The notes under the pieces: model-generated
Database searches by the model: none
Told to the model about the DNA's origin: nothing
What the model saw: only the letters and a program-made list of their open reading frames with translations
NCBI RefSeq assembly: GCF_004765785.1
Contig: NZ_SBIT01000015.1
Location: 124,001 to 188,000 of the forward strand
DNA from: Halorussus ruber
GTDB taxonomy: Archaea; Halobacteriota; Halobacteria; Halobacteriales; Haladaptataceae
Length of the DNA: 64,000 nt
Direction: 5' to 3'
Position numbers and translations under genes: made by a program
Shown: piece by piece, positions 1 to 64,000 of the stretch
Layout of the letters: every line of letters begins with the position of its first letter
Position numbering within the stretch: the stretch's first letter is position 1

Positions 1-1104
1 GGCGACGGGCAGACCGAGGGCACCGGCAAGGGCGGCATCTGGGTCAACGGTCCCGACCATTACGGCACGCTCAACTTCCGAAACGTCAACATCCAGCATT
101 TCATCGACAACGGACTGTACGGCACGGACCCCGGCTACGACTACGCCGGAGCGCACGGCGGCGTCGTCAACGTCTACGACAGCTTCTTCAACAGCAACAA
201 CATCTCGAACATCCGGGTCGGCTCCCGCGACGGCCGGACCTGCCACGTCGAGAACTGCGTGGTCCGCACCGGTTCGACGCGGGCCTGCGACGTCGGCTGT
301 TCCAGCCCCGGCGCGAAGAACTCCCGCGGCGTCTGGGCGTGGTGGGGTCCGGTCGAAGTCAAGGACTCCGACATCGAGGGTCCCGCCGTTGAGCAGGACA
401 ACCGCGCAGGCGACCCCACAATTTCCTCGACCAACACTCGCTGGGGGTCGAATGCGAACGCCGACCGCGTCCCCGAAGGCGTCCCCATGACCGCCGAGGA
501 GGCCGCCTCCGGCACCTCCAGCGCGTCCGGTAGCGACCAGACGACCGAGGAATCCGGGACCGCAGACGCCGAGGGCACGGTCCTCGAACTCGTCGCAGGC
601 TCGAACACGTCGAGCATCTCCTACGAGTTCACGGTCGAGGGGAGCGTCCAGAAGCGGACGTCCGCGGGCGACGTGGAGTCCGAAAGCAACGACAGCGTGA
701 CCGACAACGGCGACGGCACGATGACGGTCACGGGCGTCTCGGGCAACGGGTACGGCGATTCGTACCTCGTGAACGGCGACTTCGTCTCGATGAACTTGGA
801 CGAGAGCAAGTGGACGCTCACCTACGGCGGCGAGCAGGTCAGCGTGGACGACCTCGTCCTGCCGAACAAAATCGTCATCGACGGGACCGACACGCCGCGA
901 GTGTCCAGCCAGTACGTCGTGGAGTTCAGCGGAAAGGCCCGCAAGAGCGCCGCGCTCGGGTCGATACAGGCCAACGACGAGATTACGGACGGGCAGATTT
1001 CGGGCAACGTCGTCGGCGGTAAGGACGGCTACCGGTACTCGGGCGAAATCACCGGCTTCCGCCTCGACGGTCCCGCGAGGGTTCGCGTCGAGGAAGACTC
1101 CTAA
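1..1104 (+). CDS. Secreted right-handed beta-helix protein, C-terminal part
   Basis: This frame is open from the first base of the window, so the gene is cut at its 5' end; 367 residues remain. The first ~150 residues read as short beta strands with repeated N, G and V (for example GTLNFRNVNIQHF, VVNVYDSFFNSNN, CHVENCVVRTG), as in right-handed parallel beta-helix (pectin-lyase-like) repeats. A Ser/Thr/Glu-rich linker follows, then a ~150-residue beta-rich C-terminal module of the kind often appended to haloarchaeal secreted proteins. It has no C-terminal membrane helix. The signal peptide must lie upstream of the window. The next genes concern glycan synthesis, which fits a surface or polysaccharide-related protein. 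The substrate is unknown. Confidence 0.75.
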   Translation, partial: GDGQTEGTGKGGIWVNGPDHYGTLNFRNVNIQHFIDNGLYGTDPGYDYAGAHGGVVNVYDSFFNSNNISNIRVGSRDGRTCHVENCVVRTGSTRACDVGCSSPGAKNSRGVWAWWGPVEVKDSDIEGPAVEQDNRAGDPTISSTNTRWGSNANADRVPEGVPMTAEEAASGTSSASGSDQTTEESGTADAEGTVLELVAGSNTSSISYEFTVEGSVQKRTSAGDVESESNDSVTDNGDGTMTVTGVSGNGYGDSYLVNGDFVSMNLDESKWTLTYGGEQVSVDDLVLPNKIVIDGTDTPRVSSQYVVEFSGKARKSAALGSIQANDEITDGQISGNVVGGKDGYRYSGEITGFRLDGPARVRVEEDS

Positions 1105-1337
1105 TCGGCTTTTTGCGCTCTCGGCCTCTTCTTCGGAACGTCGCGGTTTTCTCGAAACGGTAGCGACAGCACCGACAGCCCGCCCGACTGTTTCGCCCGT
1201 GAGTTTCGTCCGGCAGGGAGCGTTTACCCCGTGGTCAGACGCCACGTACTCTCCGGCGAGGAGTCGGTTGCCGAGGGCTGAACCGGGCGAACGCGGCGTA
1301 GAACAATACTCGCGCCGACGCGACGTGTAGCCGAGAC

Positions 1338-2432
1338 ATGAAGTACCTGTTCTTCACCAACACACCGGCCCACGTCCACCTCTATCGGAACGCGGTCGAG
1401 GAACTGGAGTCCCGCGGCCACGACGCCCTGTTGCTGGCTCGGGACTACGGGTGTACCCTCGACCTGCTGGACTACTACGACCTGCCTCACGTTGTCTACG
1501 GCGAGTTGGCGACCAGCAAGTACTCGCTGGCCCGCCAACTCCCGAGTCACTACTACACCATCGTCCGGAAGACCCGCGAGTACGACCCGGACAAGATTTT
1601 CGGGGTCGGTGCCTACGCCGCCCACGCCGGGGCGGTGACGGACACGCCGGTCGTCCTCATCACCGACTCGGAGAACACCCACCTCGACCACGCCATCTCG
1701 CGGCCCTTCGCCGACGCCTACCTGACGCCCCACACCTTCGACAAGGACCTCGGCGAGAAGCACCACGTCTTCGAGGGATTCAAAGAGTGCGCCTATCTCC
1801 ACCCCGAGGAGTACGAACCTCAATCGGACATTCGAGACCAGTTGGGCGTCGGCGAGGAGGAAGAGTACGCCATCGTCCGCCTCAACGCTTTCGGGTCGCA
1901 CCACGACGTTGGACAGGGCGGATTCACCCCCGAGAAGCGCGAGCAACTCGTCGAGGAACTCTCCGAGGAGGCCGCCGTCTTCGTCTCGGACGAGGGCGGC
2001 GAGATGGACTTCTCGGACCTCCCGGCCCAACCCTTCGACCTGCACCCCGCCCTCCTCCACGACGCCCTCGCGGAGGCCTCCCTGCTGGTCGCGGACACCC
2101 AGACCATGGTGACCGAGGCGGCCCTGCTCGGCACTCCGGCGATTCGGTCGAACTCCTTCGTCGGCGAGGACGACATGGGCAACTTCGCGGAACTCGAACA
2201 GCACGGTCTCATCTACAACATTCGGGAGTTCGAACCGGTGTTAGAGACCGCGCTCGGCCTCCTCGGCGAGGAGGGCGTCGCCGACGAGTGGGCGCGAAAG
2301 CGCGAGGCGTTCATGGCCGACAAGGTGAACCTGACCGACCTCGTGGTGCGGGTTGCGACCGATTCGACGATGCTCAAGTCGCTCCCGACCAAACGCACCC
2401 ACGAGCGAATGGTCGGCGGCGCGACGGTCTGA
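1338..2432 (+). CDS. DUF354 family protein (glycosyltransferase-B-like fold)
   Basis: 364 residues, starting MKYLFFTNTPAHVHLY, the typical DUF354 opening, which resembles the N-terminal Rossmann half of GT-B glycosyltransferases and UDP-GlcNAc 2-epimerases. The middle contains VLITDSENT and the C-terminal half contains VADTQTMVTEAALLGTPAIR, which resembles the nucleotide-sugar loop of that fold. Members of this family sit in archaeal surface-polysaccharide and N-glycan clusters. Here the gene lies between a secreted beta-helix protein and a GT2 glycosyltransferase on the other strand. It should be cytosolic and act on a nucleotide sugar, but donor and acceptor cannot be read from the sequence. 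Confidence 0.8.
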   Translation: MKYLFFTNTPAHVHLYRNAVEELESRGHDALLLARDYGCTLDLLDYYDLPHVVYGELATSKYSLARQLPSHYYTIVRKTREYDPDKIFGVGAYAAHAGAVTDTPVVLITDSENTHLDHAISRPFADAYLTPHTFDKDLGEKHHVFEGFKECAYLHPEEYEPQSDIRDQLGVGEEEEYAIVRLNAFGSHHDVGQGGFTPEKREQLVEELSEEAAVFVSDEGGEMDFSDLPAQPFDLHPALLHDALAEASLLVADTQTMVTEAALLGTPAIRSNSFVGEDDMGNFAELEQHGLIYNIREFEPVLETALGLLGEEGVADEWARKREAFMADKVNLTDLVVRVATDSTMLKSLPTKRTHERMVGGATV

Positions 2433-2862
2433 GACGCAAAATCTCTGTTTCCTCCGACGGTGTTTTCGGCGGCTTGTGACTAGCGAAAGCTGGCTGACCA
2501 ACCGCCAGCGAACGCTCAACTGACTAACTGCCAGCAGACGCTCGACTGAGAAACCGCTGGGTGGGATGAAGGGGCCGCCCGGTCGCGTGCAGTTTAGTCG
2601 CTGTGTAGGCTCTATTCGCGGCGGGCGGTGTCTCGCCGAGCGAAGCGAGGCGATGGCTCGGAAGACGCGGTTTGTCTTCCGGTGCGGAGAGCCGCGAATA
2701 TCCTGCACAGCGACCGCGACCGGGCGGGGGCTTCAATAAAACATTACAACGAGGATTCTGTGGGCTACAGTCGTATTCGCACTGAAGAGACCGAACTAAA
2801 TTTCTTAGAAAATCAAAATCGTGTACCAAATACCGAAACTCCCGAAAACCCAGATTTTCACT
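2433..2862. other. Intergenic region carrying repeat family 1, copy 1
   Basis: This 430-base gap lies between the convergent DUF354 and GT2 genes. The first 130 bases contain a run of short related phrases (ACGCTCAACTGAC, ACGCTCGACTGAG) leading into the structured repeat at 2563-2740. The last ~100 bases are AT-rich. No credible protein-coding frame is present. Confidence 0.7.
2563..2740 (+). repeat. Structured dispersed repeat, family 1 copy 1
   Basis: Outer arms GATGAAGGGGCCGCCCGGTC and GACCGGGCGGGGGCTTCAAT pair except at a short GGGC/CCCC internal loop. Inside, GTCGCTGTGTAGG pairs with CCTGCACAGCGAC, then CTCTATTCGCGGC pairs with GCCGCGAATAT. The apical part holds a hairpin GGAAGAC/GTCTTCC. 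Related elements lie at 9305-9531, 52541-52662 and 35708-35842. The phrase GACGCTCGACTGAGAAACCG just before it (2538-2557) also recurs near the 9.5 kb and 52.5 kb copies. It is non-coding as far as can be seen; whether it is an RNA gene or a DNA-level mobile element is open. Confidence 0.8.
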
Positions 2863-3909
2863 CTACGCCCCTTCGACCCCCTCCGTAACCTGCATCTCCA
2901 ACTCCTCGCCGCTCGCCCGGTCGAGGGACATCGCCGCGCCGAGCAAGAGGAGGCTCCCGACCAGCATCGCCCCGAAGGCCCCGAGACCCGCGACCAACCC
3001 CGCGACCAGCGACGAAACCAGTCCGACCGCGCCGAGGAGATACGCCGCGACGGTCGCCCGCGAACCGCGTTCCGCGAGGTTCGTCCTGAGTCGAGAGGCG
3101 AAGTTCGAGAGCAGGAGCCACGACACCTTCGGAATGAAGGTGTGATACTCGATGGTACTCTCCTCGTCGCCGTACATCGCCGGGGTGGCCACGTCGGCGA
3201 CCCGCATGTCGTGGCAGTTGAGCCGAACCAGCAATTCGTTGGCGAAGCCGTAGTCGTCGTAGAGGCTGTCGATGTCGAGTTCGTCGAGCGCGCGGCCCGA
3301 AATCGCGGTATAGCCGTTCTGAGGGTCGCCCGTGTTCCAATAGCCGCTCGAAATTTTGGTGAGGACCGATAGCATCCAGTTGCCGACCAGCCGGAACCGC
3401 GGCATATCCGCGCGGAACTCCGGCGAGAGCAGGCGGTTGCCCTTGGCGTAGTCGGCCCCCTCGTTCACGATCGGGTCGATAAGCCGGACCAAGAGGTCCG
3501 GGTCCATCTGGCCGTCGCCAGCCATGACTGCGGTCACGTCCACGTCCTCCTCGCGGGCGCGGCGATAGCCGGTCTTGATGGCCCCACCGACGCCCTGATT
3601 CGTCGCGTGGCGCATCGGCACGACTCGGTTCGAGGTGGCGAGACCGCCGTCCGCGAGTGTCGGTTGGGGGTCGTCCGGTCGGGACTCCTCGTCGTCGCCG
3701 TCGACCTCGGCATCGTCCTCTGTTGCAGACCCGGTACTGTTGACTCGCTCGGCGTGGTCGCGTATCTCCTGCCACGTGTCGTCGGTCGAGCAGTCGTCCA
3801 CGACGTAGACGCGGTCCACGAAGTCGGGCACGGTGTCGATGACCTCGCCGACGAATCCCTGTTCGTTGTACGCCGGTACGACGACGCCGACAGTGTTTCC
3901 GTTGTACAT
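2863..3909 (-). CDS. Family 2 glycosyltransferase with C-terminal membrane helices
   Basis: 348 residues. The N-terminus is a GT-A fold opening (VGVVVPAYNEQGFVGEVI) followed by VYVVDDCSTDDT. The metal/donor region AVMAGDGQMDPDLL lies near residue 127. The acceptor-side motif of dolichol-phosphate sugar synthases appears as NTGDPQNGY. An acidic insert follows the first Asp motif (about residues 60-85), a halophile-type loop. Two hydrophobic helices near residues 285-330 should anchor it to the membrane. It probably moves a sugar from a nucleotide to polyprenyl phosphate or to a growing surface glycan. It faces the DUF354 gene tail to tail. Confidence 0.88.
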   Translation of the reverse strand: MYNGNTVGVVVPAYNEQGFVGEVIDTVPDFVDRVYVVDDCSTDDTWQEIRDHAERVNSTGSATEDDAEVDGDDEESRPDDPQPTLADGGLATSNRVVPMRHATNQGVGGAIKTGYRRAREEDVDVTAVMAGDGQMDPDLLVRLIDPIVNEGADYAKGNRLLSPEFRADMPRFRLVGNWMLSVLTKISSGYWNTGDPQNGYTAISGRALDELDIDSLYDDYGFANELLVRLNCHDMRVADVATPAMYGDEESTIEYHTFIPKVSWLLLSNFASRLRTNLAERGSRATVAAYLLGAVGLVSSLVAGLVAGLGAFGAMLVGSLLLLGAAMSLDRASGEELEMQVTEGVEGA

Positions 3910-4331
3910 TGTTTGGAGCCATCGACGTGGCGGGAGCGTCCGGACACGTCGGTCTGTCCGCTGTTTTCGGCGCGTCGGGCTTTGTTATACGCCGACTGCC
4001 GAATCGCCGTCGAGACGCCCGCTCGCGCAGGGTCTACCCTTCTTCGAACAAGGCGTCGCTGTCCGCTCGACAGGCCTCTCCTCCGCCGTCGGGAATTGGC
4101 CGCCGAGCGAGTACACGCGCCCAACCGAACTATCAAACAGCGGGTGAGACGGTGGGAACTGTCCGAGGGCGCGCTCTCGTTCGGCCTGTAACGAGGGCAC
4201 GCGACGGTTGAAACCGGCGTAAGATAATCTTAATATTTGTTTAAGAAATATTTTGGATTCTTTATAGGGTCGAAACTGTCTCTGAACGACGGATAGCTGA
4301 ACTTAAGCCAGCGCACACGCCACGTTCTGGC
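3910..4331. other. Divergent intergenic region, no gene seen
   Basis: This stretch separates the leftward GT2 gene from the rightward M42 peptidase gene. Open frames exist on both strands but none has a recognisable domain or a supported start. The right third (4225-4275) is AT-rich and precedes the peptidase promoter. Confidence 0.5.
4302..4307 (+). promoter_or_regulatory. TATA box of the M42 peptidase gene
   Basis: CTTAAG lies 25-30 bases before the ATG at 4332, the spacing expected of an archaeal TATA box for a leaderless transcript. No Shine-Dalgarno sequence lies before the ATG. Confidence 0.6.
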
Positions 4332-5372
4332 ATGGACTTCGATTTCGACTTGTTGGCCGAGCTGACAGAGACCAGCGGGGTGCCGGGCTACGAAGACCGA
4401 GTGCGCGACATCGTCCGCCGGGAGTTCGAGGGCGTCGCCGATTCGGTTCACACCGACGCGATGGGCAACGTCGTCGGGACGGTAGCGGGGTCGAGCGACT
4501 ACGAAGTGGTGGTCGCGGCGCACATGGACGAGATTGGATTTATGGTCCGCCACATCACCGACGAGGGCTTCCTCGAAATCGACACCCTCGGCGGGTGGGA
4601 CCCCGACGTCCTTCGCGCCCAGCGCGTATCGGTCCACACCGAGGAGGAAGACCTCACGGGGGTCATCGGCTCCGTCCCGACCCATATCAAGGACGACGAC
4701 GAGGAGTTCTCGGTCGAGGACGTCTACATCGACCTCGGCCTGCCCGCCGAGGAGGTCGAAGAGCGCGTCGCGGTCGGCGACCTCGTGAGCATGGACCAGA
4801 CCACCGTCGAGATGGGCGACCAGATTACGGGCAAGGCGCTGGACGACAGGGTCTGCCTGTTCGCCATGCTCGAAGCCGCAAAGCGGGTTTCGGACCCCGA
4901 CGTGACCATCCACTTCTGCGCGACGGTTCAGGAGGAACTCGGCGTCCGGGGCGCGCCCGCGCTCGGCGTCGATTTGGACCCGGACCTCGCGGTCGCGCTC
5001 GACGTGACCGTCGCCAACGACCTCCCGTCCGTCGAAGACGAGGGCGACTACGTGACCGAACTCGGCGAGGGCGCGGCGATAAAGCTCAAAGACTCCAGCG
5101 TCGTCACGACGCCGAAGGTCCACCGCCGGATGCGCTCGGTCGCCGAGGAGCGCGACGTGCCCCACCAGATGGAGGTCCTGCCCTCGGGCGCGACCGACAC
5201 CTCGGGCTTCCAGAACACCCACGGCGCGAAACCCGTGGGCGCGATTTCGGTGCCGACCCGGTATCTCCACACCGTCACCGAGACGGTCCACGGCGAGGAC
5301 GTCTCGGCGACTATCGACCTCCTGACCGCCTTCCTCGAAACCGAGACCGGCGACCACGACTACAGCCTGTAG
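4332..5372 (+). CDS. M42 family metallo-aminopeptidase (TET-like)
   Basis: 346 residues, the usual length of the M42 family. Dinuclear metal-site motifs are visible: AAHMDEIGF (His64, Asp66), GKALDDRV, the catalytic pair in TVQEELGVRG (Glu201, Glu202), ALDVT, and YLHTVTE near residue 315. ATDTSGF completes the active site. M42 enzymes form hollow tetrahedral dodecamers that trim peptides released by the proteasome; a cytosolic peptide-recycling role follows from the family. It could equally be annotated as a cellulase/endoglucanase homologue, a common mislabel for this family. It is followed by an SRPBCC gene with its own promoter. Confidence 0.92.
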   Translation: MDFDFDLLAELTETSGVPGYEDRVRDIVRREFEGVADSVHTDAMGNVVGTVAGSSDYEVVVAAHMDEIGFMVRHITDEGFLEIDTLGGWDPDVLRAQRVSVHTEEEDLTGVIGSVPTHIKDDDEEFSVEDVYIDLGLPAEEVEERVAVGDLVSMDQTTVEMGDQITGKALDDRVCLFAMLEAAKRVSDPDVTIHFCATVQEELGVRGAPALGVDLDPDLAVALDVTVANDLPSVEDEGDYVTELGEGAAIKLKDSSVVTTPKVHRRMRSVAEERDVPHQMEVLPSGATDTSGFQNTHGAKPVGAISVPTRYLHTVTETVHGEDVSATIDLLTAFLETETGDHDYSL

Positions 5373-5447
5373 CCCGACACTCGCTACACCACCGCCGAAA
5401 ACCCCTCCGCCGGAAGTTTTACGCCGCGTTCGTCCGAATCCGCGGGC

Positions 5448-5978
5448 GTGGACAGCGTCGAACTCAGCACCGTCGTCTACGTGCCGCCAGCGGAGGCCTA
5501 CGACTTCCTCGTGGATTTTCCGGGTTACGCCGACTACTCCAAGCATCTGACCCGAGTCGAGCGCCACGGCGAGGGCGGTCCCGGAACGGAGTACGACATC
5601 CACCTCAGTTGGTGGAAACTCAACTACGTCGTCCGGTCGGAGGTCACCGACTTCGAACCCCACGAGCGCATCGGGTGGCGAATCACCAAAGACCTGCACG
5701 CCCACGGCGAGTGGCTGGTCGAGGAGGTCCCCGACGAGGCTCCTCCCGACCGCGAGACGGCCTCGCGGGTCCACCTCGTCATCGAGTTCGACGCCGACTC
5801 GGCGAGTTCCGACATGCTCGATTTGCCGCGACTGGTCTCGCTCGACTGGGTCATCGACAAGGTAAAACCGCTCGTGCTGAAAGAGGCCGAGCGCGTGGTC
5901 GCCCGCATCGTCGAGGACCTCGAAGGCCAGCGCCGGGACGTAGAGTTGACGCTCCACGAGTCGCCCGACACGGTGTAG
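5448..5978 (+). CDS. SRPBCC family protein
   Basis: 176 residues from a GTG start at 5448; TTTTAC lies ~30 bases upstream, which supports this start. The opening SVELSTVVYVPPAEAYDFLVDF and the later WWKLNYVVRSEV are typical of the START-like/SRPBCC ligand-binding fold (coenzyme Q-binding and polyketide-cyclase-like group). The family binds hydrophobic ligands in a deep cavity; the ligand here is unknown. The C-terminal helix is long and charged. It is convergent with the halocyanin gene. Confidence 0.8.
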   Translation: MDSVELSTVVYVPPAEAYDFLVDFPGYADYSKHLTRVERHGEGGPGTEYDIHLSWWKLNYVVRSEVTDFEPHERIGWRITKDLHAHGEWLVEEVPDEAPPDRETASRVHLVIEFDADSASSDMLDLPRLVSLDWVIDKVKPLVLKEAERVVARIVEDLEGQRRDVELTLHESPDTV

Positions 5979-6045
5979 TCAGCGGTGCGAAGAGAGGAGA
6001 GAGCAGTCGCTACGTGCGGAAAACGCAAAAAATCGACGCTGAGCG

Positions 6046-6615
6046 CTACTCGACCCGACCGTAGTCGCCGCCGTACTTCATGAAGAAGTAGGCCAGACCG
6101 AGCGTGAATACCATCGCGGCCGTCGTGGCGATACCGAGGGTCTTGGCGCTGCTCGGAATCGCGGGCGCGCTACTGCCGCCGCCGCCACCGGCGTTCGGCG
6201 AGACGGTGATGGTCCCGACCATGCCCGCCGTCTTGTGGGGTTGGCAGAAGTACTCGTAGGTGCCTTCGGTCTCGAAGGTGTAACTGTACTCGTGACCCGT
6301 GTCGTAGGTCTTGCTCGGGGCACCCTTCGTCCCCTCCCATCCCGCACCGTCGGGTTGGCTCTCGGGGACGACGTTGTGGTTGTCCGACTCCCAGACGAAC
6401 TTGACCGTCGTGCCGGGCTTGATTTCGAGTTCGGCGGGCTCGAAGACGAGGCTCCCGCCGGGACCGACGACGACTTCCTTGGTTCCGCCGCCACCGCCGC
6501 CTTCTTCCTGACTCTTGGCCGCCGCGGTCCCCGCCGCGCCCGCAGTCGCGGCCGCACCCGTGGCGGTCCGAAGGAATCCGCGCCGCGTGACCGACTCGCT
6601 TCCTTCCATGCTCAT
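6046..6615 (-). CDS. Halocyanin-type blue copper protein, membrane anchored
   Basis: 189 residues when started at the ATG at 6615 (a second ATG lies at 6609). The N-terminus has a Tat signal (TRRGFLRTATGAAATAG). The plastocyanin-like domain spans residues ~46-140 and keeps all type I copper ligands: His80, Cys124, His127 and Met132 (CQPHKTAGM). A Gly/Ser linker leads to a C-terminal transmembrane helix at ~160-180. It should act as a one-electron carrier on the outer face of the membrane. The longer upstream open frame contains no conserved sequence and is rejected as part of the gene. Confidence 0.9.
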   Translation of the reverse strand: MSMEGSESVTRRGFLRTATGAAATAGAAGTAAAKSQEEGGGGGGTKEVVVGPGGSLVFEPAELEIKPGTTVKFVWESDNHNVVPESQPDGAGWEGTKGAPSKTYDTGHEYSYTFETEGTYEYFCQPHKTAGMVGTITVSPNAGGGGGSSAPAIPSSAKTLGIATTAAMVFTLGLAYFFMKYGGDYGRVE

Positions 6616-6830
6616 ACCGAGGGCTAGCGCCGGTGGGTACTGAATACTTTCGATACGCCGTCTCCGCAGAGCGCGGTCGGCGCGGCGACTTTCGCGTACG
6701 CACGCGAAGTATCTGTTTAATACATCCCGGTGCGACGTCGCTCGCCGAACCGCCACGGGCACGATTCACGTGAGAGAGCCTCTCACGACCGGCGGACGGC
6801 GGGGGCGCGGCGTCGCGTTGCTTCGACGGG

Positions 6831-6836
6831 TTTAAG
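6831..6836 (+). promoter_or_regulatory. TATA box of the L1-L10-L12 operon
   Basis: TTTAAG in a short AT-rich patch within GC-rich surroundings. Transcription would start near 6860, leaving a leader of about 130 bases before rpl1, unusual where most genes in this window look leaderless. Confidence 0.55.
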
Positions 6837-6859
6837 TTGCGGATGACCTTCTTTCTGGA

Positions 6860-6990
6860 ACGAGACAGGCCTGTACTGTCTGGTGCCACGTCCTCGCGGC
6901 CCGCCGTTTTGGCGACGCGCGACGGCGTCGGCAGGCAGTAACCTGTTTCACTGACCCGTAGGAGCGTCCTGCGTACTACGGAGGTGAACA
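6860..6990 (+). promoter_or_regulatory. Long 5' leader of the ribosomal stalk operon, strong Shine-Dalgarno
   Basis: The leader contains a hairpin with stem AGACAG (6863-6868) / CTGTCT (6876-6881) and ends in GGAGGTGA just before the ATG at 6991, a perfect match to the archaeal anti-Shine-Dalgarno. In archaea L1 represses its own operon by binding a leader site that mimics its 23S rRNA site; the long leader fits that, but the binding site itself is not proven here. Confidence 0.5.
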
Positions 6991-7629
6991 ATGGCAGATC
7001 AGGAGATAGAGCAAGCAGTCTCTCGCGCACTCGAGGATGCACCCGAGCGGAATTTCCGCGAAACGGTGGACCTCGCAGTCAACCTGCGCGACCTAGATTT
7101 GAACGAACCGTCGAACCGCGTAGACGAAAGTGTCGTTCTCCCGTCCGGGACCGGACAGGAGACGAAGATCGTCGTGTTCGCGGAGGGCGAAACCGCCCTT
7201 CGCGCCGAAGACGTTGCCGACGAAGTTTTCGATGGCGATGCCCTCGAAGACCTCGGCGACGACGACGACGAGGCCAAAGACCTCGCGGACGAGACCGACT
7301 TCTTCATCGCGGAAGCGTCCATGATGCAAGACATCGGTCGGTACCTCGGTACCATCCTCGGCCCGCGTGGTAAGATGCCCGAACCGCTCCAGCCCGACGA
7401 CGACGTCGTCGAGACCGTCCAGCGGATGAAGAACACGGTCCAGCTTCGGAGCGGCGACCGACGCACCTTCCACACCCGCGTCGGCGCAGAGGACATGGAC
7501 GCGGAGGAGATCGCCGACAACATCGACGTGATTCTCCGCCGACTCGAAGCCGACCTCGAGAAGGGCCCGCTGAACATCGACAACGTCTACGTCAAGACGA
7601 CGATGGGACCGGCCGTGGAGGTGGCCTAA
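6991..7629 (+). CDS. rpl1: 50S ribosomal protein L1
   Basis: 212 residues, the normal size of archaeal L1. The hallmark [17 protein letters not shown] lies near residue 125, followed by VQLRSG and the C-terminal [14 protein letters not shown]1 forms the mobile stalk at the ribosomal E site and in archaea also represses its own mRNA. A strong Shine-Dalgarno GGAGGTGA precedes the ATG. The L10 gene begins directly after the stop codon, so the genes are co-transcribed. L11, often next to this operon in other archaea, is not adjacent here. Confidence 0.97.
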
Positions 7630-8673
7630 ATGTCGGCAGAATCCGAGCGTAAGACCGAGACGATTCCGCAGTGGAAACAGGAGGAGGTCGACGAAATCGC
7701 CGACCTCATCGAAGGCTACAGCAGCGTCGGCATCGTCAACGTGACGGGCATCCCGTCGCGCCAGCTGCAGACGATGCGTCGCAACCTTCACGGGAGCGCC
7801 GAACTCCGCATCAGCCGGAACACGCTGCTGGTCCGCGCCCTCGAGCAGGTGGACGAGGGCGTCGAAGACCTCGTCCAGTACGTCTCAGGCGAAGTCGGAC
7901 TCATCGGCACGAACGACAACCCCTTCGGGCTGTACAAACAGCTCGAAGCCTCGAAGAGTCCCGCGCCCATCGGCGCGGGCGAGGTCGCGCCCAACGACAT
8001 CGTCATCCCCGAGGGTGACACGGGCGTCGACCCCGGTCCGTTCGTGGGCGAACTCCAGTCCATCGGTGCGGCGGCCCGCATCATGGAGGGGTCCATCCAC
8101 GTCACCGAGGACAGCGTCATCGCCGAGGAGGGCGAGGAAGTCTCGGAAGACGCGGCCAACGTCCTCGCGGAACTCGGCATCGAGCCGAAGGAAGTGGGTC
8201 TGGACCTGCGCGGCGTCTACTCCGACGGCGTCCTGTTCGAGGCCGACGAGCTCGCCATCGACGTCGAGGACTACCGCGCGGACATCGAGGCCGCCGCGGC
8301 TCGCGCCCGGAACCTCTCGGTCAACGCGGTCTACCCGACCGCCCAGACCACGCCGACGCTCATCCAGAAGGCCGAGGGCGAGGCCAAGAGCCTCGGTCTC
8401 CAGGCCGAAGTCGAGAGTCCGGACGTCGTGCCGGACCTCGTGAGCAAGGCCGACGGGCAGGTTCGTGCGCTCGCTGCTCAAATCGACGACGAGGAGGCCC
8501 TGCCCGAGGAGCTTCGTGACGTAGAGGCTCCCGCCGCAGGTGCCGCCCAAGAGGAATCGACCGACGAAGAAACCGAATCCGAAGCCGACGAGAGCGAGGC
8601 CGACGACGCCGACGACGAGGAAGACGACGACGGCGACGACGGCGGAGACGCTCTCGGCGCGATGTTCGGATAA
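7630..8673 (+). CDS. rpl10: 50S ribosomal protein L10 (P0)
   Basis: 347 residues, the long archaeal/eukaryal P0 form. It has the L10 rRNA-binding domain (residues ~10-110, [19 protein letters not shown]), an insertion domain, helices that bind L12 dimers, and a hinge of Asp/Glu repeats ending in LGAMFG, the same tail type as L12, which recruits elongation factors. ATG directly follows the L1 stop. It forms the base of the stalk and carries multiple L12 dimers. Confidence 0.97.
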
Positions 8674-8697
8674 CCAACCACTCCCAAACTACTAACC

Positions 8698-9042
8698 ATG
8701 GAATACGTTTACGCTGCACTCATCCTGAACGAATCGGGCGAAGAGATCAACGAAGACAACCTCACCAACGTGCTCGACGCCGCTGGCGTCGACGTCGAGG
8801 AATCCCGCGTCAAGGCGCTCGTCGCCGCGCTGGAGGACGTCGACATCGACGAGGCCGTCGAGCAGGCCGCGGCCGTGCCCGCTGGCGGAGCCGCCGCAGG
8901 CGGCGCTGCCGCAGAGGGCGGTGCCGAGGAAGAGGCCGCCGAGGAAGAAGGTGGCGAGGAAGAAGAGGAAGCCGCAGACGAAGGCGACGACGACGAAGAC
9001 GAGGACGCCAGCGGCGAGGGTCTCGGCGAACTCTTCGGCTAA
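8698..9042 (+). CDS. rpl12: 50S ribosomal protein L12 (P1)
   Basis: 114 residues. The helical dimerisation domain ([19 protein letters not shown]...) covers ~1-60, an Ala/Gly hinge follows, then a run of Glu and Asp, and the conserved tail GLGELFG that contacts translation factors. It is the last gene of the L1-L10-L12 operon, 24 bases after L10, with a T-rich tract downstream. Confidence 0.97.
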
Positions 9043-9066
9043 GTCGCTCTACCGCCCGAAACTGGT

Positions 9067-9078
9067 ACTTTTCTTTTG
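9067..9078 (+). terminator. T-tract terminator after rpl12
   Basis: ACTTTTCTTTTG follows 25 bases after the L12 stop. Oligo-T stretches serve as transcription terminators in archaea. Confidence 0.5.
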
Positions 9079-9197
9079 ATGCTGGTCGGATAGCTACAGG
9101 TGTGTGATTGTTTGTTAGAAGTGGTTTTGTATCGCTTTACGGTGATGAATTATTTGTTAAAGTCGTCTCTGTGTTGCTCTATCATGATATGGCTGCG

Positions 9198-9251
9198 AGC
9201 GTGAACAACAGAATCGAGGTGAGGTATTTTTGAAGTCCCTGCCCGGTCGCT
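9198..9251 (-). repeat. Extra partial copy of the family 1 end
   Basis: GAACAACAGAATCGAGGTG followed by TTGAAGTCCCTGCCCGGTCGC repeats, with changes, the sequence at 9270-9335 that forms the end of family 1 copy 2. It is a truncated or decayed duplicate of the 3' end lying just outside the full copy. Confidence 0.6.
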
Positions 9252-9304
9252 CTGTCTTCGTGTAATTGTGAGTGCGAACAGCAGAATCGTGGTGGTATTG
9301 TCTT

Positions 9305-9531
9305 CTTGAAGCCCCCGCCCGGTCACGGTCGCTGAGCGACATATCGGCGCTCTCCGCACCGGAAGACAAACCGCGTCTTCCGAGCCATCATCGTCCGAAA
9401 ATCGGAGATTTTCGTGATCACGAAAGGCTTCGCCTTTCGAACGACCTCACTTCGTTCGGTGAGACACCGCCTGCGCCGATAGGGGTCGCTCAGACGACTA
9501 AACTGCACGCGACCGGGCGGCCCCTTCATCC
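9305..9531 (-). repeat. Structured dispersed repeat, family 1 copy 2
   Basis: Read on the minus strand it begins GATGAAGGGGCCGCCCGGTC and ends GACCGGGCGGGGGCTTCAAG. The inner stem is GTCTGAGCGAC with GTCGCTCAG, then CCCTATCGGCGC with GCGCCGATAT. The apical region holds a chain of four small hairpins (CTCAC/GTGAG, CGAAAGGC/GCCTTTCG, CGAAAATC/GATTTTCG, GGAAGAC/GTCTTCC). It directly follows family 2 copy A in the same orientation; the two form one composite at 9305-9690. Confidence 0.82.
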
Positions 9532-9587
9532 ACCCGTGGCGGTTTCTCGGTCGAGCGTCTGTCGGTGGAAAGCGAAACCGAGCGCGT

Positions 9588-9690
9588 GCCTCACGCCTCC
9601 CCAACCTCCTGCGGTCCTCGGCCTTCGGCCTGCGGTCCTCGTCCCTCGCACGGATGGGTGCGAGATGAACTCGCGCCAGCGCGCGCCGAA
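9588..9690 (-). repeat. Structured dispersed repeat, family 2 copy A
   Basis: On the minus strand: CGCGCTGGCGCGAG, loop, CTCGCACC, then GTGCGAGGGACGAGG, a hairpin of GAGGACCGC phrases and the core AGGAGGTTGGGGAGGCGTGA. A linker (GCTTTCCACCGACAGACGCT) joins it to family 1 copy 2. Confidence 0.75.
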
Positions 9691-9718
9691 TTGGAGTTCG
9701 AGTAGAGCGGTACGAACC

Positions 9719-9724
9719 TTTAAA
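9719..9724 (+). promoter_or_regulatory. TATA box of the TctA-like permease gene
   Basis: TTTAAA 27-32 bases before the ATG at 9751, the position for a leaderless transcript. The family 2 repeat ends about 30 bases upstream of it. Confidence 0.6.
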
Positions 9725-9750
9725 TCCAAGAACGCGACCAAAGTGCCCCG

Positions 9751-10992
9751 ATGGAACCCCTCGGCGTCAGACTCGGGATGGACCTCGGAGTCTCAGCCGC
9801 GGCGCTGGCGTTCGTCCTCGGCGGAATCGGCTTGGGCACCCTCAGCGGTCTCACGCCCGGCCTGCACGTCAACAACCTCGCGCTTCTGCTTGCGTCGGCC
9901 GCGCCCGCGGTCCCGGGCCCGCCGCGGCTCGTCGGCGCGGCGATGCTCGCGGCGGGCGTCGTCCACTCCTTCCTCGACGCCGTGCCCGCCCTCGCGCTCG
10001 GGGTGCCCGACGCCGCGATGGCTGCGACTGCGCTGCCGGGCCACCGGCTCGTCATCGCTGGACGCGGGCGGGAGGCCGTCCGCCTCTCCGCGCTCGGAAG
10101 CGGGTTGGCCGTCGCGCTCGCGGTCCCCCTCGCCGTCCCCGTCACGCGCGGGATGACAGTGGCCTACCCAGTCGTGCGCGACCACCTGCCCATCGTTCTC
10201 GGCGGCGTGGTCGCTTTCCTCCTGCTGACCGAAGGCTCGGCCCGCGCCGTCGTCGGGGGCGCGGCGGCCTTCGCCGGGAGCGCGGCGCTCGGCCACGCGA
10301 CCCTCGACCTCTCTCCGGCGGCACCCCTCGCGGCGGGCGGGATGCTCACGCCCCTGTTCGCCGGGCTGTTCGGCGCGCCGGTCCTCGTCGAGGCCCTCTC
10401 GGGGTCGGGCGTGCCCGAGCAGGACGACCCCGTGATAGCGACCACTCGGCGGACCGTCGCCGTCACCGCACTCGCCGGAAGCGTCGCCGGAGCGGTGGTG
10501 GGCTACCTGCCGGGGGTCTCGTCGGCCGTCGCCGCGGTGGTCGCCCTCGCTCTCGTCCCCGGTTCGACGGAGGCCCGCGGATTCGTCGTGGCGACCAGCG
10601 GCGTCAACACCGCCAACACCATCTTCGCCCTCTTCGCGCTCTCGGCGCTCGGCACGCCCCGGACCGGCGTGATGGTCGCTTTGCAGGAGGCCGACGCCCC
10701 GGTGAACCTGCCCCTGTTGCTCGCCAGCGCCGCAGTTGCGGGACTGGCGGGGTTTCTGCTGGTCCTTTCGGTCGGCGACCGCTACCTCCGCGCGGTCGGG
10801 TCGATAGACCAGTTCCGGCTCTCGGTCGCTGTCCTCTGTCTGCTGGCCGGACTCAGCTACCTGTTCGCGGGAGAACTTGGCGTGGTGGTCTTCGCAGTCG
10901 CCGCGCTCGTGGGACTCGTCCCGGCCCAGTTCGGTGCCCGAAGAGTGCATCTGATGGGCGTCTTGCTCGGACCGCTGATTTTAGGCCTTTAG
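9751..10992 (+). CDS. TctA-like (DUF112) membrane permease
   Basis: 413 residues, almost entirely hydrophobic with about ten predicted transmembrane helices. The opening FVLGGIGLGTLSGLTPGLHVNN and the second half YLPGVSSAVAAVVAL each carry a Pro-Gly-containing re-entrant motif, matching the two inverted halves of the TctA (tripartite tricarboxylate transporter) fold. True TctA proteins work with TctB and a periplasmic TctC; neither lies nearby, so this archaeal branch may act alone. The substrate is unknown. Its start is set by the TATA box at 9719. Confidence 0.8.
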   Translation: MEPLGVRLGMDLGVSAAALAFVLGGIGLGTLSGLTPGLHVNNLALLLASAAPAVPGPPRLVGAAMLAAGVVHSFLDAVPALALGVPDAAMAATALPGHRLVIAGRGREAVRLSALGSGLAVALAVPLAVPVTRGMTVAYPVVRDHLPIVLGGVVAFLLLTEGSARAVVGGAAAFAGSAALGHATLDLSPAAPLAAGGMLTPLFAGLFGAPVLVEALSGSGVPEQDDPVIATTRRTVAVTALAGSVAGAVVGYLPGVSSAVAAVVALALVPGSTEARGFVVATSGVNTANTIFALFALSALGTPRTGVMVALQEADAPVNLPLLLASAAVAGLAGFLLVLSVGDRYLRAVGSIDQFRLSVAVLCLLAGLSYLFAGELGVVVFAVAALVGLVPAQFGARRVHLMGVLLGPLILGL

Positions 10993-11005
10993 CCGTGAAC
11001 TACGC

Positions 11006-11491
11006 TCAAACTTCCAGAATTCGCTTCGTCCGGCGGTGGCGGTCCCGGAACATCGGCTCGAAGCCTATCCACCCCAGCGGCCCGAGGAGGCCCCGGACCA
11101 CCGGAAGCTCGTACTCCACGCGGTCCCGAACGAGGGTCGTCTCGCCGTCGATGGCGTAGAACGAGTGGGCGTGATTCCACGTCGGGAAGGGACCGTCCTC
11201 CATCACGTCCTCGAAGACCGCCGTGCCGTCGCCCTCCTCGCGGCGGGTGATGCGCGTGGTCCACCGCTGGCGCGGGCCGACGTCGAGCGGTCGCATCGAC
11301 ATCCGGACCGTGGTCCCGGCGTCCAGCACCGCGTCGTCGCCGCGCTTGATTCCGTCCGGTCCGCGGACCTCCTCGACGCGGAGGTGCATCCAGTCGGGGG
11401 TCAGCGCCTCCAGTCCGCGGATTCGGGAGTGGAAGTCCCAGACCGCTTCCAAGGGGGACTCGACGCGGACCTCTCGCTGGTAGGTGGGCAT
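11006..11491 (-). CDS. SRPBCC family protein
   Basis: 161 residues from the ATG at 11491 (MPTYQREVRVESPLEAVWDF), which matches the START-like fold opening; the open frame upstream lacks conserved sequence. FVSR-type ligand-cavity strands follow, and the C-terminus contains LGPLGWIGFEPMFRDRHRRT. Family members bind lipids or other hydrophobic molecules or are cell-division inhibitor-like; no specific function can be assigned. It runs toward the permease gene and is divergent from the aminotransferase gene. Confidence 0.75.
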   Translation of the reverse strand: MPTYQREVRVESPLEAVWDFHSRIRGLEALTPDWMHLRVEEVRGPDGIKRGDDAVLDAGTTVRMSMRPLDVGPRQRWTTRITRREEGDGTAVFEDVMEDGPFPTWNHAHSFYAIDGETTLVRDRVEYELPVVRGLLGPLGWIGFEPMFRDRHRRTKRILEV

Positions 11492-11598
11492 GGTCGATAC
11501 TTGTGCCAGCACCGACAAAACTTCCGTGGCGTCGTCGGGGGTCAGGGTCGTGGTCGGGGCGCGACCGCTCCGGCAAATACTGACTGTCACATCGAGAC

Positions 11599-11604
11599 TT
11601 TATA
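11599..11604 (+). promoter_or_regulatory. TATA box of the 11.6 kb aminotransferase gene
   Basis: TTTATA lies 26-31 bases before the ATG at 11630 and decides that start over the much longer open frame that reaches back across the SRPBCC gene. Confidence 0.65.
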
Positions 11605-11629
11605 CTCCCAGCGACGTTCACAGTTGTAC

Positions 11630-12835
11630 ATGGTTTCGGAGCGCGCGACCCGGACGACCCCGTTCGCCGCGATGGACGTTCTCGAACGGGCCAACCGCAT
11701 GGACGACGTTGTACACCTCGAAGTGGGCGAACCCGACTTCGAGACGCCGCAGGCAGTCACCGAGGCAGCAGTCGCAGCGCTCCGCGCGGGCGAGACGGGA
11801 TACACCTCCTCGAAGGGCAAGCCCGAACTCCGGCAGGCGATTTCGGACTACTACGACCGGCGCTACGGCGTGGACGTGCCGACCGAGCGCATCGTCGTGA
11901 CCTCGGGGTCGTCGCCCGCGCTCTTGCTGGCGTTCTCGACGCTGGTGGACCCCGGCGACGAGGTGGTGCTGACCGACCCCTACTACGCCTGCTACCCGAA
12001 CTTCGTCAGACAGGTCGGCGGGAGCATCTCGACGGTCCCGCTGGCGGCCGAGGAGGGGTTCCGACCGCGGGCCAGCGAGTTCGCTCGCACGGTGGATTCG
12101 GAGACCGAGGCCCTCCTGCTCAACTCGCCCGCGAACCCGACCGGCGCGGTGCTTTCGGGGTCGACGCTCTCGGAGCTGGTCGAACTCGCGGACGCCGCCG
12201 ACGCCACGGTCATCTCCGACGAGGTCTACCACGGCCTGACCTACGAGGGCGAGGACCACACCATCTTGGAGTACACCGACGACGCCTTCGTCGTAGACGG
12301 CTTCTCGAAGCGATTTTCGATGACGGGATGGCGACTCGGCTGGATGGTCGCGCCCGAGGAGTACGTCGGCCACGTCAACCGCATCGCCCAGAACACGCTC
12401 ATCTGCGCGCCCAACTTCGTCCAATCGGGCGGCGTGGCGGCCCTCAACGAGGTCGGCGACGATTTCCTCGGCGACGTGCGCGAGACCTACCGCGAGCGCC
12501 GGGACTACCTCGTGAGCGAAGTCGAAGACTGGGGCCTGAGTATGGGCTACACGCCGGGCGGGGCGTACTATCTCCTCATCGACGTGAGCGGCCTACCGGG
12601 AGATGTCCTCGAACAGCGTTCGAGGGGCGGCGGGACCTCGTCCCGCAAGGCGTTCGACGCCGCGGACTTCTTCCTCGAAGAGGCGGGCGTGGCGATGACC
12701 CCCGGACCGGACTTCGGGACCAACGCCGAGGAGTGCCTGCGGGTGTCCTACGCCAACAGCGCCGAGCGACTGGCCGAGGCCTCCGAGCGCATCCAGCGGG
12801 CGCTGGAGCGCGTCGAGATTCCGGCTGCGGACTGA
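11630..12835 (+). CDS. PLP-dependent class I/II aminotransferase
   Basis: 401 residues. Fold-type I signatures are LEVGEPDFETPQAV, the TGYTSSKGKPELRQAI segment, SGSSPALLL (phosphate loop), NSPANPTGAV, SDEVYHGLTY and the PLP lysine in DGFSKRFSMTGWRLGW (Lys227). The C-terminal RVSYANS binds the substrate carboxylate. It belongs with the aspartate/branched-chain aminotransferases; the exact amino acid is not clear. An Lrp-family regulator gene lies convergent 430 bases downstream. In Halobacterium the Lrp protein LrpA1 controls the neighbouring aminotransferase gene aspB3, so the pairing is suggestive. Confidence 0.9.
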   Translation: MVSERATRTTPFAAMDVLERANRMDDVVHLEVGEPDFETPQAVTEAAVAALRAGETGYTSSKGKPELRQAISDYYDRRYGVDVPTERIVVTSGSSPALLLAFSTLVDPGDEVVLTDPYYACYPNFVRQVGGSISTVPLAAEEGFRPRASEFARTVDSETEALLLNSPANPTGAVLSGSTLSELVELADAADATVISDEVYHGLTYEGEDHTILEYTDDAFVVDGFSKRFSMTGWRLGWMVAPEEYVGHVNRIAQNTLICAPNFVQSGGVAALNEVGDDFLGDVRETYRERRDYLVSEVEDWGLSMGYTPGGAYYLLIDVSGLPGDVLEQRSRGGGTSSRKAFDAADFFLEEAGVAMTPGPDFGTNAEECLRVSYANSAERLAEASERIQRALERVEIPAAD

Positions 12836-12917
12836 CCTGATTTCTGCGGGTTAAAGACAACTTTTTGTTCGGGAAATATAGAACTAGAATTGCTAGAGAA
12901 TTATCTATCATTCTTAT

Positions 12918-13102
12918 CGGCGCACGCTGGCGCGCTCTCTCGTGAGCGCGCCATCGGCGTGCGAGGGACGAGGACCGGAAGCCGGAGCGAAGCGGAGGCT
13001 GAGGACCGCAGGAGGTTGGGGAGGTTCGAGGCCCGCGGTCGCGGTGCGGGGCGGGGCGGTGCTGTGCGGGAGACTCCTCGGCTCAAGCCTGAAGCTAGCT
13101 TC
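12918..13102 (+). repeat. Structured dispersed repeat, family 2 copy B
   Basis: Opens CGCACGCTGGCGCGCTC, loop TCTCGT, GAGCGCGCC, then GTGCGAGGGACGAGG, an internal hairpin, the core GGAGGTTGGGGAGG, a G/C-rich stretch, and the tail CTCAAGCCTGAAGCTAGCTT. It fills most of the gap between the aminotransferase and the Lrp gene. A short T-tract at 12861-12865 precedes it. Confidence 0.78.
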
Positions 13103-13262
13103 CCTTCCCTTTCCTCCGTATCTCGTAGCGGGACGAGATAATCGGACTCCTTCGTAACTACGACTCCGAAACAGCAACTAACAAAACCGAATCATCAGAC
13201 CACAATCGAAACCCCAGTAACGACCCCACGCCGAACCGCCGACACTCCACAACCGGCCCGAG

Positions 13263-13691
13263 TTACTTCAGCCGTTCCTGCAAAAACGACGGATGGGCCG
13301 CCGTCACGCCGTCGATTTCCAGAATCTTCTCGCTAATCACGTCGCCGACGGCGTCGCCGTCCGCCGCGCGGACCTCGGCCATCAGCATGTGGTCGCCCGA
13401 CGAGGAGTAGAGCGTCTCGACCTCGTCCAGCGCCTTCAAATCGCGGGTGGCCTCGACGTACTTCTCGCTGGCGACGTCCATCCCGACGAGCGCGATGGAC
13501 TTGCTCGACAGCTTCTTCGGGTCGATTTCGGCCGAATACCCCACGATGACCCCCTCGTCTTCGAGTTTCTCGATGTATTTGCGAACCGTGGGCTTCGAGA
13601 CGTTCGCCCGGTCGGCGATTTCGGCGTAGGACGCTTGGGCGTCCTCCTCGAGGACCGAGAGAATTCGATCTTCGGTGGATTGGGTACTCAT
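13263..13691 (-). CDS. Lrp/AsnC family transcriptional regulator
   Basis: 142 residues. An N-terminal winged helix-turn-helix (residues ~6-50, ASYAEIADRANVSKPTVRKY) is followed by a RAM ligand-binding domain (IALVGMDVASEKYVEATR, SSGDHMLMAEVRA). These proteins form octamers that sense amino acids and regulate transport and metabolism. An AT-rich box (13714-13724) lies ~25-30 bases before the ATG. The convergent aminotransferase gene is a plausible target by analogy with LrpA1-aspB3 of Halobacterium; glutamine-synthetase control is another known role in the group. Confidence 0.9.
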   Translation of the reverse strand: MSTQSTEDRILSVLEEDAQASYAEIADRANVSKPTVRKYIEKLEDEGVIVGYSAEIDPKKLSSKSIALVGMDVASEKYVEATRDLKALDEVETLYSSSGDHMLMAEVRAADGDAVGDVISEKILEIDGVTAAHPSFLQERLK

Positions 13692-13891
13692 TACCAGTGT
13701 ATTTCGGATACGGGAAAAAATACCTTGCGAAGGTGAAAACAGTTCGTAGACCGAGAAAAAGTCTCCTCGTGGTAGTTCCGTCGAAGCTACTCCACCCGAA
13801 AAACGGACAACGGGACGCTACGCTCGCCGAACGCTCGGGAACAATCACCGAACGCTCGGAAACGGCCGCGAACGCTCGGGAGGGACGCTCA

Positions 13892-13897
13892 CTTTTT
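13892..13897 (+). promoter_or_regulatory. Possible TATA element of the small lipoprotein gene
   Basis: CTTTTT, 27-32 bases before the ATG at 13924. Weak match but correct spacing. Confidence 0.35.
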
Positions 13898-13923
13898 CGG
13901 ACGACCGGCCAGTACCCGGCGAC

Positions 13924-14067
13924 ATGGCACGACGCTCGCGGAGACGGTTCGTACAGGTCTCGCTCGCCGGAGTCGCCGCCGGTCTCGCCGGATGCGGCAT
14001 GCCCGGCGGCGGTGGAGAGAGTGGCGAAGAAGGAAGCAGAGAAGCGCCCGCATTCCAAGACAAGTAG
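13924..14067 (+). CDS. Very small Tat-exported lipoprotein (47 aa)
   Basis: The frame runs ATG to TAG and gives 47 residues. The start MARRSRRRFVQVSLAGVAAG carries a twin-arginine motif and a short hydrophobic stretch ending in the lipobox LAGC (Cys24). The mature part would be only about 24 residues, Gly- and Glu-rich, ending FQDK. A signal plus lipobox in this order is unlikely by chance. It resembles the front of haloarchaeal lipoproteins, so it is either a genuine micro-lipoprotein or the remnant of a larger gene whose body has been lost. It lies between the Lrp and porB genes. Confidence 0.55.
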   Translation: MARRSRRRFVQVSLAGVAAGLAGCGMPGGGGESGEEGSREAPAFQDK

Positions 14068-14146
14068 CACCTGCGCTTTCCGACCGATAGCGCCGACGCT
14101 CTGGGGAGTCGAAAAAGCGGAAAAAGCGAAGCAATCGACTTCGACG

Positions 14147-15082
14147 TTACTTGTGGCGGTCGAGCAGGTCGTAGCTACGCTCCCACTCGTAGTCGTCGTC
14201 GAAGTACCGCTCGGCCAGCGGCTCCTCGGGCATGTCGCCCGTGGCCTGCTTCTCCTGCTGGTAGGACGGTCGGTCGCTGTCCTTGTAGAAGCGACCCGTG
14301 AGGACCTCTCCCTCGTAGAGTTTGTTCTCGGCTTCCTGCATCATCTCCGACGCTTCGCCGCGGTCGGTGATGTCGAAGTCGTAGTCGTCGCTGTCCTGCA
14401 CGTCGATGTACGGGACGTACTGCTTGGCGTCCTTGTTCCACGTCGGGCACTGGGTCAGGAAGTCCACGTGGGCGAATCCGTCGTGTTCCATCGCCTCCGT
14501 CAGGATTTCCTTGGCCTGATTCGGGTTGACCGCCGCGGTCCGAGCGACGTAGGACGCCCCGGAGGTCAGCGCGAGCGAGAGCGGCCGAATCGGCTGCTTG
14601 GCGCTGCCGTGGGGCTGAGTCTTCGACTTGTGGCCCTTCGGACTGGTCGGGGAGGTCTGGCCCTTCGTCAGCCCGAAAATCTCGTTGTCGAAGACGATGT
14701 AGGTCATGTCGTGGTTCTCGCGGGCGGTGTGCATGAAGTGGTTCCCGCCGATGCCGTAGCCGTCGCCGTCACCGCCCGCCGCGATGACTTCGAGGTCGGG
14801 GTTGGCCATCTTGGCCGCGCGAGCGACCGGCAGCGACCGGCCGTGGATGGAGTGGAACCCGTAGCTCCGGAAGTAACTCGACAGCTTGCCGGAACAGCCG
14901 ATACCCGTCACGAGGAGCGTCTCCTCGGGGTTGCGGCCGACCTCGGGCATGGCCTGCTTCAGCGCCTTCAGGACGCCGAAGTCCCCACAGCCCGGACACC
15001 ACGTCGCCTGTGGCTCGATTTCCGGAGTGAACTCGTCTCTGTCGATGTCTCGCTCTTCGCCGATTGCGTTGAATGCACTCAT
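14147..15082 (-). CDS. porB: 2-oxoacid:ferredoxin oxidoreductase, beta subunit (probably PorB)
   Basis: 311 residues. Thiamine-diphosphate-binding features are clear: TWCPGCGDFGVLKAL, GIGCSGK, and GGDGDGYGIGGNHF, followed by VFDNEIFGLTKGQTSPTSP. The length matches haloarchaeal PorB (about 312) rather than the shorter KorB. With PorA it oxidises pyruvate to acetyl-CoA and passes electrons to ferredoxin, replacing pyruvate dehydrogenase. The porA stop lies two bases before this start, so the two are one transcript. The 2-oxoglutarate enzyme is the main alternative. Confidence 0.85.
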   Translation of the reverse strand: MSAFNAIGEERDIDRDEFTPEIEPQATWCPGCGDFGVLKALKQAMPEVGRNPEETLLVTGIGCSGKLSSYFRSYGFHSIHGRSLPVARAAKMANPDLEVIAAGGDGDGYGIGGNHFMHTARENHDMTYIVFDNEIFGLTKGQTSPTSPKGHKSKTQPHGSAKQPIRPLSLALTSGASYVARTAAVNPNQAKEILTEAMEHDGFAHVDFLTQCPTWNKDAKQYVPYIDVQDSDDYDFDITDRGEASEMMQEAENKLYEGEVLTGRFYKDSDRPSYQQEKQATGDMPEEPLAERYFDDDYEWERSYDLLDRHK

Positions 15083-15084
15083 GG

Positions 15085-16986
15085 TTAATCACCCGTTGCG
15101 GATTCGATGCGGACGTTGTACTGGCTCAAGTCGGCTTCCTCGCCGAGGCGGCTCTCGAAGCCGGAGACGACCTCCTCCGGTTCGAAGGGGTTGCCGTCGT
15201 ACTTGAGCAGGCTGTACAGCTTCTCGCCGAAGCGACCCAGCTGGCCCTGAATGTGACGGCGGAACTGCGCCGAGGCGTTCATCTCGACGACCAGCGACTC
15301 GTCCACGCTCTCCAAGAACTCCGTGACCTCGTCCTTCGGGAAGGGCATGATGTCGCTGACGTTCATGGCCTTGACCGAGTGGCCCTCCTCGTTGAGGCGG
15401 TCGACTGCCTCCTCGATGACGCCCTTGGTCGAACCGAAGCTGAGGATGCCGTACTCGGCGTCCTCCGGCCCGTAGACCGGCTGGTGGTCGGACGTTTCAG
15501 TCAGCTCCTCGCGGATCGCGTCGAGCTTGGCCATCCGGCGGTTCATCTGGATGGTGCGGTTGTCGGCGTCCTCGCTGATGTGGCCGACTTCGTTGTGTTC
15601 GTTACCCGATGCGAGGAAGTTCCCGCCCTTCTGGCCGGGGATGGACCGGCGACTGACGCCGCCGAAGCCGCTCTCCTCGTCGTCGTACATGTATCGCTTG
15701 AAGCGACCGGCCTCTTGGACCGCTTCTTCGAGTTCGGCCTCGGTCACGACGCTCCCGATGTCGGGGTTGGGCTCCTCGTCGAAGACCTCCTCGGGGACGG
15801 TCTGGTGGCCGCCCGAGAGCTTCTGGTCGTAGAGGACGATGGCCGGAATCTGGTACTCGTAGGCGATTTCGAAGGCCTTGCGAGTCTGCTCGTAACACTC
15901 CGCGGGGTCGCCCGGCGCGAACACTACGCGGTTCGAGTCGCCCTGCGAGGTGTACAGGACGTGTTCGAGGTCGCCCTGCTCGGGCTTGGTCGGCATCCCG
16001 GTCGAGGGACCGGCGCGCATCGCTTCCACGAGGACGATGGGCGTCTCGGTAATCTCGGCGAGACCGAGCGGTTCGGACATCAGCGCGAACCCGCCACCGG
16101 ACGACCCGGACATCGCCTTCGCTCCGGCGTGGCTCGCACCGATGGCGAGCGACGCCGCGGCGATTTCGTCTTCGACCTGCTCGGAGATGCCGCCCATCTC
16201 GGGCAGGTGCTGGGTCATGATGGTGTACACGTCGGTCCACGGGGTCATCGGATAGCCCGAGATGAACCGACAGCCCTCGTCCAAGGCACCGTAGGCGATG
16301 CCGTGGGAGCCGGAGACGAGGACCTGCTCCTCGTCGGCACTCCCGGTCGGAGCGCGCAGGTCGTGGGTGTGTTCGTAGTTCTCGTTGACCGACTCGTAGG
16401 CCTCTTCGAGAATCTGGAGGTTGGCCTCCAGCACGTCGCCGCTCATGGCGTCCTCCATCAGGTCCTCGATGTACTGGAGGTCCATGTCGAGCAACGCCGC
16501 GGTCGCGCCCACACCCGCCGTGTTGCGCATGACCTCACGGCCGTGTTCCTTGGCGAGACCTCGGAGGTCGAGGTCGTAGACGTGCCAGTTGTTCTCCTCG
16601 ACGCGCTCGTCGAAGTTCTCGATTTCGCTGGCGTCGAGCAGGCCGGAGTCGTAGACGATGACGCCGCCTTCGCGCAACTCGTCCAGGTTCTCCGACAGGG
16701 GCTTGACCTCCTCGTTGCCGTAGTAGGCCTCCTCTTGGGGGTTCCGAGCGAAACTGTCACCCAGCGCGAGGAGGAAGTTGTAGTTGTCTCCTCGGGACTT
16801 TACGGGCTCGTCTTTCGCACGAATCTCTACGTACGTGTGGCCGCCGCGGATGCGCGACGGGTAGTGTCGGTGCGTGAAGACGTTCAGGCCCGAGCGCATC
16901 AGCGCCTTGGCGAAGTTCTGGCTCGTCGAGTCGATTCCGTCACCGGAACCGCCCGCGATTCGCCAGATGAGTTCGTCATCAGTCAT
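15085..16986 (-). CDS. porA: 2-oxoacid:ferredoxin oxidoreductase, fused gamma/alpha subunit (probably PorA)
   Basis: 633 residues. The first ~190 form the gamma domain (WRIAGGSGDGIDSTSQNFAK, RIRGGHTYVEIR). The alpha pyrimidine-binding domain starts near residue 220 (GSHGIAYGALDEGCRFISGY, MSGSSGGGFALMSEPLGLAE). Haloarchaea use this two-gene architecture; the length fits PorA (~630), KorA being shorter. No ferredoxin-like domain is fused, so a separate ferredoxin accepts the electrons. GATAAATC at 17022-17029 is a likely promoter element with a short leader. Confidence 0.86.
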   Translation of the reverse strand: MTDDELIWRIAGGSGDGIDSTSQNFAKALMRSGLNVFTHRHYPSRIRGGHTYVEIRAKDEPVKSRGDNYNFLLALGDSFARNPQEEAYYGNEEVKPLSENLDELREGGVIVYDSGLLDASEIENFDERVEENNWHVYDLDLRGLAKEHGREVMRNTAGVGATAALLDMDLQYIEDLMEDAMSGDVLEANLQILEEAYESVNENYEHTHDLRAPTGSADEEQVLVSGSHGIAYGALDEGCRFISGYPMTPWTDVYTIMTQHLPEMGGISEQVEDEIAAASLAIGASHAGAKAMSGSSGGGFALMSEPLGLAEITETPIVLVEAMRAGPSTGMPTKPEQGDLEHVLYTSQGDSNRVVFAPGDPAECYEQTRKAFEIAYEYQIPAIVLYDQKLSGGHQTVPEEVFDEEPNPDIGSVVTEAELEEAVQEAGRFKRYMYDDEESGFGGVSRRSIPGQKGGNFLASGNEHNEVGHISEDADNRTIQMNRRMAKLDAIREELTETSDHQPVYGPEDAEYGILSFGSTKGVIEEAVDRLNEEGHSVKAMNVSDIMPFPKDEVTEFLESVDESLVVEMNASAQFRRHIQGQLGRFGEKLYSLLKYDGNPFEPEEVVSGFESRLGEEADLSQYNVRIESATGD

Positions 16987-17194
16987 ATTTGTAGCTCACG
17001 GCCGTTAGGCCCAGTGATTAGAGATAAATCGGGGAATCAGTAAAGCCTTTGCTATAGATTAGCAAGGAATGTTCATGAGGATTTGGCGGTAATGGTAAGT
17101 TTCCGACCCATTACTGGACCTGCCGACTCGGTTAGAAAATCGAATCCGTCAAACTACTATCAGGAAAGTTATTTTTACTCTTTAGATACATAAG

Positions 17195-17200
17195 TTTATA
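17195..17200 (+). promoter_or_regulatory. TATA box of the PKD surface-protein gene
   Basis: TTTATA 25-30 bases before the ATG at 17225, in an AT-rich upstream region (17130-17205). Confidence 0.65.
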
Positions 17201-17224
17201 AGCGAAAAGGAGTTAACCGTCGGC

Positions 17225-20200
17225 ATGTCGAAGCCGACTTCGGTCGTTCTCGCCGTCCTCCTCGTCGTGACGACCCCTGTCGCCGGAACGCTCTCTGCAA
17301 ACATCGCTGCTCCCTCGGAAGCCACCGCCCCCGAAAACGAGGCCCCGCTCGCCGACGCCGGACTCGACCAAGAGGTACGGAAGGGTGCGACGGTACTCCT
17401 CGACGGCACCGGCTCGCGCGACCCCGACGGACGCATCGAAGCCTACGACTGGTCGATTCAGACGCCGAGCAACGACACTATCACTCCCGACTGCGCCACC
17501 TGCAATCGAACCCGATTCACGCCGACCGAAACCGGACGCTATCGCGTCACCCTAACTATCACGGACGAGGAGGGTGCGAGCAGTTCCGACACCCTCTACG
17601 TCGATGTTTCGCCCGGCGCGGACCCCTCCATCTCGATCTCGGGGCCGGGAGAATCCACGACTGGCGCGACAGAAACGTACACCGCGGACCTCGACGCCGG
17701 GGCCGCGGCGCTCGAGTACGTGGTCTGGTCCATCGACGGCGTCGAAATAGCGAATCACTCGCTCTCGGCGGACCAACCGACCGACACCGTCTCGAAGCAC
17801 TTCCCGACCGCTGGCGCGCGGTCGATTACCGCGACGGTCTCCGACGTGGACGGACAATCGGCCACGTCCTCGCTCGCCGTTACGGTACGCGGGCAGACGG
17901 ACCCGCCGACCCAACCGCCGGAAGACAAAAGTATCGCGGACGGAGCTTCGCCGACAGTCTCCGGCGATGCGGTCGTGACCGGGACGGAACCGCTCCGAGG
18001 AGCCTACTCGGTCCGACTCGACTCCTCGTCAAGCGCGGTCGCATCGGTCAGTTGGTACGACGCCGCGGGACGAATCGGCAGGGGAACCTCGCTGAGTACG
18101 GTCTGGGAACCCGGCGATCACAAAATCTACGCCGTCGTCACCTACACAGACGGATCTGAGAACGTCGCAACCTTCGCGGACGGAACGACGGCGGTCGCGG
18201 CCGACCCCCGCCCGAACGTCTCGTTCGTGTCTCTCGACCGTTACGGTTCGATTTCCGGAACCGCGAGCGGTCTCGACGAGTACGAGAACCTCGACACGCT
18301 CCGCGTCGAAGTCGACGGAGAGACAATCGCCACTGCAGGGTCGAGTATCCGCCTCGACACGGACTACAAGCAGATGGTCCACTTCTCCTCCGACGACTTC
18401 ACGCCCGGCGAGCGTCACTCGGTGACGGTCGTCGCTACAGACGAACGCGGACAGACGACGAACGTGTCCCGGGACATCGTGCCGGTAAAGAAACCGGAAA
18501 TCGTTCGCTCCGAGTTCGTGAATAGTCCGGTTGACTCGTACCACGAGCGAATCGACCCAGAGCGGTACGCGGCGCATCACGTGTTGGAGATTGATTTGAA
18601 TGGAGTTGATGCGGAAGATATAGACATAGAAATCCAGAGAGCAGATAATTCCTTGAGGGAAGTCCAAGACGAGAAGTTTAGAAAGAATGTGTCAGGTAAT
18701 AAAATCGCTATAGAGAGTTTCTGGGCAGGAAATGTCCCTGGTGAATATTATATAAACGTCAATTGGACAATCTCGCAGAAGAACAAGCTTTGGCAGAATA
18801 AGCAATATACCAAGTTTCAAGTCACAAAAAGCAAACCTGAGCTCCGATTAGACGTCCTCAACGACGGAACGAAGGACTATATCACGAAAGAACACGGTAT
18901 CCACGTGAACGCGAGTGGATCGTTCGACCCCGACGGGACCGACCTGAAATACATCTGGAAGTACGGGGCGGAACCGACGAAACCGGATAACACCACGGCA
19001 AAGTTCTGGGCTTACGACCGGGCCGCTAGTATTGTCGAGGACGAATACGACCTCCGAACCAAGCGGAACTTCAATTTCTTGGACTACTTCGTTCCGGACA
19101 TCGCAGGCGAGAATATCACGACTGACGGTCCGTACTACGCCAACGACACGGTGCGAATTAGGGTAGAAACACAACCGTACCACTTCTCGAAACAGACGTA
19201 CTACGACGATTTCTCGCTCGGCTTGGCAGTCGCCAATCCGGAAGCAACCGTGACCAGATGGGAAACCGTTGACGCACCCGACAGTTCTCATTCGGAGCCG
19301 ACTGAAGACGCCTACAAGTACGTCGGTGTAATCGAAGTTCCCGCTACCGAAATTTCGCCGCATGACTCGACGGTAACGGTTTACAACCTCAACAACACCA
19401 GAAAAGAGGTTCAGACAACGCTTCCGGAAGTTGGAGTATTGCTAGAAAATAACCAATACTGGTCCAACGTGAGCGTGGAAAATCTCACGTACCGGGTAGA
19501 GAAGCCCAAAATCCGCAAGGCTACAGTCAACTCGGAAGAACGTCGAGACGAGTATGTCGAAGACGGATACTCCGTCAAAACAACGGAAAACGACGCTAAA
19601 TACGTCCTCGAAGAGTACGTAAAAACCCAGGAAGCGAAGTACGAGAAGGAGACCAAACGCTTCTCGGATAGACGAATCCGGAGTCAGTTTCTCGACTCGA
19701 TGCAGCAGTGGTACGTAGACGGAACTGTTCGAAAAGAGGAGACGCGAACTCGAACGTTCTCCTCGTGGTTCGACTCCGCAACTACGAGGTCACCCCGCAA
19801 GTGGCACGATTCGAGTCTCTGGAACGGCGAGCAGACGGGAGCGACGCGCGAGGTCAAAGTCGAAGACGCCGAATACGAGACCGAAAAAGAGTACGAATAC
19901 GAGTACGAAGTCGAGAAGACGTGGACCAAAACGGTCCGGCGCTGTAGTCTGAAATTCGGTTGTCATACGGAGACAATTACGAAGACGTACACAGTCACGC
20001 GGACCTCGACCTACTGGGCTACCTCTAGCTACGCCTACGACCACGATTTTACTGGGGATACACGACAGGTCAAAGTCGAAGACGCCGAGTACGAAACGCA
20101 GTTCGAAGTGCGATACAAATCAAAGTTCACCGAGCAAGTCACCTACTACAAGGCCGCACGCGACAAGCAAGTACAGAAGGCCGAGTACAGCTGGGAATCA

Positions 20201-20575
20201 CAGGCGTCAACTATGGATTACGCCGTCGCTAGGAGGCAAGCGAGCGGCCGTAGTGACTGGCGAATTTCCGAGGAGACGATTACAGCGTGGACTCTCGTTC
20301 GGAAAGACGGGACCTCGACGTTCTGGACCGACGCATACGCGAACCAAAGTCACATCGCCGAAACGAAGGCGACGATTACGGGCCAGTTCGTCCGGGAGTT
20401 CTACAACTCCGAGACGGGGAACATCACGAAGGAGACTGAGTATCGAACGACTGAGAACACTTATCCGAGCGCTAAAACCAAAGATACAATAGTAGATGAT
20501 ATAACTTCGGAGAAAGACAGTACGAAGTGGTGTGAAATAAAGGCCTCTTGCTCGGAAACGAACGGGGGCGCTTAA
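17225..20575 (+). CDS. Large secreted PKD-domain protein with charged, Tyr-rich C-terminal region
   Basis: 1116 residues. A Sec signal peptide covers ~1-25. A PKD domain follows at ~40-127 (DAGLDQEVRKGATVLLDGTG, SRDPDGRIEAYDW) with a CATC cysteine pair. Further Ig-like beta domains cover ~130-440. A second PKD-like segment lies near 555-600 (NASGSFDPDGTDLKYIW). From ~760 the protein becomes rich in Lys, Glu, Tyr and Trp, with a motif VKVEDAEYET occurring twice, 72 residues apart (codons near 19853 and 20069). It has no C-terminal membrane helix. The following gene, three bases later, encodes a membrane-anchored protein, suggesting a cell-surface complex. Bases ~18580-18840 are markedly AT-rich compared with the rest. 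Function unknown. Confidence 0.85.
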   Translation: MSKPTSVVLAVLLVVTTPVAGTLSANIAAPSEATAPENEAPLADAGLDQEVRKGATVLLDGTGSRDPDGRIEAYDWSIQTPSNDTITPDCATCNRTRFTPTETGRYRVTLTITDEEGASSSDTLYVDVSPGADPSISISGPGESTTGATETYTADLDAGAAALEYVVWSIDGVEIANHSLSADQPTDTVSKHFPTAGARSITATVSDVDGQSATSSLAVTVRGQTDPPTQPPEDKSIADGASPTVSGDAVVTGTEPLRGAYSVRLDSSSSAVASVSWYDAAGRIGRGTSLSTVWEPGDHKIYAVVTYTDGSENVATFADGTTAVAADPRPNVSFVSLDRYGSISGTASGLDEYENLDTLRVEVDGETIATAGSSIRLDTDYKQMVHFSSDDFTPGERHSVTVVATDERGQTTNVSRDIVPVKKPEIVRSEFVNSPVDSYHERIDPERYAAHHVLEIDLNGVDAEDIDIEIQRADNSLREVQDEKFRKNVSGNKIAIESFWAGNVPGEYYINVNWTISQKNKLWQNKQYTKFQVTKSKPELRLDVLNDGTKDYITKEHGIHVNASGSFDPDGTDLKYIWKYGAEPTKPDNTTAKFWAYDRAASIVEDEYDLRTKRNFNFLDYFVPDIAGENITTDGPYYANDTVRIRVETQPYHFSKQTYYDDFSLGLAVANPEATVTRWETVDAPDSSHSEPTEDAYKYVGVIEVPATEISPHDSTVTVYNLNNTRKEVQTTLPEVGVLLENNQYWSNVSVENLTYRVEKPKIRKATVNSEERRDEYVEDGYSVKTTENDAKYVLEEYVKTQEAKYEKETKRFSDRRIRSQFLDSMQQWYVDGTVRKEETRTRTFSSWFDSATTRSPRKWHDSSLWNGEQTGATREVKVEDAEYETEKEYEYEYEVEKTWTKTVRRCSLKFGCHTETITKTYTVTRTSTYWATSSYAYDHDFTGDTRQVKVEDAEYETQFEVRYKSKFTEQVTYYKAARDKQVQKAEYSWESQASTMDYAVARRQASGRSDWRISEETITAWTLVRKDGTSTFWTDAYANQSHIAETKATITGQFVREFYNSETGNITKETEYRTTENTYPSAKTKDTIVDDITSEKDSTKWCEIKASCSETNGGA

Positions 20576-20578
20576 TTC

Positions 20579-21517
20579 ATGAATATACGCAATTCATCGA
20601 CCATCGTCCGTACATTGGTGTTGTTCTGTTTGCTCGCCTCCGTACAGAGTGGCATAGTTTGGGCCGGAGTCTCGGAAGATACTGAGTCACAGGCGGTAGT
20701 CAAGTCATCTAGTGGTGTCGAATACCAGATTTCACTTAACATCGACAATTCGACGGTTGTCGTCGATTACAGAAATCCGACTAATAGAAAAATAGATCTA
20801 GAAAGATACGTACTCACCGTCGACAGACAACGCATCTATGCAGCGAACTTCAACCTCTCCGGAGGCGAACATCGCACAAAAGAAATCAATATTACGCCAG
20901 CGATAAACGTCAACCAGGACGACCACACGGTCGTGTTCTCGACCTTCGGCGGGCACACGCAGTTCAATTTCACGCGGAAAATCGACTCCGCCGAGTCCGG
21001 GAAAATACCGAAACCCTATATCGAAGACGTGACGGTGGCGGACGGGACCATCAACGGCGAACCGTCGGCGGTCGCCAAGGTGACCATCGTCAATCCCTCG
21101 AAGCAACTCTACAGTACGAAACTGATGGTCCACACTGTCGGGACCGAGGGGAGCTACTATCCCGCGTCGGTTCGCCCCGGTGACTCGCGTACCATCACCG
21201 TCGAACTTCTCGACGAGCGCGGGACGGAGATAGCTGGCGAGGCGCGCTTCTACGCGGGGAATATGACCACCGAGGAGGGTGCGCTGGACCAAGTCGAGTT
21301 CGCCGGGAAAGCGGGCGAGGAGACGCGGGTCTGGAACACGTCTTACGAGCCTGTGCGGCCGACGTGGATGGACGACAACTACGAGTATCACAACGCCAGT
21401 TACGAGCGCGGTATCGCGGAGAAAGCGAGCGCCGGATACGAAATCGGAGGAGTGCCCGTAATCTACGTCGGCCTCGCGCTCGTCGTCGGCTGGCTGGTCG
21501 TTCGGAAGCTCCGGTGA
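20579..21517 (+). CDS. Membrane-anchored extracellular protein, partner of the PKD protein
   Basis: 312 residues. An N-terminal signal peptide (LVLFCLLASVQSGIVWAG) is followed by two beta-rich extracellular modules: ~40-135 (VEYQISLNIDNSTVVVDYRN) and ~150-240 (VAKVTIVNPSKQLYSTKLMV), resembling CARDB/Ig-like domains, with several N-glycosylation sequons. A C-terminal helix (VIYVGLALVVGWLVV) followed by RKLR anchors it with the bulk outside. The three-base gap implies co-translation with the PKD protein. The first 250 bases are AT-rich, continuing the composition of the PKD gene's end. No known family is recognised. Confidence 0.8.
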   Translation: MNIRNSSTIVRTLVLFCLLASVQSGIVWAGVSEDTESQAVVKSSSGVEYQISLNIDNSTVVVDYRNPTNRKIDLERYVLTVDRQRIYAANFNLSGGEHRTKEINITPAINVNQDDHTVVFSTFGGHTQFNFTRKIDSAESGKIPKPYIEDVTVADGTINGEPSAVAKVTIVNPSKQLYSTKLMVHTVGTEGSYYPASVRPGDSRTITVELLDERGTEIAGEARFYAGNMTTEEGALDQVEFAGKAGEETRVWNTSYEPVRPTWMDDNYEYHNASYERGIAEKASAGYEIGGVPVIYVGLALVVGWLVVRKLR

Positions 21518-21523
21518 GGTCGG

Positions 21524-21736
21524 TTACGTCTCTTTCGTCCGGATGATTTCACGCATGTTGACGTAGATATCGCGGGGCGAGGTCTCCTCGTCGGGGTCGT
21601 AGAGGTCGCTGATGCGGTAGAGAATCGCCGCGACGAGTTTGCTCTCGGAGGACTCGCCGCGGACGTCCTCTGCGATTTCTCGGAGGGTTTCCGCGCGCTG
21701 CATGTCGGGGCCGTAGGAGCCTTGGTCGTGGGACAT
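21524..21736 (-). CDS. Small conserved acidic protein, function unknown
   Basis: 70 residues, helical and acidic (AETLREIAEDVRGESSESKL, AAILYRISDLYDPDE). No domain with known function is recognised. Its start lies 3 bases beyond the stop of the Mrp ATPase gene, so it is the distal gene of that transcript, and this linkage is the only functional hint. It has no cysteine, so it is unlikely to hold an Fe-S cluster itself. Confidence 0.7.
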   Translation of the reverse strand: MSHDQGSYGPDMQRAETLREIAEDVRGESSESKLVAAILYRISDLYDPDEETSPRDIYVNMREIIRTKET

Positions 21737-21739
21737 GGT

Positions 21740-22774
21740 TCAGCGTTGCTGGCGTCGTTTAATAATTCCGACGTTATTGGCGACGTTCTCGGTCAGGACG
21801 CGGAAGGCGTCGCCCGTGTCGCTGTCTTCGTCCAGCACGATGGGTTTGCCCTCGTCGCCGCCGGTTCGGACCGAGGGGTCGATGGGGACCGACCCGAGGA
21901 AGGGCATGTCGTTCTCCTCGGCGAACTTCGCGCCGCCGCCGCGGCCGAAGATGTCGTGTTCGCCCCCGCAGTCCGGGCACTTGAACGTGGACATGTTCTC
22001 GGCGATGCCCAGAACCGGCGTGTCGTGCTTGCCGAACATCCGCAGGCCCTTGCGGGCGTCGTCGATGGCCACCTCCTGAGGCGTCGTGACGATGACAGCC
22101 CCCGTGACGGGGACGCTCTGGAGGAGGGTGAGCTGGGCGTCACCGGTCCCCGGCGGGAGGTCCACGACCATGTAGTCGAGGTGGCCCCACTCGACGTCCT
22201 CCCAGAGTTGGGTCAGGACCTTGTGGACCATCGGGCCGCGCCAGATGACCGGGTCGTCCTCGCCGACGAGGAAGGCCATGCTCATGAGTTTCACGCCGAA
22301 CTGTTCGGGCGGAATCATGGTCTCGTCCTCGGTGGCCGTGGGCACTTCGTCGGCGTCGACCATCCGGGGGACGTTCGGGCCGTACACGTCTGCATCGAAG
22401 AGGCCGACGCGAGCGCCCATCTGGGAGAGTCCGGCCGCGAGGTTGACCGCGACGGTGGACTTGCCGACGCCGCCCTTGCCGGAGGCGACCGCGATGATGT
22501 TCTTGACGTTCGGGAGGACCTGCTCGCTGGTCGAGACCGACTCCTCGACGCGGGCCGAGAGGTCGGCCTCCATGTCGTGTTCCGAGAGGACTTCTCGGAC
22601 GCGGTCGGCGATTTGGCTCTCGTGGGGCGAGTAGGGCGCGCCGAGCGCGAGCGAGATGCTGGCGGTGTCGCCCTCGACCGAGATGTCGTTGACGAGGTTC
22701 GACGAGACGATGTCGTCGCCGAGGTCCGGGTCCTGTACGTCCCGAAGGAGTTCGCGTACCGCTGATTCGTCCAT
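21740..22774 (-). CDS. apbC: Mrp/NBP35-family Fe-S cluster carrier ATPase
   Basis: 344 residues from the ATG at 22774; CTTATC-type sequence ~27 bases upstream supports this over the ATG at 22813. An N-terminal DUF59/MIP18-like domain (residues ~1-75) precedes the deviant Walker A P-loop SGKGGVGKST (98-107), DADVYGPNVPRM and VVDLPPGTGD. A CPDC pair near the C-terminus can bridge a [4Fe-4S] cluster in the dimer. These proteins bind and hand on Fe-S clusters in the cytosol. It shares a 128-base divergent promoter region with the TRAM gene; moaA, an Fe-S enzyme gene, lies just beyond. Confidence 0.92.
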   Translation of the reverse strand: MDESAVRELLRDVQDPDLGDDIVSSNLVNDISVEGDTASISLALGAPYSPHESQIADRVREVLSEHDMEADLSARVEESVSTSEQVLPNVKNIIAVASGKGGVGKSTVAVNLAAGLSQMGARVGLFDADVYGPNVPRMVDADEVPTATEDETMIPPEQFGVKLMSMAFLVGEDDPVIWRGPMVHKVLTQLWEDVEWGHLDYMVVDLPPGTGDAQLTLLQSVPVTGAVIVTTPQEVAIDDARKGLRMFGKHDTPVLGIAENMSTFKCPDCGGEHDIFGRGGGAKFAEENDMPFLGSVPIDPSVRTGGDEGKPIVLDEDSDTGDAFRVLTENVANNVGIIKRRQQR

Positions 22775-22798
22775 ACCGCAGGTAGGGGCCGACGAGTC

Positions 22799-22877
22799 GA
22801 TAAGCCTTGTCAACTCTGGAGTCGCGTAGACCGCGCTCGACCGCCGAGTTGCGCTCGGTTACCTCCCGATTACTTAA
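22799..22877. promoter_or_regulatory. Divergent promoters of apbC (left) and the TRAM gene (right)
   Basis: TCGATAAGCC at 22798-22807 reads as a TATA box on the minus strand, 25-30 bases before the apbC start. TTACTTAA at 22870-22877 is the plus-strand box, 26-33 bases before the TRAM start at 22903. Confidence 0.55.
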
Positions 22878-22902
22878 CCACCGGCAGGTCGTGTGGGGGT
22901 GT

Positions 22903-23163
22903 ATGTCAGGCCGCGACACCGCCCCGGTCGAAGTCGGCGAACGCTACTCCGTCGAAATCGAGGACCTCGGGAGCGAAGGCGACGGCGTGGCCCGCATCGG
23001 GTCGTTCGTCGTCTTCGTGCCCGACGCGGACCTCGGCGAGCGCGTGGACATCCGAATCGAGGAGGTCGGCGAGAACCACGCCACCGCGTCGGTCGTGGAG
23101 GACGACGAGGGAGCAGCGGACGGGGAACAGTCCGACGACCAGCGAGACGCAGACGAAACGTAA
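22903..23163 (+). CDS. TRAM domain protein
   Basis: 86 residues from the ATG at 22903, placed by the TATA box. The TRAM domain spans ~8-66 ([40 protein letters not shown]), an OB-fold that binds RNA. A Glu/Asp/Gln-rich tail follows. Stand-alone TRAM proteins are common in archaea and behave as RNA chaperones comparable to bacterial cold-shock proteins. Seventy-one bases separate it from moaA, which has its own promoter. Confidence 0.85.
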
Positions 23164-23199
23164 CCGAATTCCGTTACGCTGGCGGGGGCCTCGACAGCG

Positions 23200-23207
23200 A
23201 TTTTAAG
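23200..23207 (+). promoter_or_regulatory. TATA box of moaA
   Basis: ATTTTAAG 28-35 bases before the ATG at 23235. Confidence 0.5.
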
Positions 23208-23234
23208 GACACGCACGCTGAAAGTTCAGGAGTA

Positions 23235-24224
23235 ATGCTGGAGGACGACTTCGGGCGCGAGGTCTCGGGCGTGCGAGTCTCGCTCACAGACAGGTGTAAC
23301 TTCGACTGCGTCTACTGCCACAACGAGGGGTTGGGCGACACGCGGGGACCGATGGACCCACGAGACGACGAGATGACCGCCGACGAAGTCGTCCGGTTTC
23401 TGGAAGTCGCCCGCGAGTTCGGCGTGGGCAAGGTCAAGTTCACCGGCGGAGAGCCGATGCTCCGTCAGGACTTGGAGGAGATTATCCGGCGAACGCCCGA
23501 CGAGATGGAGGTGTCGCTGACTACCAATGGCACCTTCCTTCCCGGTCGAGCCGAGGACCTCGTGGACGCCGGACTGGAGCGAGTGAACGTCTCGCAGGAC
23601 GCGCTCGACCCCGAGGCGTTCGCCGAGGTCACCCAGAGCGGGGCCTACGACGCGGTGATGGAAGGCGTCGAGGCGGGCCTCGACGCCGGACTCGACCCCG
23701 TGAAGTTGAACATGGTCGTGTTCGAGCATACGGCGGGCTACGTCGAGGAGATGGTCGAACACGTCGCCGAGAACGACGGCCTGCAACTCCAACTCATCCA
23801 GTACATGCCCGAACTCACGGGCAAGCCCGAGTGGAACATCGACATCCAGCGCGTCCACGACTGGCTGGCCGACATCGCGGACGAGGTGGAGACCCGCGAC
23901 ATGCACAACCGGAACCGCTACTGGGTCGGCGGCACCGCCGACGAGGAGTCGAGCGGCATGGTCGAAATCGTGGACCCCGTCGAGAACGCCCAGTTCTGCG
24001 CGAACTGCCACCGCGTGCGCGTCACGCACGAAGGATACCTGAAGGGGTGTCTGAACCGCAACGACGACCTCCGGTCGATGGGCGAGATGACGAAAGACGA
24101 GATTCGGGAGACCTTCCGCGAGACGGTAGAAAACCGAGTACCCTACTACGGCGAGTACATGGTGAAGGGTGACGACGGCGAGTGGGAAATCAACGACGAG
24201 TACGTCAACAACGTCGAGGTCTGA
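23235..24224 (+). CDS. moaA: GTP 3',8-cyclase MoaA (molybdopterin synthesis)
   Basis: 329 residues. The radical-SAM cluster motif is Cys21-x3-Cys25-x2-Cys28 (CNFDCVYC), then FTGGEPMLR for SAM binding and LTTNGTFL. The second [4Fe-4S] cluster, which binds GTP, is provided by Cys255, Cys258 and Cys272 (CANCHRVR ... GC). It converts GTP to 3',8-cyclo-dihydro-GTP, the first step of molybdenum cofactor synthesis, working with MoaC (not in this window). The upstream reading frame extends through the TRAM gene but its start is not supported. Confidence 0.94.
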
Positions 24225-24331
24225 GTTTTTCGAGTGGTGTGATTGTCGCGGGTTGCAGGCACTACGGGATAATTATAGATGTCCTTTAGAAATATAGATG
24301 GATGTTTAACAATTGATTGGGTATTTTCTAC

Positions 24332-24612
24332 AAGCCTAAGTCGGTGTGCAGTCCGACGAAGCTAGCGTCGGGCTTGGGCCGAGGAGTCACCGCGACCGCA
24401 CCGCGACCGCATCGCAACCGCATCGCAACCGCATCGCAACCGCATCGCAACCGCATCGCAACCGCATCGCAACCGCATCGCAACCGCATCGCAACCGCAC
24501 TGCTATCGCGGACCTCACGCCTCCCCAACCTCCTCACTCCCGCGCTTTGCGCGGTCGTTCGTCCCTCGCGCGGATGGGCGCGCTCACGGGAGAGCGCGCC
24601 CGGCACGCGCCA
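24332..24612 (-). repeat. Structured dispersed repeat, family 2 copy C, with tandem expansion
   Basis: On the minus strand: GGCGCGTGCCGGGCGCGCTC, loop, GAGCGCGCCC, GCGCGAGGGACGAACGACCG, GAGTGAGGAGGTTGGGGAGG, then the expanded G/C-rich segment and a tail with CTCCTCGGCCCAAGCC and GCTAGC. It occupies most of the 455-base gap between moaA and the 24.7 kb gene. The rest of the gap (24225-24330) is AT-rich. Confidence 0.78.
24388..24508. repeat. 11-bp tandem repeat array
   Basis: Ten contiguous 11-base units: two CACCGCGACCG, then eight identical CATCGCAACCG, then one degenerate unit (CACTGCTATCG). It sits within family 2 copy C at the place where other copies carry one or a few GCGGTCGCGGTGC-like phrases, so it appears to be a local expansion of that phrase. 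There are no spacers, so it is not a CRISPR array. Confidence 0.9.
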
Positions 24613-24648
24613 GACTACAAAATAAATGGTCTCGAAACTGGCCCGCAC

Positions 24649-24654
24649 GCTTAA
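24649..24654 (+). promoter_or_regulatory. TATA box of the 24.7 kb gene
   Basis: GCTTAA 26-31 bases before the ATG at 24680. Confidence 0.5.
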
Positions 24655-24679
24655 CCCGCGCTCCGATGAACCCCGTTCC

Positions 24680-25003
24680 ATGAGCCAGACCGAACTCGTC
24701 GAGCGCCTCGGCGACATGGAGTTGAACGACCGGGTGAGCGTCACGCTCTCGGACGGGACCACCTTCGAGGGGCCAGCGAGTCCCATCGACTACGTGCCCG
24801 AGGAGTCGCTCCGACTCGAAGTCCGACCCGAAGACGGCGCGACAGAGCGATACGAACTCTCGGCGGAGTACGACGGCGAGTGGAGCAAACTAGCGGTTCG
24901 CCACACCGACGCGAGCGAGGAGGACGCCGGGTGGGAGGAAGTCGGCGCGGTCGAGAACGTCGAAATCGGCGGCGGCGAGGAGGCGTGGAATTGGGGGACC
25001 TGA
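24680..25003 (+). CDS. Conserved acidic protein, function unknown
   Basis: 107 residues from the ATG at 24680, placed by the TATA box; the frame upstream runs back into the repeat. The first half (LNDRVSVTLSDGTTFEG, SLRLEVRPEDG) reads as a small beta barrel that could be Sm- or SH3-like; the second half contains EWSKLAVRHTDAS and a Gly/Glu-rich end with EEAWNWGT. No family is recognised and no operon partner is present. Confidence 0.65.
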   Translation: MSQTELVERLGDMELNDRVSVTLSDGTTFEGPASPIDYVPEESLRLEVRPEDGATERYELSAEYDGEWSKLAVRHTDASEEDAGWEEVGAVENVEIGGGEEAWNWGT

Positions 25004-25112
25004 GAATCGAGAGCGAGCGCGCGGACTCGGTACGTTCGGGGGCGAAATCGTGGGACACAGCACCGAAAACCGTGGGAGAAAGTCCCGAATTATGGCGAAT
25101 CTGATTCGTTGC

Positions 25113-25122
25113 GTTTATATAC
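25113..25122 (+). promoter_or_regulatory. Promoter upstream of tRNA-Ser and the rps13 operon
   Basis: TTTATATACC, the clearest TATA box in the region, ~80 bases before the tRNA. A transcript starting near 25145 would run through tRNA-Ser into rps13, so the tRNA would be released by processing. Confidence 0.55.
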
Positions 25123-25201
25123 CAATCGCCCATACCCTGAAATGCACACCTGTAGGGGCGCGGCGTCCCGAGTCCGAGAGGGCGGTAGTGAATGCAAGCG
25201 T

Positions 25202-25286
25202 GTCGAGGTAGCCTAGTCTGGCCCACGGCGCAGGGTTGCTAACTCTGTGGCGTCAAGCCTCGAGGGTTCGAATCCCTCCCTCGACG
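25202..25286 (+). tRNA. tRNA-Ser (anticodon GCU)
   Basis: 85 nt with a long variable arm. Acceptor arms GTCGAGG and CCTCGAC pair perfectly, followed by discriminator G. The anticodon stem CAGGG/CTCTG encloses TTGCTAA, giving anticodon GCT. The T arm is GAGGG-TTCGAAT-CCCTC. The 3' CCA is not encoded. It lies 17 bases before the rps13 start. Confidence 0.95.
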
Positions 25287-25303
25287 CTTTCCAGTATTCA
25301 ACC

Positions 25304-25816
25304 ATGAGTACAGAAGAACCACAGGAGGAAGACGAGGACCTCCGATACTTCGTCCGCATCGGTCAGACCGACCTCGATGGGACGAAGTCCGTCGAACGGT
25401 CCCTGACCGAACTGAACGGGATCGGTCGCCGAGCGGCGCGCATCATCGCCGACAAGACCGGCGTAGACCGCACGGCGACGTTCGGACGTCTCGAAGACGA
25501 CGAAATCGACACCGTCGTCGAGGCCGTCGAGAACTTCGCCGACGAGGTCCCAGAATGGCTCGCTAACCACCGCAACGACTTCTTCTCCGGGGAGACCACC
25601 CACGAGACGGGCAACGACCTGAACATGACCCGTCGTCAGGACATCAACCGGATGAAGATGATCGACTCGTACAAGGGCGTCCGCCACAAGCGTGGCCAGA
25701 AGGTCCGCGGTCAGCGCACCCGTTCGACGGGGCGTACCGAGGGCACCATCGGCGTCAACGTCGAGGAGATCAAGGAAGAACAGGCCGCCGAGGCCGAAGA
25801 GGGTGGTGAAGAATAA
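25304..25816 (+). CDS. rps13: 30S ribosomal protein S13
   Basis: 170 residues from the ATG at 25304. The S13 helix-two-turn-helix region ([18 protein letters not shown]) is followed by the conserved basic stretch ([18 protein letters not shown]) that contacts the P-site tRNA and the head of the 30S. Haloarchaeal acidic extensions lie at both ends. Its stop overlaps the rps4 start (TAATG). First protein gene of the S13-S4-S11-RpoD operon, conserved across archaea. Confidence 0.97.
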
Positions 25817-26340
25817 TGGCGCTCGGAGAGAACACCAAAGCCTACGAGACGCCGAACCATCCCTATCAGGGCGAGCGGATTTCCGAGGAGCGCAGTTTGC
25901 TGGACCGCTACGGACTCCAGAACAAGCAGGAACTCTGGAAGGCCCAGTCCGAGCTTCGTGGCTACCGCCGCGAGGCCCGGAACATCCTCGCGCAGCGTGC
26001 GCAGGGTGACACCGAGGCCGTCGAAGGAGAGGAGTTCGTCAGCCGCCTCCAGCGCGTCGGCATCCTCGACGAGGGCGACGAGCTGGACGACGTGCTGCTG
26101 CTGGACGTGACCGACGTCCTCGAGCGCCGTCTCCAGACGGTCGCCTACCGGAAGGGTCTGGGCAACACGCCCAACCAGGCGCGTCAGTTCGTCGTCCACG
26201 GACACGTCACGGTCGACGGCCAGCGCGTTCAGGCCCCCTCCTACAAGGTCGAGACGGCCGAGGAGGGCACCGTCGAGTTCGACGAGAACAGCCCGCTTGC
26301 GGACGAACTGCACCCCGAACGAGCGGAGGGTAACGAATGA
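25816..26340 (+). CDS. rps4: 30S ribosomal protein S4
   Basis: 174 residues. The archaeal S4 N-terminus ([20 protein letters not shown]) and the S4 RNA-binding domain ([30 protein letters not shown]) at ~105-155 are clear. S4 nucleates assembly of the 16S 5' domain. The stop overlaps the rps11 start (ATGA). Confidence 0.97.
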
Positions 26341-26729
26341 GCGCAAACGACGACGAGAAATGGGGCGTAGCCCACGTTCACGCATCGTTCAACAACACCA
26401 TCATCACGGTCACTGACCTGACCGGTGCGGAGACCATCGCCAAGTCCAGCGGCGGGACGGTCGTCAAGCAGAACCGCGACGAGTCCTCGCCCTACGCCGC
26501 GATGCAGATGGCCGAGACGGTCGCCGAGGAAGTCAAGGCGGCGGGCATCGAGGGCGTTCACGTCAACGTGCGCGGCCCCGGTGGCAACCTGCAGCAGAAC
26601 CCCGGTCCGGGCGCACAGGCGACGATTCGCGCGCTCGCTCGCGCCGGTCTCGAAATCGGTCGCATCGAAGACGTGACCCCCATCCCGCACGACGGTACCC
26701 GCGCCCCCAAGGGCAAGAGTGGATTCTAA
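26337..26729 (+). CDS. rps11: 30S ribosomal protein S11
   Basis: 130 residues. The start [20 protein letters not shown] and the C-terminal [19 protein letters not shown] are diagnostic of archaeal S11, a platform protein beside the mRNA exit. Translationally coupled to rps4 by a 4-base overlap; rpoD starts 3 bases later. Confidence 0.97.
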
Positions 26730-26732
26730 CCC

Positions 26733-27479
26733 ATGACAGAAGACTACGAGGTCGAGTTCATCGAACGTGGCGACCGCCACGCGCGGTTCCTCGTTCGAGG
26801 TGTCACCCCGGCGTTCGCCAACGGGATTCGGCGAGCCATCATCGCGGACGTGCCGACGCTGTCTATCGACACGGTCCGGATGGTCGAGAACTCGTCGGTC
26901 ATGTTCGACGAGCAGCTCGGGCTTCGGCTCGGGTTGGTCCCGCTGACGACGCCGCTCGGCGAGTTCGAGGAGGGCGACACCGTCACCCTCAGCCTCGACG
27001 TGTCGGGACCGAGTACCGCGTACTCGGGCGACCTCGTGAGTTCCGACGGGATGGTCCAACCGGCCGACGACAACATTCCCATCATCGACTTGAAGGACGA
27101 CCAGCGGCTCGAACTCGAAGCCGACGCCGTCCTCTCGACGGGGAAAGACCACGCCAAACATCAGGGCGGCGTGGCCGTCGGCTACCGGCACCTCCAGCGC
27201 GTGGAAGTCCTCGGCGACAGCGACGAGTACGGCGAGGAGGAAACCAACATCCTCCGCGGCGTCATCGAAGAGGACGGCGAACTCGTCCCGACCGAGGAGT
27301 TCGACCACGACCTGACCAACCGGTATCCCGGCAAGGAAATCGAGGTCCACGACGTGCCGAACGCGTTCGTGTTCGACGTCGATACCGACGGGTCGCTGAC
27401 CGTAGACGAAATCGTCACCGCCGCGGCCGCTTCGATTAGCGACCGCGCGGACGAACTCGAACAGGCTGTACAACTATAA
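26733..27479 (+). CDS. rpoD: DNA-directed RNA polymerase subunit D
   Basis: 248 residues. This is the archaeal counterpart of the bacterial alpha N-terminal domain and of eukaryotic Rpb3. [18 protein letters not shown] carries the alpha motif that dimerises with subunit L for polymerase assembly. Some archaeal D subunits hold one or two [4Fe-4S] clusters in a ferredoxin-like insert; this protein has no cysteine at all, so it holds none. It is the last protein gene before tRNA-Leu. Confidence 0.97.
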
Positions 27480-27650
27480 CAATGCTGGGCTCTTCGAACC
27501 GCACTCCGGTCACGGCGCTTGCGTGGTCCCAAAAGTCGCAGGACTCCGCGGCGATTGGGCACGCGATTGGAAGTCAGACCGAAAGTGGTTTGAAGGGCCA
27601 CCCACAACACACGGTTGCCCGCGACGGGCTGCACGTGTGTTCTCAGACGT

Positions 27651-27735
27651 GCAGGGATAGCCAAGTCAGGCCAACGGCGCAGCGTTCAGGGCGCTGTCTC
27701 GTAGGAGTCCGCAGGTTCAAATCCTGCTCCCTGCA
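27651..27735 (+). tRNA. tRNA-Leu (anticodon CAG)
   Basis: 85 nt. Acceptor arms GCAGGGA and TCCCTGC pair fully, with discriminator A. The anticodon stem CAGCG/CGCTG encloses TTCAGGG, giving anticodon CAG. The T arm is GCAGG-TTCAAAT-CCTGC, and a long variable arm is present. CCA is not encoded. It lies between rpoD and rpl18e, 33 bases before the latter. Confidence 0.95.
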
Positions 27736-27768
27736 CTTCAGTTCTTATTCCCATCAGGAGGAAGTATT

Positions 27769-28122
27769 ATGAGCAAGACGAATCCGAGGCTCACCAGTCT
27801 CATCGCTGACCTGAAGTCGACGTCCCGCGATTCGGACGCCGACGTGTGGAGTACTGTCGCGGACCGCCTCGAGAAGCCCCGGAGCACGCACGCGGAAGTC
27901 AACCTCGGTCGCATCGAGCGATACGCCGAGGAGGACGAGACCGTCATCGTGCCCGGCAAGGTTCTCGGGAGTGGAGTCCTGCAAAAAGAAGTTACCGTCG
28001 CCGCTGTGGACTTTTCGTCCACCGCGGAGACCAAAATCGAGCAAGCCGACGGTGAGGTTCTCGACCTCGAACAGGCAATCGAACAGAACCCCGAAGGCTC
28101 GAACGTCCGGGTGATTCGATGA
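27769..28122 (+). CDS. rpl18e: 50S ribosomal protein L18e
   Basis: 117 residues. [17 protein letters not shown] at the start and [20 protein letters not shown] in the middle mark the L18e (L15-like) family, absent from bacteria. A GGAGGA Shine-Dalgarno lies ahead of the ATG. Its stop overlaps the rpl13 start (ATGA). First gene of the L18e-L13-S9-RpoN-RpoK-Eno-S2 operon. Confidence 0.96.
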
Positions 28123-28556
28123 GTCTCGCAGAATTCGACGCAGACGTCGTAGTCGACGCCCGCGACTGCATTCTCGGTCGCGTGGCGAGCCAAGTCGCAC
28201 AGCGCGCACTCGACGGCGAGCGTGTCGCGGTTATCAACGCCGAGGACGCGGTCATCACCGGGAGCGAGGAGGACGTCATGTCCACCTACGAGAAGCGCGC
28301 CGAGCTGGGTTCGGACAGCGGTCCGTACTACCCCAAGCGCCCCGACATGATCTTCAAGCGGGCCATCCGCGGGATGGTCCCCTACAAGGAAGACAAGGGC
28401 CGCGAGGCGTTCGAGAACGTCCGAGTCTACGTCGGCAACCCCCTCGACGAGGACGGCGAAGTCCTCGAGGGAACGTCGCTGGACCGACTATCGAACATTC
28501 GCTTCGTCCAACTGGGCGACGTCAGTGAGAATCTGGGTGCTAACGTCACATGGTAA
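28119..28556 (+). CDS. rpl13: 50S ribosomal protein L13
   Basis: 145 residues. [19 protein letters not shown], the [15 protein letters not shown] segment and [15 protein letters not shown] define archaeal L13, an early assembly protein of the large subunit. It overlaps both neighbours (ATGA with rpl18e; 7 bases with rps9). Confidence 0.97.
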
Positions 28557-28948
28557 CCAACACGAGTGGAAAGAAGAAGACGGCCATCGCCCGCGCCACC
28601 GTCACGGAAGGCGAGGGGCGAGTGCGAATCAACTCCCAGCCCGTCGAGCTGGTCGAACCGGAGACGGCTCGCCTGAAGATGCTGGAACCCTTCCGCATCG
28701 CCGACGAGGCCGCCCGAGACGACGTTGACGTTGAAGTCGACGTGCAGGGTGGCGGCATCAGCGGTCAGGCAGACGCCGTCCGGACCGCCATCGCGCGCGG
28801 CCTGGTGCAGTACACTAACGACGCCGAGCTTCGGGACGCGTTCATCGAGTTCGACCGGTCGCTGCTGGTCAACGACTCGCGGCGTTCCGAGCCCAAGAAG
28901 TGGGGCGGACCCGGCGCTCGCGCCCGCTACCAGAAATCCTACCGCTAA
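28550..28948 (+). CDS. rps9: 30S ribosomal protein S9
   Basis: 132 residues. It starts [18 protein letters not shown] and ends in the S9 signature [17 protein letters not shown]; the C-terminal Lys/Tyr/Arg tail reaches the P-site tRNA. The start overlaps the end of rpl13. Confidence 0.97.
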
Positions 28949-28995
28949 CAACCATGGCAGGAAACCCGCGGTCCACGATGGAGGCACGATAACCC

Positions 28996-29196
28996 ATGAT
29001 GGTACCAGTCCGCTGTTTCACGTGCGGTATGGTCGTCGGGGAGTACTGGGAAGAGTTCAAAGCACGGTCTGAGACGAAAGAGGGCGACGAGGACCCCGAG
29101 AAGGTCCTCGACGAACTCGGCGTCGAACGACAGTGCTGTCGCCGAATGCTCGTCTCGCACAAGGACCTCGTCGACATCGTCGCTCCCTACCAGTAA
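28996..29196 (+). CDS. rpoN: DNA-directed RNA polymerase subunit N
   Basis: 66 residues, homologous to Rpb10. The zinc site is Cys7, Cys10 (CFTC) with the adjacent pair Cys47-Cys48 (QCCRRML), an unusual arrangement that is normal for this subunit. It helps hold subunits D and L to the large subunits. A second ATG at 28999 could be the start. Its stop overlaps the rpoK start (TAATG). Confidence 0.96.
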
Positions 29197-29375
29197 TGGC
29201 TCAACAACGCTACTCCCGCTACGAGAAGGCTCGAATCATCGGGGCGCGCGCCCTGCAGGTGTCCTACGGTGCGCCCGTGCTGACCGACACCGACCAGACG
29301 GAGCCGATTCTCATCGCGGCAGACGAGTACGACGCGGGCGTGTTGCCGTTCACCGTCCGCCGAGGTGAGAAATGA
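29196..29375 (+). CDS. rpoK: DNA-directed RNA polymerase subunit K
   Basis: 59 residues, homologous to Rpb6 and bacterial omega. [20 protein letters not shown] and the closing LPFTVRR(G) form the conserved core that clamps the largest subunit. The start at 29196 is set by the overlap with rpoN; the stop overlaps the enolase start (ATGA). Confidence 0.96.
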
Positions 29376-30583
29376 CGCTGGTCACCGACGTTCGACTCCG
29401 GCAGGTACTCGACTCCCGCGGGAATCGAACCGTCGAGGCCGACGTCGTCACCGAGAGCGGGGGCTTCGGCCGAGCGGCGGCCCCGAGCGGTGCTTCGACG
29501 GGCGAGTACGAGGCTATCGAACTCGACCCCAACGAGGCCATCGCCTCGGCCCGCGAGTACGCGGTGCCCCGACTCGAAGGCAAAGTCTACGTCGGCGACC
29601 AGCGCGACGTGGACAGAACGCTCCGAGCGGCAGACGGCACCGACGACTTCTCGGAAATCGGTGCGAACAGCGCGGTCGCAATCAGCATGGCCGCCGCGAA
29701 GGCCGCGGCGGACGTGCTGGGCGCGCCGCTCTACCAGCACCTCGGCGGTGCCTTCCGCGGCGAGGAGTTCCCGACGCCGCTGGGCAACGTGGTCGGCGGC
29801 GGCGAACACGCCGCGGACGCGACCGCGATTCAGGAGTTCCTCGCCGCGCCGGTCGGCGCGCCGAGCGTCCAAGACGCGGTGTTCGCCAACGCCGAAGTCC
29901 ACCAGAAGGTCCACGACCTGCTGGCAGAGCGCGATATCGCCGCGGGCAAGGGCGACGAGGGCGCGTGGGCACCCTCCATCGACGACGACGAGGCGTTCGA
30001 AATCGTCGACGAGGCCACCGACGCCGTCGCCGACGATTTCGGCTTCGACATCAAGTTCGGCCTCGACGTCGCTGGCGCTGAGATGTACGACGAGGAGAAC
30101 GACGAGTACGTCTACCGCGACACGACGCGCTCGACCGACGAGCAAATCGAGTACATCGCGGACCTCGTCGACGAGTACGACCTCGCCTACGTGGAGGACC
30201 CGCTGGACGAGAACGACTACGAGGGCTTCGCCGACCTGACCGAGAAAGTCGGCGACCGGACGCTGATTTGCGGTGACGACCTGTTCGTCACCAACGTCGA
30301 GCGACTGGAGACGGGCATCGAGCAGGGCGCTGGCAACAGCATCCTGGTCAAGCCCAACCAAATCGGCACCCTCAGCGACGCCGTTGACGCCGTGGAACTC
30401 GCGGTCGAGAACGGCTACCAGCCGGTCATCTCCCACCGGAGCGGAGAGACCGAGGACACGACCATCGCACACCTCGCCGTGGCGACCGCCGCGCCGTACA
30501 TCAAGACGGGCGCGGTCGGCGGCGAGCGAACTGCCAAACTGAACGAACTCATTCGCATCGAGCAAAACGCATCCCGACTATGA
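29372..30583 (+). CDS. eno: Enolase
   Basis: 403 residues. Family motifs are [28 protein letters not shown], the metal ligands in [24 protein letters not shown] and GDDLF, the catalytic lysine in [12 protein letters not shown], and the signature [17 protein letters not shown]. It interconverts 2-phosphoglycerate and phosphoenolpyruvate. Its placement inside a ribosomal/RNA polymerase operon, overlapping rpoK and rps2 by four bases on each side, is characteristic of archaea. Confidence 0.97.
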
Positions 30584-31371
30584 GCGAGAACGACCCCGAA
30601 CAGGTAGACGAGGAAGGCCTCGACGCCGCGGAATCCGAAATCGACCCCGAACCCGAGGGCGCTGGCGGCGCGGAACCGTCGGAACAGCCCGACGAGGACG
30701 TGGCAAGCGAGGCTGACGACGAACAAGCAACCGAAGACCTCGAAGACGAGGGACCGAACCTCGACGAGGACGTCATGGAGAACCAGGAGGAGGCAGACCT
30801 CCTCATCCCCGTCGAGGACTACCTCGGCGCTGGCGTCCACATCGGTACCCAGCAGAAGACCAAGGACATGGAGCGGTTCATCCACCGCGTCCGGACCGAC
30901 GGGCTGTACGTCCTCGACGTCTCGAAGACCGACCAGCGCATCCGGACTGCGGCGGACTTCCTCGCCAACTACAGTCCCGAACAGATTCTGGTCACCTCCT
31001 CGCGTCAGTACGGTCGCTTCCCCGCGGAGAAGTTCGCGGACGCCGTCGGCGCGCGCGCCCGGACGGGCCGGTTCATCCCCGGCACCCTCACCAACCCCAA
31101 GTACGAGGGGTACATCGAGCCGGACGTCGTGGTCGTGACCGACCCCATCGGTGACGCCCAAGCCGTCAAAGAGGCCATCACGGTGGGCATCCCGGTCATC
31201 GCCATGTGCGACTCCAACAACAACACCAGCAACGTGGACCTCGTCGTCCCGACGAACAACAAGGGTCGCAAGGCCCTGTCGGTCGTCTACTGGCTGCTGG
31301 CCAACGAGACGCTCGACCGCCGCGGTGCCGAGCCGACCTACTCGCTCGACGACTTCGAGAGCGAGATTTAG
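30580..31371 (+). CDS. rps2: 30S ribosomal protein S2
   Basis: 263 residues. The S2 core begins near residue 72 ([20 protein letters not shown]) and contains the signatures [12 protein letters not shown] and [18 protein letters not shown]. It is preceded by a ~70-residue tail made almost wholly of Glu, Asp, Ala and Pro, much longer than in non-halophiles. It binds the 30S between head and body. Last gene of the operon, followed by a T-rich stretch (31374-31400). Confidence 0.96.
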
Positions 31372-31373
31372 AC

Positions 31374-31400
31374 GGTTTTTCGAGTTTCGTTTTGTGGACA
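31374..31400 (+). terminator. T-rich terminator region after rps2
   Basis: The tracts GGTTTTTCG and TCGTTTTGTGG directly follow the rps2 stop codon. Confidence 0.4.
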
Positions 31401-31477
31401 GTTTTCGGTTCGTGTTTCGGTAGTCCCACTAGTGGCCACGTTCTATTTCCCGCTTCGGACACGCTGTCCACGTAGCG

Positions 31478-31672
31478 ATGGCAAACCTAAATTCGCGGTC
31501 CATGAACAAGCTCAGCATCGTCTCGACGCTCGCGGACGCCGCGATGGCGTTCGTCCGCGGGCGAAAGAAGAGCGGGGTGTTGCTCCTCGGGGCGGCCGCG
31601 CTCTCCTCGAAGGTCCCCGGTATCGGTACGGCGGTCTCTCTACTCGTGCGACTCGTGCGCTGGCTTCGGTAG
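31478..31672 (+). CDS. Small basic protein with one hydrophobic segment
   Basis: 64 residues. The middle is a hydrophobic segment (GVLLLGAAALSSKVPG) flanked by basic residues (FVRGRKKS before, VRLVRWLR at the end), as in small peripheral or single-span membrane proteins. The basic character is unusual in this acidic proteome. The ATG at 31478 follows an AT-rich element (TCTATTT, 31442-31448) at plausible promoter spacing; the ATG at 31502 is an alternative start. Function unknown; it stands alone between rps2 and the convergent meaB. Confidence 0.5.
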   Translation: MANLNSRSMNKLSIVSTLADAAMAFVRGRKKSGVLLLGAAALSSKVPGIGTAVSLLVRLVRWLR

Positions 31673-31752
31673 TCGGGATTTCGCGCTCTTTTTCCAGACG
31701 TTCGGTCGGCGAGAGCGACGGCGAAGAACGTGAAAGCGAAGCGGTCTGGTGA

Positions 31753-32841
31753 CTACTCGTCTCGGTCGCCCAGTTCGTCCACGCAGTCCTCGATGGGGTC
31801 CATGACCTCGTCGGCGACCGAGTAGGGGTCCGTCTCGCGGTCGATGATACCGGAGACCAGTTCGTCCATGCCGCCCCGGCGCTCGATTTCGCCTTCCAGC
31901 AGGGTGCCCACGTCGTCCCGGAGCAGGTTGCGAATCTCCTCGGCGTAGCGCATCCGGGCCTTGTCTTCGAGCAGACCCGAGGACTGGAGGTACTCGTAGT
32001 GGTCTTCGAGGGTGTCGATTAGCTCCTCGACGCCCTCGCCGTCCTTGGCGACGGTCTCGACGATGGCGGGGTCCCAGCTTTCGGGCTCCTCGTCCTCGCC
32101 AGACTTCTCGCTCTCTTCGGCGTCCTCGTCGCCGTCCGCGAGCGCGTCAGCGCCGTGGTGGCCGGTGGCGAGGTTCGCGGTGTTGTCCTGCTGCATGTGG
32201 ACCATCTCGCGGAGTTCCTGCACCGTGCGGTCCGCGCCCTTCAGGTCTGCCTTGTTGACGACGAACACGTCGCCGATTTCCAGAATCCCGGCCTTGAGCA
32301 TCTGGACGTCGTCGCCGCTCCCCGGCGGGACCAGCACGGCGACCGTGTCGGCGGATTTCACGATGTCGATTTCGTTCTGCCCCGCGCCGACGGTCTCGAT
32401 GATGATCTTGTCCTTGCCGAACGCGTCGAGGGCCTTCACGGCGTCGGTGGTGGCCGTCGAGAGGCCGCCGAGGCTCCCGCGGGCGCTCATCGACCGGAAG
32501 AACACCTCCATGTCGCCGACGTTGCTCGCCATCCGGATGCGGTCGCCCAGCACCGCGCCGCCCGTGAACGGCGAGGAGGGGTCGACCGCGATGACGCCGA
32601 CGGTCTCGCCGCGCTCGCGGTAGAAGTTCGCCATCTTGTCCACCAGCGTGGACTTGCCAGCGCCGGGGCTTCCCGTGATGCCGACGACCTCGGCGTCGCC
32701 GGTGTGCTTGTGGAGTTCCGAGACGAGATTCCGGTAGCCCGGCGCGCGGTTCTCGATTTTGGTGATGGTCCGGGCCAGCGCGCGGTGCTTGCCCGCCAGC
32801 AGCTCCTCGACCAGTTCGGCGTGGTCGGCTTCGGCGTTCAT
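31753..32841 (-). CDS. meaB: MeaB-type GTPase (methylmalonyl-CoA mutase chaperone)
   Basis: 362 residues. The G3E/MeaB P-loop GSPGAGKST lies at 57-65, then VDPSSPFTGGAVLGDRIRM, the IIETVGAGQNE signature and the base-recognition motif NKADLKG. Residues ~230-260 form a long acidic insert (halophile type). A C-terminal helical dimerisation arm follows. MeaB guards the mutase and gates delivery of adenosylcobalamin. It overlaps the upstream B12-subunit gene by four bases, confirming the functional link. Confidence 0.94.
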   Translation of the reverse strand: MNAEADHAELVEELLAGKHRALARTITKIENRAPGYRNLVSELHKHTGDAEVVGITGSPGAGKSTLVDKMANFYRERGETVGVIAVDPSSPFTGGAVLGDRIRMASNVGDMEVFFRSMSARGSLGGLSTATTDAVKALDAFGKDKIIIETVGAGQNEIDIVKSADTVAVLVPPGSGDDVQMLKAGILEIGDVFVVNKADLKGADRTVQELREMVHMQQDNTANLATGHHGADALADGDEDAEESEKSGEDEEPESWDPAIVETVAKDGEGVEELIDTLEDHYEYLQSSGLLEDKARMRYAEEIRNLLRDDVGTLLEGEIERRGGMDELVSGIIDRETDPYSVADEVMDPIEDCVDELGDRDE

Positions 32842-33254
32842 CGCTTCGGGGCGTTCTCGCGGACGAACTCGATGGTCTCCTCCATCGGCGTGCCGGGACC
32901 GAACACCTCGGCGACGCCCATCTCCTTCAGCTCCTCCTTGTCGTCGTCGGGCACGACGCCGCCGACGAGGACGAGGGTGTCCTCGAAGGCGTCGTACTCT
33001 TTGAGACCGTCGATGACCTTGGGGACCAGCGTGTTGTGCGCGCCCGAGAGGATGGAGATGCCCAGCACGTTCACGTCCTCTTGGACCGCGGCCTGCACGA
33101 TTTCGTCGGGGGCGTTGTGGAGGCCCGAGTAGATGACCTCGAACCCGGCGTCGCGGAAGGCGCGGGCGATGACGTGCGCGCCGCGGTCGTGGCCGTCGAG
33201 TCCGACTTTCGCAACCAGACAGCGAATCGACTGCTGTTCGGAGTCTGCGCTCAT
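32838..33254 (-). CDS. mcmB: Methylmalonyl-CoA mutase, B12-binding subunit
   Basis: 138 residues from the ATG at 33254 (an ATG at 33263 would add three residues). The cobalamin motif is DGHDRG (Asp20, His22, Gly25) with VLGISILSGAH and LVGGVVPDDD, matching the stand-alone C-terminal domain of methylmalonyl-CoA mutase; His22 should ligate cobalt from below. The catalytic large subunit must be encoded elsewhere. Together they convert methylmalonyl-CoA to succinyl-CoA in propionate and odd-chain metabolism. Confidence 0.93.
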   Translation of the reverse strand: MSADSEQQSIRCLVAKVGLDGHDRGAHVIARAFRDAGFEVIYSGLHNAPDEIVQAAVQEDVNVLGISILSGAHNTLVPKVIDGLKEYDAFEDTLVLVGGVVPDDDKEELKEMGVAEVFGPGTPMEETIEFVRENAPKR

Positions 33255-33519
33255 ACCCGTCATTTCATCCCGTCTGGCTTTGACAGTTACGGAAACCCGG
33301 CCGAAAGTTCGTTTTGATTTCTGAAACCGTGGTTGTTGGCGGCGGAGTTGGCGGATTCGCGGGCGGGGAATTTGACAGACGGAAGTTCGTCGGTCGAGGG
33401 GGTCCGACTGTCACGGAGTACGTCGGACGAGGAGGCGCGCGTTCGTAGTACAGGGCTGAGACTGCCCAAAAGCATATTTATATTTCTTTAGGAAATAAAT
33501 CTAATTCTTTACCAAACAT

Positions 33520-34065
33520 CTATTTGTCTCTCTCCTTCGCCCGAAGCCGCCGCCGGAACTCCGAGGACTCCGGCCCGTCCGCATCCGTGAGGTCCTCGAC
33601 CGGCACGCCCCGCAACCGGAAGATTTCGACCGCCTCGTCGGCGTCGGCCGCAGTCGGCGTCTCGACGTCGAGTTTGTCGCGCTCGCCGTCCCCGTACTCG
33701 ACGCGCAGGCGGTCGCGGTCCACGCGCCGGACCTCGGCAATCGCCCGAAGTGGCACGCTCCGGGTTCGGGCGGCTCGGTACGCGACGGCCGCGACGACGA
33801 ACCCGGCCCCCGCGACGAGCAACAGCGACGACACGTCCGCGCGGCCCGCCAGCACGTCCGGAAGGCTCCGGAGCGCGCGCGGAAGCACCGACGCCGTCCC
33901 GAGAAGCGAGACGAGAAACAGCAGTCGGCGACCCGACCCCTTCCGAGCCCAGCCCTCGCGCCACCGCTTTCCGAGTACGCCCCGGAGCGACCCCGAGACG
34001 CGGAGTCGGCCGTCGGCGACGGTCGCTCGGCCGGTGTCTGTCCGAAATCCCCACTCGCTTCTCAC
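33520..34065 (-). CDS. Membrane protein with two helices, function unknown
   Basis: 181 residues. A basic N-terminal half is followed by two hydrophobic segments at ~50-65 (LLFLVSLLGTASVL) and ~80-98 (SLLLVAGAGFVVAAVAY). The C-terminal ~75 residues form a soluble acidic domain (IAEVRRVDRDRLRVEYGD, RDKLDVETPTAADADEA). No family is recognised. It lies between the mutase genes and the kinase-like gene with its own upstream spacing. Confidence 0.7.
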   Translation of the reverse strand: MRSEWGFRTDTGRATVADGRLRVSGSLRGVLGKRWREGWARKGSGRRLLFLVSLLGTASVLPRALRSLPDVLAGRADVSSLLLVAGAGFVVAAVAYRAARTRSVPLRAIAEVRRVDRDRLRVEYGDGERDKLDVETPTAADADEAVEIFRLRGVPVEDLTDADGPESSEFRRRLRAKERDK

Positions 34066-34131
34066 AGTTCGAGTGACACCGCCGACCGTCTTATTTGGGG
34101 TGGTTCACGACCGGCGAAAAATCGCTTCCAC

Positions 34132-35001
34132 TCAGTACCCGAGTTCGACCAGCCGCTCCCCGATTTCCCGAGCGTAGTGGTCGTCCTCGAAGTACCGGAG
34201 ATGTTCGAGCAGGGGGTACAACTGGTACACCGCGCACCGGCCGTCGAAGAACCCGGCGTCGATGCCGCGCTCGTCGTCGTAGGTCTCGAAGAAGCCGTCG
34301 CCGAACCCGACGAACGCGGCGTAGGCGAGTTCGACCTCGGCGTGGCCGAAGTAGCACGCCGGGTCGAGGAGCGCCCGGACCTCGCCGTCGCGCGCGACGA
34401 CGTTCTCGGCCCACACGTCGCCGTGGACTAGCGAGGACGCCGGGTCGTCGGGGAGCCACGAGTCGAGGTCGGCCGCGAGCGCGTCGAGGCGGTCGAACAG
34501 CCCAGCGGGGAGAAGCCCCTCCGAACGAGCCTTCTCGGCCACGAACCGGAGTCTCTGGTCGCGGTAGAACGCGACCCACGAGTCGGTCCACGGGTTCGGC
34601 TGGCGGTACGGTCCCGAGAGGGTGTCCCGCGGGAAGCCGTACGTCCCGTCTCTACCGTCTGATTCTCGCGGAGACTCCTCGTGGAGCGCGGCGAGGAGGC
34701 GGGCAACGTCGCGCTCAGCTCGCGGGCCGAACTCGCCGTCGCCCTCGACGTACTCCATCACCAGCAGGTCGCTGTCGGCGTGGAACACCTCGGGGACGGG
34801 GAGACCTCGGTCGTCGAGGACCGAAAGCATGAACGCCTCCACGTCGAGTGGCGTGTCGCCGGTCTTCGCCACGACTGTTCGACCGTCGGCGAGTTCGACG
34901 CGGTGGACGCGCCCGACTTCGCCGCCGTCGAGTTCCGATTCCGACGCGACCGAGACGCCGAGGGCGTCCTCGGCTGCGGTCGAAAGTTGCGATTCGTCCA
35001 T
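34132..35001 (-). CDS. Fructosamine kinase-like protein
   Basis: 289 residues from the ATG at 35001. The APH/ChoK kinase fold is seen in VAKTGDTPLDVEAFML (ATP lysine and helix), MEYVEGDG, the catalytic loop SLVHGDVWAENV and the metal Asp in ALLDPACYFGHAEVELAY. FYRDQRLRFV is typical of the fructosamine-kinase family (PF03881). These enzymes phosphorylate glycated amines so that they break down, a protein repair role. The start overlaps by one base the stop of the DUF420 gene (TGATG). Confidence 0.88.
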   Translation of the reverse strand: MDESQLSTAAEDALGVSVASESELDGGEVGRVHRVELADGRTVVAKTGDTPLDVEAFMLSVLDDRGLPVPEVFHADSDLLVMEYVEGDGEFGPRAERDVARLLAALHEESPRESDGRDGTYGFPRDTLSGPYRQPNPWTDSWVAFYRDQRLRFVAEKARSEGLLPAGLFDRLDALAADLDSWLPDDPASSLVHGDVWAENVVARDGEVRALLDPACYFGHAEVELAYAAFVGFGDGFFETYDDERGIDAGFFDGRCAVYQLYPLLEHLRYFEDDHYAREIGERLVELGY

Positions 35002-35609
35002 CACGGAACAAACAGGACGGCCGCCGCCACGTACTCCTCGACGCCGTAGACGTGATTGAGCAGGACGTAGGTCACGATGCCGAGCGCGAGGCTCAGCCCC
35101 CACGCCGCGACCGCGATACGGCCGACCTTCGCGTGAGCGGTGTCCCGCAGTTCGCTCGGCGTGTGGGTCAGGCCCAGCACGACGGCGTGGACCACGACCG
35201 GGACCGACACCGCCGAGAGGACGATGTGAATCGCCAGCATGACGAGGTAGGCGTAGTAGGCCAACCCGCTCGCGTCGATGTGCTTCTCGCCCCCGCCGCC
35301 GAGTTTCGTCAGGTAGAGTACGAGAAAGAGCATGATGAGCGCGAACGCGGTCAGCATCGCGGTGCGGTGCTTCTCGACCTCGCCGCGGCGAATCCACCGC
35401 CAGCCGAGGAGGATTGCGGTCAGCGCGACGGTGTTGACGACCGCGATGGCGTGGCTCAGCAGGTCCACGGTCGCGCGTTCGAGTTCCGGATAAATCGGCA
35501 GTACGCCCGCGAACGTCCCGAGGACGAGCACGTATCCCAACACCGAGAGGACCGCCGTCGCGGCCCGGGGGTTGTCCTTGACCCGCCGCTTCGCAGTCGA
35601 GGTAGCCAT
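35001..35609 (-). CDS. DUF420 family membrane protein
   Basis: 202 residues with five or six transmembrane segments. The conserved DUF420 pattern is visible: SHAIAVVNTVALTAILLGW, a charged EVEKHRTAM, YYAYLVMLAIHIVLSAV and HAKVGRIAVAAWG; the spaced histidines could ligate heme or copper. DUF420 proteins are linked to cytochrome oxidase assembly (the CtaM group). No oxidase genes lie in this window. Translationally coupled to the fructosamine-kinase-like gene. Confidence 0.83.
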   Translation of the reverse strand: MATSTAKRRVKDNPRAATAVLSVLGYVLVLGTFAGVLPIYPELERATVDLLSHAIAVVNTVALTAILLGWRWIRRGEVEKHRTAMLTAFALIMLFLVLYLTKLGGGGEKHIDASGLAYYAYLVMLAIHIVLSAVSVPVVVHAVVLGLTHTPSELRDTAHAKVGRIAVAAWGLSLALGIVTYVLLNHVYGVEEYVAAAVLFVP

Positions 35610-35707
35610 GTGCGGGCGTTGGGACTATCGATTCAAGTGTGTTGCTGTCTATCGGTCGTGTTTAGATGGGATTGAGGTGCGGGGTCGAATAGAGAGAGTC
35701 GAATCTC

Positions 35708-35842
35708 GAAAGCCCTCGCGCGGTTCGCGGTCGCTCAGCGACATATCCTCGGTTCGTCTCGCTACGCTCGACTCACCTTCGGATAGGGGTCGGCTGAGAC
35801 GACCATGGCCTTCGGCCGCGAACTGCGCTCGCCCTTTCAGTC
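35708..35842 (-). repeat. Structured dispersed repeat, family 1 copy 4 (divergent)
   Basis: On the minus strand: CTGAAAGGGCGAGCGCAGTT, GTCGTCTCAGCCGACCCCTA, a short apical region, GGATATGTCGCTGAGCGACC, then GCGAACCGCGCGAGGGCTTT. It shares with the other copies the CCCTAT/ATATG internal loop and the GTCG...CGAC stem but has different outer arms. It fills the gap between the DUF420 gene and nuoN; the rest of that gap shows nothing else. Confidence 0.7.
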
Positions 35843-35962
35843 CGCCAGGGCGTTGTCTGTTTCACCGAGCGACGCGCGTGGCTGGCGACGCGTCGCTGGC
35901 TGTTGGAATTGGCGCGTCCGAAAAAACGAAACCGCGAAAGCCAAGGTCGGTTATCGAGCGAT

Positions 35963-37456
35963 TCAGGCCACGAGCGCCGCGGCGGCGTCGGTGGCGAACT
36001 GCCAGACCGAACCGAAGCCGGGCAGGAGCAGGACCGTCACGACCGCGGCCGCGACGATTGCGGTGTAGAGGCCGACGGGCTTGGACTCGATGTCGAAGTC
36101 GCCCGAGGGGTCCTCGATCCAGATCGCCTTGACGACCCGCGAGTAGTAGTACAGCGACAGCGCGCTGTTGATGGCACCGATTGCGGCGAGCCACCAGAAC
36201 CCTGCGCGGACCGCGCCCGCGAACAGGAAGTACTTGCTCATGAAGCCGCCGAACGGCGGCAGCCCGGCGAGGCTGAACAGGAAGACGGTCATCGCCACGC
36301 TGGCGAACGGTGCCTTCGTGGCCAGTCCGTTGTAGTCCTCGAAGGTCCGACCGACCGACCAGTACTCCGCGAGGGCGATGAACAGGAACGCGCCCGTGTT
36401 CATGAACCCGTAGACCAGCAGGTGGGCCATCCCGCCCGCCAGCACGAACTGGTCGCTACCGCCCGACAGCGAGGCGAGCGCGATGAGGACGTAGCCCGCG
36501 TGTCCGATCGAGGAGTACGCGAGCATCCGCTTGACCTCGTCCTGGGTGGCCGCCGCGAAGTTACCGAGCGTCATCGTGACGACCGCGAGAATCTGGGCCG
36601 CGAGGACCCAGTCGACGCTTCCGGCCGCGCCCGTGACGAGCTCCTCGACCGGGAAGGCGACCGTCAGCACGCGGAAGGCCACGGCGAACCCGGCGGCCTT
36701 CGAGGCCGACGAGAGGAAGGCCGCAACCGGCGCGGGCGCGCCTTCGTAGGCCTCGGGTGCCCAGAAGTGGAAGGGCACGGAGGCGGTCTTGTAGGCGAAC
36801 CCGCCCAGAATCATCATGACGCCGATGCCGAGCACGCCCGTCAGGTTCGTGTCGGCGACCCCGCTGGCGACCTCCGGCAGGAGCAGCGAGCCGGTGACGC
36901 CGTAGACGAGGCTGACGCCGTAGACGAAGATGGCCGACGAGAGCGCGCCGATGAGGAAGTACTTGAGTCCCGCCTCGACGCTCCCGCGGTTCTTCTTCAA
37001 GATGGCGACCAGCGCGAACGACGGCAGACTGGAGAGTTCGAGGCTGACGAACACGACCGCGAGGCTGTTCGCGGCCGCCATCAGCGTCATGCCCGTCGCC
37101 GCCAGCATGACGAGCGCGTAGTACTCCGCCTGATAGGAGTGGTCGCGCATGTAGTCGTAACTCGCAACCACGACCAGCGCGGTGACGCTGGCGAACACGA
37201 GGCCGAAGAACAGGGTCATCGTGTCCACGACGACCGTGTTCTGGTAGAGCGAAATCGGCTCCTCGCCCGTGCCAGCCACGAGGTACCACGCCGAGAGGCC
37301 GACGGCCGCCAGCGACCCGAGGGCCGCCGTACCGGCCAGCAGACCGCGGTTAGTCGTGTCGGGTTCGATGCTGTCGAAGACCAACAGCAGGAGGGCGGTC
37401 AGCCCGAGTACGAGGGTCGGACCGAGCGCCATCCAGGTCGGAAGTTGGAACGCCAT
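35963..37456 (-). CDS. nuoN: NADH dehydrogenase-like complex subunit N
   Basis: 497 residues with about 14 transmembrane helices. Antiporter-like signatures include SLELSSLPSFALVAILKK and PFHFWAPEAYEGAPAPVAAF. A conserved lysine and glutamate in the half-channels are in place (ASVPFHFW region, ELSSLPS). It is one of three proton-pumping antiporter-like subunits of the haloarchaeal complex I-like enzyme, and the last gene of the operon. nuoM ends directly before its start. Confidence 0.95.
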   Translation of the reverse strand: MAFQLPTWMALGPTLVLGLTALLLLVFDSIEPDTTNRGLLAGTAALGSLAAVGLSAWYLVAGTGEEPISLYQNTVVVDTMTLFFGLVFASVTALVVVASYDYMRDHSYQAEYYALVMLAATGMTLMAAANSLAVVFVSLELSSLPSFALVAILKKNRGSVEAGLKYFLIGALSSAIFVYGVSLVYGVTGSLLLPEVASGVADTNLTGVLGIGVMMILGGFAYKTASVPFHFWAPEAYEGAPAPVAAFLSSASKAAGFAVAFRVLTVAFPVEELVTGAAGSVDWVLAAQILAVVTMTLGNFAAATQDEVKRMLAYSSIGHAGYVLIALASLSGGSDQFVLAGGMAHLLVYGFMNTGAFLFIALAEYWSVGRTFEDYNGLATKAPFASVAMTVFLFSLAGLPPFGGFMSKYFLFAGAVRAGFWWLAAIGAINSALSLYYYSRVVKAIWIEDPSGDFDIESKPVGLYTAIVAAAVVTVLLLPGFGSVWQFATDAAAALVA

Positions 37457-38986
37457 CTATACACCACCTCCAGTCGCCGGAACCAGCGGATCCACAGCGT
37501 TCTGAATCATGTCGTAGAAGATGCTCGGGTCCACGCCCAGCAGGATGACCAGCAGGATGAGGACCACGAGCGGGGCCACGTCGTGGAAGGCCGCGGGACC
37601 GACCTCGTAGTCGGTCTCGACCTCGAAGTCGCCGAACAGCGTGCGCTGCATGGCGAACAGCAGGTAGCCCGCGACCACGACGATGCCGAACATCGCGGCG
37701 GCCGTGAACCAGACCGAGCCAGCGAACGCGCCGAACGAGCCGAGGAAGATGAACAGCTCCGCGGCGAAGCCAGCCATCAGCGGCAGGCCCATGTACCCGA
37801 ACGCGCCCGCGACGAACACCGCCACGGTGATGGGCATCTTGCTCGCCAGCCCGGACATGTCCGAGACCATCCGGGTGTGGGTCGTGTTGTAGATGACGCC
37901 GACCGACATGAACATCAGGCCCGAGATGAGGCCGTGAGCGACCATCTGGAAGGTCGCGCCGCCCATGCCGTAGAGCGTGTACGCCACGAGTCCGAGGATG
38001 ACGTACCCCATCGAGGAGACCGAGGAGTACGCCACGATGCGCTTGAGGTCGGACTGGGCAAGCGCCAGCATCGCGCCGTAGATGACGCTGACCACCGCGA
38101 ACAGCGCGATGATGGGCGCGTTGTTCTGTGCGACCTCCGGCAGCATCGTGAAGTTGAACCGGAGCAGGGCGTAGGTACCCATCTTCAGCAGGACCCCGGC
38201 CAGCATGATGGAGACCGGCGTCGGGGCCTCGACGTGAGCGTCCGGCAGCCACGTGTGGAACGGGACGACCGGGACCTTCACCGCGAACCCGGCGAACATG
38301 GCGACGAACGCGGCCACCTTCAGCGTGCCCGCGCCGACCGGCCCCAGACTACCGAGTTCGCCCGCGCGGAGCGCTTGGGCGATGGCAGGCATGTCGAGGC
38401 TGGTCACCGAGTCGCCGAGTCCGAACACCAGCGCGATGAACCCGATGAACATCACGAGGCTGGCGATGTTCGTGTAGACGAACATCTTGATTGCGGCGTA
38501 CTTGCGGCGCGGACCGCCCCAGACGCCGATGAGGACGTACATCGGGACCAACACCATCTCCCAGAAGACGAACCACAGGAAGAAGTCGAGCGCCGAGAAG
38601 ACGCCCAGCAGGCTCGCCTCGAGGAAGAGCATCAGGCCGTAGAACTGGCTCTGACGCTCGTCGATGGGAGTCCACGACGCCAGCAGGGCCAGCGACGTGA
38701 GTACCGTGGTCAGCGCGATGAGGGGCATGCTGATGCCGTCGAGACCGACGTGCCAACTCAGGCTGTACGGTCCGGCGACGACCCAGTCGAAGTTCGTCTC
38801 GAAGGCCAGTTCGCTCCCCGCCAAGAGAGCGTTGCCGCTGGCCTCGTACGTGCTGTACATCCAGAGGCTCCCGACGAGCGGGAGCAGGCTGAGCGCGAAC
38901 GCGAGCTTCCCGGCCACCTTGTTCGGGGCGAGGAAGACCGCGGCCGCGGACGCCAACGTCACAGCGATGAGTGCTTCAATCCACAT
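37457..38986 (-). CDS. nuoM: NADH dehydrogenase-like complex subunit M
   Basis: 509 residues, ~14 transmembrane helices. WEMVLVPMYVLIGVWGGPRR, FHTWLPDAHVEAPTPVSIML and RIVAYSSVSSMGYV are the standard NuoM motifs with the channel Glu, Lys and His residues. A proton-translocating subunit of the membrane arm. It abuts nuoN and nuoL without spacing. Confidence 0.96.
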   Translation of the reverse strand: MWIEALIAVTLASAAAVFLAPNKVAGKLAFALSLLPLVGSLWMYSTYEASGNALLAGSELAFETNFDWVVAGPYSLSWHVGLDGISMPLIALTTVLTSLALLASWTPIDERQSQFYGLMLFLEASLLGVFSALDFFLWFVFWEMVLVPMYVLIGVWGGPRRKYAAIKMFVYTNIASLVMFIGFIALVFGLGDSVTSLDMPAIAQALRAGELGSLGPVGAGTLKVAAFVAMFAGFAVKVPVVPFHTWLPDAHVEAPTPVSIMLAGVLLKMGTYALLRFNFTMLPEVAQNNAPIIALFAVVSVIYGAMLALAQSDLKRIVAYSSVSSMGYVILGLVAYTLYGMGGATFQMVAHGLISGLMFMSVGVIYNTTHTRMVSDMSGLASKMPITVAVFVAGAFGYMGLPLMAGFAAELFIFLGSFGAFAGSVWFTAAAMFGIVVVAGYLLFAMQRTLFGDFEVETDYEVGPAAFHDVAPLVVLILLVILLGVDPSIFYDMIQNAVDPLVPATGGGV

Positions 38987-41056
38987 TCAGAACCAACCTC
39001 CCACGAGTCCGATGACGACCAATAGGACGACGAAGCTCGCCGTCAGCAGGAAGGCGTAGTTCGACACCACGCCGGTCTGGACGCGCCGGATGCGACTCCC
39101 GCCGAACAGGCTCACGCTGGAGACGCCGTTGACCACGCCGTCGATGACGCCCTGGTCGAACTTGTCCGCGGCGCGAGCCAGCGGCAGGGTGAGTCCCTCC
39201 GCGAGCCAGACCTGGTACTCGTCCTGATAGTAGTTGTTGAACAGCACCGTCTTCGCGCCACCGAGCTTGTCGGTGTGCTCCTCGGGGTCCGGAACCGCGT
39301 AGAGCTTCCACGCGAGTCCTGCACCGGCCAGCGCCAGCGCGAGCGAGAGGCCCGCGCCGAGCAGGACGGTCGTGACCCCCGAGCCGATGGTGCCCGCCGA
39401 GTAGTGGGCGAAGTCGTGGAGCAACTCGCCGTAGTGGTGGGCCGAGAGCGCTTCGGGGCCGCTGTCGAGCCACTGGTGGAGGAAGTCGATGTTCTTCACA
39501 CCGAGTACCTTCTGGACCGGGAGCATGTTGACGACGCCAGCGACCGCCGCGAGGATGCCGAGGACCGCGAGCGGTCCCTTGACGTTCCAGCGAACGTCGT
39601 GGGGGTTGCGCGCGGTGTCGGACCGAGGCTCACCGTGGAAGGTCAGCGCGACCATCCGGAAGGTGTAGAACCCGGTGAAGAACACCGCCAGCAGACCCAT
39701 CACGTAGGCCGCCAGCAGCAGCGGCGTGTTGAGGCCGTGGACGAGCGCCTCGTAGAGGATTTCGTCCTTCGACCAGAAGCCCGCGAACGGGACGATGCCC
39801 GCCAGCGCGAGCGACCCGGAGAGGAAGGTGTAGTAGGTCACGGGCATCCGATCTTTGAGACCGCCCATGTCCCACATGTCCTCGTTGTGGTGCATCGCAA
39901 TGATGACCGACCCCGCACCGAGGAACAGCAGCGCCTTGAAGAAGGCGTGGGTCATCAGGTGGAAAGTCGCCGCGACGTAGCCGCCAGCGCCCAGTCCGAG
40001 CATCATGTAGCCGTACTGGGAGATGGTCGAGTACGCCAGCACCTGCTTGATTTCGCGCTTGACGACGCCCATCGTGGCGGCGAACAGCGCCGTGAAGCCG
40101 CCGACGAACGCGATGAGCGCGAGTACCTGCGGAAGCAGGGCGTAGAACCCGTAGATGCGCGCGACGAGGTAGACACCTGCCGCGACCATCGTCGCCGCGT
40201 GAATCAGCGCGGAGACGGGCGTCGGACCCTCCATGGCGTCGGGCAGCCACGTGTGCAGCGGGAACTGCGCGGACTTGCCGACGACGCCGCCGAGGATGAG
40301 GAGTCCGAGGACCGCGAACCACGCCTGCGGGTCGAGACCGAGGTAGGTCGTCACCTCGGCCGCGCCCTCGCCTGCGAGGACCTGCTCGGCGATGTGGGGG
40401 AACGACTGAATCGCGCCCTCACCTTCGCCGCCGACGAACATCGACGTGCCGAAGGTGGCGAAGACGCCGACGAGGCCGACGAGGAAGAAGTAGTCACCGA
40501 AGCGGGTGACGAGGAACGCCTTCTTCGCGGCGCTCGGCGGGGCGTCGTCGCGGAACCAGAAGCCGATGAGGAGCCACGAACACAGGCCCACCAGCTCGAA
40601 GAACATGAACGCCATCAGCAGGTTGTCCGCGAAGACAAAGGATAGCATGCTCGCGGTGAACAGGCCGAGTCCGGCGTAGTACCGGGGCAGGCCCGTCTCG
40701 CCCTCGTCGTTCATGTAGCCGAGGCTGAAGATGTGGACGAGGAAGGCCACCAGCGAGACGATGACGAGCATCATCGCCGACAGCGGGTCGACGAGGACGC
40801 CCAGATGCAGGTCGAAGGTCGCTTCGCCAGCGCCCGCGACCCACGTGACGTACTCGTGGTAGGTCTCGCCGCCCGACACCGTGAGCATCACCCACAGCGA
40901 CAGCAGCAGCGAGCCGCCTGTCGCAAGGATGCCGGGCACCGCGCCGCCCTTGGGGAGCAGTCGCGGGGCGAACGCGCCGACGAACAACGCGATCAGGAAC
41001 GATACGAACGGTAGGGCCGCGATGGCCGGAGTCAGTTCGAAGGGGAGTGGTGCCAT
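38987..41056 (-). CDS. nuoL: NADH dehydrogenase-like complex subunit L
   Basis: 689 residues, the largest antiporter-like subunit. MAFMFFELVGLCSWLLIGFW, FPLHTWLPDAMEGPTPVSAL and QVLAYSTISQYGYMML are present; the C-terminal ~150 residues provide the long lateral helix and a final transmembrane anchor. It closes the distal end of the proton-pumping arm. Separated from nuoK by 4 bases. Confidence 0.96.
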   Translation of the reverse strand: MAPLPFELTPAIAALPFVSFLIALFVGAFAPRLLPKGGAVPGILATGGSLLLSLWVMLTVSGGETYHEYVTWVAGAGEATFDLHLGVLVDPLSAMMLVIVSLVAFLVHIFSLGYMNDEGETGLPRYYAGLGLFTASMLSFVFADNLLMAFMFFELVGLCSWLLIGFWFRDDAPPSAAKKAFLVTRFGDYFFLVGLVGVFATFGTSMFVGGEGEGAIQSFPHIAEQVLAGEGAAEVTTYLGLDPQAWFAVLGLLILGGVVGKSAQFPLHTWLPDAMEGPTPVSALIHAATMVAAGVYLVARIYGFYALLPQVLALIAFVGGFTALFAATMGVVKREIKQVLAYSTISQYGYMMLGLGAGGYVAATFHLMTHAFFKALLFLGAGSVIIAMHHNEDMWDMGGLKDRMPVTYYTFLSGSLALAGIVPFAGFWSKDEILYEALVHGLNTPLLLAAYVMGLLAVFFTGFYTFRMVALTFHGEPRSDTARNPHDVRWNVKGPLAVLGILAAVAGVVNMLPVQKVLGVKNIDFLHQWLDSGPEALSAHHYGELLHDFAHYSAGTIGSGVTTVLLGAGLSLALALAGAGLAWKLYAVPDPEEHTDKLGGAKTVLFNNYYQDEYQVWLAEGLTLPLARAADKFDQGVIDGVVNGVSSVSLFGGSRIRRVQTGVVSNYAFLLTASFVVLLVVIGLVGGWF

Positions 41057-41060
41057 CGTT

Positions 41061-41363
41061 TTACCACCTCATCGTTGCTGCTTCGGTTACGTCCACGTCC
41101 TTGAAGTTGCGATACAGGACGAGGATGATGCCGATACCGACCGCGACCTCGGCGGCCGCCAGCGCCAGCGTGAACAGGCTGAACGTCTGGCCCGTCAGGT
41201 TGCCGTGGAACCGCGAGAACGCGACGAGGTTGATGTTCGCCGCGTTCAGCAGTAGCTCCACGCTCATCAGGAACAGCAGGGCGTTCCGGCGGGTCAGGAT
41301 GCCGAACACGCCGATGCTGAAGATTGCGGCCGACAGCAGGAGGTAGTACTCGATTGGGACCAT
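41061..41363 (-). CDS. nuoK: NADH dehydrogenase-like complex subunit K
   Basis: 100 residues, three transmembrane helices. FLMSVELLLNAANINLVAFS carries the conserved Glu of the second helix and ALAAAEVAVGIGIILVL that of the third, both part of the proton path. Immediately follows nuoJ2. Confidence 0.95.
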   Translation of the reverse strand: MVPIEYYLLLSAAIFSIGVFGILTRRNALLFLMSVELLLNAANINLVAFSRFHGNLTGQTFSLFTLALAAAEVAVGIGIILVLYRNFKDVDVTEAATMRW

Positions 41364-41747
41364 CTACTGGTCACCTCCCTGCTGTTTGCCACCATCTGCG
41401 GCGACCTCGGCCGACTCGGACGCCTCGGCACCGGCCTCTTGGTGCGCTCGCAGGGCCGACGTAATCGTGCCGCTCTCCTCGCGGCGGGCCAGCATGACCG
41501 CGCCGACGAGTGCGGCGACCAGCACGAGGTCGATGATTTCGAAGGGAATCAGGAACCCTTCGCTCGCTATCGCGTTCTCTGCACCGATGTTGAACATCGC
41601 GTAGCCGATGCTCGCGGTGACGCCAGCGTCGCCAGCGAATCCGGACGCGGCCTCGCCGAACTCGGCGCCGACGAAGACCCACGCCATCACCGCGAACAGT
41701 CCGAGCGCGGCGACACCGGGCCACATCTTTCCGTCTTCTCCGTTCAT
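41364..41747 (-). CDS. nuoJ2: NADH dehydrogenase-like complex subunit J, C-terminal half
   Basis: 127 residues. The helix EIIDLVLVAALVGAVMLAR corresponds to the last helix of bacterial NuoJ; before it lies a poorly conserved helix and after it an acidic, Gln-rich tail (halophile extension). Haloarchaea encode NuoJ as two proteins, and this gene overlaps the first half by four bases. Confidence 0.9.
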   Translation of the reverse strand: MNGEDGKMWPGVAALGLFAVMAWVFVGAEFGEAASGFAGDAGVTASIGYAMFNIGAENAIASEGFLIPFEIIDLVLVAALVGAVMLARREESGTITSALRAHQEAGAEASESAEVAADGGKQQGGDQ

Positions 41748-42022
41748 ACGTTCGATACCTCCTCTTCGGTCTTGGCCTGGCGCGTCAGCATCACGGCGAA
41801 CGTGATGAGGATGAGCACTCCGCCCACGTAGACGAGTATCTGCATGGCCGCGAGGAACTCCGCCTGTAACATCACGTAGTGAACCGCGACGGAGAGCAAC
41901 GCGACACCCAGCAGTAGCGCGGAGTGCCAGACGTCCTGTGCCAGGACGACGCCCAGACTGCTCGCTATCGTTACGAGAGCGAACAGCCCGAACGTGAGTA
42001 GTTCGTATACCATTTCAGTCAC
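41744..42022 (-). CDS. nuoJ1: NADH dehydrogenase-like complex subunit J, N-terminal half
   Basis: 92 residues, three transmembrane helices. DVWHSALLLGVALLSVAVHY, VMLQAEFLAAMQILVYVGGV and LILITFAVMLT match the first half of bacterial NuoJ, including the pi-bulge helix near the quinone cavity. It lies 43 bases after nuoI. Confidence 0.92.
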   Translation of the reverse strand: MTEMVYELLTFGLFALVTIASSLGVVLAQDVWHSALLLGVALLSVAVHYVMLQAEFLAAMQILVYVGGVLILITFAVMLTRQAKTEEEVSNV

Positions 42023-42065
42023 CTTGAAGTTCTGGTAATCGTCCTTTTAACGTTTCGAGACGGAC

Positions 42066-42527
42066 TTACTGGTAGTCCACCTCACCTTCGCCCTCGCCGA
42101 TCCACGCGCCGCGGTCGGGTTCCCGGGACTCGAGGGGGTCGATGTCCTTGTACCACGGCACGTTCTTCAACTGCTCTTTGTTGTAGATGAGGTCACCTTT
42201 GGTGTCGCCCGTGAACTCGAAGTTCTCCGTCAGCAGGATGGCGTCCACCGGGCAGACCTCCTCGCACAGTCGGCAGTAGATGCACTGTCCGATGTGGAGG
42301 TTGTACTGTTCGCCGTTGCGCTGGTCGTCCTGAACGATCTGAATCGTGTCGTTCGGACAGACGTTCTCGCACTGGCGACACCAGATGCAGCGCTCCTGGC
42401 TGAACTTGTGGACCCCGCGGAACCGCGGGCTTACTTCGGGAGCCACGTCAGGGTACTCGACCGTGAACGTGGTCCCGTCCAATGCGTGCTTCATCGTCGT
42501 TGCCATCGATTTCAGTACACCAATCAT
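42066..42527 (-). CDS. nuoI: NADH dehydrogenase-like complex subunit I (2 x [4Fe-4S])
   Basis: 153 residues. Two ferredoxin-type clusters are complete: Cys47, 50, 53, 57 (CIWCRQCENVCP) and Cys82, 85, 88, 92 (CIYCRLCEEVCP). These carry electrons toward cluster N2, normally bound by NuoB. NuoB and NuoCD are not encoded in this operon, which would leave this subunit without its usual partner unless they are encoded elsewhere. The start overlaps the last base of the nuoH stop. Confidence 0.96.
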   Translation of the reverse strand: MIGVLKSMATTMKHALDGTTFTVEYPDVAPEVSPRFRGVHKFSQERCIWCRQCENVCPNDTIQIVQDDQRNGEQYNLHIGQCIYCRLCEEVCPVDAILLTENFEFTGDTKGDLIYNKEQLKNVPWYKDIDPLESREPDRGAWIGEGEGEVDYQ

Positions 42528-43621
42528 TAGAGCATCACCCCAACGATGACGGCCGTGAGGACGAGGTTAGCGAAGCTCAGCACGAGCATGCCCTTCCAGC
42601 CGATCTCGATGAGTTGGTCGATGCGGACGCGAGGCACCGCCGAACGCGCCCACTGCGTGAACAGGAAGACCGCCCAAATCTTGATGACGAACCAGACGAA
42701 GTTGAGCGACTCCGGAAGGAACGGACCGGTCGGGCCGCCGAGGAACAGCGTGGCGACGATGGCCCCACCGAGGAAGATGTGGAGGAACTCGCCGAGGTAG
42801 AACAGCACGAAGTACACCGACGAGTACTCTGTCTGGTAACCGGCGACGATTTCGGTCGGGGCTTCCGGGATGTCGAAGGGGTTCCGACCGACTTCAGCGA
42901 GGTTCGCCACCATGAACAGGATGAACGCGAAGGGGTTCACGAACGCGAACCACGACGGAATCGTGATGCCCGCGACGGTGAAAAGCGGCTCCTGCTGGGC
43001 CGCGACGATCTGGCTCATCTGGAGCGTGTCGGTGAACAGCACGACCGACGCCGCCGTGATGATGAGCGGAATCTCGTAGGCGATGTTCTGCGCAATCGCG
43101 CGCAGACCGCCCATCAGCGAGTACTTGTTACTCGACGCGTAGCCCGCCATCGCAATGCCGAGCGTGGCGATGGAGGCGACCGCGAACACGTAGGCCATCC
43201 CCGTCTCGGGGTCGGCGAGCTGCAGGTTGATGCCGAAGATGTGTCCCATCGGGATGACCGCGAAGCCCAGCAGCGCCGACGACGCCACGACGATCGGCGC
43301 GATGTCGAACGCCGGTCGGTCGGCCTCCTCGGGAACGATGAGTTCCTTCGAGAGGAGGCGGACCGCGTCGGCCACGATGATGAGCAGGCCAGCGGGACCG
43401 ACGCGGTTGACCGCGATGCGGTCGGTGAACGCGGCGGTTATCTTCCGCTTGGCCCACGGTCCGGCGATGCCGGTCATCGCCAGCATGATGTTGCCGACGA
43501 TGAACGCGGCGATGAAGGCCGCGATGGCCTCCTGCCAGATGGCCATGTTCGAGCCGAACAGCCACTTCCCGATGGTCTCGGGGAGCAGCGGCTCTGCCTG
43601 ACCTTGGAGGGGGACGAACAT
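42527..43621 (-). CDS. nuoH: NADH dehydrogenase-like complex subunit H
   Basis: 364 residues with about eight transmembrane helices. Conserved features around the quinone tunnel are present: DRIAVNRVGPAGLLIIVADA, NLAEVGRNPFDIPEAPTEIV, AGYQTEYSSVYFVLFYLGEF and RVRIDQLIEIGWK. NuoH normally docks NuoB and NuoD. A Shine-Dalgarno (GAGGAGGTG, 43630-43638 on the plus map) lies inside the small ORF that precedes it; its ATG overlaps that ORF's stop (TGATG). Confidence 0.96.
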   Translation of the reverse strand: MFVPLQGQAEPLLPETIGKWLFGSNMAIWQEAIAAFIAAFIVGNIMLAMTGIAGPWAKRKITAAFTDRIAVNRVGPAGLLIIVADAVRLLSKELIVPEEADRPAFDIAPIVVASSALLGFAVIPMGHIFGINLQLADPETGMAYVFAVASIATLGIAMAGYASSNKYSLMGGLRAIAQNIAYEIPLIITAASVVLFTDTLQMSQIVAAQQEPLFTVAGITIPSWFAFVNPFAFILFMVANLAEVGRNPFDIPEAPTEIVAGYQTEYSSVYFVLFYLGEFLHIFLGGAIVATLFLGGPTGPFLPESLNFVWFVIKIWAVFLFTQWARSAVPRVRIDQLIEIGWKGMLVLSFANLVLTAVIVGVML

Positions 43622-43716
43622 CAGCGACCCACCTCCTCGACGGTCGTTAGCGTGTCGAGAGTCTCTTTTTGCGGCTCTGTGCTACAGGCAACCGTGTCTC
43701 GGAGTACGCCGCTCAT
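43621..43716 (-). CDS. 31-codon ORF in the place of nuoB-nuoCD
   Basis: Directly seen: the ATG overlaps the nuoA stop (ATGA) and the TGA overlaps the nuoH start (TGATG), so the ORF fills the gap exactly. The product starts MSGVLRDTVACSTEPQKE and ends TTVEEVGR. Haloarchaeal operons normally hold nuoB and nuoCD (about 2.5 kb) between nuoA and nuoH. The sequence has no Fe-S or quinone-site motif. The ending weakly recalls the ...GEVDR end common in NuoD proteins, which would fit an in-frame deletion that left the front of nuoB joined to the end of nuoCD; this is inference. It may be translated only to couple nuoA and nuoH. Confidence 0.5.
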   Translation of the reverse strand: MSGVLRDTVACSTEPQKETLDTLTTVEEVGR

Positions 43717-44123
43717 TGTTCCACGCTCCGTTGGGAACGGTCGGGGTGACGAATCCAGCGAACCGCACCGTTGCGCCACGCCCATCCGAGACCAACCACG
43801 AGAACGCCGATGAAGATCAGCATCGGGAGCAGGGCTCCCGTCAGGCCGACGCCTTCCATCGAGACCGCTCGACGGTAGATGACCGTCCAGGGGAAGATGA
43901 GAACGGTCTCGATGTCGAAGACGACGAACAGCAGCGCGACCATGTAGTACTGGATGTTGAAACGGATTCGCGTGCTGCCCGTCGGCACTTCACCACTCTC
44001 GTAGGTTGTGGTTTTTCCTTTTTCGGGCACGGTGGGCCGGAGCAGGGTGGACACCGCCATCATCCCGAGCGGTATCAACAGCCCCACCAGCGCCAGCGCG
44101 CCAATAGCTATCCATGGATTCAT
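43713..44123 (-). CDS. nuoA: NADH dehydrogenase-like complex subunit A
   Basis: 136 residues, three transmembrane helices. TTYESGEVPTGSTRIRFNIQ, YYMVALLFVVFDIETVLIFP and the terminal VRWIRHPDRS are diagnostic of NuoA (the first loop normally carries ESG and contacts NuoB, D and H). The GEVPTGSTR loop lacks the cysteine found in many bacterial forms. First gene of the operon; AT-rich elements (TTATGAG, CATAAT) lie 25-45 bases upstream. Confidence 0.95.
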   Translation of the reverse strand: MNPWIAIGALALVGLLIPLGMMAVSTLLRPTVPEKGKTTTYESGEVPTGSTRIRFNIQYYMVALLFVVFDIETVLIFPWTVIYRRAVSMEGVGLTGALLPMLIFIGVLVVGLGWAWRNGAVRWIRHPDRSQRSVEQ

Positions 44124-44795
44124 GCGGATATTCTCCTACCACGCGGAGATTATGAGCGCACCCTCATAAGCGTTGATTCTTGCGATTCCAACGAATCTGG
44201 CCGCCTCAAGCGCCTTTGACACACTTGAGAGTTTCTGTCGGGAAACGAAATATTTCGACTCCAATCCGAAACGTCGGGGGGTTCACAGACGCTACCGAGC
44301 GGTCATCAGTCGGTGAAACTGACGTTAAGCAAAGCAAACCGGCCGAACAGCCCCCCGAATCGGTCGGCGCTATCGGTTTCGGAGCCGCCGAGCGGAGTCC
44401 CAGACCGGGGTTTCGCCGCCGTCAAAAATTGCCCGGATTTCAGCCGAAAGACCGTTGATTTAAGATGGTAGCTCCCGTGACCGGGCACGGAGTCTAGTTT
44501 CTCTACTGGCTGATGAATCTCTATATTCGACGTGTCGGCCCTCAACGGGCGGTTTCGAGGAGGAACGACACAGCGTCGAGGAGTTCCGGGCGAACGCGGG
44601 ACCGCTCGCTTTCGCTCGCACCGGGGCAGAACCGTACCGCGAACGAGACGCCGCGCTCGCACGCGCTCCAGAACCGTTTAAACAACTATAGAAGTCTTAA
44701 GGACGACAAAATATTGCTAAGAATATTCTAAACAATTTCCTCAGGCAACTATTTGTTTCTGCAAATAGAACGAGGAGCGACTCGCTCCTCGCCGC
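44124..44795. other. Long intergenic region between nuoA and purE
   Basis: This 670-base gap holds the nuo promoter at its left end. GC-rich sequence with no credible gene fills the middle; several short open frames lack starts and domains. A GAACGAGACGCCGCGCTCGC-like stretch at ~44640-44665 may be a decayed relative of the dispersed repeats. 44690-44760 is strongly AT-rich. Confidence 0.5.
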
Positions 44796-45437
44796 TCACT
44801 CCTCGTCGCCGCGGAAGCCCGGCGTCCCCAGTTCGTGGAGGCGACGGGACACGTGGGCAACGTCTTCCTGCAAGTCGTCGTGGTACTCGACCAGTCGGTC
44901 GCGCAGTTCGTCGTGCTGGCGCGAGAGCATCTGGACCGCCGAGAGCGCGGCGTTGAACGACTTGCCCGCGTCCACCGCGACGAGGGGCGCGCCCTGGGGC
45001 ATCCCGACGACCGAGGGCAGGGACTTCTCTTGGACCGGCACGCCGACGACCGGCAGGGGGTAGGCCAGCGAGGCCGTCATGTTCGGCAGGTCGGCGGATT
45101 TGCCGCCAGCGCCCGCGATAATCACGTCCAGACCGCGCTCCTCCGCGGTCTCGGCGTAGGCGTACATCAGTTCGGGCGTCCGGTGGGCCGACACGACGTA
45201 GGTCTCGAAGGTGAATCTGGCCTCCGGCGGGTCGTCGTAATCGGTGATTTCCTCGAAGCCGAGTTCGGTCAGCGCGTCGTAGGCTCCGGGTCGGCCCTCC
45301 TCGGACCCCGCCATCACGTCGAGGTCCGAGTCGCTCCCCATGACGATGCCGATTTCGGGGGTCTCCTCGGGATTTCTGTCGCGCTCTGCCTCCGCTCGCA
45401 GGTCGTCGATGAGTCGCTGGAGTTCGCTCTCGCTCAT
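44796..45437 (-). CDS. purE: N5-carboxyaminoimidazole ribonucleotide mutase PurE
   Basis: 213 residues. The nucleotide motif IVMGSDSDLDVM lies near residue 32, followed by VVSAHRTPELMYAYA, IAGAGGKSADLPNMTAS and GVPVQE. An insertion between the first motif and the histidine motif and a helical C-terminal tail (~170-213) are haloarchaeal additions. With PurK it carboxylates aminoimidazole ribonucleotide in purine synthesis. It overlaps purK by four bases. Confidence 0.94.
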   Translation of the reverse strand: MSESELQRLIDDLRAEAERDRNPEETPEIGIVMGSDSDLDVMAGSEEGRPGAYDALTELGFEEITDYDDPPEARFTFETYVVSAHRTPELMYAYAETAEERGLDVIIAGAGGKSADLPNMTASLAYPLPVVGVPVQEKSLPSVVGMPQGAPLVAVDAGKSFNAALSAVQMLSRQHDELRDRLVEYHDDLQEDVAHVSRRLHELGTPGFRGDEE

Positions 45438-46654
45438 TGGAAAGTCACCTCGTCTCGCAGGTCGCGGGCGTCCGAAAGTAGCTGTTCAACTGATTCCGCG
45501 TCGCTCTCGCAGTCTCCGACGACGGTCAGATGGCCCATCTTCCGCAGCGAGTAGACCTCGTGTTTGCCGTACCAGTGATAGCTCGCGCCGGGGTGGGCCA
45601 AAATCGCCTCGTCGCCCGAGAGGTCGGCGGGTTGGCGCTCGTCTACGTCGCCCAGAATGTTCGCCATCGCAATCGGACTCCGGAGGTCGGTCGCGCCGAG
45701 CGGTCGCCCGGTGACGCCCCGGACGTGCTGTTCGAACTGGGAACTCAGCGCGCCCTCGATGGTGTAGTGACCCGAGTTGTGGGGCCGAGGAGCGATTTCG
45801 TTGACGAGAATCTCCCCGTCGGGAGTCTCGAACATCTCGATGCCGTAGACGCCCCGGCCCGACAGCAGGTCCAGCACGCCCTCGGCAACCTCGCGGGCGC
45901 GCTCGGCGACCGCCTCGTCGGTCCGGGCCGGGACGACCGTCTCGCGCAGAATCTCCTCGCGGTGGACGTTCTCCCCGAGCGGGAAGGTGGCGGTCTCGCC
46001 GTCGTCGTCGGACGAGGTCCGATTGCTCGCCGAGGTTCCCTCGGCGGTGCCCTTGACGCCGATGACCGAGACCTCGCGCTCGAAGTCCACGAACTCCTCG
46101 ACCATCGCCCGCGCGCCGTCGCCCTCCGTGGTCTCCTCGATTTCGGCCAGCGCCTCGCCCGCGTCGCCCTCGTCGGCAATCGGGACGTTGCCCCGCCCGT
46201 CGTACCCGCCTTCGCGGGCCTTCAGCATGACGGGGTAGCCGAACTCTTCGAGCGCGGCGTCCAAGTCCTCGCGGTCGTCCACCTGCCGGAACTCGGGCAC
46301 CGGAATCCCGGCCTCTCGCAGGGCCTCCTTCTGGACCAACTTGTCCTGAATCGTCCGGAGCGTCTCGGGGTCGGGGTGGACCGGCACGTCGAACTCCGAC
46401 TCGACCGCTTCCAGCAGGTCCGGGTCGGCCAACTCGATTTCGTACGTCAAGTAGTCCGCGCGCGAGGCCAACTCCCGAACGCCCTCCTCGTCGTCGAAGT
46501 CGCCGACGATTTGGTCGCGGGCGACCGGCGAGGCCGGGCACTCGGGCGTCGGGTCGAGGACCACCACCTCGACGCCGAGCGGAGCGGCCGCCTCCGCCAG
46601 CATCCGGCCGAGCTGTCCGCCGCCGACGACGCCAAGCGTCTCTGTGTCGCTCAT
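45434..46654 (-). CDS. purK: N5-carboxyaminoimidazole ribonucleotide synthase PurK
   Basis: 406 residues. ATP-grasp enzyme: GVVGGGQLGRMLAEAAAPLG is the N-terminal dinucleotide-like loop; VMLKAREGGYDGRGN provides ATP-binding residues; FVDFEREVSVIGV and EIAPRPHNSGHYTIEGA form the active site. A short acidic insert follows VKGTAEG. CATAAG (46681-46686) is the minus-strand promoter. Operon with purE. Confidence 0.94.
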   Translation of the reverse strand: MSDTETLGVVGGGQLGRMLAEAAAPLGVEVVVLDPTPECPASPVARDQIVGDFDDEEGVRELASRADYLTYEIELADPDLLEAVESEFDVPVHPDPETLRTIQDKLVQKEALREAGIPVPEFRQVDDREDLDAALEEFGYPVMLKAREGGYDGRGNVPIADEGDAGEALAEIEETTEGDGARAMVEEFVDFEREVSVIGVKGTAEGTSASNRTSSDDDGETATFPLGENVHREEILRETVVPARTDEAVAERAREVAEGVLDLLSGRGVYGIEMFETPDGEILVNEIAPRPHNSGHYTIEGALSSQFEQHVRGVTGRPLGATDLRSPIAMANILGDVDERQPADLSGDEAILAHPGASYHWYGKHEVYSLRKMGHLTVVGDCESDAESVEQLLSDARDLRDEVTFQ

Positions 46655-46723
46655 CTACCCGGAGGTTGTGGATAGGTCTGCATAAGATTTGCCAACTCGG
46701 GCGAACGATATACAAGAACGTGG

Positions 46724-48481
46724 TTACTTACTGGACTGGCCTCGGAGGTACTCCTCGTCTACGAAGAAGACGGTCTCGCTCCCCCAGAGGGTCATCTCCT
46801 CCTCGAAGGCCCGGTAGCCGTCGAGTCGCCCCGCCACCGCGTCTCGGTCGTCGGCGCGGGCGATGACGACCGGCGGCGGGTTCGACCCGACCACGTCGAG
46901 TTTCGAGGTGCTATCGACTTCCGCGCCGTACTTCTCGGTGTACCACGGGAGCGGCAGGCGGTCGTACCATCCTCCTCCGGCGGCCCACCTGTCGTTTTTC
47001 GACTCGTCGCCGACGTAGAAATCGGTTCCGTAGTACAGCACGTCGATGCCCTCGTTGTTGTTCGAGGCGTAGCGAATCCGTTCGAGAGTGTCCCCCATTC
47101 CGGACGCGGGCTGGCCGTACTGGACCAGTTTGTTGCGCTCGGTCTCGTCCGCGTCGAGATGCTGGTCGGCCGGGTGCTGGTAGGTCGTGCTGACCCCCGT
47201 CGCGGCGACCTGCCCGGCGACGAGCAACACGAGCAAGGCCGCCAACGTCGCGCTCACGGCGTCGCCGTCGGTTATGGCCTCGGCACCCCACCGGACCAGA
47301 ATTGCGAGGCCGACCCCGGCGGGAATCGCCAGCGGCACGACCGCGTGGACGACCTCCCACGGGAAGGCGTTCTCCACGATGACGGGGTAGCCCAGAACGC
47401 TGACGAAGCCCCAGTAGAAGGTGAACGAGACCACGTCGCGGGGACGCTCGCCGACGTACCGGTCGGTGACGAACCCGACGACCGAGAGCGCCAGCAACGC
47501 GGCCGCGCCAGCCCATAGCACCGCGCCGAGCGACTTGAACGTCGAGAGGTACGACTTCTGGTTGCCCTCGCCCCACTTGCTGACGAACGACTCCCACGAC
47601 CCCACGGTCGCCTCCTCGACGACCGCGGGGAACATGCCGGGGTTCGAGAAGGCCTTCCAGAGGCCGGGTTCGGAGATGCCCTGCGACCGCGGCGCGTAGA
47701 AGAAGATGACGACCGCGAAGAAGAACACGAGTCCGAGGACGAGGTGGAGGCCCCACCGCCCTGCTCGAAGCGCGCGCCACGTCTTCCCGGCCTCCTCGCG
47801 CAGGAAGGCCTTCCGGTCGTCGGCTCCGGCGACCAACTGGAGGCGGTGGTCGAACAGAAGGACCGCCGCGCCGACCCACGTCACGACGTAGACCAGCACG
47901 TTCTCCTTGGTCGTGAACGCCAGCGCGACCATTAATGTCCCGAGGTAGAGGTAGCGGGGCTTCTTCGTGTCGAACAGTCGAACGTAGAACGCCAGCGCGT
48001 ACACCATGAACGCCGCCAGCAGGACGTCGTTGCGCATGAACCGCGAGTAGTAGAGGATGACGGGGTTGGCCGCGAAGAAGAGGCCGACCGCTATCATCTC
48101 GACCCGGCGGAGTCGCTCGCGCAGCAGCCACGCGGTCAGCGGGAGGAGGCCCGAGACGATTGCGACCGGCAGGCGCGCGAGGAAGTCGCTCGCGCCGAAC
48201 CACTGGAAGAGGTACTTGTTGACGTGGTAGAGGAACGGGCCGTGGATGACGGCGTGGTACTCCCAGATGCCGTTCTCGGCGTAGCGCAGAATCCAGTAGC
48301 CGACCCGTGCTTCGTCCCAGTGGAAGGTCCGCGACCCGAGCGCGAACAGTCGGAGCGACAGCGACAGCAGCGTCACCGCGAGGACCGCGGCCGCCGTCCT
48401 CGTGCCGACCGCTCGACCGAACGCGCTCGCGGACTCGGGGGTCCACCGCCGAGTCGTCGCGGACTGCTCGTCTGCAGTCAT
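46724..48481 (-). CDS. Agl23-type (TIGR03663) polytopic membrane protein
   Basis: 585 residues from the ATG at 48481. The opening resembles GT-39/PMT glycosyltransferases: LRLFALGSRTFHWDEARVGY with an acidic residue in the first extracytoplasmic loop, IHGPFLYHVNKYLFQWFGAS, and ~11 transmembrane helices. The C-terminal ~120 residues form an extracytoplasmic soluble domain. The family is called flippase-activity-associated protein Agl23 in haloarchaeal N-glycosylation literature. It is divergent from ribH across ~80 bases. Confidence 0.85.
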   Translation of the reverse strand: MTADEQSATTRRWTPESASAFGRAVGTRTAAAVLAVTLLSLSLRLFALGSRTFHWDEARVGYWILRYAENGIWEYHAVIHGPFLYHVNKYLFQWFGASDFLARLPVAIVSGLLPLTAWLLRERLRRVEMIAVGLFFAANPVILYYSRFMRNDVLLAAFMVYALAFYVRLFDTKKPRYLYLGTLMVALAFTTKENVLVYVVTWVGAAVLLFDHRLQLVAGADDRKAFLREEAGKTWRALRAGRWGLHLVLGLVFFFAVVIFFYAPRSQGISEPGLWKAFSNPGMFPAVVEEATVGSWESFVSKWGEGNQKSYLSTFKSLGAVLWAGAAALLALSVVGFVTDRYVGERPRDVVSFTFYWGFVSVLGYPVIVENAFPWEVVHAVVPLAIPAGVGLAILVRWGAEAITDGDAVSATLAALLVLLVAGQVAATGVSTTYQHPADQHLDADETERNKLVQYGQPASGMGDTLERIRYASNNNEGIDVLYYGTDFYVGDESKNDRWAAGGGWYDRLPLPWYTEKYGAEVDSTSKLDVVGSNPPPVVIARADDRDAVAGRLDGYRAFEEEMTLWGSETVFFVDEEYLRGQSSK

Positions 48482-48533
48482 CGTTTCCGGAATCCATCCG
48501 GAGGGATACAAGTTTTCCGGAGAACGGTAGTTC

Positions 48534-48539
48534 TTTTAC
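48534..48539 (+). promoter_or_regulatory. TATA box of ribH
   Basis: TTTTAC 23-28 bases before the ATG at 48562; leaderless arrangement. Confidence 0.5.
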
Positions 48540-48561
48540 GCGCCCAGACTTCGGTGCGCAC

Positions 48562-48963
48562 ATGGTTTCCCTCGGTCTCGTCGTCTCGCGGTTCAACCGC
48601 GAGATCACCGAGCAGATGGAAGAACACGCCCACGAGGCCGCCGCGGACCGCGGTGCCGAGGTGGTCGAAACCCTCCGCGTCCCCGGCGCGTACGACTCGC
48701 CGCTGGCGGCCGACCGACTGGCCCGCCGCGACGACATCGACGCGGTGGCAGTCGTCGGAACTGTCGTGACCGGCGACACCGACCACGACCAAGTCATCGC
48801 CGACGCGGCCGCACAAGGCCTCATCGACGTGAGTCTCGACCGGGACAAACCCGTCACCTTCGGGGTCTCCGGGCCGGGGATGTCCGGCGCGGAAGCTCGT
48901 GAGCGCGTGGACAAAGGCAAGGAAGCAGTAGACGCCGCAGTCGAACTCGCGGAGGAACTCTAA
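48562..48963 (+). CDS. ribH: 6,7-dimethyl-8-ribityllumazine synthase
   Basis: 133 residues. GLVVSRFNREITEQMEEHA, the VPGAYDSPLAADRLARR helix, VVGTVVTGDTDHDQVIADA and TFGVSGPGMSGAEAR cover the substrate and phosphate loops of lumazine synthase. It condenses the pyrimidine and the four-carbon sugar phosphate in riboflavin synthesis. One base separates its stop from the following aminotransferase start, so the two are one transcript. Confidence 0.93.
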   Translation: MVSLGLVVSRFNREITEQMEEHAHEAAADRGAEVVETLRVPGAYDSPLAADRLARRDDIDAVAVVGTVVTGDTDHDQVIADAAAQGLIDVSLDRDKPVTFGVSGPGMSGAEARERVDKGKEAVDAAVELAEEL

Positions 48964-48964
48964 C

Positions 48965-50107
48965 ATGGACTTCTCAGACAGAATTCAGCGTGTCGAACCG
49001 AGCGCGACCCTCGCAATCAGCAACCTCGCCAGCGAACTCGAAGCCGAGGGCGCTGACGTCGTGGACCTGAGCGTCGGCGAACCCGACTTCCCGACGCCCG
49101 AAAACATCGTCGAGGCCGGACAGGAAGCGATGGACGCCGGACACACCGGCTACACCTCCTCGAACGGAATTGCCGAACTCAAGGCGGCCATCGCCGAGAA
49201 ACTGCAGGGCGACGGTCTGGACCACGAGGCCGAGAACGTCATCGTCACCCCCGGCGCGAAGCAGGCGCTCTACGAGGCCATCCAGACCCTCGTTGACGAC
49301 GGCGACGAAGTCGTCCTGCTCGACCCGGCGTGGGTTTCCTACGAGGCGATGGTCAAGCTCGCAGGAGGAGATTTGAACCGCGTGGACCTCGCGCCCCACG
49401 ACTTCCAACTCGAACCCGCGCTTGAGGAACTCGGCGAAGCGATTTCCGACGAGACGGAACTCCTCGTGGTCAACTCGCCGAGCAACCCCACGGGAGCGGT
49501 CTACTCCGACGCCGCGCTGGAGGGCGTGCGCGACCTCGCGGTCGAACACGACGTGACCGTCATCAGCGACGAGATTTACCAGCAAATCACCTACGGCGAG
49601 GAGCCGACCAGTCTGGGAACCTTCGAGGGGATGGCCGACCGGACCGTCACGATAAACGGCTTCTCGAAGGCCTACTCGATGACCGGATGGCGGCTCGGCT
49701 ACTTCGCGGGGCCGGAGGAGCTGATTTCGCAGGCCGGGAAACTCCACTCTCACTCGGTCTCCTGCGCGACCAACTTCGTCCAGCACGCGGGCGTCGAGGC
49801 CCTCCGGAACACCGACGAGGCGGTCGAAGAGATGGTCGAGGCCTTCGCCGAGCGCCGGGAGTTCTTGCTTGACCGCTTGGGCGAGGAGGGCGTCGAGGCT
49901 CCGGAACCCGACGGCGCGTTCTACCTGATGATGCCCGTCGCTGACGACGACCAGACGTGGTGCGAGGAGGCGCTGGAAGAGGCCCACGTCGCCACCGTTC
50001 CGGGGAGCGCGTTCGGCGCGCCGGGCTACGCCCGCATCTCCTACGCCAACAGCAAGGAGCGCATCGGCGAGGCCGTGGACCGCCTCGTGGACGCAGACCT
50101 GCTGTAA
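48965..50107 (+). CDS. PLP-dependent aminotransferase (aspartate type)
   Basis: 380 residues. DLSVGEPDFPTPENIVEAG, TGYTSSNGIAELKAAIAEKL, TPGAKQALYEAI, NSPSNPTGAVYSD, SDEIYQQITYG and the PLP lysine in NGFSKAYSMTGWRLGY (Lys235) place it in class I, close to archaeal aspartate aminotransferases. It is a second aminotransferase of the same fold as that at 11.6 kb but clearly diverged. Coupling to ribH is conserved in some haloarchaea, although no direct metabolic link is obvious. Confidence 0.92.
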   Translation: MDFSDRIQRVEPSATLAISNLASELEAEGADVVDLSVGEPDFPTPENIVEAGQEAMDAGHTGYTSSNGIAELKAAIAEKLQGDGLDHEAENVIVTPGAKQALYEAIQTLVDDGDEVVLLDPAWVSYEAMVKLAGGDLNRVDLAPHDFQLEPALEELGEAISDETELLVVNSPSNPTGAVYSDAALEGVRDLAVEHDVTVISDEIYQQITYGEEPTSLGTFEGMADRTVTINGFSKAYSMTGWRLGYFAGPEELISQAGKLHSHSVSCATNFVQHAGVEALRNTDEAVEEMVEAFAERREFLLDRLGEEGVEAPEPDGAFYLMMPVADDDQTWCEEALEEAHVATVPGSAFGAPGYARISYANSKERIGEAVDRLVDADLL

Positions 50108-50204
50108 TCGAGACAGCTATCGCTCCGCAAGCGACTGTTCCCGCCTTTTGAGAACTGCCAGCTATTTTAAGGAACGTCCCGACGTATCTACTGGTACGAT
50201 TACC

Positions 50205-51101
50205 ATGTACGATACGCTCCTCGTCCCCACCGACGGAAGCGAACACGCCGAGCGCGCCGCCGAACACGCCCTGAGCGTGGCCCGCCTGTTCGACGCGACA
50301 GTCCACCTCGTCAACGTCGTGGACGTACAGGACGCTGGCGGCCTCTTCAGCGCGGGCGGCGTCGACAAAGAGTTCATCGAGCGACTCGAAGACGAGGCCC
50401 GCGAGACGATTGCGGAGGTCGAGGACCTCGCCGAACCCGACGACGACGTTCGCACGGCGGTCGTCCGGGGCAAGCCCTCCGAGGGCATCCTCGACTACGC
50501 CGACGAGAACGACGCGGACCTCGTCTTCATGGGGACCCACGGTCGGACCGGCCTGAACCGCTACGTCACCGGGAGCGTCACCGAGCGCGTCGTCCGACTC
50601 GCCGACGCGCCGGTGTTCACGGTGCGGGCGACCGACCGGAGCGTCCTCGGCGACGGCTACGACGACGTCCTGATTCCGACCGACGGGAGCGAGTGCGCTG
50701 CCGCCGCAATCGACCACGGTCTCGCCATCGCCGAGCAGTACGACGCGACCGTCCACGCGGTCAGCGTGGTCGACGTCCGGGCCTTGACGAGTTCCAACGA
50801 CATGCCGCCCCAGACCCGACTGCTGGAGCAGTTCGAAGAGCAGGGAGAGAAGGCGACCGAATCGGTCGCCGAGCGCGCCCGCGAGGCCGGTCTCGACGCG
50901 ACGACCGAGGTTCGAGACGGGATTCCGGCCCGGAGCCTCCTCGACTACGCCGACGAGAACGACGTGGACCTGATTGCGATGGGGACTCACGGTCGGACCG
51001 GGTTCCAGCGATACTTCCTCGGGAGCACCACCGCGAAGGTCGTCCGGACTGCCGACGTGCCGGTTTTGTCGGTGCGCTCGTCGGAGAACGCCGAGGAGTA
51101 G
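50205..51101 (+). CDS. Tandem universal stress protein
   Basis: 298 residues from the ATG at 50205 with two UspA domains. Each begins with a strand and an acidic ATP-site residue (TLLVPTDGSEHAERAAEHAL; VLIPTDGSECAAAAIDHGLA) and ends with the ATP loop (GTHGRTGLNRYVTGSVTE; GTHGRTGFQRYFLGSTTAKV). Both copies keep the G-x2-G-x9-G pattern, so both may bind ATP. ATTTTAAG at 50163-50170 is the promoter, giving a leader of about 10 bases. A regulatory or protective role under stress is typical. Confidence 0.92.
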   Translation: MYDTLLVPTDGSEHAERAAEHALSVARLFDATVHLVNVVDVQDAGGLFSAGGVDKEFIERLEDEARETIAEVEDLAEPDDDVRTAVVRGKPSEGILDYADENDADLVFMGTHGRTGLNRYVTGSVTERVVRLADAPVFTVRATDRSVLGDGYDDVLIPTDGSECAAAAIDHGLAIAEQYDATVHAVSVVDVRALTSSNDMPPQTRLLEQFEEQGEKATESVAERAREAGLDATTEVRDGIPARSLLDYADENDVDLIAMGTHGRTGFQRYFLGSTTAKVVRTADVPVLSVRSSENAEE

Positions 51102-51143
51102 CGCCGCTGTTGGCGTCGTGCGGTGGTCGGCGTCCTCTTTTTA

Positions 51144-51284
51144 TCAGGCTCGTGGACCGGTGACTGCTCTGAGCCGGTCGAGGAACTGTTCGACTAGCTC
51201 CTCGACTCCCGAGCGGTCGCCGTGGCGCTCGCGGTACTCCTCGGCGACCGACTGGTAGGTGCCGATGGTGTGGGAATCGGTCAT
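51144..51284 (-). pseudogene. Truncated SAM-dependent methyltransferase, N-terminal remnant
   Basis: A frame from the ATG at 51284 to TGA at 51144 gives 46 residues: HTIGTYQSVAEEYRERHGD, then VEELVEQFLDRLRAVTGPRA. This matches the front of haloarchaeal class I methyltransferases, where a V(A)EEY..RHGDRS helix is followed by a strand VLDVGCGPG. Here translation stops exactly where that SAM-binding motif should begin. The rest of the gap (51285-51476) shows no continuation. It is either a relic or a micro-protein made from the methyltransferase cap helices. Confidence 0.5.
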
Positions 51285-51476
51285 TCGTCGGCGGCTCGGC
51301 GTCGGAACGCTTGAATCTGGCTCAGCCCTCTCGGGGTAGTCGGACTGGCAGTTACGGAGTCATCGACGCTGTTGACTGACTTGCCAACTCCCTGCCCGCA
51401 ACTGCGCGAAACGTCCAACCCGAGTTGGTCCCGTATTGGTATTTAAAATCTCGCCGCTGAGAAGGAAGTCGAGTAT

Positions 51477-52298
51477 TCAGTCCAGACTCAGGCCCGGATG
51501 CCACCGCTCGACGCCCGCTTCCTGCTTTTTCTGGTCCATCTGCGCCAGTAGCTTCACCGCGAGGCTGGCGGTCTCGGCGGCGCGGTTCTCGCCCTCGGTC
51601 ATGAACTCGCCGGTCTCGCGGTTGGCGAACACCGAGCAGACCGCGCCCGCCCGGAGGTCGTAGACGTTGGCGAGAGTCATGATGGCGCTGGCCTCCATCT
51701 CGATGTTCTTGACGTTCGCGTCCTTCAGGGCGTCCACGAGTTCGTCGCTCCCGGCGGCCTCGAAGCCGTCGAAGCCCGGTCGGCCCTGCCCGGCGTAGAA
51801 GCTGTCGGCGCTCATCGTGATGCCGGTGTGGTAGTCGTAGTCGAGGCGCTCGGCGGCGGCGACGAGCGCGGAGACGACCTCGTAGTCTGCGACCGCGGGG
51901 TAGTCCTCGCGGACGTACTCGTCGCTGGTGCCCTCTTGGCGGACCCCGCCGGTCGTGATGACCAAGTCGCCGACCTCCATGCCCTCCTGAATCGCACCAC
52001 AGGAGCCGACTCGGATGAACGTGTCCACGCCGACGCGGGCCAACTCCTCGACCGCGATTGCCGCGGAGGGGCTACCGATACCGGTCGAGGTGACGCTGAT
52101 GGGCGTGCCCTCGTAGTCGCCCGTGACGGTCCGGTACTCGCGGTGGTGGGCCTTCTCCTCGGCGTCGTCCCAGAACTGAGTAATCTTCTCGACTCGCTCG
52201 GGGTTGCCCGGCAAGAGCACGGCGTCGGCCACGTCGTCCTCGCCGACCTCGATGTGATACTGCACCTCGTCGTTGGGGTCTTCGCTATCGCCGGTCAT
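51477..52298 (-). CDS. udp: Nucleoside phosphorylase (uridine phosphorylase type)
   Basis: 273 residues. Phosphate-binding ADAVLLPGNPERVEKI, the STGIGSPSAAIAVEEL loop, FIRVGSCGAIQEGMEVGDLV and NVKNIEMEASAIMTLA, which holds the ribose-binding Glu-Met-Glu, define the NP-I phosphorylase family. It splits pyrimidine nucleosides into base and ribose 1-phosphate. Cytidine deaminase, on the same strand beyond a repeat, would feed it uridine. Confidence 0.9.
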   Translation of the reverse strand: MTGDSEDPNDEVQYHIEVGEDDVADAVLLPGNPERVEKITQFWDDAEEKAHHREYRTVTGDYEGTPISVTSTGIGSPSAAIAVEELARVGVDTFIRVGSCGAIQEGMEVGDLVITTGGVRQEGTSDEYVREDYPAVADYEVVSALVAAAERLDYDYHTGITMSADSFYAGQGRPGFDGFEAAGSDELVDALKDANVKNIEMEASAIMTLANVYDLRAGAVCSVFANRETGEFMTEGENRAAETASLAVKLLAQMDQKKQEAGVERWHPGLSLD

Positions 52299-52386
52299 CG
52301 CGTTTGCTGACTCTGCGTGTGCGTATAAATTCCGAGGATACTCGGAGGCGGTGGTCGCGTTGCGAACCCGTGCTGTTTTCTTTCCC

Positions 52387-52505
52387 GGCGCGCGCTGGCG
52401 CGACCCCGTGTCGCGCCCTCATTCGCGCGAGGGACGAACGACCGCGCTCTGCGCGGGAGTGAGGAGGTTGGGGAGGCGTGAGGCACTCGCTCGGCGAGGC
52501 TTTCC
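52387..52505 (+). repeat. Structured dispersed repeat, family 2 copy D
   Basis: GGCGCGCGCTGGCGCGAC, loop CCCGT, GTCGCGCC, then CGCGCGAGGGACGAACGACC, a hairpin CGCGC/GCGCG, and the core GAGTGAGGAGGTTGGGGAGG. It leads straight into family 1 copy 3 through GCTTTCCATCGGCGAACGCC. Confidence 0.8.
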
Positions 52506-52540
52506 ATCGGCGAACGCCCGACCGGGAAACCGACAGGGAG

Positions 52541-52662
52541 GGATGAAGGGACCGCCCGGTCGCGTTCATTGTAGTCGCTCCTCGACTCTTATCCGCGACG
52601 GGCGGTGCCGAGAGGAGCGGATATGTCGAGGAGCGACCGCGAGCGGGCGGGGGCTTCAAGAG
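52541..52662 (+). repeat. Structured dispersed repeat, family 1 copy 3
   Basis: Outer arms GGATGAAGGGACCGCCCGGT and AGCGGGCGGGGGCTTCAAG. The inner stem GTCGCTCCTCGAC pairs perfectly with GTCGAGGAGCGAC, then CTTATCCGC with GCGGATAT. It is the shortest copy, with a minimal apical loop. With family 2 copy D it forms a composite (52387-52662) between the phosphorylase and deaminase genes. Confidence 0.84.
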
Positions 52663-52786
52663 GTGTTCACGACCCTCATTGCCGTTGCGTCGGTAACGGT
52701 GCAAAGCGACCGAGCGTGGGCTTCGGAAGCCAACCCCGTGACGCCCCTACCGTCCACGTTCGCAGGTCTCGACACCCTCGACGCCC

Positions 52787-53191
52787 TTACTCCAGCATCT
52801 CCTCGGTAATCGTGTTCGGCAGGAGTTCGCCGAGGGTGTACTCGGCCACGTCGGCGCTCCCGTCTGCCGACTCGCCCTCGTCGCAGAGAATCGGCAGGTC
52901 GTCGTCGCAGAACTCCGAGAGCGTCTGGCGGCACATCCCGCAGGGGGTCACGCCGTCCCGAGCGCCGGAACTGACCGCCAGCGCCGCGAACTCGCGGTGG
53001 CCCTCCTTGATTGCCTCGGCGATGGCGACCTCCTCGGCGTGGAGGCTGTTGCTGTAGTTGGCGTTCTCGATGTTACACCCGACGTAGACGCTTCCGTCGG
53101 CGGTCTGGAGCGCCGCGCCGACCGGGTAGTCCGAGTAGGGCACGTGCGCCTCGTCCTGCACTTCGCGTGCGGCTTCGACGAGTTCGTCCAT
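52787..53191 (-). CDS. cdd: Cytidine deaminase
   Basis: 134 residues from the ATG at 53191. The zinc site is NSLHAEEVA (here Cys of some families is replaced by His51, with catalytic Glu53) plus PCGMCRQTL (Cys84, Cys87). Substrate loop VPYSDYPVGAAL and NIENANYSNS are typical of the short, tetrameric CDA. It deaminates cytidine and deoxycytidine to uridine forms for salvage. The promoter lies at 53219-53224. Confidence 0.93.
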   Translation of the reverse strand: MDELVEAAREVQDEAHVPYSDYPVGAALQTADGSVYVGCNIENANYSNSLHAEEVAIAEAIKEGHREFAALAVSSGARDGVTPCGMCRQTLSEFCDDDLPILCDEGESADGSADVAEYTLGELLPNTITEEMLE

Positions 53192-53218
53192 GGTGGCGGG
53201 GTTTGGAGCGGGCGGGGC

Positions 53219-53252
53219 ATATATCCCCCGTCTGCGACCACTAGCATTTATT
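53219..53252. promoter_or_regulatory. Divergent promoters of cdd (left) and the 53.3 kb membrane gene (right)
   Basis: ATATAT at 53219-53224 lies 28-33 bases from the cdd ATG on the minus strand. ATTTATT at 53246-53252 lies 25-31 bases before the plus-strand ATG at 53277. The two boxes are only ~22 bases apart, so the promoters may interfere. Confidence 0.6.
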
Positions 53253-53276
53253 GTCGTTTTTCTGGTAGCTTGTCGT

Positions 53277-54065
53277 ATGGACCACGAGCGCGCCTTCGCC
53301 GCCGCGTTCGGAGCGTACACCGGGTGTCTGGTTGTACCGGCCGCGACGTGGGTCTTCGTCGGCCCACTGTGGACAGTCCTCGCCGCCGGATTCGCCGTGA
53401 CTACTGTTGCGGCGTATCTGGCGGCCCGAAAAGCCGACCTTGCTACGAGTCTCACGGGCGTCTGGCGCAACCTCGCGCTGGTCGGTCTCCCGCTCGTCTA
53501 CCTCCCCGCGCTCGTCTTTCGACCACCCGGCCTCTCGCCAATCGAGTTCGTCGCCACGCCCGCGGCCGTCGGCCTCCTCGGACTTCTGCCCGGCCTCGTC
53601 GCCGTCGTCGCGGGAGACGTTTACCGCAATCGACGCGCGTTCGAGGAGGCGACAGTCCACGTCAAGTTCGAGGCCCGACCCGGCCCTCGCGCCCGGCGGA
53701 TGAAACTCCTCGCAGTAGGGTTCGTCGTCTTCGGCGGCGTCTTCGGCGCGCTCGTGATGCTGTTCGCGGGTGGGGACCTGAATTCGGGTACTTTCGTGAC
53801 CTACGTCGCAGGCGTGATGGGCAGTTTAGCTCCGATTTTCGCCGGCAACGGTGACGAGCGCGAGGTCGCCGTCACCGACGCCGGAGTCAAGGTTCAGATG
53901 CAGGTTCACGACTGGGACACGTTCGCGGACTACGACGTGACCGACGACGCGCTGGTACTGGAGCGACCGGGCCGGTTCCGTTCGTCGTTCAAGTTCGACC
54001 GCGAGGACGTGGAACGACTGGACGAGGTGGAGACCACGTTGAAGCGGTACCTCCCGCGCGAGTGA
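53277..54065 (+). CDS. Membrane protein, function unknown
   Basis: 262 residues from the ATG at 53277, placed by the TATA element. Hydrophobic helices occur at ~8-32, 34-50, 66-82, 90-112, 141-163 and possibly 175-193. The C-terminal ~65 residues are soluble and beta-like (EREVAVTDAGVKVQMQVHDW, DALVLERPGRFRSSFKF), resembling a PH-like domain. No family is recognised. It stands alone. Confidence 0.7.
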   Translation: MDHERAFAAAFGAYTGCLVVPAATWVFVGPLWTVLAAGFAVTTVAAYLAARKADLATSLTGVWRNLALVGLPLVYLPALVFRPPGLSPIEFVATPAAVGLLGLLPGLVAVVAGDVYRNRRAFEEATVHVKFEARPGPRARRMKLLAVGFVVFGGVFGALVMLFAGGDLNSGTFVTYVAGVMGSLAPIFAGNGDEREVAVTDAGVKVQMQVHDWDTFADYDVTDDALVLERPGRFRSSFKFDREDVERLDEVETTLKRYLPRE

Positions 54066-54364
54066 CCGAGATATACGTGTAGTAGTCCTTAGGAAATAGA
54101 AATAATCATTTCCCGATTGTATTTGTTTCTCTATCGTCGTCGGCCGCTACCGCAAGGGTTCAAATACGAGGCCGGGACGAATCCCGGCCGGACGTTTCGA
54201 GCGGTTCCCGGCGAGGACAGTACGCGCGTACTGCGGAACCGCCAGTCCGACTACCCCGAGAGGGCTGAGCCATACGCGTCGAGTTGCACCGCTGTCGGCT
54301 CGTTCCGGGCTGTCGGTTCCGGGCACCGACGCGGGACAGACTGGACCGGGACACGGGGCTAGCG

Positions 54365-54514
54365 ACTGCTGACTCCGAGGAGGACCGCCACCGCGACCGC
54401 CCCGCACAGCACCGCTACCGTGACCTCACGCCTCCCCAGCCTCGCGGCCACGCAAGGTGGCCGCGTCCCTCGCGCGGTGTTGGTGCGACACGAGAGTCGC
54501 ACCAGCGCGCGCCG
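54365..54514 (-). repeat. Structured dispersed repeat, family 2 copy E
   Basis: On the minus strand: GGCGCGCGCTGGTGCGAC, loop TCTCGT, GTCGCACC, CGCGCGAGGGACGCGGCCAC, a hairpin GCGGCCAC/GTGGCCGC, the core GAGGCTGGGGAGGCGTGAGG, a G/C-rich run and a tail ending CTCCTCGGAGTC...GCTAGC. It lies in the 575-base gap between the 53.3 kb gene and the ABC permease; the remaining gap shows no gene. Confidence 0.76.
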
Positions 54515-54640
54515 AGTCGGTTGGTCGAGTCAGCACGGACCGAGTGGGACAGCCGAACTAGCCTACGCCGGCAGAAAGAGTCGCAACTCTGCCGAGGAAA
54601 ACCGAACGCCACGCAAAAGACCGAAAGACGGAGCGAGTCC

Positions 54641-55675
54641 CTACTCCTCGCCGGACTCGTAGTGGTCGCCCGCCGCGGCGGGAATCCGGGTGTGGCCGAC
54701 GAACGCCAGCACGACGACCACCGTCACGTAGGGGATGATGCCGATGAGTTCGCTCGGGATGTTGTAGCCCAACTGCTGGAGGCGAATCTGGAGCGCGTCG
54801 AGGCTGGCGAACAGGAAGGACGCGCCGAAGGCCCCGAGCGGGTTGTAGTTGCCGAAGAGGTAGGCCGTGATGCCGATCCAGCCACGGCCGTTGACCATCG
54901 TCGCGCCGCCGCCGATGAACTGGCCGACGCGGCCCAAGGCAAGCCCGGCACCGCCGAGGCCCGAGAAGAATCCGGACAGCAGGACGCCCGCGTACCGGAC
55001 CTTCCGAACGTCCACGCCCACCGTATCGAGCGCCTTCGGGTTCTCGCCGCTGGCCTCTATCCACCGGCCGAACGAGGTCCGGTTGAGCGCGTACCACGCC
55101 GCGGGGACCGAAATCAGCATCATCACGACCGGCGGGTTCGCCTCGACCACGAGGAGGTCGAAGTTGTTCAGCGTGGCGACCGGCGGGCTGTTGACCTGGC
55201 CCCAGATGACCTTGCTGGCGAACGGCGCGAGGCCGAGCGCGATGAGCCACACCGCCAGTCCCGCGATAATCTGGTCGGCCTTGAACTCGATGCAGATGAC
55301 CGCGAACAGCAGGGCGAACAGCACGCTCGCCAGCACCGCGACCCAGAAGCCGATCCAGAGCTGGAACTGGCTCGGCGTACCCCCACTTATCACTCCAGCT
55401 ACCGCGATGGAGGTGAACGCCGAGATGATGAGCAGGCCTTCGAGGCCGATGTTGATGACGCCGCTCTTCTCGGCGAAGATGCCCCCGAGCGCGGCGAACG
55501 CGATGGGGACCGTGAGCCGCAGGACCGACCGGACGTAGTTGGCGTCGATGATGGCGACGATTTCGCCGACCGGACTGGCGGGGAAGAACAACTCGACCGC
55601 CGCCAGCGCCGCGACCACCAGCGCGGCGAGTCCGGCGAGCCAGCGGCGCTTGCGCGAGGGTTCGGCGTAGCTCAT
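54641..55675 (-). CDS. ABC transporter permease (nucleoside/BMP type)
   Basis: 344 residues with ~9 transmembrane helices. FAALGGIFAEKSGVINIGLE followed by GLLIISAFTSIAV and FKADQIIAGLAVWLIALGLA matches the BPD_transp_2 (RbsC/LivH-like) family, specifically the second permease of the BmpA-NupABC nucleoside importers. Its start overlaps the preceding permease by four bases. It forms the channel with the 432-residue permease. Confidence 0.91.
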   Translation of the reverse strand: MSYAEPSRKRRWLAGLAALVVAALAAVELFFPASPVGEIVAIIDANYVRSVLRLTVPIAFAALGGIFAEKSGVINIGLEGLLIISAFTSIAVAGVISGGTPSQFQLWIGFWVAVLASVLFALLFAVICIEFKADQIIAGLAVWLIALGLAPFASKVIWGQVNSPPVATLNNFDLLVVEANPPVVMMLISVPAAWYALNRTSFGRWIEASGENPKALDTVGVDVRKVRYAGVLLSGFFSGLGGAGLALGRVGQFIGGGATMVNGRGWIGITAYLFGNYNPLGAFGASFLFASLDALQIRLQQLGYNIPSELIGIIPYVTVVVVLAFVGHTRIPAAAGDHYESGEE

Positions 55676-56970
55676 TCGTCGTCACCTCCTCGGTCGTCGG
55701 CGTCACTTCCAGTTGTCGTCTCGCCCGCGCCGTCGGTGGCGACCGCCGGTTCGTCGTCGCCGAACCGGAAGCGCGCGCCGACCATCCGGAAGAACTCCGG
55801 CATGGCGATGAACAGGATGATGAGGCCGCGCAGGACCCCGACCAACTGCTTGGGGACCGCGAGTTGGAACTCGATGGCGAGGCTCCCGGTCTTGAGCGCG
55901 CCGAACAGCAACGCCGCCGGAACCACGCCGAGCGGATTGTTGCCCGCCAGAATCGAGACGGTGATGCCGTCGAAGCCCAGCGCCGGGATGCCGGTCCGCC
56001 AGCGCGAGGCGACCATCAGCACGTAGACCGCGCCGCCGAGGCCGCCGAGCGCGCCGGACAGCGCCATGCTGGAGACCACCATCCTCTCGGAATCGACGCC
56101 GCCGTACTCGGCGGCCTCCGGTTGGACGCCGCTGGTCCGCAGGTCGTAGCCGAAGGAGGTCCCGTTGAGCATCCAGTAAATGGCCCCGCCGAGCGCGAGT
56201 GCCCCGGCAAGCGCGAGCATCGAGAAGACCGTCGTGTCGAAGAACACGGGCTGAAGCTTCGCAAACTCGGGGATAGCACGAGTCTGGACGGTCTGGCTCT
56301 CGGGGTCTTTGAACACCTCCGAGACGAGCGTGAACGCGATGCCCGACGCCACGAAGTTGAGCATGATGGTCGTGATGACCTCGTTGGCGTCGGCGTAGGC
56401 CTTGAGCGCGCCCGGAATCGCGCCCCAGAGGCCGCCGACCAGCGCGCCGACCAGCAGGCCGACCGCGATGAGAATCAGACCGCCGACGATGCCCGCGGGG
56501 ACGACCGGCGCGACCCAGAGGACCGCGAGTGCGGTCCCGAGCGCACCCAGCACGAGTTGGCCCTGCGTCCCGATGTTGAACATCCCGGCGCGGAAGGCCA
56601 CCGCGACCGACAGGCCGGTGAACAGCAACAGCGTGGTCTCCTTGAGCGTGATGGCGACGTTGTAGGCGGGCCAGACCGCGCCCTTGAACAGGACGTAGTA
56701 CACCGAAACCGGGTCGTAGCAGAACGACCCGACGCCCGACGCCGAGAAGAACGGCGAGTCGCAGGTCGCCACCCACCCCGAGACGAGGATGACGAGCGCG
56801 CCGACGACCACCGAGAGCGCCAGCGCCGCGAGGCTGATGAGGACGCGCTCGGCCGCCGAGGCGTCCACGAGGCGGGAGAGCGCCCGGTCTGCCCGAACCT
56901 GCCACGAGTCGTCGGGGTTCGGGTCGGCCTGTTCGCCGTCGCGGTCCGGGCCGGGACCACCGTCGCTCAT
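55672..56970 (-). CDS. ABC transporter permease (nucleoside/BMP type), long form
   Basis: 432 residues. An acidic N-terminal tail (~40 residues) precedes ~9-10 helices. LLLFTGLSVAVAFRAGMFNI followed by GTQGQLVLGALG and ADANEVITTIMLNFVASGIA are typical of the first permease of BMP-type importers. An extracellular loop lies at ~70-90. The acidic C-terminal tail is rich in Asp and Gly. It overlaps both neighbouring genes by four bases (ATGA). Confidence 0.91.
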   Translation of the reverse strand: MSDGGPGPDRDGEQADPNPDDSWQVRADRALSRLVDASAAERVLISLAALALSVVVGALVILVSGWVATCDSPFFSASGVGSFCYDPVSVYYVLFKGAVWPAYNVAITLKETTLLLFTGLSVAVAFRAGMFNIGTQGQLVLGALGTALAVLWVAPVVPAGIVGGLILIAVGLLVGALVGGLWGAIPGALKAYADANEVITTIMLNFVASGIAFTLVSEVFKDPESQTVQTRAIPEFAKLQPVFFDTTVFSMLALAGALALGGAIYWMLNGTSFGYDLRTSGVQPEAAEYGGVDSERMVVSSMALSGALGGLGGAVYVLMVASRWRTGIPALGFDGITVSILAGNNPLGVVPAALLFGALKTGSLAIEFQLAVPKQLVGVLRGLIILFIAMPEFFRMVGARFRFGDDEPAVATDGAGETTTGSDADDRGGDDE

Positions 56971-58523
56971 CGTTCACCTCCCGGAGCGTCGGCGATGCTG
57001 GGCGCGTCCTCCGGAATCTCCCCGGCCATCAGCAGGCCGAGTTCCTCCTCGGTCACGCGCTCGGGGTCCACCACGTCCACGATTTCGCCCTCGTGCATGA
57101 CGCCGAGCCGGTCCGAGAGCTGTTGGACCTCGTCGAGTTTCGAGGAGACCAGCAAAATAGTCTTGCCCGCACGCCGCAGGTCGAGGATGCGCTCGTGGAT
57201 GAACTCGATGCTCCCCACGTCCACCCCGCGGGTCGGGTGGGAAGCGACCACGACTTCGGGGTCGCGGGCGAACTCCCGACCGACGACGAACTTCTGCTGG
57301 TTGCCGCCCGACAGCGACTCGGCCTCGGCGTCGGCGTTCGGCGGGCGCACGTCGTACTCCTCGATGATGTCCTCGGCGTGATTCCGGGTGTGGCCCCAGT
57401 CGATGCGGCCGCCGTCGGCGAACTCGGAGGTGTGCTGGCTCCCGAGGAGGCCGTTCTCCACGAGGTCGAACTCCATCACGAGGCCGCGCTCTTGGCGGTC
57501 CTCGGGCACGTAGGCCAGTCCGGCGTCGATGCGCTCGCGCCGCGAGAGGTCGGTCACGTCTCGGCCCTCGAACGCGACGCTTCCCTCGTCGGGCGTGGTG
57601 AGTCCGGTGATGGCCTCCACGAGTTCCGACTGTCCGTTGCCGTCCACGCCCGCGATGCCGAACACCTCGCCCTCGCGGGCCGAGATGTTCACGCCGCTGA
57701 CCTGCTCGACGCCCCGGTTGTCGGTGACTCTGAGATTCGAGACTTCGAGGCCCACGTCGCCCATTTCGACCGGGTCTTTGTCGGCCTCTAGCAGGACCTC
57801 GCGGCCGACCATCAGTTCGGCTAGCTCCTCCCGACTCGTGCCGTCGGCGTCCACGGTGCCGACGTTCTTGCCGTCGCGCAGGACCGTGATGTCGTCGGCG
57901 GCCTCCATCGCCTCGCCCAACTTGTGGGTGATGAAGATAATCGTCTTGTCCTCGGCGGCGAGTTCCTCGAACACCTCGAAGAGGTCCTCGACCTCCTGCG
58001 GTGTGAGGACGGCGGTCGGTTCGTCCAGAATCAGCACGTCGGCTCCCCCGTAGAGCGCTTTCAGAATCTCGACGCGCTGTTGGACCCCGACGCTCACGTC
58101 CTCGACGCGGGCGGTGGGGTCGACGTCGAAGCCGTAGCGTTCGCTCAGGTCTCGGACGTCGCGCTCGGCCTGCTCGCGGTCCATCGCCAGCCCGAACCAC
58201 TTGCGGGGTTCGTGGCCGAGGACGATGTTCTCGGCCGTGGTCAGCGTGTCGACCAGCATGAAGTGCTGGTGAATCATCCCGATGCCCGCGTCGATGGCGT
58301 CCCGCGGCGTGTCGAACTCCCGAGGCTCCCCGTGGAGGTGGACCGTTCCGCCCTCCGGCTGGTAGAGACCGTAGAGCACGTTCATCAGCGTGGTCTTGCC
58401 AGCACCGTTCTCGCCGAGGAGGGCGTGGACGCTCCCCTCCTCGACTTCGAGGTCGACCTCGTCGTTGGCGACGACGCCGGGGAATCGCTTCGTGATTCCC
58501 TCTAGGTGGACGGCTGTGCTCAT
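56967..58523 (-). CDS. ABC transporter ATPase with two nucleotide domains (RbsA/NupA type)
   Basis: 518 residues from the ATG at 58523. Domain 1 has Walker A GENGAGKTT, the Q-loop IHQHFMLVD, the signature DVSVGVQQRVEI and Walker B VLILDEPTA. Domain 2 (from ~265) has a degenerate Walker A (GVDGNGQSE), signature LSGGNQQK and a Walker B-like VVVASHPTRGVD without the usual acidic order, as in RbsA-like proteins where one site is inactive. It energises the two permeases. CTTAAG at 58551-58556 is the promoter, so the transporter core is transcribed apart from the binding-protein genes. Confidence 0.93.
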   Translation of the reverse strand: MSTAVHLEGITKRFPGVVANDEVDLEVEEGSVHALLGENGAGKTTLMNVLYGLYQPEGGTVHLHGEPREFDTPRDAIDAGIGMIHQHFMLVDTLTTAENIVLGHEPRKWFGLAMDREQAERDVRDLSERYGFDVDPTARVEDVSVGVQQRVEILKALYGGADVLILDEPTAVLTPQEVEDLFEVFEELAAEDKTIIFITHKLGEAMEAADDITVLRDGKNVGTVDADGTSREELAELMVGREVLLEADKDPVEMGDVGLEVSNLRVTDNRGVEQVSGVNISAREGEVFGIAGVDGNGQSELVEAITGLTTPDEGSVAFEGRDVTDLSRRERIDAGLAYVPEDRQERGLVMEFDLVENGLLGSQHTSEFADGGRIDWGHTRNHAEDIIEEYDVRPPNADAEAESLSGGNQQKFVVGREFARDPEVVVASHPTRGVDVGSIEFIHERILDLRRAGKTILLVSSKLDEVQQLSDRLGVMHEGEIVDVVDPERVTEEELGLLMAGEIPEDAPSIADAPGGER

Positions 58524-58550
58524 CTTTTGTCGGTGTTCATGACCTGCCTG

Positions 58551-58556
58551 CTTAAG
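58551..58556 (-). promoter_or_regulatory. TATA box of the ABC transporter operon
   Basis: CTTAAG 28-33 bases upstream of the ATPase start at 58523 on the minus strand. Confidence 0.55.
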
Positions 58557-58711
58557 TAACGCGGAATCCTGAGACACGTTTCAGCCGGAAGACGTGTCGT
58601 CGGTGTCGTAACTCGCTGTTTTTGGTTTCGCCTCGTGCTCTCGGAGAATCGTCTCTGATTGCTTTGGACGCGTCTTCAATCAGTAAATAATTGTATGGAT
58701 TGCTCAGTTGC

Positions 58712-59785
58712 CTACTGCGTCGTCGTGGGCGATTGGCCGACGTTTGCCGGTTTGGTCGGCACTTCGATTTCCCCGCTCACGATTTGCTGCTCGGACTGTT
58801 CGAGCGCCGATTTGACCTGCTGGGGAATGTCGGATTTCAGCCCCTGCCCGTAGACCGCTTCGACGCCGTTCTGCTCCAGTCCGAGGCTGTTGACCGCTCC
58901 GCCCTCGAAGTTGTCGTTCGTCACGCGCCGGATGGACCGGAACACCGCCTCGTCTACGTGTTTGACCATGCTGGCCAGAATCACGTTGCCGTACTCCGGC
59001 AGGCTCTGGCTCTGGTCGGCGTCGACACCGATGGCGTACCGACCGCTGTTCTGGGCCGCCCTGAACACCCCGTTGCCGGTGCCGCCCGCGGCGTGGTAGA
59101 TGACGTCCGCGCCGTCGTTGTACATCGAGTTGGCGATGGACTGACCCTGCGCGGGGTCGCTGAACGACCCGGCGTAGGCCGAGAGGACGTTGACGTCCGC
59201 GTTGGCGTGCTTGACGCCCGCCTTGTATCCGGCCTCGAACTTCTTGATGAGCGGGACCTCCTGCCCGCCGACGAACCCGACCGTCGTCGCGTCGTTGGTC
59301 TGGCCCGTCCCGGCGCTGAAGTCCATCGTCGTCAGCAGGCCCGCGAGGTGGCCGACTTGGAAAGAGCCCTGATGCTCCTTGAAGACGTAACTGGCGACGT
59401 TGTCCTGCTCGACCACCGTGTCCACGACCATGAACTTCTGGTCGCCGAACCGCTGGGCGTTGCGCTTGAGGCCGTCGGCCTGCACGAATCCGATGCAACA
59501 GATGAGGTCGTAGTCCGGGTTCTGCGACCGGGCGAACCGGCGCTGGAGCGAGGCCACGTCGCTCGGACTGCTCGGTTCGGCGTTCTGAAACTGCACGTTG
59601 AACTCCTTCTGAGCGCGCTGGACCCCGGCGTGAGCCATGTCGTTGAACGAGTTGTCGCCCAGTCCGCCCGTGGCGTACACCATCCCGACGTTAGTGGTGT
59701 CGTCCTGCAAGAACCCGGTCGTCCCGAACGCGGCCGTCCCGCCCAATGCTCCCAAGAACTGTCGTCGATTGGTTCTCCCCCACAT
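58712..59785 (-). CDS. BMP-family nucleoside-binding protein, paralogue without lipobox
   Basis: 357 residues. The Tat signal NRRQFLGALGGTAAFGTTGF lacks the Cys lipobox of its neighbour, so it may be released or kept by an uncleaved anchor. The PnrA/BMP fold follows: VGMVYATGGLGDNSFNDMAH, the FVGGQEVPLIKKFEAGYKAG hinge, IYHAAGGTGNGVF and the ligand loop GVDADQSQ. PnrA-like proteins bind nucleosides. It is ~60% similar by eye to the 61.0-59.9 kb protein, evidently a tandem duplicate. Confidence 0.9.
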   Translation of the reverse strand: MWGRTNRRQFLGALGGTAAFGTTGFLQDDTTNVGMVYATGGLGDNSFNDMAHAGVQRAQKEFNVQFQNAEPSSPSDVASLQRRFARSQNPDYDLICCIGFVQADGLKRNAQRFGDQKFMVVDTVVEQDNVASYVFKEHQGSFQVGHLAGLLTTMDFSAGTGQTNDATTVGFVGGQEVPLIKKFEAGYKAGVKHANADVNVLSAYAGSFSDPAQGQSIANSMYNDGADVIYHAAGGTGNGVFRAAQNSGRYAIGVDADQSQSLPEYGNVILASMVKHVDEAVFRSIRRVTNDNFEGGAVNSLGLEQNGVEAVYGQGLKSDIPQQVKSALEQSEQQIVSGEIEVPTKPANVGQSPTTTQ

Positions 59786-59879
59786 ACCCCACGAGATTGC
59801 ATAGCAAACGTGATGAAAGCGACGCTTTCTTGCCGGAACGGGGCCTCGAAAACGAGGAAAACTGGTCGGAAACCGCGCC

Positions 59880-61031
59880 TCAGACGTTCTCGGGTTTGGT
59901 CGGCACTTCGATGTCGCCCGCGATAATCTTCTCGCGCGAGGAGTCGAGGCTCGACTTGACGGAGTCGGGAATTTCCGACCCGAGGTCCTTGCCGTAGACC
60001 GCCGCGACGCCGTCCTTCTCCAGACCGAGGCTCTGGACCGACCCGCCCTTGAAGTTTCCGTTGCGAGTACGCTCGACCGAGCGGTAGACCGCCTCGTCCA
60101 CGGACTTGACCATGCTGGCCAGAATTACGTCGCTGTACTTGGTCAGGCTCTTGGACTGGTCGGAGTCGACGCCGATGGCGAACCGACCCTGCTTCTGGGC
60201 CGCCTTGAAGACGCCGTTGCCGGTGCCGCCCGCGGCGTGGTAGACGATGTCCGCGCCCTTGTTGTACATCGAGTTGGCGATGGACTGTCCCTTGCCGGGG
60301 TCGCTCCACGCGCCAGCGTACGCCGACGAGACCGTCACGTCGGAGTTAGCGTGCTTGACGCCCGCCTTGAATCCGGCCTCGAACTTCTTGATGAGCGGGA
60401 CCTCCTTACCACCGACGAAGCCGACCTTCAGGTCGCCGTTGGTCTGGCCCGCCCCGGCGCTGAAGTCCTTCTTCGAGGTCAACAGACCGGCGAGGTGGCC
60501 GACTTGGAACGAGCCCTGATGCTCCTTGAACGTGTAACTCGCCACGTTCTCCCGCTCGACCACCGAGTCCACGACCATGAACTTCTGGTCGGAGAAGCGC
60601 TTGGCGTTCTCCTTGAGCGCGCTGGTCTGGACGAAGCCGATGCAACTGATGAGGTCGTAGTCGGGGTTGTTCGACCGGGCGAACTTGCGCTGGAGGGTCG
60701 CCACGTCGCCGGGACTGCTGGGTTCGGCGTTCTTGAACTCCACGTCGAACTCCGAGGCGGCCTGCTTGATGCCCTTGTGGGCCATGTCGTTGAACGAGTT
60801 GTCGCCGAGGCCGCCCGTGGCGTACACCATCCCGACGTTCGTCGGTTCGGACTCCGTGGTAGTCTCCTCGGTCGTCCCGTCGCCGGACTCCGTCGAGTCG
60901 CCGCCGGATTCGGTGGTCGTCTCGCCGCCACCGCCGCCACCGCCGCCGAGACAGCCCGCGAGTCCAGTTCCGACGAGTCCGGCCCCGCCGATTTTGAGCA
61001 TCCGCCGTTTTCCTTCGTCTATTTTTGCCAT
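59880..61031 (-). CDS. BMP-family nucleoside-binding lipoprotein
   Basis: 383 residues. Tat signal KRRMLKIGGAGLVGTGLAGC ends in a lipobox Cys (27); a Gly run and a Ser/Thr/Glu-rich linker (to ~65) tether it to the membrane. The fold matches its neighbour: VGMVYATGGLGDNSFNDMAH, FVGGKEVPLIKKFEAGFKAG, IVYHAAGGTGNGVF and GVDSDQSK. An AT-rich box (61057-61067) lies ~30 bases upstream. It delivers nucleosides to the ABC permease pair. Confidence 0.92.
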   Translation of the reverse strand: MAKIDEGKRRMLKIGGAGLVGTGLAGCLGGGGGGGGETTTESGGDSTESGDGTTEETTTESEPTNVGMVYATGGLGDNSFNDMAHKGIKQAASEFDVEFKNAEPSSPGDVATLQRKFARSNNPDYDLISCIGFVQTSALKENAKRFSDQKFMVVDSVVERENVASYTFKEHQGSFQVGHLAGLLTSKKDFSAGAGQTNGDLKVGFVGGKEVPLIKKFEAGFKAGVKHANSDVTVSSAYAGAWSDPGKGQSIANSMYNKGADIVYHAAGGTGNGVFKAAQKQGRFAIGVDSDQSKSLTKYSDVILASMVKSVDEAVYRSVERTRNGNFKGGSVQSLGLEKDGVAAVYGKDLGSEIPDSVKSSLDSSREKIIAGDIEVPTKPENV

Positions 61032-61160
61032 CTTACTCTATGGAGTTTCGGCAAGTATTGATAAAACCGTCGCTTCAAAACCAAAAACCATGGAAAATAC
61101 GGTAAAAGTTTGCCGTAGTCTGAAATTTGAGTGTCGGTAGCGCAGGCGAGCCTGTCGGAC

Positions 61161-62522
61161 TCAGGCCTGCTCGGTGACCTCGGCCTCCACGACTTCCGAG
61201 GCGTCGGCGACCAGCGCGTCCACGTCGTCGCTCTCGGCGTAGATTCGGACGTAGGGTTCGGTCCCGCTCGGTCGGACCAGCACCCACGACGAGTCGGGGA
61301 AGGTCGCTCGGACGCCGTACTCGGTGGCGACTTCGGCCTCGGGGAACCGGTCGGGAATCGCCGATTCCAGTCGCTCCATCACCGGGACCTTGGCGTCGTC
61401 GGGACACGAGACGCTGACCTTCCGGTAGGGGCGCTCGGTCACGGGTTCGCGGAGGTGCGCGAGACCACCGGCGTCGGCGACGAGACGAGCGATTACGGCC
61501 GCGCTGGTCACGCCGTCTATCCACCCGCCGAACTGGGTGTGGACGTGCTTCCACGGTTCGGCCGCGAAGGCGACCTCGGTGTCGTCGCCTCCGTTCTCGC
61601 GGGCCGCGGCGATGCCCTCGTGGAGCGCGCCGAGTCGGACGCGCTCGACTCGACCCCCGGCCTCCTCGACCTGTTCGTCGATTCGCCCGGAGGCGTTGGG
61701 CGTCGTCACGACCACGGGGTCGTCGGCCTCGCTCTGTCGGGTGTAATGGGCCGAGAGGATGGCGACCACGGTGTCCTCGTGGACGACCTCGCCGTCGCCG
61801 TCTACGACGACGATTCGGTCGGCGTCGCCGTCGTGGCCGATTCCGAGGTCCGCCTCGTCGTCGGCTTCCAGAAAGTTCCGCAGGTCCGAGAGGGTTTCGG
61901 GGGTCGGCTTGCTCTCGCGTCCGGGGAAGTGCCCGTCAACGTTGGCGTTGAGCGTGACGACCTCCCCGCCGAGCGCCCGGAGGACTTGCGGAGTGGCGAC
62001 CGCGGCCATCCCGTTGCCGCAATCGACCACGACGCGGAGTCCGTCGAGGGGCGCGCCCTGTCCCCGGGCGTAGTCGATGACCGCCTCGCGGTAGGCGTCG
62101 AGGACGCTCACGGCTTCGCTGTCGCCCCACTGGTCCCACGCGACTGCGGGTTCGTCGGCCTCGACTCGGCGGTTGACGGTCTGCTCGGCCTCGCGGTCGT
62201 ACTCCTCGCCGTCCACGAACAGTTTGATACCGTTGTCGGTCGGCGGGTTGTGACTCGCGGTCAGCATCGCGCCGCGTCGCCCCTGCGAGGCGAACGCGAG
62301 GGCAGGGGTCGGGAGTTGGCCCGCCCGGCGCACGTCGGCCCCGGCGCTCTCCAGTCCGGCCTCCATCGCGGCCGCCAGCGCCGGTCCGGTCTCCCGGCCG
62401 TCGCGCGCGACGACGAACTCCTGCCCATCGCGTCCGGCGGCGCGACCCACCGCCAGCGCGAGTTCCGGCGTCACCTTCTCGACCGCGCTTCCGCGGATAC
62501 CCGCGGTCCCAAAGAGGTCCAT
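61161..62522 (-). CDS. Phosphohexomutase family protein (phosphopentomutase or phosphomannomutase type)
   Basis: 453 residues from the ATG at 62522. The phosphoserine is Ser90 in LTASHNPPTDNGIKL; metal ligands lie in IGHDGDADRIVVVDG; the sugar loop is EPWKHV and the phosphate loop RPSGTEPYVRIYA. Archaeal members interconvert 1- and 6-phosphates of hexoses, glucosamine or pentoses. Next to a nucleoside importer, phosphorylase and deaminase, a role on ribose 1-phosphate is possible but not proven; sugar-nucleotide synthesis is the alternative. Confidence 0.85.
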   Translation of the reverse strand: MDLFGTAGIRGSAVEKVTPELALAVGRAAGRDGQEFVVARDGRETGPALAAAMEAGLESAGADVRRAGQLPTPALAFASQGRRGAMLTASHNPPTDNGIKLFVDGEEYDREAEQTVNRRVEADEPAVAWDQWGDSEAVSVLDAYREAVIDYARGQGAPLDGLRVVVDCGNGMAAVATPQVLRALGGEVVTLNANVDGHFPGRESKPTPETLSDLRNFLEADDEADLGIGHDGDADRIVVVDGDGEVVHEDTVVAILSAHYTRQSEADDPVVVTTPNASGRIDEQVEEAGGRVERVRLGALHEGIAAARENGGDDTEVAFAAEPWKHVHTQFGGWIDGVTSAAVIARLVADAGGLAHLREPVTERPYRKVSVSCPDDAKVPVMERLESAIPDRFPEAEVATEYGVRATFPDSSWVLVRPSGTEPYVRIYAESDDVDALVADASEVVEAEVTEQA

Positions 62523-62653
62523 ACCGTGACGTGACGCCCGCGGACACTTAGCTTTCCGCGATTCGGCGCAGGTAGTTCGGCGCAGGCGACTCGGTGTGAG
62601 TAACTCCGGTGAGCGACGCCCCGGTCGGTAGGCGTGGGAGTCCATCCCCCGTG

Positions 62654-62663
62654 AAAAATAAAC
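62654..62663 (+). promoter_or_regulatory. TATA box of the 34-codon membrane protein gene
   Basis: AAAAATAAAC-like AT-rich run 25-34 bases before the ATG at 62688, in GC-rich surroundings. Confidence 0.6.
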
Positions 62664-62687
62664 CCTCGGGCGTGGTACTCGGTAAGT

Positions 62688-62792
62688 ATGGACTACACTG
62701 ACCCGCAAGGACTCTTCGACATCGTTCTCTGGAGCATCGTGCTGATGGCGGCAATCGTTCTCGCGTACCTGCTGCTGTTCGGTAGCTTCTGA
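62688..62792 (+). CDS. Single-span micro membrane protein (34 aa)
   Basis: The frame runs ATG to TGA and gives 34 residues. A short polar front (MDYTDPQGLFD) leads to one transmembrane helix (IVLWSIVLMAAIVLAYLLL) and ends FGSF. A well-placed promoter element (62654-62663) supports real expression. The shape resembles small subunits of membrane complexes. No partner is adjacent; the next genes are the phosphomutase (divergent) and the DUF5793-like gene. Confidence 0.65.
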   Translation: MDYTDPQGLFDIVLWSIVLMAAIVLAYLLLFGSF

Positions 62793-62871
62793 GTAGTTTC
62801 GCGGTGTCCGGACCGGCCGACCAGTTCGGAGTTGTCGGGTGGAGGGAGTTGTCGCCGACGAGCGGCGGGGG

Positions 62872-63345
62872 TCAGAGCTCGACGCCGCTCGGGATGAGAC
62901 TGTGCTGGCGGAGCAGGTTGCCCTCGTCGTTGTAGACCAAGAACGTGCTCTTGTCGTACTCGACGAGGTCGTCGCCGTTGATGCTGATTTCGACGTGGTA
63001 CCGGCCGTCCATGTCGCCCGAGGCCTTGCCGTACTCGCGGGCGGCGGTGATGAACTTCAGCACGTCGTCGGCGTCCTGGTTCAGTTCCAGCACGAAGTCA
63101 CCCGTGATGCGGTTAGTGACGCTGACGACGCCCGTGGTGTCGTCGTCGTCCACGGGACCTTGGAGTCTGAACGCCACGTCGGTCTCCTCGGCGTCGAGCA
63201 AGTCGTCGTCTGTCCCCGTGAGGCGCTCGCGGAGCGTCGAGGAGGGGCCCTCGAAGTCGATAATTACCGTCGGCTTCTTGGCCTCGTCGCCGTCCTCGAC
63301 CCAATCGACGTTTCGAACCTCCAGCGTGAAGTAGTCGCGCCTCAT
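62872..63345 (-). CDS. DUF5793-like haloarchaeal protein
   Basis: 157 residues from the ATG at 63345 (MRRDYFTLEVRNVDW). Beta-rich with acidic loops (PTVIIDFEGPSSTLRERLTG, FRLQGPVDDDDTTGVVSV) and a helical second part (DADDVLKFITAAREYGKA), ending YDKSTFLVYNDEGNLLRQHS. The family is confined to haloarchaea and its function is unknown. The open frame continues upstream through the repeat region but without conserved sequence. The family assignment is from memory of the N-terminus. Confidence 0.7.
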   Translation of the reverse strand: MRRDYFTLEVRNVDWVEDGDEAKKPTVIIDFEGPSSTLRERLTGTDDDLLDAEETDVAFRLQGPVDDDDTTGVVSVTNRITGDFVLELNQDADDVLKFITAAREYGKASGDMDGRYHVEISINGDDLVEYDKSTFLVYNDEGNLLRQHSLIPSGVEL

Positions 63346-63524
63346 TCCGTACGCACCACTACGACCCGGCGCGTCATGAACGTAACGCCACTCCCACGAA
63401 GCGACACCGTCGAAGAAAGTCGAACTTACTCGTCCGGGAACCGGTCGCACAGCCGATAAATAGGGGCATGAACAGTAGTCTCGCCGAAACGAAGCGGGCG
63501 AGCGGTGAGTTATAGTAGTTTCTC

Positions 63525-63750
63525 CGGCGCGCGCTGGCGCGACCCCGTGTCGCGCCACCGGCGTGCGAGGTCTGCGAGAGCGTAGCGACCGCAGGCTCGG
63601 CAGAGCTTGTCTCTGCCGGTGGATGACTGAACGACCGAACGCGGTGAGGGAGTGAGGGAAGAGGCTGGGGAGGTGTGAGGCTCGCGGTAGCTGTTGCGGT
63701 GCTGTGCGGTGCGGTAAACGCCTCGACTCAAGCCTGAAGCTAGCTTCTCT
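63525..63750 (+). repeat. Structured dispersed repeat, family 2 copy F
   Basis: GGCGCGCGCTGGCGCGAC, CCCGT, GTCGCGCC, GGCGTGCGAGGTCTGCGAGA, hairpins GACCGCAGG and GGCAGAGC/GTCTCTGCC, the core GAGGCTGGGGAGGTGTGAGG, then GCGGTAGCTGTTGCGGTGCT and the tail CTCAAGCCTGAAGCTAGCTT. The longest copy without tandem expansion. Confidence 0.8.
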
Positions 63751-63952
63751 GTCCCTTCGAATCAGTATCGTCCAAATCTTCCTTCTCGAAGGAAGCATCG
63801 TCCAACTCCTCTTTCTCGAAGGAAGCATCGTCCAACTCCTCTTTCTCGAAGGAAGCATCGTCCAACTCCTCTTTCTCGAAGGAAGCATCGTCCAACTCCT
63901 CTTTCTCGAAGAACAGTCGCCGAAGACGAATCACGTCACTCCCGTCGCGCAA
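63740..63952 (-). CDS. ORF with acidic 10-residue repeats (uncertain gene, possibly a frame-shifted tail)
   Basis: The minus-strand frame encodes RDGSDVIRLRRLF followed by four FEKEELDDAS-type repeats and ends DTDSKGQRS inside family 2 copy F. Its only local start is TTG at 63952, overlapping another frame that enters the window. It could be a short acidic protein, or the cytosolic tail of the upstream membrane protein separated by a one-base frame difference (see the entry at 63936). It could also be a non-coding repeat that stays open by chance. Confidence 0.35.
   Translation of the reverse strand: MRDGSDVIRLRRLFFEKEELDDASFEKEELDDASFEKEELDDASFEKEELDDASFEKEDLDDTDSKGQRS
63767..63916. repeat. 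30-bp tandem repeat, five units
   Basis: Units start ATCGTCCAA and end TCGAAGGAAGC; units 2-4 (63797-63886) are identical, unit 1 has ATCTTCC for CTCCTCT and unit 5 ends in GAAGAACAG. Each unit holds the palindrome TTCTCGAA-type sequence. On the minus strand each unit encodes ten residues (FEKEELDDAS), keeping frame throughout. No spacers, so it is not a CRISPR array. Confidence 0.9.
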
Positions 63953-64000
63953 CCAGAAGCGCCCCGCCGAACAGGTACAGCAGCACCACGCCGACCGGAA
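63936..64000 (-). CDS. C-terminal end of a membrane protein, cut by the window edge
   Basis: A minus-strand frame entering from beyond base 64000 reads PVGVVLLYLFGGALLVARRE and then TGA at 63938-63936. It looks like a final transmembrane helix with a basic end. Only 20 codons are visible, so the call is tentative. Confidence 0.35.
   Translation of the reverse strand, partial: PVGVVLLYLFGGALLVARRE

Follow-up and report, generated by a model that had tools for sequence, protein, structure and literature searches.

An initial annotation of 64,000 nucleotides of Halorussus ruber DNA (contig NZ_SBIT01000015.1, positions 124,001 to 188,000; the whole stretch is referred to herein as the window) suggested that four dispersed segments keep one architecture while the bases of their main stems differ, and took this as a sign of selection on a folded molecule, either RNA or cruciform DNA. 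The segments were proposed to represent either an undescribed haloarchaeal RNA family or a non-autonomous mobile element. The locus raises the question of how the two arms of such a repeat can change and stay paired, and the candidates are selection on an RNA, recognition of a single DNA strand, and copying between arms and between copies. The copies lie between genes, fold, covary, are inherited at orthologous sites, share cores and accept nested hairpins. We lean, slightly, towards reading them as a high-copy, non-coding, non-autonomous foldback repeat that acts at the DNA level, with a possible secondary use in mRNA.

All four places proved to be real copies when the sequence and fold were inspected at each: copy 1 (c1) at 2563 to 2740 on the plus strand, copy 2 (c2) at 9305 to 9531 on the minus strand, copy 4 (c4) at 35708 to 35842 on the minus strand, and copy 3 (c3) at 52541 to 52662 on the plus strand. 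The main-stem sequences quoted for them are accurate. The C-rich-TAT / ATAT internal loop said to adjoin the stem is present and can be refined to a bulge of 3 or 4 nt facing a single T; the unit exceeds the limits originally given, having 27-bp iterons at its 5' end and a conserved tail at its 3' end. When other genomic copies were compared with the window by BLAST, the repeats extended over 2482-2776, 9186-9623, 35703-35872 and 52481-52735, and nothing else of weight was found. In the orientation listed above, each copy is predicted to form one long, imperfect hairpin. A covariance model reported copy 3 (E = 5.2e-15) and copy 4 (E = 2.2e-8) and did not report copies 1 and 2, which carry nested inserts.

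Copy 1, with a predicted folding energy of -107.5 kcal/mol, is preceded on the plus strand by three iterons of about 27 bp (GCGAACGCTCGACTGAC-AAC-CGC; 2482-2564), and similarity to other copies starts at 2482. Its left side consists of the left arm (2565-2587), the clamp and S1 (2597-2609), the bulge CTC (2610-2612) and TAT-S2 (2613-2622), and its right side of S2' (2691-2700), the bulged T (2701), S1' and clamp (2702-2714) and the right arm (2715-2735). The 3' tail follows at 2736-2776 on the plus strand, as placed by the tail consensus and by the end of similarity to other copies at about 2776. Comparison with copies having an empty loop places a nested double hairpin at 2631-2684 (plus strand) in the apical loop (GGGCGGTG^CGGAGAG). 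Nested double hairpins of this kind (also in L014, L015, L018 and L166) contain a conserved loop, GAGCGAAGCGAG + GGAAGACGCGGTTTGTCTTCC. Copy 2 has the same hairpin as the other copies with a larger hairpin nest in its apical loop, and such nesting accounts for the difference in length between copies 1 and 2. Its 3' tail (9186-9304, minus strand) consists of two tandem units, the second having its own right-arm end. Copy 3 has no nested insert (clamp and S1 at 52574-52586; S1' and clamp at 52625-52637), and its tail (52663-52735, plus strand) contains a second, degenerate right-end unit with CGACCGAGCGTGGGCTTC at 52707. Copy 4 is of type 2, with diverged outer arms (GAAAGGGCGAGC.../...GCGAGGGCTTTC) around an unchanged S1/bulge/S2 core; this outer-arm type (GAAAGGGCGAG.../...GCGAGGGCTTTC) is frequent in Halosimplex. 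A second repeat, module A, recognized in the sequence, counted in the genomes and delimited by eye, lies 5' of copy 2 (9545-9685, minus strand; GCGCGCTGGCGCG ... GCGAGGGACGAG ... GGTTGGGGAGGCGTGAGGC) and 5' of copy 3 (52384-52510, plus strand).

For the anatomy of the family, 90 copies from the window genome (G000) were set beside roughly 90 from its relatives. From the 5' end, the outer part of a unit contains the iterons, GGGTGG, an end stem, a palindromic arm, a small hairpin on the left side, and TGGTCG; the inner part contains the 9-bp S1, the bulge, TAT-S2-ATA and the apical loop, and the conserved tail closes the unit at the 3' end. Of 83 copies, 35 have at least two iterons, which recur with a period of about 27 bp; at random places the share is 0.4%. 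The end stem is GAAAG/CTTTC or TGAAG/CTTCA and is followed by G.G mismatches, while the palindromic arm is GCCCGGTCGCG/CGCGACCGGGC or one of several covarying types (e.g., GGTCGCTCGCG/CGCGAGCGACC). The bulge, CCC, CTC or CCAC opposite one T, is conserved across genera, as are the end mismatches. TAT/ATA beside it is nearly invariant and becomes TCT/AGA, with pairing intact, in L290 and L282 (G001 and G012). The apical loop is mostly GGGCGGTGCGGAGAG, at times CAACTACGTC or GCGGTTT, and is exchangeable. Both the apical loop and the left linker can hold nested hairpins of about 50 nt; at one orthologous site, a linker insert is cleanly seen in G002 and is lacking in G016. The right end can be tandemly repeated in the 3' tail in units of about 55-80 bp (9186-9304 of the window; L258, L261 and L276), and their number varies among orthologs: at a site between two genes resembling moeA, G000 has two of them and G003 a single one.

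A covariance-model search of haloarchaeal genomes revealed a family far larger than four, with at least 134 copies in the window genome. The 24-base left arm alone matches that genome 115 times at up to 3 mismatches, and its reversed control 0 times, so chance is excluded. With a model of the core, copies were found in 17 of 18 Halorussus genomes, the counts being at least 134, 98, 95, 95, 81, 65, 61, 57, 50, 40, 36, 25, 24, 10, 10, 6, 1 and 0, of which the highest are lower bounds (up to 150 candidates per genome were scored). Across the order, 68 of 243 genomes have a match at E <= 1e-4, lone weak matches possibly being due to chance. Halosimplex, Haladaptatus (on a plasmid) and other haloarchaea have copies whose arms and loops are the same, and representative loci of G208, G052, G023 and G025 have the ends and loops of the Halorussus family. 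The loop pattern had no match in viral contigs; two bacterial matches to it (L217 and L221) lack arms and stems and were dismissed as chance.

The covariation around a constant architecture first noticed in four copies is massive in large alignments and far exceeds that of shuffles. Among 97 parsed cores, there are 39 distinct S1 and 45 distinct S2 sequences. Of the cells in two model-made alignments, of 79 and 89 copies, 95.7 and 95.6% are paired, and covariation reaches 0.467 and 0.453, respectively; shuffling lowers it to 0.14 and sliding the partners to 0.09 or less. These alignments were fitted to the structure, but the register of S1 is fixed and an independent parser agrees. The last pair of S1 is coupled to the fourth pair of S2 (85:4 vs. 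11:56; Fisher p = 3e-26), a link that lineage or structure might explain. Double transversions make up about two thirds of pair changes (7.9 units, against 4.1 units of double transitions), and wobble pairs are rare, amounting to about 1.7% of S1 pairs. Distinct events in S1 show a weak asymmetry of G.T over A.C (25:13; one-sided p = 0.04), counts from covariance-model alignments having been set aside because the model favours wobble.

How both arms change together can be seen in part from the relatedness of the cores. For 55% of cores, the nearest core lies within the same genome, compared with 27% after labels are shuffled; the sample is uneven (78 of 159 cores are from G000), and the shuffle respects this unevenness. 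Several exact combinations of S1 and S2 recur inside one genome. Since whole cores are shared within a genome, both arms can change at once through copy-to-copy replacement with pairing kept, and whole cores appear, from their sequences, to have been swapped between copies of one genome. Replacement of whole cores between copies, or an arm being copied from its partner, suits the double transversions and the rarity of wobble more readily than does gradual change by way of wobble pairs. In L039 and L062 (both at 2824-2888), the cores are inverted relative to the outer arms, the expected outcome of recombination between S1 arms.

None of the 90 arm-bearing copies of the window genome lies inside a gene, 87 being between two genes and 3 at locus edges; genes were called with a simple codon-usage caller, and the window is 83% coding. 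That no transposase or coding frame is linked, as had been claimed, holds for the arm-bearing copies and neighbours examined. A search among the neighbours for a recurrent protein that might be a partner gave only housekeeping genes and orthologs, and the 90 copies include no autonomous one. The flank consensus, GGGTGG-GATGAAGG / CTTCAAGAA, has no promoter-like or terminator-like block. Among 160 placed copies, 66 are sense and co-directional with the flanking genes, 27 antisense, 39 between divergent and 28 between convergent genes. Each of two independent sets shows the sense excess (p = 0.010 and 0.004); it is unexplained by a pure DNA role, and keeps a role in mRNA open for copies in operons.

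Orthologous sites show both retention and loss. The element at the c1 site is absent from all nine syntenic congeners. At an ABC-transporter site, the element is present in 15 of 17 species, with position and orientation unchanged; the 15 orthologs have 12 different S1 sequences (differing on average at 3.3 of 9 positions), and 132 of 135 pairs are Watson-Crick, with no G.T. Conserved sites lie between co-directional, operon-like genes (ABC permease/ATPase; branched-chain ABC ATPases), and retention in 15 species at one site suggests a benefit to the host, beyond spread alone. At the moeA-like site, seven species have the element and others a type-2 copy or module A; none of the three was found there in G007, G009 and G010. 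This intergenic region (L276-L290, 15 species) is shared by type-1, type-2 and module A sequences, species differing in which of the three they have; its type-2 element, GAAAGCCCTCGCGCG ... GAGCGCGCTCGCCCTTTCAGTCCGCC, is inverted and resembles window copy 4.

Two of the 18 genomes, G007 with one copy and G009 with none, are bare at both sites examined. Trees of the flanking genes nest both within carrier clades, some branches being weakly supported, and the trees are most simply read as two wholesale losses. Module A (GCGCGCTGGCGCG ... GCGAGGGAYGAG ... CGGYTGGGGAGGCGTGTGGC; L002, L258, L276 and others) is a dispersed repeat often found 5' of the hairpin element. It has 51-88 matches in each of four carriers, but 2 in G007 and 1 in G009, which is near the control. 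The joint loss of the two repeats may point to one shared factor, and suggests that the repeats depend on some cellular trans-acting factor, apparently an undescribed one.

Whether RNA or DNA is the folded molecule can be judged from the pairing of copies in different contexts. A structured RNA, lying mostly between cistrons in operon mRNAs, would set mRNA processing or stability, and its stems would be free to vary as long as they paired. The sense excess (66:27) in two independent sets, the conserved sites within operon-like co-directional gene pairs and the conserved internal loops are as expected of such an RNA, as is the excess of G.T over A.C in S1 (25:13), which suggests that one particular strand may fold and fits RNA and single-strand DNA alike. 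However, antisense, divergent and convergent copies are equally well paired: mean stem mismatches are 0.48 for sense co-directional copies and 0.57 for the other contexts pooled (p = 0.27), and the share of perfect copies is similar across transcription contexts. If transcripts of neighbouring genes were the molecule under selection, antisense and divergent copies would be expected to decay; no decay was seen, which argues against RNA. Moreover, wobble accounts for about 1.7% of S1 pairs and for none of the 135 pairs at the ABC-transporter site, which is low for an RNA stem with such turnover, and the flanks have neither a promoter-like nor a terminator-like block. An Rfam match, which would have spoken against an undescribed family, was absent in both strict and lax searches: at the gathering score, the window yielded two tRNAs only, and at lax settings, one copy matched sR60 at chance level (E = 0.65). 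This absence likewise disfavours a structured RNA. Two motifs were set aside on their general features, the bulge-helix-bulge of archaeal splicing and the kink-turn; the element has only one 3-nt bulge opposite a single T, and the adjoining pairs are Watson-Crick. We therefore hold a structured RNA to be unlikely, albeit a serious candidate. The structured, covarying family of the initial annotation is real, but covariation alone does not prove selection on RNA; of the two identities proposed there, the non-autonomous repeat fits better, and the family appears to be undescribed. A caution follows for repeat families in general: however strong, covariation does not prove an RNA gene.

Three further accounts were considered. 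Movement as a MITE, with the outer arms serving as terminal repeats for an ordinary DDE transposase that acts in trans, agrees with the inverted repeats of the arms and with the gene-free copies, but the arms themselves covary and are of several types, and iterons and tail lie outside them. At c1, where the divergence of the congeners blurs the exact ends of the element, no target duplication could be delimited. Among the neighbours of the copies no recurrent transposase was seen, and paired stems persisting at one site in 15 species are unexpected for dead MITEs. We regard the account as improbable. About as improbable is an origin as a REP/REPIN- or PATE-like repeat, mobilized by a Y1 transposase of the IS200/IS605 kind that would take the folded single strand as its substrate. 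High copy number, intergenic location, palindromy and strand polarity agree with it, haloarchaea have PATEs (PMC3119063), bacteria have REPs with RAYTs (PMC3733652), and G000 has six full Y1 genes. Nevertheless, at the Pfam cut-off a Y1_Tnp match is absent from 8 of the 18 genomes, six of which (G001, G003, G004, G005, G008 and G011) carry 25-95 copies, so that the route would require a recent loss of the gene in all six, and no arm of the element is found at the seven Y1 loci of G000. Pairing could finally arise without selection, by mutational templating from arm to arm alone, the repeats being inert debris; few wobbles, double transversions and cores inverted between the arms are what this would leave. 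Pure templating should, however, erase the bulge, with its mismatch, and the G.G loop at the end as well, both of which are conserved across genera, and the two bare relatives suggest that inert debris gets removed, so that we regard this as very improbable.

For the DNA-level foldback repeat that we favour, the following course of events may be envisaged. A protein would recognize the folded strand through its fixed bulge, mismatches and ends, so that the letters of the stem would be irrelevant. Copies would spread or overwrite each other as whole hairpins, by conversion or hairpin-templated copying, which would keep the arms complementary during sequence turnover. The repeats would last while the trans-acting factor is present and be deleted after its loss. 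Some copies in operons would also be transcribed and might act on mRNA like the REP elements of Escherichia coli, as a secondary role. More tentatively, an undescribed trans-acting protein is predicted to read the folded strand by its bulges and to maintain and rewrite at least 100 copies of at least two families, its loss leading to the purge in G007 and G009; we consider this protein possible rather than likely. These two genomes represent a natural experiment: genes absent there and common to all carriers should include the factor. The question of the factor is relevant to dispersed palindromes without a dedicated transposase in general, and stem turnover with intact pairing, in a hundred paralogs and 15 orthologs, provides an unusually clean case for how palindromes keep their pairing.

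No description of the Halorussus hairpin family was found in the open-access literature searched. In the attC sites of integrons, the structure and extra-helical bases are kept while the stem varies, and a protein recognizes the folded single strand; the Halorussus copies likewise keep a structure over a varying stem, but are dispersed and single, with no cassette arrays seen. The BOX elements of pneumococci, modular, intergenic and foldable with repeated sub-units, are similar by description only and belong to another domain of life. Bacterial REPs of the GTAG and CGTC families have sub-families with alternative complementary stem residues, and CGTC REPs have no dedicated transposase (PMC3733652). 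The present family resembles REP/BIME/REPIN elements in being dispersed, intergenic, palindromic and high in copy number, and CGTC REPs in lacking a dedicated transposase. It differs in being archaeal, in its multi-helix fold of about 120 nt with a conserved bulge and mismatches, in its iterons and nested hairpins, in showing no GTAG/CGTC tag in the flank consensus, and in having no Y1 gene in six carriers. In PATEs of Haloquadratum walsbyi, the palindromes lie near the termini and resemble those of IS605 elements (PMC3119063); they too are haloarchaeal, gene-free, palindrome-bearing and abundant, whereas the Halorussus unit is wholly one hairpin with no relation to IS605 found. SMR-A of Haloquadratum is short, is inserted in the palindromes of other repeats, and has no known mover (PMC3119063); it is the nested apical-loop hairpins, not their host element, that resemble it in behaviour. 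Dispersed palindromes are thus a kind already known, including some whose stems come in alternative complementary forms (PMC3733652), and what appears to be new here is the multi-helix fold, the retention at orthologous sites with turnover of the stem, and the co-loss with a second repeat.

Follow-up and report, generated by a model that had tools for sequence, protein, structure and literature searches.

The window analysed here, a 64,000-nucleotide stretch of Halorussus ruber DNA, contains six copies of a GC-rich, hairpin-forming repeat, and the locus raises the question of whether these are ordinary local regulatory regions or members of a mobile family. We addressed this through the copies themselves, the pairing of their stems, their presence or absence in relatives, and comparison with known elements.

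Copies in the window and in the genome

The six copies reported by a first-pass annotation lie where it placed them, and a covariance model based on 39 cores recovers 6 of 6, the copy at 63525 being mis-anchored in that search by an inserted hairpin. The copies and associated features are:

Copy 1: 9307..9690, minus strand; core (P1/P2, P3, linker) at 9589-9687, then tail B / P4 long hairpin
Copy 1, P4 arms: 9307-9327 and 9508-9528, minus strand; extra hairpins inserted near 9344-9444
Copy 2 (the one described by the first-pass annotation): 12919..13102, plus strand; core 12919-13031, minisatellite tail, 3' end AGCTAGCTTC at 13093-13102
Copy 3: 24355..24611, minus strand; core 24513-24611, 3' end near 24355
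Copy 4: 52387..52658, plus strand; core 52387-52483, then tail B / P4 with arms 52544-52567 and 52635-52658
Copy 5: 54358..54513, minus strand; core 54424-54513, minisatellite tail, short 3' end (end approximate)
Copy 6: 63526..63747, plus strand; core split by a 51-nt two-hairpin insert, 3' end AGCTAGCTTC at 63738-63747
Two-hairpin insert in copy 6: 63571..63621, plus strand; ends TC...GGTG
P4 long hairpin with no detectable upstream core: 2567..2735, plus strand

Copy 2 is flanked by convergent predicted genes at 11036-12835 (plus strand) and 13263-13691 (minus strand). The minisatellite of copy 3 occupies 24391-24499 and consists of 9.9 units of 11 bp at 97% match. The extents first assigned to the copies at 9588 and 52387 were too short, as both run into P4, to ~9307 and ~52658. 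The strings described as shared are not identical across all six: GCGAGGGACG is broken in copy 6 by the insert at 63571-63621, which shows no visible target duplication against an uninterrupted core, and the linker sequence is GAGGTTGGGGAGGTTCGAGG in copy 2, GAGGCTGGGGAGGCGTGAGG in copy 5 and GAGGCTGGGGAGGTGTGAGG in copy 6.

The genome-wide copy count that had been suggested as a check gave 89 places for the linker motif GGAGGTTGGGGAGGYGTGAGG at up to 3 mismatches, 44 on one strand and 45 on the other, compared with 0 for the reversed pattern used as control. A second linker type, GTCGGTTGGGGAGGACGTGG, marks 58 further places, none of them within 60 bases of the first 89 (reversed control 0; one or two of the weakest matches may be chance). 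The 4.3-Mb genome contains at least 147 non-overlapping motif matches, or about one copy per 29 kb. The six window copies are members of a large, non-coding, dispersed repeat family. Its intergenic placement in both orientations, first noticed in the window, extends to the whole genome: 0 of the 89 copies lie inside genes predicted with a home-made codon-usage caller, and 0 of 100 evaluable copies do so in other genera.

All 89 first-type copies were extracted for anatomy. From 5' to 3' the element comprises P1 with P2 inside it, a spacer, P3, a linker, a G-rich minisatellite and either a short 3' end or P4. P1 follows the pattern GGCGCG[CT]GC ... GCG.GCGAGG, the spacer between P1/P2 and P3 reads GGGA(C/T)GA or GGGAGTCG, and P3 occurs as a few discrete forms. 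The linker is purine-rich (G/A-rich), and the unpaired linkers between stems are highly conserved. The core measures ~100 nt and the full element 150-400 nt; 55 of the 89 copies finish in the short end with AGCTAGCTTC (tail A) and, by pattern, about 19 in the long hairpin P4 (tail B).

The 5' end is sharp, passing from unrelated flanks ending in C straight into GGCGCG. A start could be assigned in 85 of the 89 copies and not in the remaining 4, and some other starts are wrong or fall at an upstream duplicate (for example L022, L087 and L088). On the 5' side of the H. ruber copies, the TC before GGCGCG is the only part of the flank conserved above background, and conservation past AGCTAGCTTC fades within ~10 bases. 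Terminal inverted repeats, which a MITE would have, were not found: the 5' GGCGCG... and the 3' AGCTAGCTTC are unlike each other. Downstream of the same core, Halorubrum copies carry TGCGG repeats, then P4 (CAAAGGGGCAGTCGCG ... CGCGACTGGGGCTTTG) and GGAGGTGTTCGCC. Because copies run into P4 and the Halorubrum order is core, repeats, P4, the P4 repeats and what had been annotated as a separate "Family 2" are parts of one composite.

By a loose pattern, 25 of the 89 copies have a two-hairpin module of ~50 nt no more than 200 nt upstream of their linker. The modules at 9344-9444 and 63571-63621 end in GGTG, are built on GCGNAGC-type mini-hairpins and are nested in different stems. Such modules look like a separate mobile repeat.

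Many copies in Halorubrum and related genomes (L102-L217) have a TTATAAA-type box ~11-17 nt before the 5' end, at a near-fixed distance, often with a second AT-rich box ~33 nt further out; the 5' flank was collected for 87 of 125 other-genus copies and its profile drawn from 69. The first box may be a promoter, a target preference or part of the element, and its fixed distance counts against random insertion. Archaeal TATA boxes stand ~27 nt from the transcription start. We did not accept the promoter reading, because the box is so close that a start at this spacing would remove the 5' strand of P1.

Stem pairing and hairpin exchange

Pairing statistics, like the covariance model, were taken from 39 of 157 extracted cores representing several genera. 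Paired changes in the first hairpin had been proposed from the window and are evident here: 94.3% of P1/P2 cells pair, and 61 cells are changed on both sides, compared with 22.5 ± 3.3 in shuffled data (0 of 500 shuffles as high). The paired changes are real, and the printed cores, compared by eye, vary largely by swaps of whole hairpins, beyond stepwise compensation.

The non-Watson-Crick pairs of P1 are strongly asymmetric. In counts that tally sequences and not evolutionary events, G.T exceeds A.C by 46 to 3 in 84 H. ruber copies and by 48 to 8 in 83 copies from other genomes. This asymmetry would follow from folding of the plus strand itself, either as RNA or as single-stranded DNA. The P2 and P3 stems are near-perfect, with 6 mismatches in 795 pairs of H. 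ruber cores as detected by a finder that penalises mismatches, and in these copies they show no excess of G.T over A.C (9:7). In RNA folding of five of the six window cores, none was clearly stabler than shuffled sequence (z from +0.24 to -1.83); one Halorubrum core was clearly so (z = -5.59).

We then compared two intergenic positions in Halorubrum, using the best 30 matches to an element-containing query among 52 genomes, a choice that biases occupancy upward. Of 23 evaluable loci at site A, 18 have the core, always in the same orientation, one (L311) has a remnant, which an automated count of 19 cores had included, and four have nothing, their spacers measuring 45-82 nt. At site B it is present in 15 of 27 evaluable loci, and several others have a different gene or a short spacer. 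Mean core identity at the same position is 0.758 for site A and 0.681 for site B, the latter lowered by one shortened core (L294, 34 nt, cut by the start pattern), compared with 0.741 for unrelated copies. Since the cores are about as alike as unrelated copies despite flanking genes that are ~91-95% identical, hairpins have been swapped at positions that were kept. Judged by these identities, hairpin sequence at the Halorubrum sites turns over faster than position. Cassette swapping at fixed positions offers a natural experiment on palindrome evolution. It also calls for caution, as stem changes that look "compensatory" in repeats of this kind do not have to reflect stepwise RNA covariation. 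Species differ in the content of the site B spacer (L294-L323), which is either the element or a short stretch, unrelated to it, that looks protein-coding.

Occupancy, spread and candidate enzymes

Occupancy of the window positions differs among Halorussus relatives. At the 12918 spacer the core is present in 7 of 16 evaluable relatives: in five it has solely the orientation seen in H. ruber, in G005 it lies solely on the other strand, and in G008 it occurs on both, tail to tail; two more (G004 and G014) retain 5' remnants identified by reading, and seven have nothing. A core is present in 2 of 13 relatives in the 24332 spacer and in 1 of 14 in the 52387 spacer, where the intergenic region is longer and the core sits at its distal end. 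For the 54365 spacer, 2 of 7 relatives have a copy; their variant linkers were recognised by eye and are missed by the automated pattern. Divergence of the spacers, even in the nearest relatives compared (66-92% identity in the flanking genes), made target-site duplications unreadable.

These observations divide the earlier claim of a mobile family as opposed to local regulatory regions. Dispersal is upheld by copy number, sharp ends, patchy occupancy and copies on opposite strands. Active transposition is not, as the two Halorubrum positions keep the element in one orientation in most evaluable species, which resembles a functional locus and counts against the mobile reading.

The family is abundant and order-wide, extending well beyond H. 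ruber. The GGAGGTTGGGGAGGYGTGAGG motif at up to 2 mismatches occurs in 15 of 18 Halorussus genomes, in 2 to 85 copies, and is missing from 3 of 18. A covariance model of the core (R1) finds matches in 75 of 145 genomes of the class and in 29 of 58 genera, with per-genome counts of at least 28 at the top. Among the matches listed in a pattern scan of named genomes, most are from Halorubrum, with others in Halorussus, Halosimplex, Haloparvum and Halobellus. A plasmid collection yielded matches on plasmids of Halorussus (four), Halobaculum (one) and Halorubrum (one); the best of these matches overlap no annotated feature, hence no autonomous partner was seen there. A phage collection gave no match. 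Rfam searches (gathering threshold and E ≤ 1) assigned no family, returning only tRNAs for the window and only chance-level miRNA matches for five loci.

We also looked for an enzyme that could mobilise the element. Of the 18 Halorussus genomes, 8 lack the Y1 transposase (PF01797), among them the ones with 85 and 61 copies, and Y1 genes show no rank correlation with copy number in this genus (rho = 0.13, p = 0.60). The transposase is likewise absent from 11 of 52 Halorubrum genomes, four of which (G023, G026, G028, G032) have at least 28 core matches. In H. ruber, 4 of the 23 TnpB and 7 Y1 loci hold any trace of the family, as copy density predicts, and neither TnpB (3 of 20 near copies, 2.1 expected) nor Y1 (1 of 6, 0.7 expected) is enriched near copies. 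Given the absences and the lack of correlation, proximity and shared ends, we rejected Y1 transposase and TnpB as the general mobiliser. PMC6006769 reports that archaea have only the IS200 subclass of Y1 enzymes and not TnpA-REP.

Explanations for the family

Like REP/BIME elements, the family has many intergenic copies with palindromic stem-loops. Those elements are further described as having variable yet paired stems with GT pairs, inverted dimers and tandem reiteration together with flanking DNA (PMC3733652; PMC2817692), all of which have counterparts here. The inverted pairs are represented by six tail-to-tail pairs among the 61 copies of Halorussus G005, of which two represent a single segment that was duplicated, and by the one in G008. 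The two differ in size, this family having two to four hairpins in its 150-400 nt, whereas a REP is a single hairpin of 20-40 bp. A REP-type GTAG or CGTC foot was not found in the aligned consensus, whose first bases are GGCGCG. REP/BIME elements also have the RAYT (TnpA-REP) Y1 enzyme, whereas this family has no Y1 link.

With a probability of roughly 0.6, we favour the reading that this is a REP/BIME-like, non-autonomous intergenic DNA element of haloarchaea, with one folding strand. Such an element would spread and be lost over evolutionary time, tolerated between genes. Its plus strand would fold into P1/P2 and P3, in some copies also into P4, with the conserved G/A-rich linkers connecting the hairpins; some copies are arranged as inverted tail-to-tail pairs and some bear smaller hairpin inserts. 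An enzyme may recognise a single-stranded intermediate, more probably DNA than RNA, and hairpins would be swapped by recombination between copies (gene conversion) or by repeated insertion. Counting against this reading, no insertion with a readable target site was caught among the compared spacers, and the comparisons with Y1 and TnpB pointed to no mobilising gene.

The main rival, which we consider unlikely, is a multi-copy structured non-coding RNA or a 3'-UTR/terminator element, its copies selected and spread by recombination. The strand-specific tolerance of G.T in P1, the highly conserved unpaired linkers and the conserved position and orientation at the two Halorubrum sites would all suit it. 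So would gene context in other genera, where spacers with a core are convergent in 41 of 100 cases compared with 21 of 167 without (p = 2e-7), in a test biased by the element itself lengthening spacers past the 150-nt cut, and the weak lean of pooled tandem contexts to the gene direction (52:31, p = 0.03). In H. ruber, however, contexts are spread (++ 25, -+ 24, +- 24, -- 14, and two copies at contig edges) and the convergent excess is not significant. The absence of G.T bias from P2 and P3 in H. ruber copies and of any Rfam match also argues against an RNA, as do the position of the TATA-like box and the unremarkable folding energies of the five window cores, though the single Halorubrum core is stabler.

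Another possibility is a PATE-type element, that is, a deletion derivative of an IS200/IS605 transposon moved by its Y1 transposase. According to the excerpts of PMC3119063, the PATEs of Haloquadratum walsbyi are heterogeneous, with near-terminal palindromes and neither terminal inverted repeats nor target duplication. The present family is likewise haloarchaeal and non-coding, with heterogeneous copies, no terminal inverted repeats and palindromes near its ends. The same excerpts describe PATE palindromes as targets of small mobile repeats, which recalls the inserts seen here: SMR-A of Haloquadratum also enters palindromes with no visible target duplication, but is ~110 bp long and has terminal inverted repeats (PMC3119063), whereas the inserts here, which sit inside P1, P2 or the tail, are ~50 nt. 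IS200/IS605 elements, for their part, are described in the available excerpts as having subterminal hairpins, transposing as single strands and making no target duplication (PMC6006769, PMC3119063); one folding strand with hairpins at the ends is common to both, and this family has no transposase gene, shared ends or visible target tetranucleotide in the 5' flank. The palindromes of PATEs are similar to ones in the resident IS605 transposons, whereas the palindromes of this family do not resemble those of the 23 TnpB and 7 Y1 loci, and its conserved linkers, minisatellite and P4 have no counterpart in the consulted part of the PATE description (PMC3119063). With ends not common to resident elements and no correlation with Y1 genes, a PATE-type origin is improbable. 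We found no description of this family in the literature searched, and it is not filed as PATE or REP/RAYT, though it works like them.

The arms of a hairpin can be corrected against each other when the replication fork switches template. The least probable explanation, one we give hardly any weight, is that palindromes kept perfect in this way by mutation alone were copied by recombination, with neither transposition nor function, which would suit the near-perfect P2 and P3 stems, the swapped hairpin cassettes and the short tandem duplications next to the element (on the 3' side 6 of 55 versus 0 of 41 control spacers, p = 0.04; on the 5' side 3 of 84, not significant; similar arrays in L306 and L347-L352) but leaves the invariant linkers, the sharp ends, the opposite-strand copies at an orthologous spacer and the P1 G.T bias unexplained.

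Beyond the REP/BIME-like reading, we tentatively raise a wider one, itself doubtful: order-wide folded elements that would spread through a single-stranded, possibly RNA, intermediate by an unknown enzyme, swapping hairpin cassettes within a fixed scaffold, much as REPINs or SINEs would if they occurred in archaea and lacked a Y1 transposase. REP-type populations have been described for bacteria and tied to RAYT, and here a comparably dense population, spread over many haloarchaeal genera, occurs with no such enzyme in several of the genomes that have the most copies. For Halorubrum and Halorussus, the family has consequences for how genomes are annotated and spacers analysed.

Several smaller features accompany the copies. 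In G005, the same inverted pair with its flanks stands on two contigs (L349 on C4, L350 on C7), reflecting a duplicated segment or an assembly effect. The 11-bp minisatellite within copy 3 is a possible fast-changing strain marker. A tandem array at 63767-63911 (period 30, 4.8 units) directly adjoins the 3' end of copy 6, and short arrays spanning the element end and its flank also lie beside other copies (L306, with ~7 units, L349 and L352).
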